NCBI GenBank assembly: GCA_009380025.1
Contig: WHSP01000015.1
Location: 10,016 to 52,146 of the forward strand
From: Gemmatimonas sp.
GTDB taxonomy: Bacteria; Gemmatimonadota; Gemmatimonadetes; Longimicrobiales; Longimicrobiaceae
Length of the DNA: 42,131 nt
Direction of reading: 5' to 3'
A program made the translations under genes and the position numbers. The notes beneath the pieces were generated by a model. That model worked only from the letters and a program-made list of their open reading frames with translations, did no database searches and had not been told where the DNA came from. Every line of letters begins with the position of its first letter. Position 1 is the first letter of the stretch. Below, in pieces: positions 1-42,131 of the stretch.

Positions 1-634
1 GGCGCGGCGCGAGAGTGTCTTCGAGGGTCGCGGTGCCGGGCGATCCGTCAGCGGGCGAAAGCTCTACGACCCGCGCCCGACTGACGACCCGGGCGCCCGC
101 TTCGTGGGCTGCTTTCGCGACGGCGAGCGTCAGGCGTGCATCGTCGACCTGCGCGTCGTAGTAGAGAGCCCCCCCGTGCAAGCCCTCCGCACGAATCCGC
201 GGTTCCGCCTCGAGAGCGCCGGCTCGTCCTAGCATCCGATGACGCTTCGGCGAATGCAGGAGCGAGAGTGCTTCGTACAACCACATTCCCGCCGTCAACT
301 TGACCAGGCCAGTGGGATCCCCTGAATAGACGGGAAAGAGAAAGGGAAGGGGATGAACGAGATGCGGCGCCAGCTCGAGCAGCCGACGCCGTTCCTTGAG
401 CGCCTCGAACACGAGGCCAAAATCCAGCGTCTCCAGGTAGCGCAATCCACCGTGCACCAACCGGGAGGAGCGGCTGCTCGTCCCGCCTGCGAGGTCGTCG
501 GCGTCGACTACGGCCACTCGCAACCCACGACCTGCGGCGTCCCTGGCAACGCCCGAACCGGTTACTCCGGCGCCAATCACCAATAGGTCATACGTTCCTT
601 CCGCGAGCGCACTCCAGGCCCGCTCTCGCTCCAC
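1..634 (-). CDS. glpD: Aerobic glycerol-3-phosphate dehydrogenase, N-terminal part (runs off window)
   Basis: Reading the reverse strand from about 634 gives a continuous frame of about 211 residues that leaves the window at position 1. About 17 residues in is a Rossmann FAD-binding stretch (YDLLVIGAGVTGSG), then GGTSSRSSRLVHGGLRYLE, the GlpD signature that contacts FAD, then a run ending PFLFPVYSG. The family oxidises sn-glycerol 3-phosphate to dihydroxyacetone phosphate at the membrane and passes electrons to quinone. Known family length is about 500-560 residues, so more than half is missing. The start is uncertain: the GTG at 634 is used, but a TTG overlapping the dcd stop would add about 17 residues. 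It lies 35 bp downstream of dcd on the same strand, so the two are probably cotranscribed. Identity is secure from the FAD and GGTSSRSS motifs. Confidence 0.88.
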   Translation of the reverse strand, partial: MERERAWSALAEGTYDLLVIGAGVTGSGVARDAAGRGLRVAVVDADDLAGGTSSRSSRLVHGGLRYLETLDFGLVFEALKERRRLLELAPHLVHPLPFLFPVYSGDPTGLVKLTAGMWLYEALSLLHSPKRHRMLGRAGALEAEPRIRAEGLHGGALYYDAQVDDARLTLAVAKAAHEAGARVVSRARVVELSPADGSPGTATLEDTLAPR

Positions 635-669
635 CGCCGAAAAGCCACCAGCCCCGGCCTTCCCCTTCC

Positions 670-1224
670 TCAAAGCTTCGGCGGTGTCACTCCGACCTGT
701 CCCTGATACTTCCCTTTGCGATCCGCGTAACTCGTCTCGCACGGCTCCAGTGACTCAAAGAAAATCACCTGGGCGATTCCCTCACCCGCGTACACTTTTG
801 CCGGAAGCGGCGTCGTGTTCGAGATCTCCAACGTCACGTATCCCTCCCACTCGGGCTCGAACGGAGTCACGTTCGTGATGATTCCGCACCGCGCGTACGT
901 CGATTTCCCAACGCACAGCGTCATCACGTTCCTCGGGATCCGGAAGTGTTCGACCGACCGCGCCAACGCGAACGAGTTCGGTGGCACAATGCAGACCTTG
1001 CCCTCGAAGTGCACGAACGATCGCTCATCGAACTCCTTCGGATCCACGATCGCGTTGTTCACGTTCGTGAAGATCTTGAACTCGTCCGCGACCCTCATGT
1101 CGTACCCGTACGACGAAAGCCCCCAGGAAATCATCCCCCGCCTCACCTGGGCATCCTCGTACGGCTCGATCATACCGTGCTCCTGCGCCATCCTCCGAAT
1201 CCAATGATCGGGTTTGATGCTCAT
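670..1224 (-). CDS. dcd: dCTP deaminase
   Basis: A 184-residue protein, close to the usual 185-195. The family deaminates dCTP to dUTP (in some lineages also hydrolysing to dUMP), feeding thymidylate synthesis. Visible family motifs are SSYGYDMR near residue 40, the active-site stretch [10 protein letters not shown] (Ser and Arg contact the nucleotide), and [12 protein letters not shown] with the catalytic Glu. The C-terminus [14 protein letters not shown] is typical. The frame stays open another 80 codons upstream, but that part is not family-like and runs into the nuo promoter, so the ATG before [10 protein letters not shown] is chosen. It is divergent from nuoA and upstream of glpD on the same strand. 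I see no clear Shine-Dalgarno or promoter for it in the 180 bp before it. Mono- versus bifunctional (Dcd-Dut) activity cannot be told by eye. Confidence 0.93.
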
Positions 1225-1406
1225 GCTGGAATGAAGCTTGAATCCTGTGATATGCTTTGCCTCACGGAGCCCTGGCGCGGCGCCGAACGGCCCGCCGCGA
1301 TACCTCGAAAAGCTTGGAGCGATGGGGACTCGGAGGGTGGCCAGGGCCCGCAAGGTAGAGATCCGAACCCGTCGGCGGCAAGCGACCGGGACCCGCAGAA
1401 GTCCGC

Positions 1407-1436
1407 TTGACACTTTGCCAGGCGGTCCGGTAACTT
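1407..1436 (+). promoter_or_regulatory. Probable sigma70-type promoter of the nuo operon
   Basis: A perfect -35 box TTGACA (1407-1412) is followed after 18 bp by TAACTT (1431-1436), a moderate -10. The predicted start is near 1443, giving a leader of about 43 nt before nuoA. It is the best promoter-like match in the dcd/nuoA divergent gap. Placement is from the sequence; activity is inferred. Confidence 0.55.
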
Positions 1437-1485
1437 GGGCGGGGACGCAAGTGAATGTTTTCACAAACTCTGCCCGACCGACACG

Positions 1486-1842
1486 ATGCTCCGCAGCTAT
1501 CTGCCACTTCTGATCCTGCTTGGGATCTCCGCGGCCCAGGCCGTCGGCATGGTGGTGGTGTCGCAGGTATTGAGCCCGACGAAGTGGACGTGGGTGAAGG
1601 CTTCACCGTACGAATCGGGGATCGACCCGCTGGGCAGCACGCGGGAGCGTTTCTCAGTGAAGTTCTATGTGGTGGCGATTCTGTTCATCGTCTTCGATGT
1701 GGAGACGGTGTTCCTGATCCCGTGGGCGGTGGTGATGCGTGAGGTAGGCGTCGCGGGGTTCGTGGCGGCCGCCATGTTCATCTTCATCTTGACGGTGGGG
1801 CTGATCTACGAATGGAGGAAGGGAGCGCTGGAATGGGACTGA
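1486..1842 (+). CDS. nuoA: NADH-quinone oxidoreductase subunit A
   Basis: A 118-residue membrane protein with three hydrophobic segments (about residues 3-25, 59-80 and 87-108), the normal NuoA size and topology. NuoA sits at the junction of the peripheral and membrane arms of complex I, near the quinone site. Family features visible: the conserved loop [13 protein letters not shown] between helices 1 and 2, and [18 protein letters not shown], with the conserved acidic residues of helix 2. The frame is open upstream to about 1435, but the ATG before LRSYLPLL begins the first helix directly and is preferred. No obvious ribosome binding site is visible. It is first in the operon, and its end overlaps nuoB by 10 bp. 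Confidence 0.95.
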
Positions 1843-2546
1843 ACGATCCGAGTCGGGGGGGAGCCCCGGGAACGGAGGCTCGGTCGCTCCCCGGTCATCC
1901 TGACGGCTCCGGGCAGGGAGGGGTATTCTCGGGCGCGCCGGGATTCCTGACGACACGTCTGGACGCAGTGGTCAATTGGTCGAGGGAGAACTCGTTGTGG
2001 CCGATGCCATTCGGGACCGCGTGCTGTGCGATCGAGATGATGGCGACGGCGGCGTCACGATACGATCTGGCGCGGTTCGGGATGGAGCGGATGAGCTTTT
2101 CGCCGAGGCAAGCGGACATGCTGATCTGTGCGGGGCGGGTTCCGTACAAGATGGCGTCGGTGCTGCGCCGGATCTGGGAGCAGATGCCGCAGCCGAAGTG
2201 GGCGATCTCGATGGGTGCGTGCGCCTCCTCGGGCGGTGTCTTCGACGCGTACAGCATGGTGCAGGGCATCGACACGATCATTCCGGTCGACGTGTACGTG
2301 CCTGGCTGTCCGCCGCGGCCGGAGGGTCTGATCTACGGCATCCTGATGATCCAGGAGAAGATCCGGCGGTCGAAGCCGACGGAGGACTGGATTGCGGAGG
2401 AGGATCTCATCGAGGGGTTGCCGACGCTGTCACCCGAAACGGTGGATCTGATCGCGGCACCCTTCGGAAACTCGACGAACCAGAACCGGTCGAGTGGTTT
2501 GATCTCGACAGGGGCGGTGGTGCGGCCGAACGACCGTCAGCCGTAG
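1833..2546 (+). CDS. nuoB: NADH-quinone oxidoreductase subunit B (N2 cluster)
   Basis: A 237-residue peripheral-arm subunit carrying cluster N2, the last Fe-S centre before quinone. The four expected cysteine ligands are present: C64 and C65 ([10 protein letters not shown]), C130 (GACASSGG) and C159 (PGCPPRPEG). The ATG at 1833 is preceded by GGAGGAAGGGAG and overlaps the end of nuoA. An ATG 21 bp upstream is also in frame, but it would deepen the overlap. The first about 35 residues are Gly/Pro-rich and not conserved. The C-terminus after about residue 180 extends beyond the compact family core with a polar tail of unknown role. Confidence 0.95.
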
Positions 2547-2598
2547 TCATGGGCTCGATAATACGGCGTGACCGGGCTGAAAAGACAGTGCTTCGGCC

Positions 2599-2700
2599 GT
2601 CTTTCCCGCGGAGGCGGGAATCCAGTGCCGGCAGCCATTTGAGCGCCTGGATCCCCGCTCCCCGCGTACTGCCTGCGGGGACAGGCTTCGCGGGGATGAC
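2599..2700. repeat. Dispersed palindromic repeat, two-armed copy
   Basis: This lies in the 226-bp nuoB-nuoC gap. The left arm has TCCCGC-ggag-GCGGGA followed by ATCCAG. The right arm starts CTGGATCCCCGC and ends GCGGGGATGAC. Each arm can fold on itself, and the two are inverted relative to each other. The right arm carries an extra GC-rich stretch (about 2659-2685). Related copies lie at 10455-10530, 40089-40121 and 41428-41514. This kind of GTCATTCCCGCG...CGGGAATCCAG element is common between genes in many GC-rich bacteria. Confidence 0.85.
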
Positions 2701-2772
2701 GGAGGGGTGGTTTGGGATGATGCCGGCCGTCACGGCAGAAGCCGGCCGTCGCGGGAGAATAGATCGTTCGTG

Positions 2773-3504
2773 ATGAGCGAAGGAGAATTCCGAAAAGGTC
2801 TCGACGCGCTGGACAGCGGGCCAGCGGAGTCACCCAAGGAAGCGCCGAGTCCGCCGCCGCAGCCGGAGGGCCTGCCGCCGCATCCGACCGTTGAGGCGCT
2901 GCGCGAACGGTTCGTGGAGGCGATCGGTCGTCATGTGATGGTAGCCGGTGACGAGCACATCGTCTATGTCGATCGCGATCGCAGCCTCGAGATCCTGCAG
3001 TGGCTACGCGATGATCCGGCGCAGCGGTATGACTTCCTGCAGGATTTGACGGCGATCGACTACGGGAACGGGGTCTCGCTTCAGGTCGTGTATCAGCTCT
3101 GGTCGACGATCCACAAGCGGAACGTGCGGATCAAGGTGGAGCTGCCCCTGGATGCGCTGGAGTTGGAGTCCGTCTACTACGTGTGGCGGGCTTCGGACTG
3201 GCTGGAGCGGGAGGTGTACGACATGTTCGGCGTCGTGTTCACCGGCCATCCGGATCTGCGGCGCATCCTGATGCCGTACAACTACGCCGAGGGCTATCCG
3301 TTGAGGAAGGACTTCCCGTTGCGGGGTCGGTTCTCTCGGGCCGAGCAGACCCGGCGAGCGCTCTCGATGAAGACAGAAGACCACTACTCGCCGCGAGAGC
3401 TGGAGATCGCGGCGAGGCTGGGGCAGCGGCTGCCGGACGTGATGCCGGAGGGCGGCCCGGGGATTCCGAGTCCGGAGTCGAGCCCCGATGGGCGGGAGGA
3501 TTGA
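2773..3504 (+). CDS. nuoC: NADH-quinone oxidoreductase subunit C (30 kDa)
   Basis: A 243-residue peripheral subunit that binds NuoD and holds the peripheral arm together; it has no cofactor. The family core runs from about residue 60 to 200. It includes the LQDLTAIDYGNG strand-turn, WRASDWLEREVYDMFGVVF (the 30-kDa signature) and GHPDLRRILMPYNYAEGYPLRKDFPLRG near the end. The first about 45 residues are Pro/Glu-rich and the last about 30 are a polar tail; neither looks conserved. The start is the ATG before SEGEFRKG; a GTG one codon upstream is possible. The frame extends back into the preceding repeat, which should not be included. NuoD starts 2 bp after its stop. Confidence 0.94.
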   Translation: MSEGEFRKGLDALDSGPAESPKEAPSPPPQPEGLPPHPTVEALRERFVEAIGRHVMVAGDEHIVYVDRDRSLEILQWLRDDPAQRYDFLQDLTAIDYGNGVSLQVVYQLWSTIHKRNVRIKVELPLDALELESVYYVWRASDWLEREVYDMFGVVFTGHPDLRRILMPYNYAEGYPLRKDFPLRGRFSRAEQTRRALSMKTEDHYSPRELEIAARLGQRLPDVMPEGGPGIPSPESSPDGRED

Positions 3505-3506
3505 AG

Positions 3507-4805
3507 ATGCAGGGCGTGAAAAAGACGGTCGTCTACAACGTCAGCCGGGGTGCCGAGCTCGGGGCCGACGGCGGTCTCGTGCGCGCTCCTATCGTACCCG
3601 TCGAAACGGAAGCGGCGGTCGAGTTCGATGCCGACATCGGCGGCGAGCACATGCTCATCAATATCGGGCCCCAGCATCCCGCCACGCACGGGGTGCTTCG
3701 GCTGGTGCTCGAGCTCGACGGCGAGACGGTCATCAAGTGCACGCCTCACATCGGATATCTGCACTCCTCCTTCGAGAAGCTCGGCGAGTACCGGGATTGG
3801 AATCAGATCATCCCGCTCACCGATCGCATGGACTATCTCGCGCCGCTGATCTACAACTGCGCGTACGCGATGGCGGTCGAGAAGATGATGGGCGTGGAGG
3901 TGACAGAGCGGTGCAAGGTGGTGCGGGTGATCCTGATGGAGATGGACCGCATCTTCTCCCACCTGCTCTGGTTGGGTACGACGGGGATCGACCTCGGCGC
4001 GTTTACCATCTTCCTGTACACCTTCCAGGAACGGGAGCGAATCTACAACCTCCACGAGGCCTACACCGGCGCGCGGATCACCACCTCCGCCACCCGAATC
4101 GGTGGGATGATGGCCGACCTGCCCCCCGGATGGATCGAGGGCTTGATGGAGTTCGTGCGCACCTTCCCGCGCACTCTGGCCGAGGTCGATACCCTTCTCA
4201 CCAACAACTCGATCTGGATCGGCCGGACGCAGGACGTCGGACTCATCTCCGCCGAGGATGCGGTGAACTTCGGCCTTTCCGGCGCCAACCTCCGCGCCTC
4301 CGGGGTCGATTACGACGTCCGCAAGGACCGCCCCTACTACGACTACCAGACTTACGAGTTCGACGTCCCGATCGGCGAGCAAGGTGACATCTACGATCGC
4401 TACCTCTGCCGGATGGAAGAAATGCGTCAGAGCCTGCGGATCATCGAGCAGGCCGTCGACCGTCTGCCGGGCGGGTCGATCAACGTCGACGACCCACGCG
4501 TCATCCTGCCCACCAAGACGGCTGCGATGAACGACATGGAGTCGATGATCCATCACTTCAAGGTGGTGATGGAAGGGGTGCGAGCACCGGTCGGCGAGTC
4601 CTGGTTCTCGGTGGAAAGCTCGAAGGGAGAACTCGGCATGTACGTGGTGTCGGACGGCGGTTCCAAGCCCGTGAGGTGGCGCGTGCGAGGCCCGTCGTTC
4701 ATCAATATCGCTGCTCTCCCGTATATGATCGAAGGCGCCCTCTTGTCGGACGTCATCGCGGTGAACGCGAGCCTGGATATCGTCCTGGGCGAGATCGACC
4801 GTTAG
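3507..4805 (+). CDS. nuoD: NADH-quinone oxidoreductase subunit D (49 kDa)
   Basis: A 432-residue subunit, normal for the family, that with NuoB forms the quinone-binding pocket. Visible hallmarks: INIGPQHPATHG at residues 51-62, with the conserved His57 and His61 of the quinone loop, then HIGYLHSSFEKLGEYRDWNQ, MEMDRIFSHLLWLGT, and GSKPVRWRVRGPSFINI near the C-terminus. The first about 45 residues are an extra non-conserved segment. A GGAGG precedes the ATG, which lies 2 bp after the nuoC stop, so translation is probably coupled. It is related to [NiFe]-hydrogenase large subunits but lacks their four metal cysteines. Confidence 0.96.
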   Translation: MQGVKKTVVYNVSRGAELGADGGLVRAPIVPVETEAAVEFDADIGGEHMLINIGPQHPATHGVLRLVLELDGETVIKCTPHIGYLHSSFEKLGEYRDWNQIIPLTDRMDYLAPLIYNCAYAMAVEKMMGVEVTERCKVVRVILMEMDRIFSHLLWLGTTGIDLGAFTIFLYTFQERERIYNLHEAYTGARITTSATRIGGMMADLPPGWIEGLMEFVRTFPRTLAEVDTLLTNNSIWIGRTQDVGLISAEDAVNFGLSGANLRASGVDYDVRKDRPYYDYQTYEFDVPIGEQGDIYDRYLCRMEEMRQSLRIIEQAVDRLPGGSINVDDPRVILPTKTAAMNDMESMIHHFKVVMEGVRAPVGESWFSVESSKGELGMYVVSDGGSKPVRWRVRGPSFINIAALPYMIEGALLSDVIAVNASLDIVLGEIDR

Positions 4806-4867
4806 AAGGCCGAAGGCAGTTGGTCAACAGCCCTGTCGCGGAAAGCCTCTGAGCCGCTTCGACATAC

Positions 4868-5545
4868 ATGACGAACGACGACGGCAAGGTCCGGAAAATC
4901 CGGCCGAGGAATCCCGGGTTCGCCGGGATCACCGGTGAGTTCGACCTGACGGAGGCGCAGATCCGGGGGACGGACTACGTCGGGGCCAGGCCCCTCGATG
5001 GCGGGCATCCCTCAGTCGCCGGCACGATGCCGTATCAGCTGACGACACGCGCACCTGACTTGCCGCTCTTCGAAGGTGAATACCTGCGTCGCCTGGAGAA
5101 GGTGCTGAGCAGGTACGAAGATCGGCGGGCCGCCCTGTTGCCGGCCCTGCACATCGTCCACGAGATCCGCGGTTACCTTCCGCCGGAGGCCATGGACGAG
5201 GTAGCCGAGCGACTGTTGCTGGCACCCGCGTACGTACGGGGTGTGGCGACCTTCTATACGATGTACAATCTGCAGCCGCTCGGCCGCTTCCTGATCCAGG
5301 TCTGTACGAACATCTCGTGCAACCTATGCGGTGCTGACGAGGTGCTGCGGGAGTTCCTGGAGCAGACGGGCACCGAAATCGGCGAGATATCGGAGAACGG
5401 TCTCTGGACGGTGCTGGAGGTCGAGTGTCTCGGTGCATGCGGCTTCCCGACGGCGGTACAGATCAACGAGCGCTTCTTCGAGAGCGTGAAGGCGGAGGAC
5501 GTTCCAGCGATTCTGAAGCGGCTCGAGGCGGAGGTGCCCGCGTAG
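4868..5545 (+). CDS. nuoE: NADH-quinone oxidoreductase subunit E (24 kDa, 2Fe-2S N1a)
   Basis: A thioredoxin-fold ferredoxin subunit carrying the [2Fe-2S] cluster N1a beside NuoF. The four ligands are C146 and C151 (CTNISC), C187 and C191 (CLGAC). The N-terminal helical part includes PALHIVHEIRGYLPPEAM and the VRGVATFYTMY signature. As written it is 225 residues, longer than the usual about 160-180, because of a 53-residue N-terminal extension. An internal ATG at 5027 (MPYQLTT) would give a normal 172-residue protein. Neither start has a convincing Shine-Dalgarno, so the start is unresolved. It is separated from nuoD by 62 bp and from nuoF by 84 bp. Confidence 0.93.
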   Translation: MTNDDGKVRKIRPRNPGFAGITGEFDLTEAQIRGTDYVGARPLDGGHPSVAGTMPYQLTTRAPDLPLFEGEYLRRLEKVLSRYEDRRAALLPALHIVHEIRGYLPPEAMDEVAERLLLAPAYVRGVATFYTMYNLQPLGRFLIQVCTNISCNLCGADEVLREFLEQTGTEIGEISENGLWTVLEVECLGACGFPTAVQINERFFESVKAEDVPAILKRLEAEVPA

Positions 5546-5629
5546 ATCGATCGCAACATGGTTCGGCGTCGGCGGTCCAATACCGGAAGGGTGCTGCGCG
5601 GGCGTAGCGATGATACTTCAAGACGGACT

Positions 5630-6925
5630 ATGGCTTATCCATATCGACATCCCAGCGAGGTCCGGTTGCTTTCTGAGCATTTCGGGGATCCCGAAGCTCG
5701 GACGCTGGAGGGGTGGGAAGCGCGCGGGGGATACAGTGCGCTCCGCAAGGCGCTTGGGGAGTCCCGCAAGGACATCATCGAGGAAGTAAAGAAGTCGGGG
5801 TTGCGTGGGCGAGGGGGTGCAGGCTTTCCGACGGGGGTGAAGTGGTCGTTCATGCCGAAGGATTCCGGGAAGCAGCACTACCTGCTGTGCAACGCGGACG
5901 AATCCGAGCCTGGCACCTTCAAGGATCGGGAGCTGATGCGTTGGACGCCGCACCAGCTCATCGAAGGGTGTTTGATCGGAGCGTACGCGATTCAGGCGAG
6001 CCACTGCTACATCTACATTCGCGGCGAGTTTTTCGAAGCGACGCAGATTCTGGCGCGGGCGATCGAGGAGGTGTACGAGGCGGGTTACGCGGGCAAGGAT
6101 GTTCTCGGGAGCGGTCATGACCTCGACATCACGCTGCATCTGGGTGCAGGCGCGTACATCTGCGGAGAAGAAACGGGTCTGATGAGCTCGCTCGAGGGGC
6201 AGCGGGGCGAGCCACGGGTCAAACCGCCGTTCCCGGCGGTTTCTGGCGTATTCAAGAAGCCGACGACGATCAACAATGTCGAGACCCTGTGCGCGGTTCC
6301 GCACATTGTCAACAACGGCGGCGAGTGGTACCAGCAGTGGGGAACCGAGAAGTCCACCGGAACGAAGCTCTTCTGTGTCTCGGGACACGTTCAGCGCCCG
6401 GGGAACTACGAAGTGCCGATGGGCTTCAACTTTCGTGAGTTCATCTACGACGTGTGTGGCGGTCCGCCGGATGGCCGAACCATCAAGGCTGTGATTCCGG
6501 GGGGTAGCTCGGTCCCGATCATGTCGGCGGACGAGTTGGACGTCGGGATGGACTACGAAGCGATGATCTCGGCCGGCACGATGCTCGGTTGCGGTTCCGT
6601 GATCGTCATGGACGACACCACGGACATCGTCAAACAGGTCCGTCGAATGGTCGACTTCTACGCCCACGAGTCGTGCGGACAGTGTACCCCCTGTCGTGAG
6701 GGAACAGCGTGGGCAGCCAAGATTCTTCGGCGGATCGAGGACGGGTGGGGCACGGAGTCGGATCTGGACACGCTGGTCGAGATCTCGGAGAACATGACCG
6801 GGAAGACGATCTGCGTGCTTTCGGATTCCGCGGCGGCGCCCATCACCTCGTCGATCGAGAAGTTCCGCGAGGACTACCTCGCGTTGATCGGAGCGGGGAC
6901 TGTGGAGACGGCGAGGAGTGCATGA
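5630..6925 (+). CDS. nuoF: NADH-quinone oxidoreductase subunit F (NADH/FMN, N3)
   Basis: A 431-residue subunit that oxidises NADH, holds FMN and passes electrons to cluster N3. Visible: GLRGRGGAGFPTGVKW (residues 58-72) for NADH/FMN, NADESEPGTFKDR (88-100), GAGAYICGEETGLMSSLEG (172-190), the SLBB-type segment in the middle, and the N3 ligands C349, C352, C355 (SCGQCTPCREG) and C395. Length is normal. The ATG before AYPYRHPSE is chosen; the frame is open 24 codons further upstream with a basic non-conserved stretch. Its last codons overlap a possible upstream start of nuoG. Confidence 0.95.
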   Translation: MAYPYRHPSEVRLLSEHFGDPEARTLEGWEARGGYSALRKALGESRKDIIEEVKKSGLRGRGGAGFPTGVKWSFMPKDSGKQHYLLCNADESEPGTFKDRELMRWTPHQLIEGCLIGAYAIQASHCYIYIRGEFFEATQILARAIEEVYEAGYAGKDVLGSGHDLDITLHLGAGAYICGEETGLMSSLEGQRGEPRVKPPFPAVSGVFKKPTTINNVETLCAVPHIVNNGGEWYQQWGTEKSTGTKLFCVSGHVQRPGNYEVPMGFNFREFIYDVCGGPPDGRTIKAVIPGGSSVPIMSADELDVGMDYEAMISAGTMLGCGSVIVMDDTTDIVKQVRRMVDFYAHESCGQCTPCREGTAWAAKILRRIEDGWGTESDLDTLVEISENMTGKTICVLSDSAAAPITSSIEKFREDYLALIGAGTVETARSA

Positions 6926-7007
6926 GGAGAGGCTATCGTCTATCGGTGAAAGTAAGCCCGAATGCCCCCGTTGCCGATCCGATAGCCGAGAGCTGCTAGC
7001 CATACCA

Positions 7008-8600
7008 ATGTCATCTACCGCGGCCAAGGAAACCGTCTCCTGCACCGTCGACGGGATCGCGTTCGAGGTTCCGAAAGGCACCCGGATGATCGACGCTGCC
7101 GCGCGGACGGGCGTGGACATCCCGCACTATTGCTATCACCCAGGGCTGAGCGCGCCTGCCCAGTGCCGGATGTGCCTCGTCGAAGTGGAGGGAGCGCCGA
7201 AGCTGCAGCCGGCGTGCACGGCGGAGGTGCAGGACGGCAACGTCATCCTGACGGCGAGCGAGAACGCGTTGAAGGCGCGCGAGGGGGTGTTGGAGTTCCT
7301 GCTCGTCAACCATCCGCTCGATTGCCCGGTCTGCGATCAGTCCGGGGAGTGCAAGCTGCAGGACTACACCGCGGCCGAGGGGCGGCCGATGGGGCGGCTC
7401 GCCGAGCCGAAGCGCATCATTGGCGTCGACGACTTCGGCGGCGACGTGCTCTTCCACGGGGATCGCTGTGTGATGTGCACGCGGTGCGTTCGCTTCATGC
7501 GCGAAGTTGCGCAGGACGAGCGGCTGGCCGTCGTTCAGCGGGGTGACAAGGCAGTCATCGACACCTTTTTCGGGGAGGGGCTGGAAGGGAACATCTGGGC
7601 CGACAACGTGGTCGACATCTGCCCCGTGGGTGCCCTCGTGTCCAAGGATTTCCTTCACAAAGCGCGGGCGTGGGACCTGGACCGAACACCGTCGATCTGT
7701 CCGAACTGCACCCAGGGGTGCAACATCACCCTACAGGTGCGCGACAACCAGGTGATGCGGCTCAAGCCACGGCCCAATGCCGAGGTCAACGGTCATTGGA
7801 TGTGCGACTTTGGCCGGCTGAACTACCAGTGGGTCAATCGGACGGGTCGGATCGAGGCGCCACTCGTCAGGGAGGATGGGAAGCTGGTGCCGATGTCGTG
7901 GTCGGATACGCTGCTGCGTCTGGCGAACGCGGCGCGCGGTCAGAGCACGGGCGTGCGGTCGGTCGTGTCCCCGTACGCTGCGAACGAGGATCTCGGTGCG
8001 GTTCGCCGGCTTGCCGACGCCCTCGGCGGTGGAAGCGGAGTGTTCCGGGTGGAGAGTGGGGAAGAGGTCGTGTTACCGGGCTTCCCACAGCTCGCACTCC
8101 GAAGCGACCGAGCGGCGAACGTCAGGGGTGCGGAACTCCTCGGCTTCAGCCGAGCCGGCGATTCGACCGGCATGGGCGGTCTCGAGGAGGCGGAGTCCTT
8201 CGACGGGGTCATCCTGGTTCTCGGTGACGACCTGGAGGACGCATCCGCGGACTTCGGGCAACGTTCTAAGCTCTTCATCTACGTGGGTCACGTTCTCGGA
8301 GGGGCTGCACGCAACGCCGATTTCGTCCTACCGAGCACAACGTTCGCGGAGATGGAGGGAAGCTTCACGAACGTGGCGGGGCGGGTTCAGCGCTTCTGGC
8401 CAGCCATCCAGGTGCCGGGGATGTCCAGACCTGCTTGGCAGATTCTCGGCGTGCTCTTGTCGGGAATCATCGATATCCCCGCCCCTGCCCGACCCGGAGA
8501 TGCCTTCGCGACGCTCGGCGATCTTTCGCCAGCGTTCGGCGGGATGCGTTTCGAGGAGCTGGGTGCCGAGGGGCAACCGTTGGAATACTCACGGAGATAA
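7008..8600 (+). CDS. nuoG: NADH-quinone oxidoreductase subunit G, compact form with N7 site
   Basis: A 530-residue subunit, well short of the about 780-910 residues of the thermophilic and enterobacterial forms. The Fe-S half is complete. The [2Fe-2S] ligands are C42, C53, C56 and C70; the His-ligated N5 site is H102, C106, C109 and C115; N4 is C154, C157, C160 and C205; and the optional N7 site is C231, C234, C238 and C266 (CPNCTQGC...MCDFGR). The rest keeps the start of the molybdopterin-oxidoreductase-like fold plus a degenerate core ending FVLPSTTFAEMEGSFTNVAG, so a large part of that domain is missing. The frame is open 30 codons upstream to 6918, overlapping nuoF. The ATG at 7008 is preferred because the conserved fold starts there. 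Confidence 0.93.
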   Translation: MSSTAAKETVSCTVDGIAFEVPKGTRMIDAAARTGVDIPHYCYHPGLSAPAQCRMCLVEVEGAPKLQPACTAEVQDGNVILTASENALKAREGVLEFLLVNHPLDCPVCDQSGECKLQDYTAAEGRPMGRLAEPKRIIGVDDFGGDVLFHGDRCVMCTRCVRFMREVAQDERLAVVQRGDKAVIDTFFGEGLEGNIWADNVVDICPVGALVSKDFLHKARAWDLDRTPSICPNCTQGCNITLQVRDNQVMRLKPRPNAEVNGHWMCDFGRLNYQWVNRTGRIEAPLVREDGKLVPMSWSDTLLRLANAARGQSTGVRSVVSPYAANEDLGAVRRLADALGGGSGVFRVESGEEVVLPGFPQLALRSDRAANVRGAELLGFSRAGDSTGMGGLEEAESFDGVILVLGDDLEDASADFGQRSKLFIYVGHVLGGAARNADFVLPSTTFAEMEGSFTNVAGRVQRFWPAIQVPGMSRPAWQILGVLLSGIIDIPAPARPGDAFATLGDLSPAFGGMRFEELGAEGQPLEYSRR

Positions 8601-9907
8601 TGGAACTGGAGCCGGTATATCAGGTCGGGCAGCTGTCGACGACGGGCTTCCTGATCGCCTCGGTGATCAAGGTGCTCATCGTGTTCTTGGTCGTCCTGGT
8701 GACGGTCGCGATGCTGACGCTCCTGGAGCGGAAGATCAGTGCGTGGATGCAGGACCGGCTGGGTCCCAACCGCGTCGGCCCGGGCGGTCTCGCGCAGCCG
8801 GTCGCGGACGGCCTGAAGAACATCCTCAAGGAGGAATCGAACCCGGGCCAGGCGCACCGGGTGTTCTTCGTGCTCGCACCCATGCTGGCGATAACGCCGG
8901 CCATGGTGACCTTCGCTGTGATCCCTCTGGCGTCGCCCCTCCCGACACCCTGGGGGCTCGTGGAGATGGTCATTGCGGACATGCCGATCGGCGTGCTCTT
9001 CCTGTTGGCGTTCTCTTCTCTCGGAGTGTACGGCATCGTCATCGCCGGTTGGGCGAGCTCCAATAAGTATGCCCTTCTCGGGGGATTGAGGGCTGGCGCC
9101 CAAATGATCTCCTACGAGATCGCCCTGGGGATGAGCCTGTTGAGCGTCCTCTTCCTCGTCGGCAACGTCCGGCTGCCCGAAGTAGTGTGGGGACAGCAGC
9201 AGCTCGGGCTCTGGTTCGCCATTCCGTTGTCCATCTCCTTCTTGTTCTTCTGGGTCTCGGCGTTCGCCGAAACGAACCGCCTTCCATTCGACTTGCCCGA
9301 GGCTGAGTCGGAGCTGATCACAGGATATCACACGGAGTATTCCTCGATGAAGTTCTCGATGTTCTTCATCGCCGAGTACGCACATGTGCTCACCGTCAGC
9401 ATGCTGATGGCTACGCTCTTCCTGGGCGGCTGGGACATTCCGTTCTGGTCCGGCGACAACATGCTCGGGATGGCGGACGGCACGGTCGTCGGGGCGGCTC
9501 CTGCGGTCTGGAAGACGTTGTTGACCCTGCTGGCGTTCGTCGTGAAGACGGGCTTCTTCATCGTGATGTTCATGCTCATCCGGTGGACCCTCCCCCGTTT
9601 CCGCTACGACCAGGTGATGGATCTCGGTTGGAAGCTCATGCTTCCGGCGCTCCTCACGGTCGTGACGGTGACGGCCGGGACGATCCTGGCGCTAGACTCC
9701 GCCGGGGTCGCCTACGGCCTGGTCTACGGTCTGGTCCTGACCGCGGTGAACGCCGTGATGCTCGGGATTTTCCTGCTGGTCCTGGATCGGGGCCGAGTGT
9801 TGAGCGGCGGATACGCCCGGCAGGAAAAGCGGGCACACGCTCGCGCGGTGGCTCGTTTCCACCGAGAAGAATTCGAGGTCGGCCATGGCGCGCCGGCGGA
9901 AGGATAA
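8600..9907 (+). CDS. nuoH: NADH-quinone oxidoreductase subunit H
   Basis: A 435-residue membrane protein with about eight hydrophobic helices. NuoH forms the base of the quinone chamber and links to NuoB/D. Family signatures are visible: LLERKISAWMQDRLGPNRVGP near residue 40, ADGLKNILKEE, SNKYALLGGLRAGAQMISYE (a charged loop), and AETNRLPFDLPEAESELITGYHTEY with the acidic residues tied to coupling. The polar tail after about residue 400 is longer than in most homologues. The ATG overlaps the nuoG stop by one base (TAATG), suggesting coupled translation. The ORF remains open upstream into nuoG, but this ATG begins the conserved protein. Confidence 0.95.
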   Translation: MELEPVYQVGQLSTTGFLIASVIKVLIVFLVVLVTVAMLTLLERKISAWMQDRLGPNRVGPGGLAQPVADGLKNILKEESNPGQAHRVFFVLAPMLAITPAMVTFAVIPLASPLPTPWGLVEMVIADMPIGVLFLLAFSSLGVYGIVIAGWASSNKYALLGGLRAGAQMISYEIALGMSLLSVLFLVGNVRLPEVVWGQQQLGLWFAIPLSISFLFFWVSAFAETNRLPFDLPEAESELITGYHTEYSSMKFSMFFIAEYAHVLTVSMLMATLFLGGWDIPFWSGDNMLGMADGTVVGAAPAVWKTLLTLLAFVVKTGFFIVMFMLIRWTLPRFRYDQVMDLGWKLMLPALLTVVTVTAGTILALDSAGVAYGLVYGLVLTAVNAVMLGIFLLVLDRGRVLSGGYARQEKRAHARAVARFHREEFEVGHGAPAEG

Positions 9908-9911
9908 AGAG

Positions 9912-10409
9912 ATGGCAGCCAACGTTCGTCTGATGAAGCGACCGGAGCGAGAGGCGTCCTACCTTCGCGCGACCCTGAAGGGGGTGGCGTTGACGTTCCG
10001 ACACATGGTCAACCCGCACAAGGTGACCATGCAATACCCGGAAGAGAAGTGGGCTCTCTCGCCACGATGGCGGGGGACGCACGTGATGGAGCAGCACGAA
10101 GACGGGCGTCCGAAGTGTGTCGCATGCGGCCTCTGCCCGGCGATCTGCCCGGCAAACTGCATTCGCCTGGTCCCCGGCGAGGACGATCAGGGGAACCGCT
10201 ATCCCGTGGTCTACGAAATCGACGAGTTCCGCTGCATCTTCTGCGGGATGTGCCAGGAGGTGTGCCCTGTCGAGGCGATCCATGTCGGGCAGCACTATGA
10301 GAACTCGGAGTACACGAGGGACAACTTCGTTTACGACCTGGACCGGTTGATGAGTCAGAAACAACCCTCGACGTTGCTCTGGGATCCGAGTGATCCCGCG
10401 AGCGAGTGA
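9912..10409 (+). CDS. nuoI: NADH-quinone oxidoreductase subunit I (N6a/N6b)
   Basis: A 165-residue ferredoxin-like subunit carrying two [4Fe-4S] clusters that relay electrons to N2. Ligands: C69, C72, C75 and C79 (CVACGLCPAIC), then C108, C111, C114 and C118 (CIFCGMCQEVC); each cluster takes three cysteines of one motif and one of the other, as in 8Fe ferredoxins. The ATG at 9912 has a good GGAAGGA seven bases upstream and starts 5 bp after the nuoH stop. An ATG at 9885 (MARRRKDKE) is an alternative that would overlap nuoH by 23 bp. The C-terminal about 40 residues are polar. Confidence 0.94.
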   Translation: MAANVRLMKRPEREASYLRATLKGVALTFRHMVNPHKVTMQYPEEKWALSPRWRGTHVMEQHEDGRPKCVACGLCPAICPANCIRLVPGEDDQGNRYPVVYEIDEFRCIFCGMCQEVCPVEAIHVGQHYENSEYTRDNFVYDLDRLMSQKQPSTLLWDPSDPASE

Positions 10410-10454
10410 TGGGGACGGAGTCGCGGGCGTCGGCCCGTGCGCGGAGCCCGCAGA

Positions 10455-10530
10455 GTCACCCCCGCGGACGCGCGGATCCAGTGGCTCCGTCGTCCGCCCA
10501 GCCCTGGATTCCCGCTTGCGCGGGAATGAC
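10455..10530. repeat. Dispersed palindromic repeat, second copy in nuo operon
   Basis: This fills much of the 150-bp nuoI-nuoJ gap. The left arm is GTCACCCCCGCGGACGCG...GGATCCAG and the right arm CTGGATTCCCGC...GCGGGAATGAC. It has the same plan as the copy at 2599-2700 but is shorter (76 bp) and lacks the extra GC block. The left arm is more diverged than the right. It would form a stable RNA hairpin in the nuo transcript between the peripheral-arm genes and nuoJ. Confidence 0.82.
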
Positions 10531-10559
10531 GATCTGCGAGAAGCCGTGAATCTTCGTCC

Positions 10560-11081
10560 ATGCTGAGCCAGATCCTCTTCTACTTCTTCGCCGGCGTCGC
10601 CATCGTCTCGGCTTTGATGACGGTGACGCGGAGGAATCCCGTGGCGAGCGCCCTCTGGCTGGTCGGGACGTTCTTCGCGCTGGCCGCGATCTACACGTTG
10701 CTGGGCGCCTTCTTCATTGGGATCATCCAGATCCTGGTCTACGCGGGCGCGATCATGGTCCTCTTCCTGTTCGTGATCATGCTGCTGAACCTGGGGAACG
10801 ATTTCGAACCGGACTTTCGCGGCACGGTCTGGAAGGTGATGGCCGCCGGATCTGCGCTGGTGCTGTTGGCGCTGCTGGTGAGGGTGGTCGGGGGGACGGA
10901 ATCGCTACTGGTCGCGACGGGCGGAGTCGACCTCGTGGCGGCGCAAGTTGCCGAGTACGGGGTGGTGGGAGCGATCGGGGTCCCGATGTTCCTAGACTAC
11001 GTCGTGCCACTCCAGGTGACCGGGTTGCTGCTACTAGTCGCCGTCGTCGGCGCGGTGGTGCTGGCGAAGCGCGACGTCTGA
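10560..11081 (+). CDS. nuoJ: NADH-quinone oxidoreductase subunit J
   Basis: A 173-residue hydrophobic protein with about five transmembrane segments, the NuoJ size and topology. NuoJ carries the third helix with a pi-bulge that takes part in conformational coupling. Family stretches visible: [19 protein letters not shown] near residue 25 and [23 protein letters not shown] near residue 60, the best-conserved NuoJ motif. The start ATG sits 30 bp after the palindromic repeat. No strong Shine-Dalgarno is visible. nuoK begins 10 bp after its stop. Confidence 0.94.
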
Positions 11082-11091
11082 GGAGGCGCGA

Positions 11092-11391
11092 GTGCTACCA
11101 CTGAACGCGGCGCTCTTTCTGAGCGCGATCCTGTTCGCGATCGGCACGGCGGGCGTGGTCGTCCGGCGGAACGCAATCATCCTCTTCATGTGCATCGAGC
11201 TGATGCTGAATGCCGCGAACCTCGCTTTCGTGGCGCTGTCGCCGTATGCGGGGATCGACGGGCAGGTCATCGTATTCTTCGTGATTGCCGTTGCGGCCGC
11301 TGAGGCCGCGGTAGGACTGGCGATCATCATCGCGGTCTTCCGGCACGCCGAATCGGTGGACATCCGGAATTTCAGCCTTCTCCGCTGGTAG
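11092..11391 (+). CDS. nuoK: NADH-quinone oxidoreductase subunit K
   Basis: A 99-residue protein with three transmembrane helices, the standard NuoK size; it is homologous to MrpC and carries proton-path glutamates. Visible: [17 protein letters not shown], with the conserved Glu of helix 2, and [19 protein letters not shown], with the conserved Glu of helix 3. It begins with GTG after a strong GGAGG (11082-11086). The stop abuts the nuoL start, so the membrane-arm genes J, K and L are tightly coupled. Confidence 0.95.
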
Positions 11392-13635
11392 GTGGGTGTG
11401 ATCCTGAGAGTTCAGCAGACAGCGGAGACCGTGGTTGCGGAGGCCCAGGCCGGTGCGTTCGAGCCGATCCTGCTTGGCTTGATCGTCCTGCTGCCCCTGA
11501 TCGGGTTTGCGATCAATGGCGTCGCCGCGATCCTCGCGGCGCGAACCGCGGAGCGTCGGCGGTGGTCGAGCTCGAGCCACCACGGTGGGAGCGAAGGGGA
11601 GGCCGACGAGTACAGCAACGAGACGCATTCGGTGATGGACGCGGAGCCGACCGGCGTCGTCCCGTGGACGCACCGACTTCCTTCTCTCGTTGCGCCGGGC
11701 GTGATGCTGCTGGCGTTCGCGCTGGCGGTGGCAAACCTCTTCGGGATGATGGGGGTGGAACTCGAGGAGCCGATCGTACGGACCTATTGGAGCTGGATCC
11801 CGGTCGGCGAGCTGCAGGTCGAGGCGGCGCTCCAGCTCGATCAGCTCTCCTTGCTGATGACGCTCGTCGTCACGGGTGTCGGAGCGCTGATCCACCTCTT
11901 TTCGGTTGGGTACATGAGCCACGATCCGGGCTATCCCCGGTACATGGCGTACCTCAACCTCTTCGTCTTCTTCATGTTGGTGCTCGTATTGGGCGCTTCC
12001 TTCCCGGTGATGTTCGTCGGGTGGGAAGGGGTGGGGCTCTGCTCGTACCTATTGATCGGGTTCTGGTTCTCGGAGAAGGCGAACGCCGATGCCGGCAAGA
12101 AGGCGTTCATCGTCAACCGGATCGGGGACTTCGGATTTCTGATCGCGATGCTCCTGATCTTCGTGGACCTCGGCGCGCTGGGGTACGTGGAGGTTTTCGA
12201 GCGGGCGCCGCAGCTCGACTACGCCGGCCCGGTCGTCACCGCGATCTGCCTCTTTCTCTTCCTTGGCGCTGTCGGTAAGAGCGCACAGATCCCGTTGTAC
12301 GTCTGGCTGCCGGACGCCATGGCGGGCCCGACGCCCGTTTCCGCGTTGATCCATGCCGCGACGATGGTCACCGCCGGGGTGTACCTCGTCGTCCGAGCGT
12401 CGACGTTGTTCGCGATGGCCCCCGCCGCCTCCCTGTTGGTAGCGCTCGTCGGGGCAGTCACCGCGCTATTCGCCGCAACGATCGGTCTCAAGCAGTGGGA
12501 CATCAAGAAGGTTCTCGCCTACTCGACCATCTCCCAGCTTGGCTTCATGTTCGCCGCAGTGGGGATGGGGGCCTACGTCGCCGGGGTCTTCCACCTGATG
12601 ACCCATGCCTTCTTCAAGGCGTGTCTGTTCCTCGGTTCGGGCGCGGTGATTCACGCGCTGCACGAGGCGATGCATGCGACGCATTCGCACGCCGACGCCC
12701 AGGACATGCGCAACATGGGCGGGCTCCGGCGCTACCTGCCGATCACTTTCGCGACGATGGCCATCGCCACGCTGGCGATCGCGGGCGTCGCCCCCTTCGC
12801 GGGCTTCTTCTCGAAGGACGAGATCGTCGGCGCCGCCTGGATCGGATCGGCTGGCGAGCTGCCATTGTCGCAGGCGTCGCTCTTCGGCGTCGGTGGGGGG
12901 ACGTGGATGGGTATGATCGCGATCCTGCTGAGTATCGCGGCGTTCTTGACGGCCTTCTATATGGGGCGGCTGATGCTGTACACCTTCTTCGGCCCGAATC
13001 GGACGGGTGAAGCGGAGCGACAGCACCTCCACGAAGTGGGTTGGACGATGAGCGTTCCGCTGATCGTGCTCGCCGTGATGTCGACGATCGGTGGGTTCTT
13101 CAACGTCGATTCGCTCGTGCCGATCGTAAATCTCTTCTCCCCGTTCGCGTTCGGTGGCGATGCGGCGCTTCACAACTGGCTGCACCCGGTGATCATCGGA
13201 GCCGAAGAGGTATGGGCGTCGAATACGGCGGCGATCCCGGAGGTACATCACGCTTCCTGGCCGATCCTTCTGGCGATCCTGGTCGGGGTGGCGGGGCTGG
13301 TGCTCGCGGCCGTCGTGCTGAAGCCCCAGTTGCTCGGTACGCCGGAAGAGACGCCGGCCTACGAGGGCAACCTCGAGAAAGTCCTCTACAACAAGTGGTA
13401 TGTCGACGAGCTCTACCAGAGGATTGTCGTCCGACCGGTTTGGGGGCTATCGCGGGCCTTCTACTCGGTGGTGGACCGCGGGACGATCGATGGGATCATC
13501 GATGGAGTGCTCGGGCGAGGAGCGATGCTGCTCGGGCTGAGCGCGGGGCGGGTTCAGACCGGGCAGGTGAATACTTACGCCTTCATCATCATCGTCGGGG
13601 TTATCGTCGTGCTGGGAAGCATCGTGGTGATGTGA
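11392..13635 (+). CDS. nuoL: NADH-quinone oxidoreductase subunit L (antiporter-like)
   Basis: A 747-residue distal proton-pumping subunit. It shows the antiporter core: GVGLCSYLLIGFWF near residue 215, GKSAQIPLYVWLPDAMAGPTP near 300 (lysine and proline of the broken helix), HAATMVTAGVYLVVR, and THAFFKACLFLGSG. The C-terminal about 130 residues hold the lateral helix and a final anchor (NTYAFIIIVGVIVVLGS). Unusual is a hydrophilic insert at about residues 52-95, rich in Ser, His and Glu, between the first two membrane helices. The start is uncertain: GTG 11392 directly follows the nuoK stop, and a second GTG lies two codons later. Confidence 0.94.
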   Translation: MGVILRVQQTAETVVAEAQAGAFEPILLGLIVLLPLIGFAINGVAAILAARTAERRRWSSSSHHGGSEGEADEYSNETHSVMDAEPTGVVPWTHRLPSLVAPGVMLLAFALAVANLFGMMGVELEEPIVRTYWSWIPVGELQVEAALQLDQLSLLMTLVVTGVGALIHLFSVGYMSHDPGYPRYMAYLNLFVFFMLVLVLGASFPVMFVGWEGVGLCSYLLIGFWFSEKANADAGKKAFIVNRIGDFGFLIAMLLIFVDLGALGYVEVFERAPQLDYAGPVVTAICLFLFLGAVGKSAQIPLYVWLPDAMAGPTPVSALIHAATMVTAGVYLVVRASTLFAMAPAASLLVALVGAVTALFAATIGLKQWDIKKVLAYSTISQLGFMFAAVGMGAYVAGVFHLMTHAFFKACLFLGSGAVIHALHEAMHATHSHADAQDMRNMGGLRRYLPITFATMAIATLAIAGVAPFAGFFSKDEIVGAAWIGSAGELPLSQASLFGVGGGTWMGMIAILLSIAAFLTAFYMGRLMLYTFFGPNRTGEAERQHLHEVGWTMSVPLIVLAVMSTIGGFFNVDSLVPIVNLFSPFAFGGDAALHNWLHPVIIGAEEVWASNTAAIPEVHHASWPILLAILVGVAGLVLAAVVLKPQLLGTPEETPAYEGNLEKVLYNKWYVDELYQRIVVRPVWGLSRAFYSVVDRGTIDGIIDGVLGRGAMLLGLSAGRVQTGQVNTYAFIIIVGVIVVLGSIVVM

Positions 13636-13648
13636 TGAGCTCGGGGCC

Positions 13649-13712
13649 TTCCCGTTCCGGTACCTGTTCCCGATGCGAGGGATGACGGGAACGGGGACAT
13701 GTACGGGAACGG
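13649..13712. repeat. Imperfect inverted repeat in nuoL-nuoM gap
   Basis: The segment has CCCGTTCC...TGTTCCCG on the left (about 13651-13672) and CGGGAACGGGGACATGTACGGGAACGGG on the right (split about 13686-13712). The GGGAAC motif occurs repeatedly in inverted orientation, giving a long imperfect hairpin. It is unlike the ATCCAG palindromic family elsewhere in the window. The 145-bp gap holds no gene that I can see. Confidence 0.6.
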
Positions 13713-13780
13713 GATTCTGAACAGACGAAACACCATAAATCGTAGGAACCTTTCACGATATCGACCCCTTGAGCGCCTAA

Positions 13781-15346
13781 ATGGATTTCTACAGATCCCA
13801 CTGGGTTCTGACGTTTCTGGTTTTCGCCCCGCTGATCGGTGCGGTGGTGGCGCTTGTGCTGCCGGCCGCGCGGGCGCGGTGGGTCGCGCTCTGGACAGGA
13901 GTGATCGAGTTGCTGGTCGCGACTCCCCTGTTCTGGACGTTCGAGCCCGTCGGCGCCGCGATGCAGAACGAGGTTGCCCTGCCCTGGATCCCGAACTGGG
14001 GGATCTACTACCGCCTCGGCCTGGACGGCATCTCCCTCTTCATGGTCTTGCTTACGGCGCTGCTGCTGCCGTTGATGGTCCTCGGATCGTGGACGTACAT
14101 CAAGGATCGGGAGAGGGTCTTCTACGCGATGCTACTGGCACTCACGACGGGCGTCATGGGCGTCTTCGTCGCCCTGGACATGTTCCTCTTCTACGTGTTC
14201 TGGGAGATGATGCTGATCCCGATGTACTTCCTGATCGGGGTCTGGGGGGGCAAGGACAGGATCTACGCGGCAGTGAAGTTCTTCCTGTACACGGCGGCGG
14301 GCTCGCTGCTGATGCTGGTTGGCATCCTGTACCTCTTTTCCCGATATCAGGCGCTCACTGGCGAATCGAGCTTTGCGTACGGGGACTTCCTGAGCCTACC
14401 ACTGACGAGTGGTGAACAGGCATGGCTGTTCGCCGCGTTCGCCATCGCGTTCGCCATCAAGGTGCCGGTGTTCCCGCTGCATACCTGGCTTCCGGCGGCG
14501 CACGTCCAGGCTCCGACAGCGGGTTCCGTGATCCTCGCCGGGGTGCTGCTGAAGATGGGGACCTACGGCTTTCTTCGGTTCGCCCTTCCGCTCTTTCCCG
14601 GCGCCGCGTCGGCTGACACGACGGTGCTGCTGTTCATGGTGCTCGGTCTGATCGGAATCATCTATACGGCAATGGTTGCCGCGGTGCAGCCGAATGCGAA
14701 GCGGCTCGTCGCTTACACGTCCGTGGCGCACCTGGGCTTTGCAGTTCTGGGGATCTTCGCGCTGAACGTCCAGGGAATTCAGGGTGCCCTGATCCTGATG
14801 ATCGCTCACGGCGTCTCCACACCCATGCTCTTCTTCCTGCTGGGGATGCTGTACGAGCGGACGCACAGCTACGAGATCGAGGACTTCGGAGGCCTCGCCG
14901 CCTCCATCCCCATCTTCGCGTTGATGCTGGTATTCGCGGCCCTCGCTTCGATCGGCCTACCGGGAACCGGCGGCTTCGTCTCGGAATTCCTGGTGCTGAT
15001 CGGCACCTTCCGGGTGCAGCCTTGGATCGCGTTCATCGCGGCGTCGGGAGTGATCTTCGCGGCGTTCTACATGTTGCCGATGGTACAGCGGACAGTCTTC
15101 AACTCGCTGACCCGACCCGCGAACCGGGCCATCCCCGATCTGTGCGGCCGGGAGATCGCGCTCCTGGTCCCGCTCGTGGCCATCATTCTCTGGCTGGGTA
15201 TCTATCCCCGGCCGATCCTGGAGCGTATGGAACCGTCGGTAGGGCGTCTCATCGAGCGGGTCGAGACGTCCCGCTTCGTCTCGACGCCGGGCGAGGCTGT
15301 CGTCGCAAGCTCGGCGTCGTCGTCTGATGAGGGAATCCGCGAATGA
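13781..15346 (+). CDS. nuoM: NADH-quinone oxidoreductase subunit M (antiporter-like)
   Basis: A 521-residue antiporter-like proton-pumping subunit with about 14 hydrophobic helices. Family features: LGLDGISLFMVLLTALLLP near residue 85, LFYVFWEMMLIPMYFLIG with the conserved glutamate near 145, IKVPVFPLHTWLPAAHVQAPT near 225 (lysine and broken-helix proline), and AYTSVAHLGF near 310. The ATG begins a short amphipathic lead (MDFYRSHW) into the first helix. The 3' end overlaps nuoN by four bases (ATGA). Confidence 0.95.
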   Translation: MDFYRSHWVLTFLVFAPLIGAVVALVLPAARARWVALWTGVIELLVATPLFWTFEPVGAAMQNEVALPWIPNWGIYYRLGLDGISLFMVLLTALLLPLMVLGSWTYIKDRERVFYAMLLALTTGVMGVFVALDMFLFYVFWEMMLIPMYFLIGVWGGKDRIYAAVKFFLYTAAGSLLMLVGILYLFSRYQALTGESSFAYGDFLSLPLTSGEQAWLFAAFAIAFAIKVPVFPLHTWLPAAHVQAPTAGSVILAGVLLKMGTYGFLRFALPLFPGAASADTTVLLFMVLGLIGIIYTAMVAAVQPNAKRLVAYTSVAHLGFAVLGIFALNVQGIQGALILMIAHGVSTPMLFFLLGMLYERTHSYEIEDFGGLAASIPIFALMLVFAALASIGLPGTGGFVSEFLVLIGTFRVQPWIAFIAASGVIFAAFYMLPMVQRTVFNSLTRPANRAIPDLCGREIALLVPLVAIILWLGIYPRPILERMEPSVGRLIERVETSRFVSTPGEAVVASSASSSDEGIRE

Positions 15347-16848
15347 CCCTCGATTTCGCTTCCCAGGCCGACTACCTCCTGGCGCTGCTACCCGAAATCG
15401 TTCTCTCCCTCTGGGCGATGCTGGTCCTGATGGTGGACGTGTTCCAGAAGGGGAACCGGGTCGAGGCGTCGCGTCCAGTCGTCGCCTGGCTTTCCCTCGC
15501 CGGCCTCGTGGTGACGGCGGCGGCAAACGGATGGCTGTTGACGATCGAGGAGGCAGCGGTCACGGGGATGGTCGCGGTGGATTCGTTCCGGGTCTTCGTC
15601 AACTTCATCGTCCTGATTGCCGCTGCACTCGCCATTCTCATCTCCATAGGCTACCTGGACAGGCGGGGCATCAATCGCGGCGAGTTCTACGCGTTGTTGC
15701 TCTTTGCGACTGTGGGGATGATGCTGCTCGGGGCTGCCCGCGACCTGATCCTGCTCTTCCTTGCGCTCGAGCTGATGTCGGTGGCGCTCTACGTTCTCGT
15801 CGGTTTCGACCGACGGGATCCGAGGTCGTCGGAAGGCGCCTTGAAGTACTTTCTCCTGGGCTCCTTCTCCAGCGGATTCCTGCTCTACGGAATCGCCCTC
15901 GTCTTCGGAAGTGCCCGTTCGACGAACCTCTCGGCGATCGTACCTCTGCTGCCGTCGTTGCAGGAGAGCCCGATGTTCCTGATCGGCGCCGGCCTGCTGC
16001 TGGTCGGGCTCGCGTTCAAGGTGGCGGTGATGCCGTTCCACGTCTGGACTCCCGACGCCTACGATGGTGCGCCGACGCCGGTAACGGCGTTGATGGCGAC
16101 GGGTGTCAAGGCGGCCGCTTTCGCGGCGTTCATCCGGGTATTCGCGGTCGGCTTCGCCGGGATTTATAACGAGTGGAGCGTGGTGCTCAGCTGGCTGGCG
16201 CTCTTGACGATGTTTGGTGCCAACCTCATCGCGCTGACCCAGGGGAGCGTGAAGCGGATGCTCGCGTATTCCTCGATCGCTCACGCGGGCTACCTGCTGG
16301 TCGCCGTGCTCGCCGCGAACGCCTACGGGGCGGCTGCATTCCTCTTCTACCTGCTGGTCTACACGCTTATGACCGCGGGCGCCTTCGGGATCGTCATCGC
16401 GAATTCCCGAGGCGCGAACGAGCTGAATAAGCTGGACGACTACGCCGGCTTCGGGTGGAGGGAGCCCCTACTCGGTGCCGTGTTCTCGATCTTCCTGCTT
16501 TCGCTCGCCGGATTCCCGCTGACTGGCGGATTCATCGGGAAGCTCTACATCCTTCGGTCTTCGCTCGAGGCGGGCAACGTGGAGCTGGCCGTCTCGCTGG
16601 TGCTGGCGTCCGTGATCTCGTACTTCTACTATCTGCGAGTCGTGGTCGTCATGTACATGCGGCCCGCGCCGGCGGAGGAGGCAAACCGAACCGTTCTGCT
16701 CACGGGACCGGGACAGCTCGCCATGAGTGTGTCGGCGGTGGCCGTCCTTGCCCTCTTCTTCGTACCGGGGTGGGTTCTGGATGTGGCGCAGCGGAGCGTC
16801 GCGAGCTTGTTCACGGTTCCGGGGACGTTCTTCGGCCTCGGCCCTTGA
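15343..16848 (+). CDS. nuoN: NADH-quinone oxidoreductase subunit N (antiporter-like)
   Basis: A 501-residue third antiporter-like subunit, nearest the peripheral arm. Visible: FLALELMSVALYVLVGFDRRD near residue 140 with the conserved Glu, ALKYFLLGSFSSGFLLYG, LAFKVAVMPFHVWTPDAYDGAPTP near 225 (lysine and broken helix), and KRMLAYSSIAHAGYLLVA near 305. The start overlaps the nuoM stop as ATGA. It ends the operon; a strong hairpin follows 32 bp later. Confidence 0.95.
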   Translation: MTLDFASQADYLLALLPEIVLSLWAMLVLMVDVFQKGNRVEASRPVVAWLSLAGLVVTAAANGWLLTIEEAAVTGMVAVDSFRVFVNFIVLIAAALAILISIGYLDRRGINRGEFYALLLFATVGMMLLGAARDLILLFLALELMSVALYVLVGFDRRDPRSSEGALKYFLLGSFSSGFLLYGIALVFGSARSTNLSAIVPLLPSLQESPMFLIGAGLLLVGLAFKVAVMPFHVWTPDAYDGAPTPVTALMATGVKAAAFAAFIRVFAVGFAGIYNEWSVVLSWLALLTMFGANLIALTQGSVKRMLAYSSIAHAGYLLVAVLAANAYGAAAFLFYLLVYTLMTAGAFGIVIANSRGANELNKLDDYAGFGWREPLLGAVFSIFLLSLAGFPLTGGFIGKLYILRSSLEAGNVELAVSLVLASVISYFYYLRVVVVMYMRPAPAEEANRTVLLTGPGQLAMSVSAVAVLALFFVPGWVLDVAQRSVASLFTVPGTFFGLGP

Positions 16849-16880
16849 ACCGAAGCAATCGGCGGCGTGACCCGCGGTTC

Positions 16881-16909
16881 GAGGGTCCGATGTGGAGCAT
16901 CGGGCCCTC
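16881..16909 (+). terminator. Strong hairpin after nuoN
   Basis: The arms are GAGGGTCCGATG (16881-16892) and CATCGGGCCCTC (16898-16909), 12 paired positions with one G-U and a 5-nt loop. No T-tract follows, so it is either a Rho-assisted end point or an mRNA 3'-stabilising structure at the end of the nuo operon. The position, just past the last nuo stop, supports an end-of-operon role. Confidence 0.55.
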
Positions 16910-16974
16910 GTGCGCATGGGCTTTGCACCACAATTCTCGCCCGGGGGGGCGGTCGAACCGAGGAGAGAGAAGCG

Positions 16975-18003
16975 ATGGCGGACGGAAAGAGGAAGACACT
17001 GCTCGGGAACGCGGGCAAGGCGGCGGTTGGTCTGGCGGCGGCCGCGGCGGCAGCGTACGGAGTCTACCTCTGGGGAAACCCGTCGGCCCGCCGCCGCCCA
17101 GTGACAGAGTTGGACCTCGCCCTCAGCCTGAGGCTTCAGTACCACCCCTGGCGCTCCGTCCACTACGCCTACTATTCGAGGTCGGGACGTGGTCGCCCCA
17201 TCGTGCTGCTCCACTCGGTCAGTGCGGTCGCCTCGGCTCATGAGCTGAGGCCGCTCGTCCAACGTCTACAGCGTGAGACCAAGCGCCCCATCTACGTGCT
17301 CGAGTGGCTGGGCTTCGGGCACAGCGATCGGCCGGAGACGGACTACACGCCCGAGTTGCTGGAGGGGCAACTGGAGCACTTCATCGGCGAGGTCGTACGG
17401 CCGAAGGAGGGGGCCGACCTCATCGGCCTGTCACTGGGTGCAACGTACGCGGCGGAGCTCGGCCGGCGACGTCCCGACCTGATCCGAAGCCTCGTCGCGA
17501 TCGAACCGACGGGCCTCGGCGAGGAGCCCGAGGAAATCGGCCAGGTCTGGTCTAGGCTGCTCTTCACCCTGCCCGGCGTCCAGCGCGCCTTCTACGACCG
17601 TCTGACCACGCCGGACGCGCTCTACGCCTTCGCTCGCGAGAACCTCTTTTCTCCGGACTTCGGCGTGCCCGACGAGTATGTCGACTACGCTGCGGCAACC
17701 GCCCGCATGGAAGGAGCTTCGCGCCCGCTCGACGACTTCCTCAGCGGTCGGCTTTTCCCGGAGCTCGGGGGAGACGCCTTCCTTCGCCTGCCACAGCCCC
17801 TGCTCATCATTCACGGCACGGTTATGGAACGTCGGATGGAGTCATACGCAGAGTTGCCCGAGCTGGCGGAGAAGCCGAGCACTGACGTGCTCGCAATTCC
17901 CACCGGAGCATTGCCGCATTGGGAGCGACCGGGCGTCGTTATGGAGCGAATCAGTGAGTTTTACGCCGATCTGGATCGAACGGTCACGTCGTCCTCGACC
18001 TGA
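16975..18003 (+). CDS. Alpha/beta hydrolase, membrane-anchored
   Basis: A 342-residue protein of the alpha/beta-hydrolase fold; the substrate is unknown. Residues about 13-33 are a hydrophobic Ala-rich segment, likely a signal anchor. The fold is marked by GRPIVLLHSVSAVAS near residue 73 (oxyanion strand), LEWLGFGHSDRP near 109, the nucleophile elbow GLSLG with Ser153, and a C-terminal ALPHWERPG with the probable catalytic His315. An AGGAGAGAG precedes the ATG at the right distance. It follows the nuo operon by 126 bp and overlaps a small lipoprotein frame. It could act on esters or peptides; nothing visible narrows it. Confidence 0.85.
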   Translation: MADGKRKTLLGNAGKAAVGLAAAAAAAYGVYLWGNPSARRRPVTELDLALSLRLQYHPWRSVHYAYYSRSGRGRPIVLLHSVSAVASAHELRPLVQRLQRETKRPIYVLEWLGFGHSDRPETDYTPELLEGQLEHFIGEVVRPKEGADLIGLSLGATYAAELGRRRPDLIRSLVAIEPTGLGEEPEEIGQVWSRLLFTLPGVQRAFYDRLTTPDALYAFARENLFSPDFGVPDEYVDYAAATARMEGASRPLDDFLSGRLFPELGGDAFLRLPQPLLIIHGTVMERRMESYAELPELAEKPSTDVLAIPTGALPHWERPGVVMERISEFYADLDRTVTSSST

Positions 18004-18301
18004 AGCCGGAGGCGGGTGGCAGTGCGGCTCGCTGGCCGGCCTGGCGCGGGGTCTGTTCGCCACGGGAGCAATCAGCCTCGTGGCGTCGCTCGGAGGCTGT
18101 GGGGATCCGGCCGACGAGGCTCCGTCCTCCGACAGCGGCCCTGAATACGAGGGGCGCAGCCGCGAGCAGATCGAGGCCGAGGCGGCACCGATGAGCCCGG
18201 CCGAAGCGGAGAGTCTAGGCATCGTCGACACGACGATCCGGATGCAACCCCCGATGAACCCGGACAGCGTCATTCCGCTCGATACTACCTTGCTGCAGTA
18301 G
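17954..18301 (+). CDS. Small putative lipoprotein
   Basis: A 115-residue frame starting with GTG inside the 3' end of the hydrolase gene. A hydrophobic stretch (about residues 27-47) ends in the lipobox LGGC at C49, followed by an acidic tail with Asp/Glu/Ser (DPADEAPSSDSG) and MSPAEAESLGIVDTT. The pre-Cys region is long for a lipoprotein signal, so the real start may be later at a rare CTG near 18032, or the gene may be read by coupling. No homologue is recognised. The frame is kept because lipobox and acidic tail sit where a lipoprotein should, but it could be fortuitous. Confidence 0.45.
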   Translation: MSFTPIWIERSRRPRPEAGGGWQCGSLAGLARGLFATGAISLVASLGGCGDPADEAPSSDSGPEYEGRSREQIEAEAAPMSPAEAESLGIVDTTIRMQPPMNPDSVIPLDTTLLQ

Positions 18302-18317
18302 CGGACCCACCTGAAGG

Positions 18318-18345
18318 GCGTCCGATCATCCGATCTGTCGGACGC
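18318..18345 (+). other. Hairpin before etfB
   Basis: Perfect 8-bp arms GCGTCCGA (18318-18325) and TCGGACGC (18338-18345) around a 12-nt loop. It lies between the small lipoprotein frame and the etfB ribosome binding site. No T-tract follows, so a role as intercistronic processing or stability element is as likely as termination. Confidence 0.45.
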
Positions 18346-18370
18346 GAGCCGTCCAACCAGAGGAGAGCCC

Positions 18371-19117
18371 GTGAAATCAGTCGTTTGCGTCAAGCGAGTG
18401 CCGGATACCGAGGCGAGGATTCGTATCGGTGACGATGGCAGGAGCGTGGATCCCAGCGGCGTCAAGTTCATCCTGAACCCGTACGACGAGTTTGCCGTCG
18501 AGGCGGCGTTGAAACACAAGGAGGCGGGCGAGGGCGAGGTGGTCGTCCTTTCGGTTGGTTCCGCAGAGTCTGTCGATGTGTTGAGAACCTCGTTGGCGCT
18601 GGGTGCGGACGAGGCCCTCCTTCTCACGACGACCCAGAGTGCGGAGGGGCTCGCGGTGGCGGAGGCGATCGCCGCAGAGCTGAAGGAGCGTAAATTCGAC
18701 CTGATCCTGTTCGGCATGAAGGCCATCGACGACGACCTTCAGGCGGTCGGTGCCATGGTTGCCGAGTTGCTCGACTTGCCCTCAGCGACCGTCGTGACCG
18801 AGTTCAGCGTCGAGGATGGAAAGGTGACGGCGCACCGTGAGATCGAAGGTGGAACGGAGGTTGTCGAGGTTCCCCTGCCTTGTGTCTTGACGATCACGAA
18901 GGGCGCGTACGAGCCTCGATACGCGTCCTTGAAGGGAATCATGGCGGCGAAGCGGAAGCCGCTGACGGAGAAGGAAGCCCACCTGGGGTTGTCGCACACG
19001 ATAGAAAGCGCGCTCGAGTATCCGCCGGAACGTCAGGCGGGGCGGATCGTGGGCGAGGGGTCGGATGCGGTCCCAGAGCTGGTGCGGCTCCTACGAGAGG
19101 AAGCGAATGTGATCTGA
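18371..19117 (+). CDS. etfB: Electron transfer flavoprotein beta subunit
   Basis: A 248-residue protein. With EtfA it takes electrons from acyl-CoA and other flavin dehydrogenases and delivers them to ETF:quinone oxidoreductase. Visible: the N-terminal KSVVCVKRVPDTEARIRI strand, LNPYDEFAVEAAL, LILFGMKAIDDDLQAVG near residue 117 (the AMP/FAD-binding loop family signature), and ASLKGIMAAKRKP near 195 that contacts the partner. A GTG start follows AGGAGAG. etfA begins 85 bp later, an unusually wide gap for this pair but still the same strand. Length is normal. Confidence 0.95.
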   Translation: MKSVVCVKRVPDTEARIRIGDDGRSVDPSGVKFILNPYDEFAVEAALKHKEAGEGEVVVLSVGSAESVDVLRTSLALGADEALLLTTTQSAEGLAVAEAIAAELKERKFDLILFGMKAIDDDLQAVGAMVAELLDLPSATVVTEFSVEDGKVTAHREIEGGTEVVEVPLPCVLTITKGAYEPRYASLKGIMAAKRKPLTEKEAHLGLSHTIESALEYPPERQAGRIVGEGSDAVPELVRLLREEANVI

Positions 19118-19202
19118 TCGGGCATAGCCCGCACTGCGCACGTCTACGCTGCGCCTGGACGGAGGCAGCGAGCCACCATTCGAGAACCATTCAGAGAATC
19201 TC

Positions 19203-20180
19203 ATGGCCGGCATCATAGCGTTCGGGGAGGTCAGGGAGGGGGAGGTCAAGAAGAGCTCCTGGGAGGTAGTAACGGCGGCGCGTCAGATCGCGGACGTGCT
19301 CGGATGCGAAGTTCACGCCCTGTTGTTGGGCGGTCCCGGGTTCGCCGATGCGGCTCAAGAGCTCGCCCGTTACGGAGCGGACGCGATCTTCGTCGCTGAG
19401 GACGAGTCTCTCGGCCACTACGGTCCGGCTCGGTACACCTCCGTCGTGGTGGACTTCATTCGAGAACAAGGCTGCAAGGTCGCCGTTTTTCCGGCCTCCG
19501 CACTCGGGAAGGACTTGGCCCCACGCGTCGCGGCTCGCCTGGGCCTCGGATACGCCGGAGAGTGCACCGGTCTTGCCGTCGAGGCCGACGGTCTGGTCGC
19601 GACGCGGCCGAAATACGCCGGGAAGTTGTTCGCCAAGGTCGGCTTCGAGAAGGCCCCTGCGATCGTGTCGATCCGAGCGAATGTGTTCACTCCTCAGGAG
19701 AAGCCCGCGGCGGGAGAGGTAAGGTCCCTGAGTATCGATGGCGAGTCCGGTGGATTGGATGCGGTCGTTAGGGAGATCCGGGCCTCGGCAGGCGAAAAGT
19801 TGGACGTGGGCGAAGCTTCGATCGTTGTCTCGGGTGGGCGTGGGCTGCGCGATCCGGAGAACTTCAAGCTCATCGAAGAGCTCGCGGATGCGCTGGGCGG
19901 CGCGGTCGGCGCTTCCCGCGCCGTAGTCGATGCGGGTTGGCGGCCGCACGCCGAACAGGTCGGTCAGACCGGCAAGACCGTCTCGCCCCAGCTCTACTTC
20001 GCGGTCGGTATTTCCGGCGCGATTCAACACCTGGCCGGGATGCGGACGGCGCGCTACATCGTGGCCATCAACAAGGATCCCGACGCACCGATCTTCAAGG
20101 TCGCGGACTACGGCATCGTCGGGGATCTGTTCGAGGTCGTTCCCCGGCTCACCGAGGAGATCCGGAAGTTGCGGGGTTGA
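19203..20180 (+). CDS. etfA: Electron transfer flavoprotein alpha subunit
   Basis: A 325-residue protein binding FAD in its C-terminal half. The FAD signature is clear from about residue 238 on: AVGASRAVVDAGW, EQVGQTGKTVSPQLYFAVGI, SGAIQHLAGM and VAINKDPDAPIFKVADYGIVGD. The N-terminal half has the usual GFADAAQELARYGAD region and ARLGLGYAGECTGL. The ATG is the natural start before AGIIAFGEV. Its partner etfB lies upstream; no ETF dehydrogenase or ETF:quinone oxidoreductase gene is in the window. Confidence 0.96.
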   Translation: MAGIIAFGEVREGEVKKSSWEVVTAARQIADVLGCEVHALLLGGPGFADAAQELARYGADAIFVAEDESLGHYGPARYTSVVVDFIREQGCKVAVFPASALGKDLAPRVAARLGLGYAGECTGLAVEADGLVATRPKYAGKLFAKVGFEKAPAIVSIRANVFTPQEKPAAGEVRSLSIDGESGGLDAVVREIRASAGEKLDVGEASIVVSGGRGLRDPENFKLIEELADALGGAVGASRAVVDAGWRPHAEQVGQTGKTVSPQLYFAVGISGAIQHLAGMRTARYIVAINKDPDAPIFKVADYGIVGDLFEVVPRLTEEIRKLRG

Positions 20181-20185
20181 TCAGG

Positions 20186-20257
20186 ATCCATCGTCTCCAA
20201 GCCGTCGCCCCCGCGAAAGGGGCTGTTCGAAGGTGCAGGAACCCCAGGGCGATGGAT
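20186..20257. terminator. Nested inverted repeat between convergent genes
   Basis: Outer arms ATCCATCG (20186-20193) and CGATGGAT (20250-20257) enclose a second hairpin, GCCCC (20207-20211) with GGGGC (20219-20223). It sits 6 bp after etfA and 62 bp before the end of the opposite-strand gene. There is no T-tract. A shared stop for converging transcripts is the simplest reading. Confidence 0.4.
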
Positions 20258-20318
20258 TCAGCTTCCTGGGAGCACGCAGCCGGGAGACTGGCACCGATCA
20301 CCTGAGAAACTCGGTGGA

Positions 20319-20753
20319 TCAGACGATACCAACGCGGTCGATCTCGAGGCGTGCTTCGACCATCGAGACGACCTCGTCGGGCGAGGGGAGGGTGTTACGA
20401 AACAGCAGCTGCCCATCCAGCACGGCGGTCGAGAGGCTCGACGAGGCCATCGCCCTGAGTGCGGTGCCTATCGGTACTCTGAACCGAAAGGCATCCCGGG
20501 CCACCAGGGGGAGATACGAGATGAAGTTGCGGGGGTCGATGATCGTGATTTCCACACGCTCCCCAAACGCTTTACGCACGGCTCGGTAGATCTCCCCGAC
20601 CCGCGCCATCCGATCGCGCCTCTCGGGGAAGACGCAGTCATCGGTGGACCACAGGGTCGCGTCTCCCTCGATGCGTCCGCAGCAACCAGACCCTGACATC
20701 TGCTCGTCGATCTCTCGAATGAGGATCAGGTGATGAGGTACGCCGGTATACAT
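20319..20753 (-). CDS. Small Cys-Cys protein, possible thioredoxin-like fold
   Basis: A 144-residue protein with no family I can name with certainty. The first strand LILIREIDEQ leads to SGSGCCGRIEGD with adjacent C24 and C25, and a helix follows (RMARVGEIYRAVRKAFG). A second strand, VEITIIDPRNFISYLPLV, comes next. The end, STAVLDGQLLFRNTLPSPDEVVSMVE, reads like the beta-hairpin and last helix of a thioredoxin-like fold (compare the usual PxxxxxGxxVxxGxxPxxxEL pattern), though the cis-Pro position is not proline. A metal or Fe-S role for the vicinal cysteines is possible. It is the only minus-strand gene between dcd and the window end, convergent with etfA and divergent from valS. No Shine-Dalgarno is clear at the ATG used. 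Confidence 0.65.
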   Translation of the reverse strand: MYTGVPHHLILIREIDEQMSGSGCCGRIEGDATLWSTDDCVFPERRDRMARVGEIYRAVRKAFGERVEITIIDPRNFISYLPLVARDAFRFRVPIGTALRAMASSSLSTAVLDGQLLFRNTLPSPDEVVSMVEARLEIDRVGIV

Positions 20754-20942
20754 GAGGAAGCGGGGAAACAGTTCGGATCGGGAGCCCCGCCGGGATGCTC
20801 GCGGGTTCCTGCAATACCGCGACCGCTGCCGAAAGTTCGAGACGCCTCAGCGCGCTGATCGGAGACGCGTCGAGATCGAGGCGAAGTGTTGGGCGGGGTG
20901 GGGGAGACTGTCGTCGAGAGCCGCGCTCGCGTTCACGTGCCG

Positions 20943-20971
20943 TTGACCGGTTTCGACGGCGAAAATATCAT
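20943..20971 (+). promoter_or_regulatory. Probable valS promoter
   Basis: TTGACC (20943-20948), a 17-bp spacer and TATCAT (20966-20971), five of six positions matching TATAAT. The predicted start is near 20978, giving a leader of about 60 nt to the valS ATG. The remaining gap back to 20754 shows no gene or known RNA. Confidence 0.65.
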
Positions 20972-21003
20972 TTCTGATTGAACATCGATGACCGTCGACG
21001 GGG

Positions 21004-21032
21004 CGAAGTCGCTCCGTTTTTTTACTTCGGAG
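21004..21032 (+). promoter_or_regulatory. Overlapping alternative hairpins over the valS ribosome binding site
   Basis: Two pairings interleave in the short leader. CGAAGT (21004-21009) can pair with ACTTCG (21024-21029), and CTCCG (21012-21016) with CGGAG (21028-21032). The second covers the Shine-Dalgarno GGAGG just before the ATG at 21038. They cannot both form as simple hairpins, as in a translational switch. No T-box sequence is seen. Function is inference from pairing alone. Confidence 0.35.
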
Positions 21033-21037
21033 GGACG

Positions 21038-23752
21038 ATGGCCGAAGCGTTGCCGCCGCAATACGACCCGAAGGCAAACGAGGAGCCGCTCTATCGCTGG
21101 TGGGAAGAAGAAGGCTTCTTCCACGCCGACGAGGCGAGCGAACGGGTGCCGTACACCATCGTGATTCCGCCGCCCAACGTGACCGCGATGCTACACATGG
21201 GACACGGCCTGAACAATACGATTCAGGATGTGTTGATCCGCTGGCGGCGGATGCAGGGCAGAGAGGCCCTCTGGCAGCCGGGAACCGACCATGCCGGAAT
21301 CGCGACCCAGAACGTGGTGGAGCGGCGACTCGCACAGCAGGACCGGAGCCGGGTCGAGATCGGACGCGAGGCGTTCGTTGACGAAGTGTGGGAGTTCGTC
21401 CACGAAACCGGGGCGACGATCCTGGACCAGCTCCGGGCGATCGGCTCTTCATGTGACTGGGAGCGAACGCGCTTCACCCTGGACGAAGGTCCTTCCCGTG
21501 CGGTGCGGGAGGTCTTCGTCCGGCTCTACGAGAAGGGCCTGATCTATCGGGGAAACTACATCATCAACTGGTGCCCGCGCTGCCTGACCGCTCTCTCGAA
21601 CGAAGAGGCCGAGCCAGAGGAGACGGCCGGGAAGCTGTATCACCTTCGTTATCCGATCCTGGGCGAGGCACCCGCCGGTCTTCCGAAGCTTCCCGACGGC
21701 CGTGGGTATGTCGTCGTGGCGACGACCCGGCCGGAAACCATGCTGGGTGATGTTGCGGTCGCCGTGCACCCCAACGATGACCGATACGCCGAGGCACGTT
21801 CCTCGGAGTTGGACCTGCCGCTGACCGGGCGCCGCATCCCCGTCGTCACCGACGAGTACGTCGATCCCGAATTTGGATCGGGGGCCGTGAAGATCACGCC
21901 GGCCCACGACCCGAATGATTTCGAGCTCGCGCAGCGACACGGCCTCCCCGCGCTCGACGTCATGACGCCCGATGCCCGGATGAGCTCCTCTGTTCCGGAG
22001 GAGTTCCGTGGGCTCGATCGGTTCGAGGCGAGAGAGCAAGTGGTCGCGGCATTTCGGGAGCTCGGACTGCTGGAGAAGGTCGAAGATTACACGACCTCGA
22101 TCCCGCACTGTTACCGGTGCCACACGGTCGTTGAGCCGCGTCTGTCCGACCAGTGGTTCGTGAAGATGAAGCCCCTGGCGGAGCCGGCCCTGGCAGCATC
22201 GCGGGACGGACGGGTGCGCTTCATTCCGGATCGCTACACGAAGGTCTATGAGAACTGGCTCGAGAACATCCGGGACTGGTGCATCTCTCGGCAGCTCTGG
22301 TGGGGGCACCGCATTCCCGCCTGGTACTGTCGCTCGCCCGGCTGTACGGAGGTCATCGTCGCCCGAGAAGATCCAACCCGATGTCCCGAGTGCGGCGGTA
22401 CCGATCTCCAGCAGGATGCCGACGTCCTCGATACCTGGTTCTCATCCTGGCTCTGGCCCTTCTCCACGCTCGGATGGCCAGAGGAAACGCCTTCTCTGGA
22501 GAAGTTCTATCCCGGGAGCACGCTGGTCACCGGCCCCGATATCATCTTCTTCTGGGTCGCCCGGATGATTATGGCCGGGATCGAGTTCATGGGCGACGTA
22601 CCCTTCCGGGACGTCTATCTGAACGGCATCGTTCGCGACCATCTGGGCCGGAAGCAGTCGAAGTCGTTGGGCAATGGGATCGATCCGATAGAGGTCGTGG
22701 GACTCTACGGGGCGGATGCCCTGCGCTACACGGTGGTGGCGGGCGCCGGTGCGGGGACCGATCAAAAGCTCAACTATCAGAACCTCGAGGAGTCATTCGG
22801 CCCGGGTCGGAACTTCGCGAACAAACTCTGGAACGCCGGGCGGTTCGCGTTGATGAACCTGGCGGACGACGAAACGCCGCGGCTCGAGGAGATCGAGGGA
22901 TCGCTCGAGCTCGCCGACCGCTGGATCCTCTCGCGCCTGTCAAGGACGACGGGCGAGATCACGGAATCGTTGGAGCGATTCCGGTTGAATGAGGCTGCCA
23001 CGGCGGGTCACGGATTTTTCTGGGGGGAGGTCGCGGACTGGTACCTGGAGATCATCAAACCGCGATTGCGGGGCGAGTTCGGGGACGATAGTCGTGACGC
23101 CGCGCGAGCTACGCTCGTGACCGTCCTCGATCAGACGATGCGACTCCTCCACCCCGTCATGCCGTTCATCAGTGAGGCGGTGTGGAAGCGGCTCCCGTGG
23201 CGCGAAGGGGGTGCGCCGTCCCTGATGGTCGCAACGTGGCCTGCCCGACAGGATCGCTGGGAGGATTCGACCGCCGAGCAGGCGATGGCCGATCTCCAGG
23301 AGCTGATCGGTACCGTGCGCAACCTCCGCGCGGAGTATGGCGTTCAGCCCGCACAACGGGTGACGGTGCGGATTTCGGGCGAAACGGCGGAGATTCGAGA
23401 GGTGCTCGAGGAGTCCGCGCGTGCACTCTTCGACCTGGCCCGCGTCGAGCAAGTCGTCTTCGGACGGACGGAGGGAGAGATCGGCGCAGTGGTGGTGCTC
23501 ACGTCGGGAGTGGAGGTCTTTCTGCCGCTCGAAGGGGTGATCGACCTGGACCGCGAACGAACCCGCCTGCGATCCGAGCTGAACCGCATCGCCGGTCAGG
23601 AAGAGGCCACATCGAAGCGGCTCGCGAACGAGTCGTTCGTCTCCCGAGCTCCGGCGGAAGTCGTCGAACGCGAGCGTGAGAAGCTCACGAACTTCGCCGA
23701 GCAGCGGGAGAAGCTCGCACGCGGCCTCGCCGTCCTGGAGGGAAGCGCTTGA
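21038..23752 (+). CDS. valS: Valyl-tRNA synthetase
   Basis: A 904-residue class Ia synthetase that charges tRNA-Val. HIGH motif as HMGH (residues 53-56) after PPPNVTAML; GTDHAGIATQNVVERR is the ValRS-specific stretch. The editing domain carries TTRPETMLGDVAVAVHP. A zinc-ribbon insert shows C431, C436, C449 and C452. The KMSKS loop reads KQSKS (539-543), with Gln for Met. The C-terminal about 65 residues are the expected coiled coil that grips tRNA. The ATG is preceded by GGAGGG at good spacing; a TTG 60 bp upstream is in frame but lacks this. The stop overlaps the next gene by four bases. Confidence 0.96.
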   Translation: MAEALPPQYDPKANEEPLYRWWEEEGFFHADEASERVPYTIVIPPPNVTAMLHMGHGLNNTIQDVLIRWRRMQGREALWQPGTDHAGIATQNVVERRLAQQDRSRVEIGREAFVDEVWEFVHETGATILDQLRAIGSSCDWERTRFTLDEGPSRAVREVFVRLYEKGLIYRGNYIINWCPRCLTALSNEEAEPEETAGKLYHLRYPILGEAPAGLPKLPDGRGYVVVATTRPETMLGDVAVAVHPNDDRYAEARSSELDLPLTGRRIPVVTDEYVDPEFGSGAVKITPAHDPNDFELAQRHGLPALDVMTPDARMSSSVPEEFRGLDRFEAREQVVAAFRELGLLEKVEDYTTSIPHCYRCHTVVEPRLSDQWFVKMKPLAEPALAASRDGRVRFIPDRYTKVYENWLENIRDWCISRQLWWGHRIPAWYCRSPGCTEVIVAREDPTRCPECGGTDLQQDADVLDTWFSSWLWPFSTLGWPEETPSLEKFYPGSTLVTGPDIIFFWVARMIMAGIEFMGDVPFRDVYLNGIVRDHLGRKQSKSLGNGIDPIEVVGLYGADALRYTVVAGAGAGTDQKLNYQNLEESFGPGRNFANKLWNAGRFALMNLADDETPRLEEIEGSLELADRWILSRLSRTTGEITESLERFRLNEAATAGHGFFWGEVADWYLEIIKPRLRGEFGDDSRDAARATLVTVLDQTMRLLHPVMPFISEAVWKRLPWREGGAPSLMVATWPARQDRWEDSTAEQAMADLQELIGTVRNLRAEYGVQPAQRVTVRISGETAEIREVLEESARALFDLARVEQVVFGRTEGEIGAVVVLTSGVEVFLPLEGVIDLDRERTRLRSELNRIAGQEEATSKRLANESFVSRAPAEVVEREREKLTNFAEQREKLARGLAVLEGSA

Positions 23753-24927
23753 CGCTCGTTCGCGGAGCCATCGCCCTCATAATCGCCGTGTCGGTTGGAT
23801 GGGCGTGTGCTCACGTGGAAGCTCCGCCTGGGGGACCGGACGACACCACGCCTCCGGAAATCCTCACGACACGACCCCAGGCCGATACGATCGCCCCCGG
23901 TTATCGGGACCCGGTCGTTCTCGTATTCACCGAACGGATCTCTGAACGCTCGATTGTCGATGCGGTAACCGTGTCGCCCCGCACGAGCCCGGTCAGCGTC
24001 GACATCGGCCGTGATGAAATCCGCGTTTCGCTGCGGCAGGGGTGGTCCCCCGGGGCCATCTATCACGTCGGCGTAGGCCAGAACGTTGAGGATCTGTTCG
24101 GCAACCGGCTCGCCGAACCGATTCGCTTCGTCTTCTCGACAGGTCCCGAGATCCCCGAGACCGCCCTCTCGGGAACAGTGATCGATCGGATCACTGGCCT
24201 ACCGGACACGGACGTGAGGGTCGAGGCGATCCGGACCGATTCGCTCGTCTACGCGACCCTCCCGGATACCGCCGGCGCCTTTCTGATCGCCCAATTCCCC
24301 GAAGGGGAGTACGAGGTAAGGGCCTACCGCGACCTGAACCGGAATCGGGCTTTCGACCCCTTCGAAGCCGGAGACTCGGCAGCGGTGGAAGTCCGGGTAG
24401 ACGAGCCCGCCGACGTTGCCCTGCGCGTCCTGGAGCCGGATTCGACGGCCCCGGTCGCCGGCGCCGTCCAGCTGGTGGGCGACGTGGTGCAAGTGGAGTT
24501 CGATGACTATCTCGACCCGGATCAGGCGATCGATCCCTCGCAGGTCGCGGTGACCGATAGCACGGGGGCCACGGTTCCGATCGACACAGTGGCGGTCGGG
24601 GAGCTGCTGCCGACGGAACCCGACAGCCTTGCGGCCCTGCCCGACACCGCACAGACACCTGCGCCCGCTGCGCCACCGGCAGCGGCTCAGCAGCCTCCGG
24701 AGCCCGGAGCCACCCCCGAGACCCCTGACAACCTACCCTCCCGCACACTCGCGGTCCGGTTGGCAGATGAGGCCGATCTCATGCCTGGCGCGGAGTACAC
24801 TGTGTCGGTCGACGGAGTCACCAACCTGGTCGGTCTGACCGGCGGTGGAGAGAGCTCGTTCACCGCCCCCGAGGAATCCCCGGAGCCAGCCCAGGGGCAG
24901 TCTGATGCCCCACCACAGGCGCAATGA
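23749..24927 (+). CDS. Ig-like (SbsA-type) lipoprotein
   Basis: A 392-residue secreted protein. The signal peptide ends in GWAC with lipidated C20, followed by AHVEAPPGGPDDTTPP, a start very like the SbsA Ig-like lipoproteins of Bacteroidota and relatives. Residues about 35-130 form the Ig-like domain (VLVFTERISERSI, RFVFSTGPE). A carboxypeptidase-regulatory-like beta domain follows (LSGTVIDRITGLPDTDV, FPEGEYEVRAYRDLNRNRAF). A Pro/Ala-rich linker at about 285-330 precedes a last Ig-like piece. It starts with TTG overlapping the valS stop (TTGA), with GGAGGG upstream, so it is translationally coupled to valS. Function is unknown; envelope or cell-surface location is inferred. Confidence 0.8.
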   Translation: MTLVRGAIALIIAVSVGWACAHVEAPPGGPDDTTPPEILTTRPQADTIAPGYRDPVVLVFTERISERSIVDAVTVSPRTSPVSVDIGRDEIRVSLRQGWSPGAIYHVGVGQNVEDLFGNRLAEPIRFVFSTGPEIPETALSGTVIDRITGLPDTDVRVEAIRTDSLVYATLPDTAGAFLIAQFPEGEYEVRAYRDLNRNRAFDPFEAGDSAAVEVRVDEPADVALRVLEPDSTAPVAGAVQLVGDVVQVEFDDYLDPDQAIDPSQVAVTDSTGATVPIDTVAVGELLPTEPDSLAALPDTAQTPAPAAPPAAAQQPPEPGATPETPDNLPSRTLAVRLADEADLMPGAEYTVSVDGVTNLVGLTGGGESSFTAPEESPEPAQGQSDAPPQAQ

Positions 24928-25005
24928 GCGCGTTTCCAGCGGGCCCTCGAGGCGATACATTGGCCTGTCTCGATTCGGTATGGATCTCGAAAAAGTTGCA
25001 GAAAT

Positions 25006-25794
25006 ATGGCAGAAGGCGACGCCTTGACTGGCTTGCTGAAGGGGAAGAAGGGTCTGATCGTTGGCGTGGCCAACCAAAACTCGATCGCCTGGGGTTGCGC
25101 CCGCGCCCTCTCGGCCGCCGGGATGGACCTCGCCTTCACCTTTCAGGGCGAGATCATGCGCGATCGGGTCGAGAAGACGACCGCCGAGATGGGTGACGCC
25201 CTTCGCCTCGAGCTCGACGTCCAGCGCGACGACCAGATCGAGGAGGTTTTTGCCATCCTTCGTGACCAGTGGGGGGAGCTCGACTTCCTGCTGCACTCCG
25301 TTGCCTTCGCTCCAAAGCCGGCGATGGTGCACTCCTTCCTTCAGACCACGCGGGCCGACTTTAGCGTTGCACTCGACGTGAGCACCTATTCGCTCGTCAG
25401 CCTTTCACGCGCCGCTTCGGCGATGATGCCGTCCGGGGGGAGTATCGTCACCATGACGTACTACGGGGCGGAAAAGGCAGTGCCGGGATACAACGTGATG
25501 GGCGTCGCGAAGGCCGCCCTCGAGGCCGCCGTTCGCTATCTTTCGGTCGACCTGGGCCGGCAGGGAATTCGCATCAATGCAATCTCCGCAGGTGCCGTCA
25601 ACACGCTCGCTGCACGGGGGGTTGCGCACTTTCGAGAGCTGCTGAAGGTCACCGCGGAACGAGCGCCCCTCGGACGTGCCATCGAGGTCGAGGAGGTTGC
25701 CAATGCCGCAGTCTTCCTCGCCTCCGACCTCGGCACAGGCGTCACCGGCGAGACGATCTACGTGGACGCCGGGTTCCACGTCACCGCTGGCTGA
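25006..25794 (+). CDS. fabI: Enoyl-[acyl-carrier-protein] reductase (NADH)
   Basis: A 262-residue short-chain dehydrogenase family reductase for the last step of fatty-acid elongation. The cofactor loop is GLIVGVANQNSIAWG (residues 16-30), the FabI variant of the glycine motif. The catalytic set is Y152, Y162 and K169 in TYYGAEKAVPGYNVMGVAKA, with the same 10- and 7-residue spacing as E. coli Tyr146/Tyr156/Lys163. GVTGETIYVDAGFHVTAG is the usual end. ATG 25006 is used; a TTG six codons later has a slightly better AGAAGG. This is the target family of triclosan-type inhibitors. Confidence 0.95.
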   Translation: MAEGDALTGLLKGKKGLIVGVANQNSIAWGCARALSAAGMDLAFTFQGEIMRDRVEKTTAEMGDALRLELDVQRDDQIEEVFAILRDQWGELDFLLHSVAFAPKPAMVHSFLQTTRADFSVALDVSTYSLVSLSRAASAMMPSGGSIVTMTYYGAEKAVPGYNVMGVAKAALEAAVRYLSVDLGRQGIRINAISAGAVNTLAARGVAHFRELLKVTAERAPLGRAIEVEEVANAAVFLASDLGTGVTGETIYVDAGFHVTAG

Positions 25795-25798
25795 GCCC

Positions 25799-26356
25799 TT
25801 GCCGCAGCCGCTCCGTCCCGCGGTCTTCCTCGACCGTGATGGGACGCTCATCGAAGATCGCAACTACCTGTCTCGCCCGGACGACGTCGCCCTCCTACCG
25901 GGCGCTGCGGATGCCGTCGGCTGGCTGAACCGGGCCGGCGTGCCGGTCATCGTCGTGACCAACCAGTCGGGGATTGGCCGCGGGTACTTCGGCGAACGAG
26001 AGTACGAGGCCGTCGCCGACCGGATCGATGCTCTCTTTCGCGAAGCCGGAGCGCGGCTCGATGCTTGCTACTTTTGCCCGCACGCCCCGGACTCGTCCCC
26101 CGCATGCAATTGCCGCAAGCCGCGCCCTGGCCTCTTCTTGAGAGCCGCACGAGAACACAGCATCGAGCTCGGCAACTCGTACTTCATCGGGGATCGCCTC
26201 CGCGACGTCCTCCCCGGCGTGCCACTCGGCGGCTCGGGCTTCCTGATCGGGAGTGCCGCTGTGGCGGAGAATCTGGAGATTCCGGCCTCCATAACGCGCG
26301 TCGACAGCGTTCGGGAAGCCGCCGAACGGGTGCTCGCGGCGCTCGGATTCGATTGA
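25799..26356 (+). CDS. gmhB: D-glycero-beta-D-manno-heptose 1,7-bisphosphate phosphatase
   Basis: A 185-residue HAD phosphatase, normal for GmhB, which removes the C7 phosphate in ADP-heptose synthesis for LPS core. The DxD nucleophile motif is FLDRDGTLIED with D12 and D14; TNQSGIGRGYF is the second motif. CYFCPHAPDSSPACNCRKP is the Cys/His zinc site that marks GmhB and the HisB N-terminal domain. GDRLRDVLPG is the acidic end motif. The start is TTG 4 bp after the fabI stop; the frame is open into fabI but without family sequence. HisB-N is the main alternative, but no other his gene is near. Confidence 0.88.
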   Translation: MPQPLRPAVFLDRDGTLIEDRNYLSRPDDVALLPGAADAVGWLNRAGVPVIVVTNQSGIGRGYFGEREYEAVADRIDALFREAGARLDACYFCPHAPDSSPACNCRKPRPGLFLRAAREHSIELGNSYFIGDRLRDVLPGVPLGGSGFLIGSAAVAENLEIPASITRVDSVREAAERVLAALGFD

Positions 26357-26381
26357 CGAGTCGCGGCGAAATCGTTATATT
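26353..26381 (+). promoter_or_regulatory. Probable promoter of the Fe-S carrier gene
   Basis: TTGACG (26353-26358), a 17-bp spacer, then TATATT (26376-26381). The -35 box overlaps the gmhB stop codon. The predicted start is near 26388, leaving a leader of about 125 nt before the ATG at 26513. This is among the strongest promoter matches in the window. Confidence 0.65.
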
Positions 26382-26512
26382 CCATGCCTACTATAGTCAG
26401 CTAACTCGCGATCCGAGAGCTTCGCGCCAGGTGAAGCCATCGGGTTCGGACGGAGCATGCGGCACCGGGAACCAGAGCCGTGCCGCATCGCCAAAGCTAC
26501 CGCGGGGGTCCA

Positions 26513-26863
26513 ATGGAAGCACAGAACACAGTAACAGGCGTTACGGTCACCAATACGGCGGTAACCGAAGTGCGGAAGTATATGGTCGAGAACAGTGCGG
26601 CTGAGGAAGCCGGTCTTCGGGTGGGGGTTCTTCCGGGCGGTTGCTCGGGATTCCAGTACGGCCTGAATATCGAGGACGAACCGGCGGATGACGACCTGGT
26701 CCTCGAGATCAACGGCCTGAAGCTTTTCGTCGACCCGTTCAGCATGCAGTACCTGGGTGGAGTTGAGATCGATTTCGTCACGACGTTCCAGGGTTCGGGC
26801 TTCACGTTCAACAACCCCAACGCAACGGGCGGGTGCGGTTGCGGTAGCTCGTTCACCGTCTGA
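26513..26863 (+). CDS. erpA: A-type iron-sulfur cluster carrier (ErpA/IscA/SufA family)
   Basis: A 116-residue protein, the family size. A-type carriers receive Fe-S clusters from the scaffold and pass them to client enzymes. The three ligand cysteines are C44 (PGGCSGFQYG) and C108, C110 (GGCGCGSSF). Also conserved: VDPFSMQYLGGVEIDFV. The ATG has a G-rich run upstream; the ORF opens 11 codons earlier with nothing conserved. ErpA, IscA and SufA cannot be told apart by eye; ErpA is a working name because no isc or suf genes adjoin. nadA, an Fe-S enzyme, follows 249 bp later. Confidence 0.88.
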   Translation: MEAQNTVTGVTVTNTAVTEVRKYMVENSAAEEAGLRVGVLPGGCSGFQYGLNIEDEPADDDLVLEINGLKLFVDPFSMQYLGGVEIDFVTTFQGSGFTFNNPNATGGCGCGSSFTV

Positions 26864-27112
26864 TCGGTTTCTGGTTTCGACGGAACTCCAGGCTTGCGGG
26901 GGTGTCCTCCTTCGCGAGCCTTTTGCCAGTAGATGGCCATCGATAAATCGCGCAGTTCTGCGTTACGCTTCCTCGCCGCTCCCTGAAGCGGACGGTCGTA
27001 CGCCTCCTCGCGGCTCGTTGCGCGCCTTGATCTGCACGATTTTCTTCGGCCCATCCCTGGAGCCGGTTATCAACAGCCGTTCCGATTCGATCGTCCCGCT
27101 GGGAGGTAGCCG

Positions 27113-28195
27113 TTGATCAAGATCGCTGTAGCGCCGAAGAGCGCACTGGAGTATACCCGTTTTTCTGACGCCGAGCTCGCGGAGCGGATCGCCGCTCGAA
27201 AGCAGCAGCTCAACGCGGTGATACTCGGGCACAACTATCAGCGTATCGAGATCCAGGCAGTGAGCGACTATCTCGGCGACTCCCTGGGCTTGTCACAGGA
27301 GGCTGCGGCGACGGACGCGGACGTGATCGTGTTCTGCGGGGTCCACTTCATGGCCGAGACGGCGAAGATCCTGTCGCCGGAGAAGACCGTGCTGATGCCG
27401 GACCTGCGAGCCGGGTGTCCGATGGCGGATTTCGTCACAGGTGAGGGCCTGCGACGGCTGAAGGCGCGCTTCCCGGATGCCGCGGTCGTCACGTACGTGA
27501 ACTCGACGGCCGAAGTGAAGGCGGAGTCGGACATCTGCTGCACCTCGTCGAATGCAGTTCAGGTCGTCGAATCGTATTCGCCGGATCGGACGCTCCTGTT
27601 CGTTCCGGACCGAAATCTGGCCCGCTATGCGGCGGAGCGAACGGGGCGGCCGTTCGTCACGACGAGCGAGCTCCAGGATCCGGACGCCCTCGAGCCTGGA
27701 TCAATCGTAGCGTGGGACGGCTACTGCTACGTACACGACGACCTCGTGCTCGACGAGCTGGCGGAGGCGCGCCGTCGGTATCCGGAGGCGAAGGTCGTCA
27801 TCCATCCGGAAGCGCGTGGGGAGCTTCTGGAACAGGCGGACTACGTGAGCTCGACGGCTAAGATGGTTCAGATCGCAGAGAGCCACGATCAGTTGATCAT
27901 CGGGACGGAGAGGGGTCTGGTCGACCGGCTGAAGCAGCGGTTCCCGGAGAAGACTCTGATCCCACTGTCGGGCGCGGCGATTTGTGGCAACATGAAGATG
28001 AATACGCTCGCAAAGCTGGCGTGGTCGCTCGACCATCTGCAACACGAAGTCGTGCTCGAGGAGGGCGTACGCAGTCCAGCCGAGGCGGCGCTCCGCAGGA
28101 TGTTGGACCTTTCGGGGGGGTGGCGGGCGCCGACGGAGGAGGAAGAGAAGCTGGAAGCGGCAGGCGTACAACCACCGGGATGTGGTTGCGGATGA
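27113..28195 (+). CDS. nadA: Quinolinate synthase A
   Basis: A 360-residue [4Fe-4S] enzyme joining iminoaspartate with dihydroxyacetone phosphate to give quinolinate, the NAD precursor. The three cluster ligands fit the family positions: C102 (LRAGCPMADF), C205 (DGYCYVHDD) and C291 (ICGNMKMNTL). Also seen: VILGHNYQRIEIQ near residue 36 and YVNSTAEVKAESDICCTSSNAV. A TTG start follows GGGAGG with ideal spacing. The C-terminal GCGCG tail is unusual-looking but occurs in some NadA proteins. The 249-bp gap upstream contains no gene I can support. A clear terminator follows. nadB and nadC are not in the window. Confidence 0.95.
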   Translation: MIKIAVAPKSALEYTRFSDAELAERIAARKQQLNAVILGHNYQRIEIQAVSDYLGDSLGLSQEAAATDADVIVFCGVHFMAETAKILSPEKTVLMPDLRAGCPMADFVTGEGLRRLKARFPDAAVVTYVNSTAEVKAESDICCTSSNAVQVVESYSPDRTLLFVPDRNLARYAAERTGRPFVTTSELQDPDALEPGSIVAWDGYCYVHDDLVLDELAEARRRYPEAKVVIHPEARGELLEQADYVSSTAKMVQIAESHDQLIIGTERGLVDRLKQRFPEKTLIPLSGAAICGNMKMNTLAKLAWSLDHLQHEVVLEEGVRSPAEAALRRMLDLSGGWRAPTEEEEKLEAAGVQPPGCGCG

Positions 28196-28212
28196 TGGGT
28201 GACCTGATGCGA

Positions 28213-28240
28213 GGGCGGCCGCGAGGTCGCCCATTTTGCT
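28213..28240 (+). terminator. Intrinsic terminator after nadA
   Basis: GGGCGGCC (28213-28220), a GCGA tetraloop and GGTCGCCC (28225-28232) make an 8-bp stem with one G-U, followed by ATTTTGCT. It is a compact GC hairpin with a short T-run 18 bp after the nadA stop, the best intrinsic terminator in the window. The next gene starts 13 bp beyond, so read-through may matter. Confidence 0.7.
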
Positions 28241-28253
28241 CGGGGGAGTACCG

Positions 28254-28919
28254 ATGAGCCCGCGAGCTGGCCCGGTCGTCGAGCGTTTCGCCGGGGGCGG
28301 TTTTGGGGAGAACGGGTACGTCGTGAGCTGTCCGACGACGAAGCGGGGAATTCTCATCGATCCCGGGGCTGGGGTCGAGGACATGCTCGCGGCCGTCCGG
28401 AATGGTGGTATCCAGATCGAAGCGATCGTGTTGACGCACGCTCATCTCGATCATGTGGACGGCGTCGGCCGCGCGAAGCGCGAGACAGGCGTGCCGATCC
28501 ACCTCCATCCCGACGACGAAGCGATGTACCGACAAACTCCCGCGCAGGCGCAGTGGTTCGGAATGGAGATGGAGGCGCCACCACCGGTGGACGAGTTCCT
28601 GCGCGAGGGCGAACGGGTCCGATTCGGCGAGTGCGAGTTCGAAGTCTTCCATACGCCCGGTCATTCCGCCGGACACGTGATCCTGGTCGGTGACGGAGTC
28701 GCCATCGTCGGAGATTGTGTCTTTGCCGGCTCGATCGGCCGGACGGATCTTCCTGGCGGCGACTTCCAGACGTTGATGAAGTCGATTCGCGCGCACATCC
28801 TCAGCCTGCCCGACGAGACCGTGTTGTACTCCGGCCATGGACCGGAAACGACCGTCGGGCATGAGCGAGTCGCCAATCCGTTTCTAGCCCCACAGCTCGG
28901 CGGAAGCAGCTTTGCCTGA
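28254..28919 (+). CDS. MBL-fold metallohydrolase, glyoxalase II-like
   Basis: A 221-residue protein of the metallo-beta-lactamase fold resembling the short glyoxalase II-like hydrolases (YcbL type). The metal site is THAHLDHVDG with H62, H64, D66 and H67; later ligands are in FHTPGHSAGHV, GDCVFAGSIGRTDLPGG and YSGHGPETTVGHE. Family members hydrolyse thioesters such as S-lactoylglutathione; the true substrate is unknown. The ATG follows a G-rich GGGGGAG. It is placed between nadA and purN without an obvious pathway link. Confidence 0.88.
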   Translation: MSPRAGPVVERFAGGGFGENGYVVSCPTTKRGILIDPGAGVEDMLAAVRNGGIQIEAIVLTHAHLDHVDGVGRAKRETGVPIHLHPDDEAMYRQTPAQAQWFGMEMEAPPPVDEFLREGERVRFGECEFEVFHTPGHSAGHVILVGDGVAIVGDCVFAGSIGRTDLPGGDFQTLMKSIRAHILSLPDETVLYSGHGPETTVGHERVANPFLAPQLGGSSFA

Positions 28920-29017
28920 GGTGCCCGGGCTTCGTTGACCAGCTCTTCACCCTCCTCTATGTTCCGCGCGCCGCGACCCCGGATGGGGCCGTTCTCTTCC
29001 ACCAGCCGACGGACGAC

Positions 29018-29695
29018 GTGAGCGGCCACGCCCGCCTCGCCGTATTCGCTTCCGGTGGCGGTACGAATCTCCAGGCGCTTCTCGACTATTTCAACCGGAG
29101 CAGCGCGGGAGTGGCGCGGGTGGAGTTGGTCGTCGCGAGTCGCCCGGGGATCGGTGCGCTGGCGAGATCGGAGGCCGTTGGCGTTGCCTCGTGGGTGCTC
29201 GCTCCAACCCGAGGGCCTGAGGAAGCGGCCAAGGGCCTTCTCGACGTGCTCGAACATCACCGGATCGACGTCATCGCACTCGCCGGCTACATCAAGCTGA
29301 TTCCGGCGAGAGTAGTGGATCGCTTTCGAGGACGGATCATGAACATCCACCCGGCGCTGCTGCCCGCCTTCGGCGGCCCGGGTATGTACGGGATGCGGGT
29401 GCACCAGGCCGTACTCGCGGCAGGAACCCGAGTGTCGGGAGCGACGGTACACCTGGTGGACGAGCGGTATGATCGCGGATCCATCCTCGCCCAGTGGCCC
29501 GTTCCTGTATTCGCCGCCGACACACCCGAATCGCTGGCCGCACGCGTCCTTCGCGTGGAACACGTCCTCTATCCAATGGCCGTCGAGGAGCTCGTCGGAG
29601 CCAGCGGCAACCCCTCCGTGCCGAGCGAGCTCGCATTCGACCTGCTCCACGGCGAGGTGCCTCCATACGAGTCGGTGCACCGACTGGTCCGTTGA
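29018..29695 (+). CDS. purN: Phosphoribosylglycinamide formyltransferase
   Basis: A 225-residue folate-dependent transformylase, third step of purine synthesis. Visible: the N-terminal FASGGGTNLQALLDYF phosphate loop, ALAGYIKLIP, MNIHPALLP with N109 and H111, and TVHLVDERYDRG with the probable catalytic D152. The first Asn-His-Asp triad matches PurN. GTG 29018 is used with a weak ribosome site; the frame is open upstream but has no ATG, GTG or TTG. The C-terminus is slightly longer than usual. purH starts 4 bp after the stop. Confidence 0.93.
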   Translation: MSGHARLAVFASGGGTNLQALLDYFNRSSAGVARVELVVASRPGIGALARSEAVGVASWVLAPTRGPEEAAKGLLDVLEHHRIDVIALAGYIKLIPARVVDRFRGRIMNIHPALLPAFGGPGMYGMRVHQAVLAAGTRVSGATVHLVDERYDRGSILAQWPVPVFAADTPESLAARVLRVEHVLYPMAVEELVGASGNPSVPSELAFDLLHGEVPPYESVHRLVR

Positions 29696-29699
29696 ACGA

Positions 29700-31262
29700 A
29701 TGATTGAAACGATGCCCCGCGCCCTTCTGAGCGTTTCCGACAAGTCCGAAATTGTGAACTTTGCCGAGTCTCTGGTCGAGGCCGGCTGGACGATTCTCTC
29801 GACTGGTGGGACCGCAAAGGTGCTCCGGGAGCGCGGGGTCCCAGTGACGGAAGTCGCCGACGTCACGGGCCACCCCGAGATGATGGACGGGCGAGTCAAG
29901 ACGCTCCATCCAGCCGTCCACGCGGGATTGCTCGGCCGTGCCGACCATCCGCGGGACCGCGAAGAAATGACGACCCTCGGCTATGAGCCGATCGACCTGC
30001 TCGCGGTCAACTTGTACCCGTTCCGCGAAACCGTCTCTCGCAGCGATCGGAGCGATGCGGAAGTGATCGAGCAGATCGACATCGGTGGGCCGGCGATGTT
30101 ACGATCCGCGGCCAAGAACCATGAACGGGTGTGGGTGGTGGTCGACCCGAGCGACTACGAGAAGGTGCGGTCGGCCCTCGGGGCGCCGGCGGATGAGCAG
30201 GCCCGGCTGCGGCGGTCGCTCGCGGCAAAGGTGTTCGCACACACGTCGGCGTATGACGAGGCGATCGCGAGCTATCTCTCCGACGGGGGCGAAGGTTCAG
30301 GAAGGCTCCCACGCGATATGACCCTTCGCCTGCAGTGCATCCAGACGCTGCGGTACGGGGAGAACCCCGACCAGGAAGCGGCGCTCTATGGGAGCGCCGA
30401 TCGGAATGGAGGACTTCCCGGTCTTCGGCAACTTCATGGCAAAGAACTCTCCTTCAACAACCTTCTCGACGTCGACGGCGCCTTGCTCGCCATTTCCGGC
30501 TGGCCATGCGAAGAAACCGCCGCGTGCGCGATCATCAAGCATACGACGCCGTGCGGTCTCGCCGTGGGCGCGACGGTCCAGGAAGCGTATCAGAAGGCCC
30601 TCTCGAGCGATCCGGTGAGCGCGTACGGATCGGTCGTCGCCTTCAACCGAGAGCTCACCGAAGAGTGCGCTGCCGTGCTCTCGGGGAACTTCGTCGAGGC
30701 AGTAGTCGCTCCCGGCTTCACTCCGGGTGCGCTCGACGTCCTCCAGGTGAAGAAGAACATCAGGCTGCTGGAAGTGCCGGGGGACGGTCCCGACCGCGGA
30801 CTCGACTTCAAGGGGATCGACGGCGGCTTCCTCGTTCAGACGAAGCTCACCCGCGCGGTCGATCGTGGCACGTGGAAGGTAGTGACCCGTCGTTCGCCGA
30901 CCGCGGTCGAGCGTGCCGATCTGGAATTCGCGTGGCGGGCGGTAGCTGCCGTAAAATCGAACGCGATCCTGATCGCCAGGGATGGCCGAACCCTGGGAAT
31001 CGGAGCCGGGCAGATGAGCCGCGTCGATGCCTCGCGGATTGCGGTTATGAAGGCCGCTGACAACGGCTTCGACCTGAGCGGTGCGGTCCTCGCCTCCGAT
31101 GCATTCTTCCCCTTTCGGGACGGCGTCGATGCCGTCGCGAATGCCGGAGTAAGCGCGATCATTCAACCCGGCGGTTCAGTCCGCGACGGTGAAGTCGTCG
31201 CTGCGGCGGACGAGCACGACCTCGCGATGATCTTTACCGCGCGGCGGCTGTTCCGTCACTGA
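29700..31262 (+). CDS. purH: Bifunctional AICAR transformylase / IMP cyclohydrolase
   Basis: A 520-residue enzyme that carries out the last two steps of IMP synthesis. The N-terminal cyclohydrolase part shows ALLSVSDKSEIVNFA, LSTGGTAKVLRE, DGRVKTLHPAVHAGLL and IDIGGPAMLRSAAKNH. The transformylase part has LRYGENPDQEAALY near residue 220 (His of the common PHQ is Asp here), IKHTTPCGLAVGA and SDAFFPFRDGVD near the end. ATG 29700 is used; the ATG four codons later is an equal option. It is tightly linked to purN, and the frame upstream into purN is not family sequence. Confidence 0.95.
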   Translation: MIETMPRALLSVSDKSEIVNFAESLVEAGWTILSTGGTAKVLRERGVPVTEVADVTGHPEMMDGRVKTLHPAVHAGLLGRADHPRDREEMTTLGYEPIDLLAVNLYPFRETVSRSDRSDAEVIEQIDIGGPAMLRSAAKNHERVWVVVDPSDYEKVRSALGAPADEQARLRRSLAAKVFAHTSAYDEAIASYLSDGGEGSGRLPRDMTLRLQCIQTLRYGENPDQEAALYGSADRNGGLPGLRQLHGKELSFNNLLDVDGALLAISGWPCEETAACAIIKHTTPCGLAVGATVQEAYQKALSSDPVSAYGSVVAFNRELTEECAAVLSGNFVEAVVAPGFTPGALDVLQVKKNIRLLEVPGDGPDRGLDFKGIDGGFLVQTKLTRAVDRGTWKVVTRRSPTAVERADLEFAWRAVAAVKSNAILIARDGRTLGIGAGQMSRVDASRIAVMKAADNGFDLSGAVLASDAFFPFRDGVDAVANAGVSAIIQPGGSVRDGEVVAAADEHDLAMIFTARRLFRH

Positions 31263-31330
31263 TGTCGATGGTTCTGTGGGCGTGAAGCCACAACGGAGTC
31301 GGACGGTCGGAGGTGGAGGGAACGCGATGT

Positions 31331-31359
31331 TTGACTGACCTGTAAGCTCCGTCTACTTT
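31331..31359 (+). promoter_or_regulatory. Probable promoter of the TPR lipoprotein transcript
   Basis: TTGACT (31331-31336), 17-bp spacer, TACTTT (31354-31359). The predicted start is near 31366. The gene begins only at 31603, so the leader would be about 237 nt and highly structured. The rest of the 340-bp gap before it (31263-31330) shows nothing else. Confidence 0.5.
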
Positions 31360-31373
31360 GTACGATCCGCGTC

Positions 31374-31488
31374 ATGGTCCGTCCCCCTCGCGCAAATCGG
31401 CGACGAGCGGGGGCTGGCGAAGTCCAGGAGTTGGGTGGCAGGCCGCCCGGGGAACGTCCCCGAGGAACCATCGCTCGGATGATCCGAG
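31374..31488 (+). ncRNA. Candidate structured RNA or leader with five hairpins
   Basis: An outer pairing, ATGGTCC (31374-31380) with GGAACCAT (31464-31471, one bulge), encloses four hairpins in series: CCCCCTCG with CGAGCGGGGG (31383-31413), CTGG with CCAG (31414-31427), GGGTGG with CCGCCC (31433-31448) and CGGGG with CCCCG (31448-31462). A fifth, CTCGGA-tga-TCCGAG (31474-31488), follows. It begins just after a predicted transcription start. It does not match SRP RNA, tmRNA, RNase P, or riboswitch motifs that I know. High GC makes some pairing expected by chance. Confidence 0.35.
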
Positions 31489-31602
31489 ATCCGGAGAGCT
31501 GCTCACGCACCTCCGATGCCTTGGCGAATGATCGACCGATCTGGCGCCGTCCCGACCCGCGAGCGGCGCGATTGCAGCTCGACACCATCGCTGGAGGAAG
31601 AG

Positions 31603-32973
31603 ATGACCTTTCGCAGTGAGATCGTTCTTACCGTTCTTGCCGTGCTCGGGCTCGCGGGCTGTGCGGCCGGCGCTGCCTCCGGCCCGCTCGTGTCACCCAC
31701 CGGGCGAGAATATCCGCCGGGGACGCCCCCGTCGAACACGAGCTTCACGCAGGAGGCAACACTCGCGATTGCGCAGGGCCAGTTCGAGGACGCGCTTGCG
31801 AAATCGCGAGAGGGAATCGCGGATGAGCCGGGGAATCCGCAGCACTACTTCCTTGCCGGGGAAGCGGCTGCCGCCCTCGGTCAGTTCGAGGTGGCCGACT
31901 CGATGTTTAACGTGGCGGAGGAAATCTACCCGGCGTACGAGCTGGAGGTCGAGCCGACCCGGGAGGCGGCGTGGGCCGAGGCGTTCAACACCGGTGTCGA
32001 GGCATACAACGCAAACAGTGTGGAAGAGGCGATCACCGCCTGGCGGGGTGCGAACCTCATCTATCCGTACCGGCCGGACGCCGCACAGAATCTGGCGACG
32101 GTACTCACTCAGGAAACGGAGTACGAAGAGGCGATCGAGGTCTACCGGGAGGGTCTGGCGTCCCTGGAGATGGAGCCTGCGACGCGAATCATCGAGGAGC
32201 CCGAGCTCACGGAGCGAGAGGAATCTCGAGCGTTCATGATGGAGAACCTGGCGCAGCTGCTGCTCTACACCGATCAGTTCGAGGAGGCGGAGGAGCTCCT
32301 CCGGGAGCAGCTCGCGGCGGATCCTGCGAATGTGGAGTTGCAGGCGAACCTGGCGAATGCGCTCGGCCGCCTCGGCCGGGAGGAGGAGGCGTCGGAGATC
32401 TACGGCGAACTGCTTTCGGCGCCGGATGTTACGCCGAGCCAGCTTTTCAACATCGGAGTGTCGCTGTTCAACGCCAACGAGTACATTCGTGCGGCCGAGG
32501 CGTTCGGGCGGGTCACCGAAGTGCAGGCGAACCACCGTGACGCCTGGTACAATCAGGCGAACGCCCTGTACGCCGCGGAAGTCTGGGAGGACCTGGTGCC
32601 GATCGCCGAGGAGCTGGTCGAGGTCGATCCGTTGAACGAGAACGCCGCTCTGATCCTGGCTCGGGCGTATCGCGAGCTCGACGACAACCCGGCGGCCCTC
32701 GAAGCTCTCGAGCGAGTCGAGGCCCTTCCGATTTTCATCGATGAGCTGCAGATGGTGCCGGGGGCGGACGCCACGACCGTCACTGGAACCGTGATTGGCA
32801 AAGCCGCCTCGCCCGGAACACCGATCCAGCTCACCTTCACCTTCTACGACGATAGTGGGGAGGTCGGGACTGAATCGGTCACCGTGAACGCTCCGGCGCC
32901 TGAAGAGAGTACGACGTTCCGCGCCCAGTTCGCTGCGCCGGCGTCAGCCTACCGGTACGATATGGTCCAGTAG
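31603..32973 (+). CDS. TPR-repeat lipoprotein
   Basis: A 456-residue secreted protein. The signal peptide ends in GLAGC with lipidated C20. From about residue 48 to 380 there are several tetratricopeptide units: EATLAIAQGQFEDALAKSREG, AAQNLATVLTQETEYEEAIEVY, MENLAQLLLYTDQFEEAEELLR, ANLANALGRLGREEEASEIY and ILARAYRELDDNPAALEALERV among them. The last about 75 residues are beta-rich. The composition is strongly acidic. TPR lipoproteins typically scaffold envelope complexes; no partner is apparent here. GGAGGAAG precedes the ATG. It is monocistronic, with a promoter and structured leader before it and a strong hairpin after. Confidence 0.85.
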   Translation: MTFRSEIVLTVLAVLGLAGCAAGAASGPLVSPTGREYPPGTPPSNTSFTQEATLAIAQGQFEDALAKSREGIADEPGNPQHYFLAGEAAAALGQFEVADSMFNVAEEIYPAYELEVEPTREAAWAEAFNTGVEAYNANSVEEAITAWRGANLIYPYRPDAAQNLATVLTQETEYEEAIEVYREGLASLEMEPATRIIEEPELTEREESRAFMMENLAQLLLYTDQFEEAEELLREQLAADPANVELQANLANALGRLGREEEASEIYGELLSAPDVTPSQLFNIGVSLFNANEYIRAAEAFGRVTEVQANHRDAWYNQANALYAAEVWEDLVPIAEELVEVDPLNENAALILARAYRELDDNPAALEALERVEALPIFIDELQMVPGADATTVTGTVIGKAASPGTPIQLTFTFYDDSGEVGTESVTVNAPAPEESTTFRAQFAAPASAYRYDMVQ

Positions 32974-32997
32974 CCGAGACGGCTCTGGCGGTGGCGA

Positions 32998-33030
32998 GGG
33001 GGTGGATCCAGACGGACCGGATCCACCCCC
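32998..33030 (+). terminator. Very strong hairpin after the TPR lipoprotein
   Basis: A perfect 12-bp stem, GGGGGTGGATCC (32998-33009) with GGATCCACCCCC (33019-33030), with a 9-nt loop, 24 bp after the stop. No T-run follows. It is likely a transcript end or 3' stabiliser. The GGATCC core recalls the arms of the dispersed palindromes but the rest does not match. Confidence 0.6.
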
Positions 33031-33146
33031 TGAGTACACCGAGTGAAATGCACGCTTCTTGCGATCTGGTGTCGAAAGGCGTCGACTAGGAGAAGGCAGC
33101 TCCCGGACGTCCTCCCGCCCGTCCTCTTCAGCCACAATTCCGAGCC

Positions 33147-34478
33147 TTGAAGCAACCCGTCGTCGCCGTTGTCGGCCGTCCCAACGTAGGGAAGTCGACG
33201 TTCTTCAACCGTGTGCTGGGCCAGCGGCTCGCGATCGTCGAGGACCGCCCGGGCGTGACCCGTGACCGCAACTTTGCGCACGCCGATTGGAACGGCCGTT
33301 CCTTCTTCATCGTGGACACGGGCGGGATGGTCGAGGATTCGGACGAGCCGATGGATCGGCTCATCCGTCATCAGGTGGTAACGGCCATCGAAGAGGCGGA
33401 TGTCGTCGTGCTCATGGTGGATGGGAAGGCCGGCCCGCACCCGCTCGACTACCGGATCGCCGAGTACCTGCGGCGGGCCGATCGGCCCGTCCTGCTGTTG
33501 GTCAACAAAGTCGATGACCTGGGTAACTCGGCGGCGCTTGCCCACCACGAGTTCTGGGTTCTCGGGCTGGGCGAGCCGTATCCCGTGAGCAGCTTGAGCG
33601 GGAAGGGCAGTGGCGACGTCCTGGACGCGATCGTCGAACGGCTACCCGCGCTCGGTTCGGGGGAAGAGGAAAACGGGCTGCGAATCGCCGTCATCGGGAA
33701 GCCAAACGTTGGCAAGTCGAGCCTGGTGAACCGGCTGCTCGGCGAAGAGCGGTTGGTCGTCTCGGAGGAAGCGGGCACGACCCGCGACTCCATCGATACC
33801 GCTCTGAACTTCCACGGTCAGAAGCTGGTTTTCGTCGATACAGCGGGACTTCGGCGGCAGTCCAGAATTCAGGAGAACATCGAGTATTACAGCGCCATTC
33901 GGACGGAGCGTGCGGTGGAAAGCGCCGACGTCTGCCTGCTGTTGATCGACGGGACCGAGCCCCTCCACAATCAAGACTTGAAGATCGCGCAGAAGGCCTG
34001 GGACGCGGGCACGGGGCTGATTCTCCTGGTCAACAAATGGGACCTCGTGGAGAAGGATTCGAAGACCGCCCCGACCTTCGAGCGGTCGCTTCGCGAGAAG
34101 GCGCCGTTCCTGAAGTGGGTCCCGGCGGTCTTCGTCAGCGCCACGACCGGTCAGCGGGCCCAACGCATACTGCCCCTGGTGCTGGAGGTTCAGGCGGAGC
34201 GAGGCAGGCGTATCCCTACCCACGAAGTCAACGAAGTCGTCCGGGAATTAACGACGAGGGCGAGGCCGCCGCACGCCCAGGGTCGGCCGGTCAGGATTCT
34301 GTACGCGACGCAAGCGAGTACGAGGCCGCCGGTCTTCGTCCTCTGGAGCAACTACCCCGACGGAATCCCCGAGACCTACGTCCGCTACCTGCACAATGGG
34401 TTTCGGGAGCGGTGGGGGTTCGTCGGGTCGCCGATCCGGATCGTCCTGCGCCGTAGGCATGACGAGGAGGCGGCATGA
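33147..34478 (+). CDS. der: Ribosome-assembly GTPase Der (EngA)
   Basis: A 443-residue protein with two tandem GTPase domains, unique to Der, which acts in 50S subunit assembly. First domain: GRPNVGKSTFFN (P-loop, residues 10-21), RPGVTRDRN, DTGG and NKVDD. Second: GKPNVGKSSLVN near residue 184, EAGTTRDSID, DTAGLRRQ and NKWD. The C-terminal about 110 residues are the KH-like domain (FVLWSNYPDGIPETYVRYL). The start is TTG before KQPVVAVVG. The last four bases overlap plsY. Confidence 0.96.
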   Translation: MKQPVVAVVGRPNVGKSTFFNRVLGQRLAIVEDRPGVTRDRNFAHADWNGRSFFIVDTGGMVEDSDEPMDRLIRHQVVTAIEEADVVVLMVDGKAGPHPLDYRIAEYLRRADRPVLLLVNKVDDLGNSAALAHHEFWVLGLGEPYPVSSLSGKGSGDVLDAIVERLPALGSGEEENGLRIAVIGKPNVGKSSLVNRLLGEERLVVSEEAGTTRDSIDTALNFHGQKLVFVDTAGLRRQSRIQENIEYYSAIRTERAVESADVCLLLIDGTEPLHNQDLKIAQKAWDAGTGLILLVNKWDLVEKDSKTAPTFERSLREKAPFLKWVPAVFVSATTGQRAQRILPLVLEVQAERGRRIPTHEVNEVVRELTTRARPPHAQGRPVRILYATQASTRPPVFVLWSNYPDGIPETYVRYLHNGFRERWGFVGSPIRIVLRRRHDEEAA

Positions 34479-35131
34479 TGCCGTGGGTCTGGCTACTGGT
34501 GAGCTATCTTCTCGGATCGATTCCGAGCAGCTATCTCGCCGGACGCTGGGTCCGGAACATCGACTTGAGGGAACACGGGAGCGGGAACCTCGGAGCGACG
34601 AACACCTTCCGGGTGCTGGGCCCGCGAGTCGCCGCGCCCGTCATGATCTTCGATCTGATGAAGGGCTTCGTGCCGACGGCCGTGTTTCCGCAATGGGATG
34701 GAAGCGACGCCTGGAGATGGTCGCTGGCGTATGGAGTCGCGGCGATCATGGGCCACATGTTCTCCGTGTACATGCATTTCCGCGGGGGCAAGGGCGTCGC
34801 CACGGCGGCCGGCGTCTTCCTCGGCCTTTCGCCGGTCGCGCTGGGTGTAGCGGTGGTGGGCTGGCTGATCGTGCTGAGAATTGGTCGGATGGTGTCCCTC
34901 GCTTCGATCGGCTCAGCGGTCATCCTGGTCATCACCTTGATCCTGACGGGGGAGCGGCCGGAAGTGCTGATCCTCGGGATCGTGGTGGCCAGCTTCGTCG
35001 TGTACCGGCATCGGTCCAACGTGCGGCGAATCCTCGCCGGTGAGGAGTACCGGTTCGGAAACGCCAAAGAGTTGGCGAACGGGCGCGTTGATGAAGAGAT
35101 CCAGACACGGAAGCGGGAGGAGCGGAGGTGA
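34475..35131 (+). CDS. plsY: Acyl-phosphate:glycerol-3-phosphate acyltransferase
   Basis: A 218-residue membrane enzyme that acylates glycerol 3-phosphate from acyl-phosphate, the first step of phospholipid synthesis. Visible motifs: YLLGSIPSSYLAGR near residue 11, HGSGNLGATNTFRVLG (G3P loop), GHMFSVYMHFRGGKGVATAAG near 92, and YRHRSNVRRILAGEE. Five hydrophobic segments are as expected. It begins ATGATG over the der stop; either ATG could serve. It is followed directly by gpsA, which makes its substrate. The polar tail after residue 195 is slightly long. Confidence 0.95.
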   Translation: MMPWVWLLVSYLLGSIPSSYLAGRWVRNIDLREHGSGNLGATNTFRVLGPRVAAPVMIFDLMKGFVPTAVFPQWDGSDAWRWSLAYGVAAIMGHMFSVYMHFRGGKGVATAAGVFLGLSPVALGVAVVGWLIVLRIGRMVSLASIGSAVILVITLILTGERPEVLILGIVVASFVVYRHRSNVRRILAGEEYRFGNAKELANGRVDEEIQTRKREERR

Positions 35132-36138
35132 TGACTGGCCGAGTGGCGGTGGTCGGGGCTGGGAGCTGGGGAACGGCGTTGGCCAATCTCCTGGCGAAGA
35201 AGGGAGTGGAGACGATCCTCTGGTCGTATGAAGGCGATGTCGCCGAGTCGATCCAGAGGAAAGGCCGGAACCCCCGTTACTTGTCCGAAGCGGAGCTCGA
35301 TCCGAGACTGGAGGCGACGGATTCGATCGCGGAGGCGGTGGCGGGTGCCTCCAAGGTCGTGTCGGTGAGCCCGTCGCACGTCGTGCGCGAGGTGATGACG
35401 CAGGTGGCCGAGCACCTTGAAGCAGGGGCGCTGGTTGTGAGCGCGTCGAAGGGGATCGAGGTGGAGACGCTGGCGATGATGGATGCGGTCCTGTCGAGCG
35501 TACTGCCGGCTTCGAGCGCTCAGCGGCTCGCGTTCCTGTCCGGTCCCAGCTTCGCCCTGGAGGTGGCGAACGAATTCCCGACGGCCGTGACCATGGCATC
35601 GCGGAGCTCCGAGGTGGCGGCCGAAGCGCAGGAGCTCTTTCAGACGGACTACTTCCGGGTCTACACGAACCACGACGTCACCGGGGTCGAGCTCGGAGGG
35701 GCCTTGAAGAACGTGATCGCTATCGCCTCCGGAGTCGTGGCGGGGCTCGGGTACGGGCACAATACGCGGGCCGCGCTGATTACTCGCGGACTTGCGGAGA
35801 TGACCCGATTGGGCACCGCTCTCGGGGCCGAGCCTCTCACGCTCGCCGGCCTCGCGGGAATGGGAGATCTCATCCTGACCTGCACGGGCGACCTGAGTCG
35901 GAACCGCTCGGTAGGCGTTGCGCTGGGACGGGGGCGTTCGATCGATGCGATCCTGGGTGAGATGACGATGGTGGCCGAGGGCGTACGAACCACGCGGTCA
36001 GCCCGTGAGCTGGCCCGCCGCCACGACGTGGAAATGCCAATCATCGAGGAGGTCCATGCGATGCTCTTCGAGGGACGTGCGGCCCGCGTGGCCGTCGAGA
36101 ACGTAATGCTGCGAGAGCCAAAGTCGGAGCGCTGGTGA
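35131..36138 (+). CDS. gpsA: Glycerol-3-phosphate dehydrogenase [NAD(P)+]
   Basis: A 335-residue soluble enzyme that reduces dihydroxyacetone phosphate to sn-glycerol 3-phosphate for phospholipids. The cofactor motif is AVVGAGSWGTALANLLA at the N-terminus; the substrate region includes SASKGIE, FLSGPSFALEVA, ELGGALKNVIAIASG (catalytic Lys), GHNTRAALITRGLAEM and GMGDLILTCTG. ATG 35131 is used, preceded by GGAGGAGCGGAGG; a GTG one codon earlier is possible. It overlaps the plsY stop. plsY-gpsA adjacency couples making and using G3P; glpD at the window's other end would oxidise the same compound. Confidence 0.96.
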   Translation: MTGRVAVVGAGSWGTALANLLAKKGVETILWSYEGDVAESIQRKGRNPRYLSEAELDPRLEATDSIAEAVAGASKVVSVSPSHVVREVMTQVAEHLEAGALVVSASKGIEVETLAMMDAVLSSVLPASSAQRLAFLSGPSFALEVANEFPTAVTMASRSSEVAAEAQELFQTDYFRVYTNHDVTGVELGGALKNVIAIASGVVAGLGYGHNTRAALITRGLAEMTRLGTALGAEPLTLAGLAGMGDLILTCTGDLSRNRSVGVALGRGRSIDAILGEMTMVAEGVRTTRSARELARRHDVEMPIIEEVHAMLFEGRAARVAVENVMLREPKSERW

Positions 36139-36139
36139 T

Positions 36140-36598
36140 ATGATGGACAAAACGATTGCGGGGGTAGGCGGAGTGGAGGTCGAGGGGGCCGCAGGGGAAA
36201 GACGTCAGGCGCTCGAGCGCCTGCGACGTTCCCGTCGTCGGACGTTCTACTCGATTGGTGAGGTCTGCTCGATGCTGGGCATCAAACCACACGTGCTTCG
36301 GTACTGGGAGACTCAGTTCAAGGAGTTGTCGCCATCGAAGAACCGCTCGGGCAATCGGGTCTATCGGGCGGACGAGATCGAGTTGATCGCGTTGATCCAT
36401 CGTTTGGTGCATGAGGAGCGGTACACCGTGGAGGGAGCTCGGAAGCGGATCGCAGAGGCGAGGGCTGATGGGCGACGGCGGACGGAATCGACCGACGCGC
36501 TACGGTTGACGTTCCTCCGCTCCCTCGACCGGGAACTTCGAGAAGTCCACGAGCTGCTCGACCCGGCTTCGATCGAACGCGGAGCCAAACCGGTATGA
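36140..36598 (+). CDS. MerR-family transcriptional regulator
   Basis: A 152-residue DNA-binding protein. Residues about 36-105 are a MerR winged helix: YSIGEVCSMLGIKPHVLRYWE, then FKELSPSKNRSGNRVYRADEIELI and LVHEERYTVEGARKRI. A short C-terminal helix follows, with no ligand-binding domain or metal cysteines, like the small MerR proteins often found beside translation genes. The start is one of two adjacent ATGs 2 bp after the gpsA stop. Targets are unknown. Confidence 0.88.
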   Translation: MMDKTIAGVGGVEVEGAAGERRQALERLRRSRRRTFYSIGEVCSMLGIKPHVLRYWETQFKELSPSKNRSGNRVYRADEIELIALIHRLVHEERYTVEGARKRIAEARADGRRRTESTDALRLTFLRSLDRELREVHELLDPASIERGAKPV

Positions 36599-36779
36599 GT
36601 GACGAAGGCGATCGGCGATCGGCGATCGGGGCTCCCCCCCACCGGCCGCGCCTTACCGTTACGGGCGATGCTGGGCAAGTCGCCGGAGAGAGGGCCGGCC
36701 CAAAGGGGGGCGTACTCGCGGTACCATCGTCGCGCTACCGCGAAGACGGGGACCTCCAAAGCGGGCAGGCGACTCCGCG
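36599..36779 (+). other. GC-rich structured spacer before surE
   Basis: No supported gene. It starts with three to four copies of a GGCGATC-like heptamer (about 36608-36630). A long pairing CCCCCC...CCGGCC with GGCCGG...GGGGGG encloses GGCGA...TCGCC, and CGCGGTA (36717-36723) pairs with TACCGCG (36736-36742). A small frame from 36595 reads through but has no recognisable content. It could be a leader for surE or decayed coding DNA. Confidence 0.4.
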
Positions 36780-37529
36780 ATGTTGATCCTCTGCACGAAC
36801 GACGACGGCTACTATGCGACCGGGCTGAACGTGCTCGCGGAGGCAGCGGCGAAGCACGGCGAAGTCCAGATCGTCGCGCCGGACCGTGAGCAGAGCGCGT
36901 GCAGCCATTCGTTGACGATGCACATCCCTCTGCGTGCAAACCGGTACGATGACCACACCCAGTACGTAGACGGGACCCCGACGGACTGCGTAGCGCTCGC
37001 TATCGGAGCGCTCCTGGACCGACGACCGGACGTCGTGCTCTCTGGCGTGAACCACGGTCCGAACATGGGCGAAGACGTGCTGTACTCGGGAACAGTCGCC
37101 GGTGCGATGGAAGCCACGATCCTGGGGATTCCGGCCGTTGCCTTCTCCTACACGGGCCGCGACCCGAACGCGATCCCCGCATATGAGCCGCTACTGGCGG
37201 AGCTGATACCGAAGCTGATTGAACGCGCCGACTTCCCCGCAGAGACCCTTCTGAACGTCAACCTTCCGCCGATCGAACCCTCAGAGGTACGGGGGGTGCG
37301 CGTGACCCGACTCGGGAGGCGCGTCTACATGGACTCCCTCACCCGGGCAACGGATCCGGGCGGACGGGAGTACTTCTGGATCGGGGGAGGTGGGATCGAA
37401 TGGTCGAGCGAGGAGGGCACGGACTTCCAGGCCGTCGACGAGGGCTACATCTCCGTCACACCTCTCCATCTCGACCTGACCAACTACAAGTTGCTGCGCG
37501 ACATCGAGCGTTGGGATTTGAACCCGTGA
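36780..37529 (+). CDS. surE: 5'/3'-nucleotidase SurE
   Basis: A 249-residue metal-dependent nucleotidase for nucleoside monophosphates and short polyphosphates; linked to stress survival in several bacteria. The metal site begins at once: LCTNDDGYYATG with D8 and D9. It is followed by VAPDREQSACSHSLT, VDGTPTDCVALA and LSGVNHGPNMGEDVLYSGTVAGAMEA, the SurE signatures. The C-terminal part is typical. Its last four bases overlap pcm as GTGA. Length is normal. Confidence 0.96.
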   Translation: MLILCTNDDGYYATGLNVLAEAAAKHGEVQIVAPDREQSACSHSLTMHIPLRANRYDDHTQYVDGTPTDCVALAIGALLDRRPDVVLSGVNHGPNMGEDVLYSGTVAGAMEATILGIPAVAFSYTGRDPNAIPAYEPLLAELIPKLIERADFPAETLLNVNLPPIEPSEVRGVRVTRLGRRVYMDSLTRATDPGGREYFWIGGGGIEWSSEEGTDFQAVDEGYISVTPLHLDLTNYKLLRDIERWDLNP

Positions 37530-38188
37530 TCGGGCGCTTCGCGGCGCAGCGACGTGGACTCATCGAGCTGCTACAAGACCAGGGGATTCGCGACCTCGCG
37601 ATCCTCAGGGCCTTTGATCTCGTGCCCCGCCACGAGTTCCTCCCGGAGGCGGTACGGCACCGCGCCTACGAAGACGCCGCGCTACCGATCGGCCTCGCCC
37701 AGACCGCGTCCCAGCCGTCCCTCCAGGCGTTGTACATGGAACTCCTCCGGCTTCAGCCCCACGAGAGGGTACTCGAAGTCGGAACCGGGTCGGGTTTTCA
37801 GACGGCGGTTCTGGCGCAGCTGGTTCGTAACGTACACAGCGTCGAGCGTCTGCGGCCGCTCGCGATCCGCGCTCGGGAGGCGTTGGACCGGCTCCAGATC
37901 TCCAACGTTGCGATCCTGGTGGGAGACGGGACGATCGGGTGGAGTCGATACGCGCCTTACGACGCGATCCTCGTGACTGCGGGCTCACCGACGATCCCTG
38001 AGCCCCTCGTCCGCCAACTGCGGATCGGGGGCAGAATGATCGTTCCCGTCGGGACGATGGACTCCCAGAAGCTCATGATGGTCGTGCGAACAAACGAGTC
38101 GTACGAGGCGGACGAAGTGCTCGCCTGTTCTTTCGTTCCGCTGCTGGGACGATTCGGCTGGACCGAGCGGGAAGGGAGCGCGGATTGA
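37526..38188 (+). CDS. pcm: Protein-L-isoaspartate O-methyltransferase
   Basis: A 220-residue SAM-dependent methyltransferase that starts repair of isoaspartyl residues. Visible: VPRHEFLPEAVRHRAYEDAALPIG near residue 32, AQTASQPSLQALYMELL, and the SAM motif VLEVGTGSGFQTAVLAQL near 84. Later GRMIVPVG is conserved. The GTG start overlaps the surE stop; the ORF is open upstream but in a non-conserved frame. surE-pcm pairing is known in other bacteria, supporting both calls. Confidence 0.93.
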   Translation: MIGRFAAQRRGLIELLQDQGIRDLAILRAFDLVPRHEFLPEAVRHRAYEDAALPIGLAQTASQPSLQALYMELLRLQPHERVLEVGTGSGFQTAVLAQLVRNVHSVERLRPLAIRAREALDRLQISNVAILVGDGTIGWSRYAPYDAILVTAGSPTIPEPLVRQLRIGGRMIVPVGTMDSQKLMMVVRTNESYEADEVLACSFVPLLGRFGWTEREGSAD

Positions 38189-39093
38189 GCTCGGAAAGGA
38201 AACGGTTGGAGCCGATCAATCTGCTCTTCGGACTGATGATGGGTACCGCCGACATCATCCCCGGAGTGAGCGGAGGAACGGTCGCGCTCATCGTGGGGAT
38301 CTACGAACGGCTGGTCGCATCGGTGCGTGCGGTCGCATCCGGGGCGGCGAACGTCCTCCGTGGTCGGATTTCGGAGACGCAACGTCTCTTCGGCGAGGTC
38401 GAATGGGGGTTCCTGATCCCGCTTGGGATCGGCATCGTTACGGCCCTCGTCGTTGGCGCTAGGGTACTCGAGCCGTTGCTCGAGGCGTACCCTGTGCAGT
38501 CGCGCGCCCTGTTCTTCGGGCTGATCGCGGCTTCCGTGGTCGTCCCATGGCACCGGATGGAGACTCGTTCGGCCGTGCACCTGGGAGCGGTCATGGTCGC
38601 AGCCATCTGCGCCTTCGTCATCGTTGGCTTCCCTCCCCGCGCGATCGATGAGCCTACGCTGCCGATCGTCTTCGTCGCTGCCTCGATCGCCATCTGCGCG
38701 ATGATCCTGCCGGGAGTCAGCGGATCGTTCCTCCTGTTGGTCCTGGGTCTCTACGAAACAACGATCAGCGCCCTCAACGCGCTGGACTTCGCCTATATCT
38801 TCGTCTTCATCGGCGGTGCGGCGGTGGGCCTGGCAGTCTTCTCGAAGCTCCTCTACTACCTCCTGAAGACGTACCACGACCTGACCATGGCCGCCCTCGT
38901 GGGGCTGATGATCGGTTCCCTCCGCGCCCTGTGGCCTTACCAGGACGAGACGCGTCAGCTCCTCGCTCCCCCGTCGATCGAGTCGCTCCTCCAGGTCACC
39001 GCGTTGGGAGTCGCGGGGTTCGTTACGGTCATGCTGCTGATTCGGCTCGGCCGCAGGATCGAGGAGCGAAGTCGGTTGGAGACGCCCGGTTGA
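38185..39093 (+). CDS. popT: DUF368 / PopT-type undecaprenyl-phosphate transporter
   Basis: A 302-residue membrane protein with about 8-9 hydrophobic segments. Two related motifs sit in each half, ADIIPGVSGGTVALIVGIYE near residue 22 and MILPGVSGSFLLLVLGLYE near 173, the internal duplication typical of DUF368. DUF368 proteins (PopT) have been implicated in recycling undecaprenyl phosphate across the membrane for wall and envelope-polymer synthesis. The name is by family; function here is inferred. It starts TTG overlapping the pcm stop with AGGAAAGG just inside. A 102-bp gap follows. Confidence 0.85.
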   Translation: MSSERKRLEPINLLFGLMMGTADIIPGVSGGTVALIVGIYERLVASVRAVASGAANVLRGRISETQRLFGEVEWGFLIPLGIGIVTALVVGARVLEPLLEAYPVQSRALFFGLIAASVVVPWHRMETRSAVHLGAVMVAAICAFVIVGFPPRAIDEPTLPIVFVAASIAICAMILPGVSGSFLLLVLGLYETTISALNALDFAYIFVFIGGAAVGLAVFSKLLYYLLKTYHDLTMAALVGLMIGSLRALWPYQDETRQLLAPPSIESLLQVTALGVAGFVTVMLLIRLGRRIEERSRLETPG

Positions 39094-39195
39094 CGCTGAC
39101 ACGTGTCGTGCTCTAGCTTTTGCCGGTGAGTCCCGTGGGGTGCCGTTCGGGCCCTTCCCCCGCGGATCCTGGGCGCACAGGAATCCCAGACGCCG

Positions 39196-39906
39196 ATGAC
39201 GGCGAACGCCAACGAGTCGGACGCCCACAAGAGCGGCGAGAGAGGTCGCCTGCCTCCGCTGATCACGAGCGGACCGAAATGGGTCGCGGCCGCGGTGCGT
39301 CCGCGGGTCGTTCTTGGCCCCCTGCAGACCACTTCCGCTGCTGTTTCGCCTCCCCCAAGCGAGGAACGGAGCTCCGTCGAGTCCGAGGTCGTACAGGATG
39401 CCAGCGCGAAGCTCGATGGGGCGGCGGTGACCGATGTCGAACGCTCCGTCGAGGAGACCGCCTCGGATGTGACCCTCGAGCCCGAGTTGGAGGCGACTTT
39501 CGATGCCCATTTCGAATCGCTGACGGAGGTCGCCGGTTGGGAGGAAGAGAAGTTACCGTCCTCCTTCGGCGAACCCCAGGCGGGCGATGAGCAGTCGCTG
39601 ACGGCGGGCACAGGGTTCGTGGCCCCGCCGGAGGAAGGGTGGTCCGCGCAATCCGAGCCACTCGAAGCCGAGGCGCCGATGCGCGGCTTCACGGCCGACC
39701 CGGAACTGGCAGCTGAGTTTGCTGACCGCCTGGAACGAATCGCCCGAACGTTACGACAGCAGGGAGCGATGGCCGCACTCGCCCAACACGCCGACGACCC
39801 CCTCGGCGCGATGGTCACGGGCTATCTGCTGGGCTTCTCCGAATCGGTTCGGAGGGCGCCGTTCCCGGCCGATTCCGGGGTGGGCGACGAGGGTGGTTCC
39901 GATTGA
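39196..39906 (+). CDS. Acidic low-complexity protein of unknown function
   Basis: A 236-residue protein with no recognised family. Residues about 50-170 are acidic, rich in Glu, Ser, Ala and Pro, likely disordered. The end, FADRLERIARTLRQQGAMAALAQ, is a predicted helix followed by DDPLGAMVTGYLLGFSES. There is no signal peptide or membrane helix, so it is probably cytoplasmic. ATG 39196 lacks a strong Shine-Dalgarno. It sits between the PopT-type gene and tRNA-Arg, whose promoter overlaps its stop. The coherent C-terminal helix and open frame support a real gene; the role cannot be guessed. Confidence 0.6.
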   Translation: MTANANESDAHKSGERGRLPPLITSGPKWVAAAVRPRVVLGPLQTTSAAVSPPPSEERSSVESEVVQDASAKLDGAAVTDVERSVEETASDVTLEPELEATFDAHFESLTEVAGWEEEKLPSSFGEPQAGDEQSLTAGTGFVAPPEEGWSAQSEPLEAEAPMRGFTADPELAAEFADRLERIARTLRQQGAMAALAQHADDPLGAMVTGYLLGFSESVRRAPFPADSGVGDEGGSD

Positions 39907-39931
39907 CGGAAGTTGCTGAATCGTCTAGATT
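39903..39931 (+). promoter_or_regulatory. Probable tRNA-Arg promoter
   Basis: TTGACG (39903-39908), 17-bp spacer, TAGATT (39926-39931); the predicted start is about 40 bp before the tRNA. The -35 overlaps the stop of the preceding gene, the same arrangement as at 26353-26381. Confidence 0.6.
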
Positions 39932-39976
39932 TAGACGTTGCCGAGGGGCGTAGAGTCGGCGTCGTTCCTCCGGGTC

Positions 39977-40050
39977 GGCCTCGTAGCTCATCAGGATAGA
40001 GCGCATGATTCCTAATCATGAGGTAGAAGGTTCGAGTCCTTCCGGGGCCA
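39977..40050 (+). tRNA. tRNA-Arg (anticodon CCT)
   Basis: A complete 74-nt cloverleaf. Acceptor GGCCTCG pairs with CGGGGCC (one T-G); D stem GCTC/GAGC; anticodon stem CATGA/TCATG with loop TTCCTAA giving anticodon CCT (reads AGG); T stem GAAGG/CCTTC with loop TTCGAGT. The discriminator is A; the following CC of the 3' end is not encoded. tRNA 3' ends are frequent integration sites, and the stretch after this one looks accessory, but I see no attachment-site duplicate in the window. Confidence 0.96.
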
Positions 40051-40088
40051 TTCCGTAAGTCTTTACAAAACCACCACTTATCGCCGGA

Positions 40089-40121
40089 GTCGTCATCCCC
40101 CGCTTTCGCGGGGATGACGAC
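40089..40121. repeat. Dispersed palindromic repeat, single-arm copy
   Basis: GTCGTCATCCCC (40089-40100) and GGGGATGACGAC (40110-40121), a perfect 12-bp stem with a 9-nt loop. It matches one arm of the family at 2599, 10455 and 41428. The bases just before it, TTATCGCCGGAGTCGTCAT (40078-40096), recur at 41414-41432. It may also end the tRNA transcript. Confidence 0.8.
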
Positions 40122-40133
40122 ACTGTGCCACTT

Positions 40134-40229
40134 CCGAAATCTCAACAGACTGCCATGCACGACGAAACCAGGAGACGACCGATAGCCAACGCATTACGGT
40201 GGAGAATCCGACCGCCAGCCGGATCGATG
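40134..40229 (+). repeat. Direct repeat, copy 1 (start of sugar dehydrogenase gene)
   Basis: About 96 bp running from CCGAAATCT through the ATG and first about 25 codons of the dehydrogenase gene. It recurs with scattered differences at 42002-42131. The match spans both non-coding and coding bases, so the DNA itself was duplicated. Confidence 0.9.
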
Positions 40230-41378
40230 CTGAGACACCACCCAGCACGAATCGCGGCTCTGGCGGCGATCGTGGCCACAGGCTGCGATGGCGCGGGCGT
40301 CACGGGGCCGCCGCCCGTCGAGTTGCAAGCCATCGAGATTGCGGGTGGGCTGACGCAGCCAGTGCATCTGACGGCGGCGCCGAACGATGATCGGCTGTTC
40401 GTCGCTGAGCGGACCGGCCGCATTCGCGTCATCGAGGACGGCGTGCTTCTCGAGACATCGTTCCTCGACCTCTCGGCGGACGTAGAATGGGGCGTCAACG
40501 AACAAGGTCTACTCAGCGTCGCGTTCCATCCCGACTACGAGAGCAACGGCCAATTCTACGTGAATTACACGGGCGAGGGCGGCGCGACGCGGGTCGAACG
40601 CTACAACGTCTCCGCCGATCCCAACGTCGCCGATCCGGCCTCGGCTCAGCTCGTTCTGACTGAGCCGCAGCCGGGGCCCAAACACAACAGCGGCCTGCTC
40701 ACATTCGGGCCGGACGGCATGCTCTACATCGGCATGGGCGATGGCGACAGTGCTGGCGATCCGTTCGACAACGGACAGGATCCCGGCACACTGCATGGCA
40801 CACTGCTTCGGATCGACGTTGACGGCGGCGAGCCGTACGCCGTCCCGCCGGACAATCCCTATGTCGACGAGCCTGACTGGCGACCGGAGATCTGGGCGAT
40901 CGGGCTGCGCAACCCGTGGCGATTTTCGTTCGATCCCGAGAGCAAAATGCTCTTTGTCGCCGATGTGGGCCAGAACGACATCGAGGAGATCAACGCACAA
41001 CCAGCGTCAGAGCCCGGCCTGAACTACGGCTGGAACATCATGGAAGGCTCGGACTGCTATAGGTCCTCCGACTGCGATACGACCGACTTAGTGCTCCCCG
41101 TGTTGGAATTCGACCATGACGCGGGCTGCTCAGCAGTCATCGGCGGCTTCGTCTACCGCGGCGAGGCGCTGCGCGAGCTACGGGGCCATTACTTCTATGG
41201 CAACTATTGCAGCGGCGCGGTGCACACCTTTCGTCTGACCGACGACGGCGAAGTGACCGACGAGCGTGAGTGGCCGCTCGATCCGCTCGGCAGCACTACG
41301 TCGATCGGTCAGGACGCCGCGGGCGAGGTATACGTCGTTGTGCAAGAGGGCATCGTCTACCGCCTGGCGCCCTCCTAA
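40155..41378 (+). CDS. PQQ-type sugar dehydrogenase lipoprotein (GSDH family)
   Basis: A 407-residue secreted protein with the six-bladed beta-propeller pattern of soluble glucose/sorbosone dehydrogenases, which oxidise sugars with pyrroloquinoline quinone. Motifs: GLTQPVHLTAAPNDDRLFVAER, EQGLLSVAFHPDY, KHNSGLLTFGPDGMLYIGMGDG, EIWAIGLRNPWRFSFD, VADVGQNDIEEIN and GLNYGWNIMEGSDCY. A hydrophobic segment ends in VATGC with C44, a likely lipidation site. Starting at the ATG at 40227 would place this Cys at residue 20, a better signal peptide, so the start is open. No pqq synthesis genes are near, and many family members have unproven substrates. The 5' end is repeated at the window end. Confidence 0.88.
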   Translation: MHDETRRRPIANALRWRIRPPAGSMLRHHPARIAALAAIVATGCDGAGVTGPPPVELQAIEIAGGLTQPVHLTAAPNDDRLFVAERTGRIRVIEDGVLLETSFLDLSADVEWGVNEQGLLSVAFHPDYESNGQFYVNYTGEGGATRVERYNVSADPNVADPASAQLVLTEPQPGPKHNSGLLTFGPDGMLYIGMGDGDSAGDPFDNGQDPGTLHGTLLRIDVDGGEPYAVPPDNPYVDEPDWRPEIWAIGLRNPWRFSFDPESKMLFVADVGQNDIEEINAQPASEPGLNYGWNIMEGSDCYRSSDCDTTDLVLPVLEFDHDAGCSAVIGGFVYRGEALRELRGHYFYGNYCSGAVHTFRLTDDGEVTDEREWPLDPLGSTTSIGQDAAGEVYVVVQEGIVYRLAPS

Positions 41379-41427
41379 GTACTCCACGGCAAAAGTATGG
41401 CTACGTATCCTTTTTATCGCCGGAGTC

Positions 41428-41514
41428 GTCATTCCCGCGAAGGCGTCGCGAAGGCGGGAATCCAGAGCACCGCAACCGACTGAGCCACTGGATCCCCGCC
41501 TTCGCGGGGATGAC
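41428..41514. repeat. Dispersed palindromic repeat, two-armed copy
   Basis: Left arm GTCATTCCCGCG...GCGGGAATCCAG, right arm CTGGATCCCCGCC...GCGGGGATGAC, 87 bp. The left arm holds a small internal duplication of CGCGAAGGCG. It starts 49 bp after the dehydrogenase stop and is the closest copy to the family consensus in this window. Confidence 0.87.
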
Positions 41515-42001
41515 CACTCTTGGGCTCTCGGAATACGTCGCCGTAACTGTGACCAGAGGTACGCCGGCGGCCCCGTAGAACATCATGCCCCCTTCGGTTT
41601 GCGCTCTGTGCCCCCTTCCGGCGGTATGGTGGAAGCCCATCATGGGGTGATGCCTCGCTGGTGAAGTAGCGCTTCCGTTGGTTCGCCACGCCGCGCGTGT
41701 CGATCTCCTTCCCCCACCGTACGCACCTCCCGCGGTTCCCTTCACTCAGCCGTTGCCGGTACCCAGGTACTGGGCCCCCGCTTGTGGAGCTCTTGCGCGT
41801 AGTCCTTTAGTCCACGGCTTCGATTCGCTCCGCGGGGAGGGGAAGAGGAGCGCGGCCGAACAGGAACAGACAAAAGCGCAGGATCGGCTGTCGTCGGGAA
41901 AGCACGAGCCCTCGTTAGGCATCGCATGTGCTAACCACCCCACCCGATCGGACGGGTGCCCCCGGTCGCATGACCATAAGGCTGCCGCCAATTTGAGCCT
42001 C
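41515..42001. other. About 490 bp without a supported gene
   Basis: No frame on either strand has recognisable protein content; several short overlapping frames exist but none has a start, ribosome site and family motif together. Base runs such as GGGGAGGGGAAGAGG and several hairpins are present. It separates the complete dehydrogenase gene from its partial copy and may be decayed mobile or duplicated DNA. Confidence 0.5.
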
Positions 42002-42131
42002 CCGAAATCTCGACAGAAGTACCATGCACGACGAAACCAGGGGACGACCGATGGCCGACGCATCACGGTCGAGAATCCGACCGGCGGCCAACGCATCACG
42101 GTCGAGAATCCGACCGCCAGCCGGATCGATG
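42002..42131 (+). repeat. Direct repeat, copy 2, with internal 33-bp tandem repeat
   Basis: It repeats 40134-40229 up to the window edge. Inside, a 33-bp unit occurs twice in tandem (42054-42086 and 42087-42119), each with ACGCATCACGGTCGAGAATC; copy 1 has one unit. Because 33 is divisible by three, the reading frame is kept. Confidence 0.9.
42024..42131 (+). CDS. Start of a probable second sugar dehydrogenase gene (partial)
   Basis: 36 codons open to the window end: MHDETRGRPMADASRSRI, then a repeated 11-residue unit (ANASRSRIRPP like the one before it) and PAGSM. The sequence matches the start of the gene at 40155 (MHDETRRRPIANALRWRI...PPAGSM), apart from the extra repeat unit. It probably begins a tandem paralogue, but only the leader region is visible, so a truncated 5' duplicate is equally possible. 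Confidence 0.55.
   Translation, partial: MHDETRGRPMADASRSRIRPAANASRSRIRPPAGSM

Follow-up and report, generated by a model that had tools for sequence, protein, structure and literature searches.

A duplicated 5ʹ flank of a GSDH-family dehydrogenase gene at the end of a Gemmatimonas sp. contig

The GSDH-family gene and its known relatives

The structural similarity between the glucose/sorbosone dehydrogenase (GSDH) fold family and hedgehog-interacting protein (HHIP) is already known (PMC4133262). Described prokaryotic relatives with sequence matches to the protein studied here include the PF07995 PQQ aldose sugar dehydrogenases of E. coli (2g8s) and P. aerophilum (3a9g), as well as T. thermophilus 2ism. 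Our protein differs from these in being a predicted lipoprotein, and in its matches to solved structures the prokaryotic aldose dehydrogenases rank well below hedgehog-interacting protein 2wfx, the top hit (E = 2.3e-33). Tandem GSDH pairs were also observed in two related genomes. In G002:C74, from the same family, the two products share 68% aa identity and the reading frames are directly adjacent; in G058:C3, from the same order, the identity is 77% and an upstream stretch is duplicated too, at 74%.

The DNA analyzed here, hereafter the window, is a stretch of 42,131 nucleotides (C66:10016-52146) from a Gemmatimonas sp. draft genome of 5.0 Mb in 478 contigs with a completeness of 97%. On its forward strand, positions 40227-41378 carry a GSDH-family (PF07995) gene for a putative PQQ-dependent sugar dehydrogenase of 383 aa, a predicted lipoprotein, as judged by profile and structure-sequence matches, with the start placed according to the signal peptides of homologues. 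Residues 42-374 matched PF07995 with an E value of 1.7e-49 and 169.3 bits, compared to a gathering score of 25, which puts the protein in the GSDH family, while the 66.1 bits obtained with NCBIfam TIGR03606 (non_repeat_PQQ) lay below the cut-off of 434.55. Among named assemblies, the protein had its closest relatives in Gemmatimonadota. Its KHNSG and GLRNPWR segments are a likeness to the PQQ aldose dehydrogenase family, and they resemble the catalytic His and the Arg-Asn of six-bladed quinoproteins. In the same genome, pqqE and pqqC adjoin each other and both score over the cut-off (C462:10142-12153), suggesting that the organism probably makes PQQ and making a PQQ enzyme plausible for this gene. 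The gene product would be exported and lipid-anchored and would act as a PQQ-dependent aldose dehydrogenase. The original prediction of a sugar dehydrogenase gene with a duplicated 5ʹ region was borne out by the PF07995 match together with the repeat described below.

A direct repeat that runs into the contig end

Positions 40134-40220 are repeated at 42002-42089 with about 87-90% identity (E = 4.7e-24), and an ungapped comparison of 40153-40220 with 42022-42089 gave 90% identity. When 40112-40220 was locally aligned with 41980-42089, the score was 67, compared to a best score of 15 among 200 shuffles, so the recurrence of the 5ʹ region of the gene at the window edge holds. The first approximately 20 bases of this alignment were weak, and convincing homology begins at about 40131. 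From the repeat search and the alignment, copy 1 was thus assigned to 40131-40229 on the forward strand, and from the repeat and tandem searches, copy 2 was assigned to 41999-42131 on the same strand. The repeated stretch of about 95 bases lies directly before the GSDH gene, and copy 2 lies approximately 1.87-1.9 kb downstream of copy 1. A search of the whole 5.0-Mb assembly recovered copy 2 as the other match (87%, E = 4.7e-24) and no third site. The repeat had been expected to span upstream and coding bases. The upstream part stands, but the visible homology reaches only to the ATG at 40227-40229, indicating that the 5ʹ flank of the gene is repeated, with no demonstrable coding sequence in it. 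No Rfam match was found within the repeat, and its folding was no better than that of shuffled sequences. When copy 2 was sought in 60 relatives, there was no convincing match (a single match of 26 bases, E = 9e-4), and in the other genomes of the same family the matches to the query were confined to its tRNA part.

Copy 2 contains an additional 33-bp unit, and the predicted occurrence of this unit twice in tandem was confirmed: a tandem-repeat search found 2.2 units at 42045-42116 on the forward strand with a 92% match, the top-scoring tandem array in the window. After the 33-bp units, copy 2 continues with the CCAGCCGGATCGATG found in front of the gene at copy 1. The final 27 bases of the window are an exact copy of 40203-40229, and this 27-mer had no other site in the genome, even with up to three mismatches allowed. 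The 33-bp unit was not found in viral contigs.

Base 42131 is the final base of contig C66 (52146 of 52146), hence the sequence beyond it is unreadable; copy 2 is truncated by the contig end and sits where the contig is least reliable. This position in a draft genome of many contigs, and the exact equality of the final 27 bases with copy 1, would fit an artefact of the assembly edge or of a strain mixture, including the doubling of the 33-bp unit. However, unit 2 does not simply revert to the copy 1 sequence: like unit 1, it has TCA and TCG at sites that read TTA and TGG in copy 1, and these two unit 1-specific bases weaken the artefact reading. In addition, the many differences between the two copies show that copy 2 is not a collapsed duplicate of copy 1, and the final 27-mer is absent from every other contig. 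We therefore regard an artefact as unlikely. The doubling is more likely ordinary slippage or unequal exchange within a probably non-coding flank.

Start codon and reading frames across the repeat

The ATG at 40227 is the likely start of the gene, as it gives a lipoprotein-type signal, MLRHHPARIAALAAIVATGC, in which the putative lipobox Cys was read by eye; similar signals ending in Cys are present in most homologues. Most readable homologues begin with a short stretch of Met and hydrophobic residues up to the Cys, without a leader like MHDETRRR, and the paralogue on contig C73 of the same genome begins with MKQGWKWLAAPAAVLVASC, again as read by eye. Alternatively, the repeated bases might be translated into a variable leader at the N terminus of secreted dehydrogenases from a recently amplified family; 11 additional leader residues had been proposed for the second copy. 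In favor of this reading, an open frame of 36 codons starts at the ATG at 42024 and is preserved by the 33-bp unit. However, copy 2 is also open throughout in a second forward frame and in a reverse frame, and a 33-bp insert keeps the frame one time in three by chance, so the open frame is no evidence for coding. A Shine-Dalgarno-like motif was not seen by eye directly before the ATG at 40155 or at 42024.

Upon comparing the two copies in the MHDETRRR frame, we found seven base differences in six codons, none of them synonymous. About one-quarter of random changes in this frame would be synonymous, and zero of seven would arise by chance with a probability of about 0.13. The count is compatible with an absence of selection and does not point to a conserved peptide, although so small a number could also come from a translated leader under neutral drift. 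The GC contents at the three codon positions were 0.54, 0.67, and 0.58 in the supposed leader, compared to 0.68, 0.45, and 0.78 in the gene body, and were thus not coding-like. Based on the start at ATG 40227, the all-nonsynonymous differences, and the codon-position GC, the repeat probably remains untranslated instead of encoding a variable protein leader. A translated leader on an amplified family seems very unlikely to us, and we give even less weight to its fullest form, in which 11-residue units would vary between tandem dehydrogenase paralogues and alter export or anchoring. The proposed leader with its 11 additional residues was thus not supported, and the case shows how a contig edge and an over-long reading frame can mimic a variable protein leader.

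What may lie beyond the contig end

We propose that the repeat represents the promoter or untranslated region on the 5ʹ side of the putative GSDH lipoprotein gene, that this flank was copied in tandem 1.87 kb downstream, and that copy 2 would head a second GSDH gene, diverged from the first, with its body past the contig end. We put the probability of this reading, a duplicated non-coding 5ʹ flank heading a second GSDH gene beyond the edge, at roughly 0.55. We favor it on account of the tandem GSDH pairs in the two related genomes. Both pairs are same-strand adjacent paralogues, and that of G058 shares a duplicated upstream stretch with the present locus; in both the second gene is visible, whereas the window contains just the flank of the presumed one.

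As only this flank is seen, any gene, or none, could follow. The upstream regulatory segment might have been duplicated alone, with copy 2 preceding an unrelated gene or none, and this would agree with the absence of a second close GSDH gene from the 97%-complete assembly (the nearest paralogue, on C73, has 57% identity and an unrelated upstream region) and with a homology that fades upstream at about 40131 and cannot be traced downstream. Against this, the homology extends up to the copy 1 ATG and meets the contig edge without fading, and relatives carry tandem GSDH pairs; we consider a duplication of the flank alone improbable. For its part, the tandem-gene reading requires that a contig is missing or unbinned. 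The possibility that C66 continues into C73 was rejected, since 435 bp of unrelated sequence precede the C73 gene and the repeat match is absent there.

A recent amplification of the family was not shown: there is no close second gene in the assembly, and the flanks have already diverged by more than 10%, which suggests that the duplication is not very recent, unless copy 2 came from another strain. The duplicated 5ʹ flank at the contig end is real but ordinary; the locus probably joins the tandem GSDH pairs of related genomes as a further case and otherwise has mainly annotation value.

Outside the repeat, a tRNA-Arg gene (anticodon CCT) is located at 39977-40050 on the forward strand (ARAGORN; Rfam RF00005, 66.3 bits). 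The dehydrogenase gene does lie next to a tRNA gene, as originally noted, but this tRNA is just a neighbor: the tRNA-Arg(CCT) loci recovered from relatives have no GSDH gene within about 1.5 kb; a tRNA-linked island was rejected on the same grounds.

Two palindromic elements bracket the GSDH gene. A short REP-like inverted repeat, GTCGTCATCCCCCGCTTTCGCGGGGATGACGAC, lies at 40078-40121 just upstream of copy 1 and has matches in other contigs. The other, a dispersed MITE/REP-like element at 41379-41565, starts right after the GSDH stop codon, has many copies in the genome, and folds with a z score of -5.2. It shares a strong hairpin and dozens of genome matches with REP/MITE-type elements; in contrast to such systems, a Y1/RAYT transposase (PF01797) was not found in the assembly. 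These dispersed palindromes may have helped the rearrangement. The MITE/REP-like element measures about 120-185 bp, and its ends resemble inverted AGTACTCC / GAGGTACT, with the matches spread across contigs.
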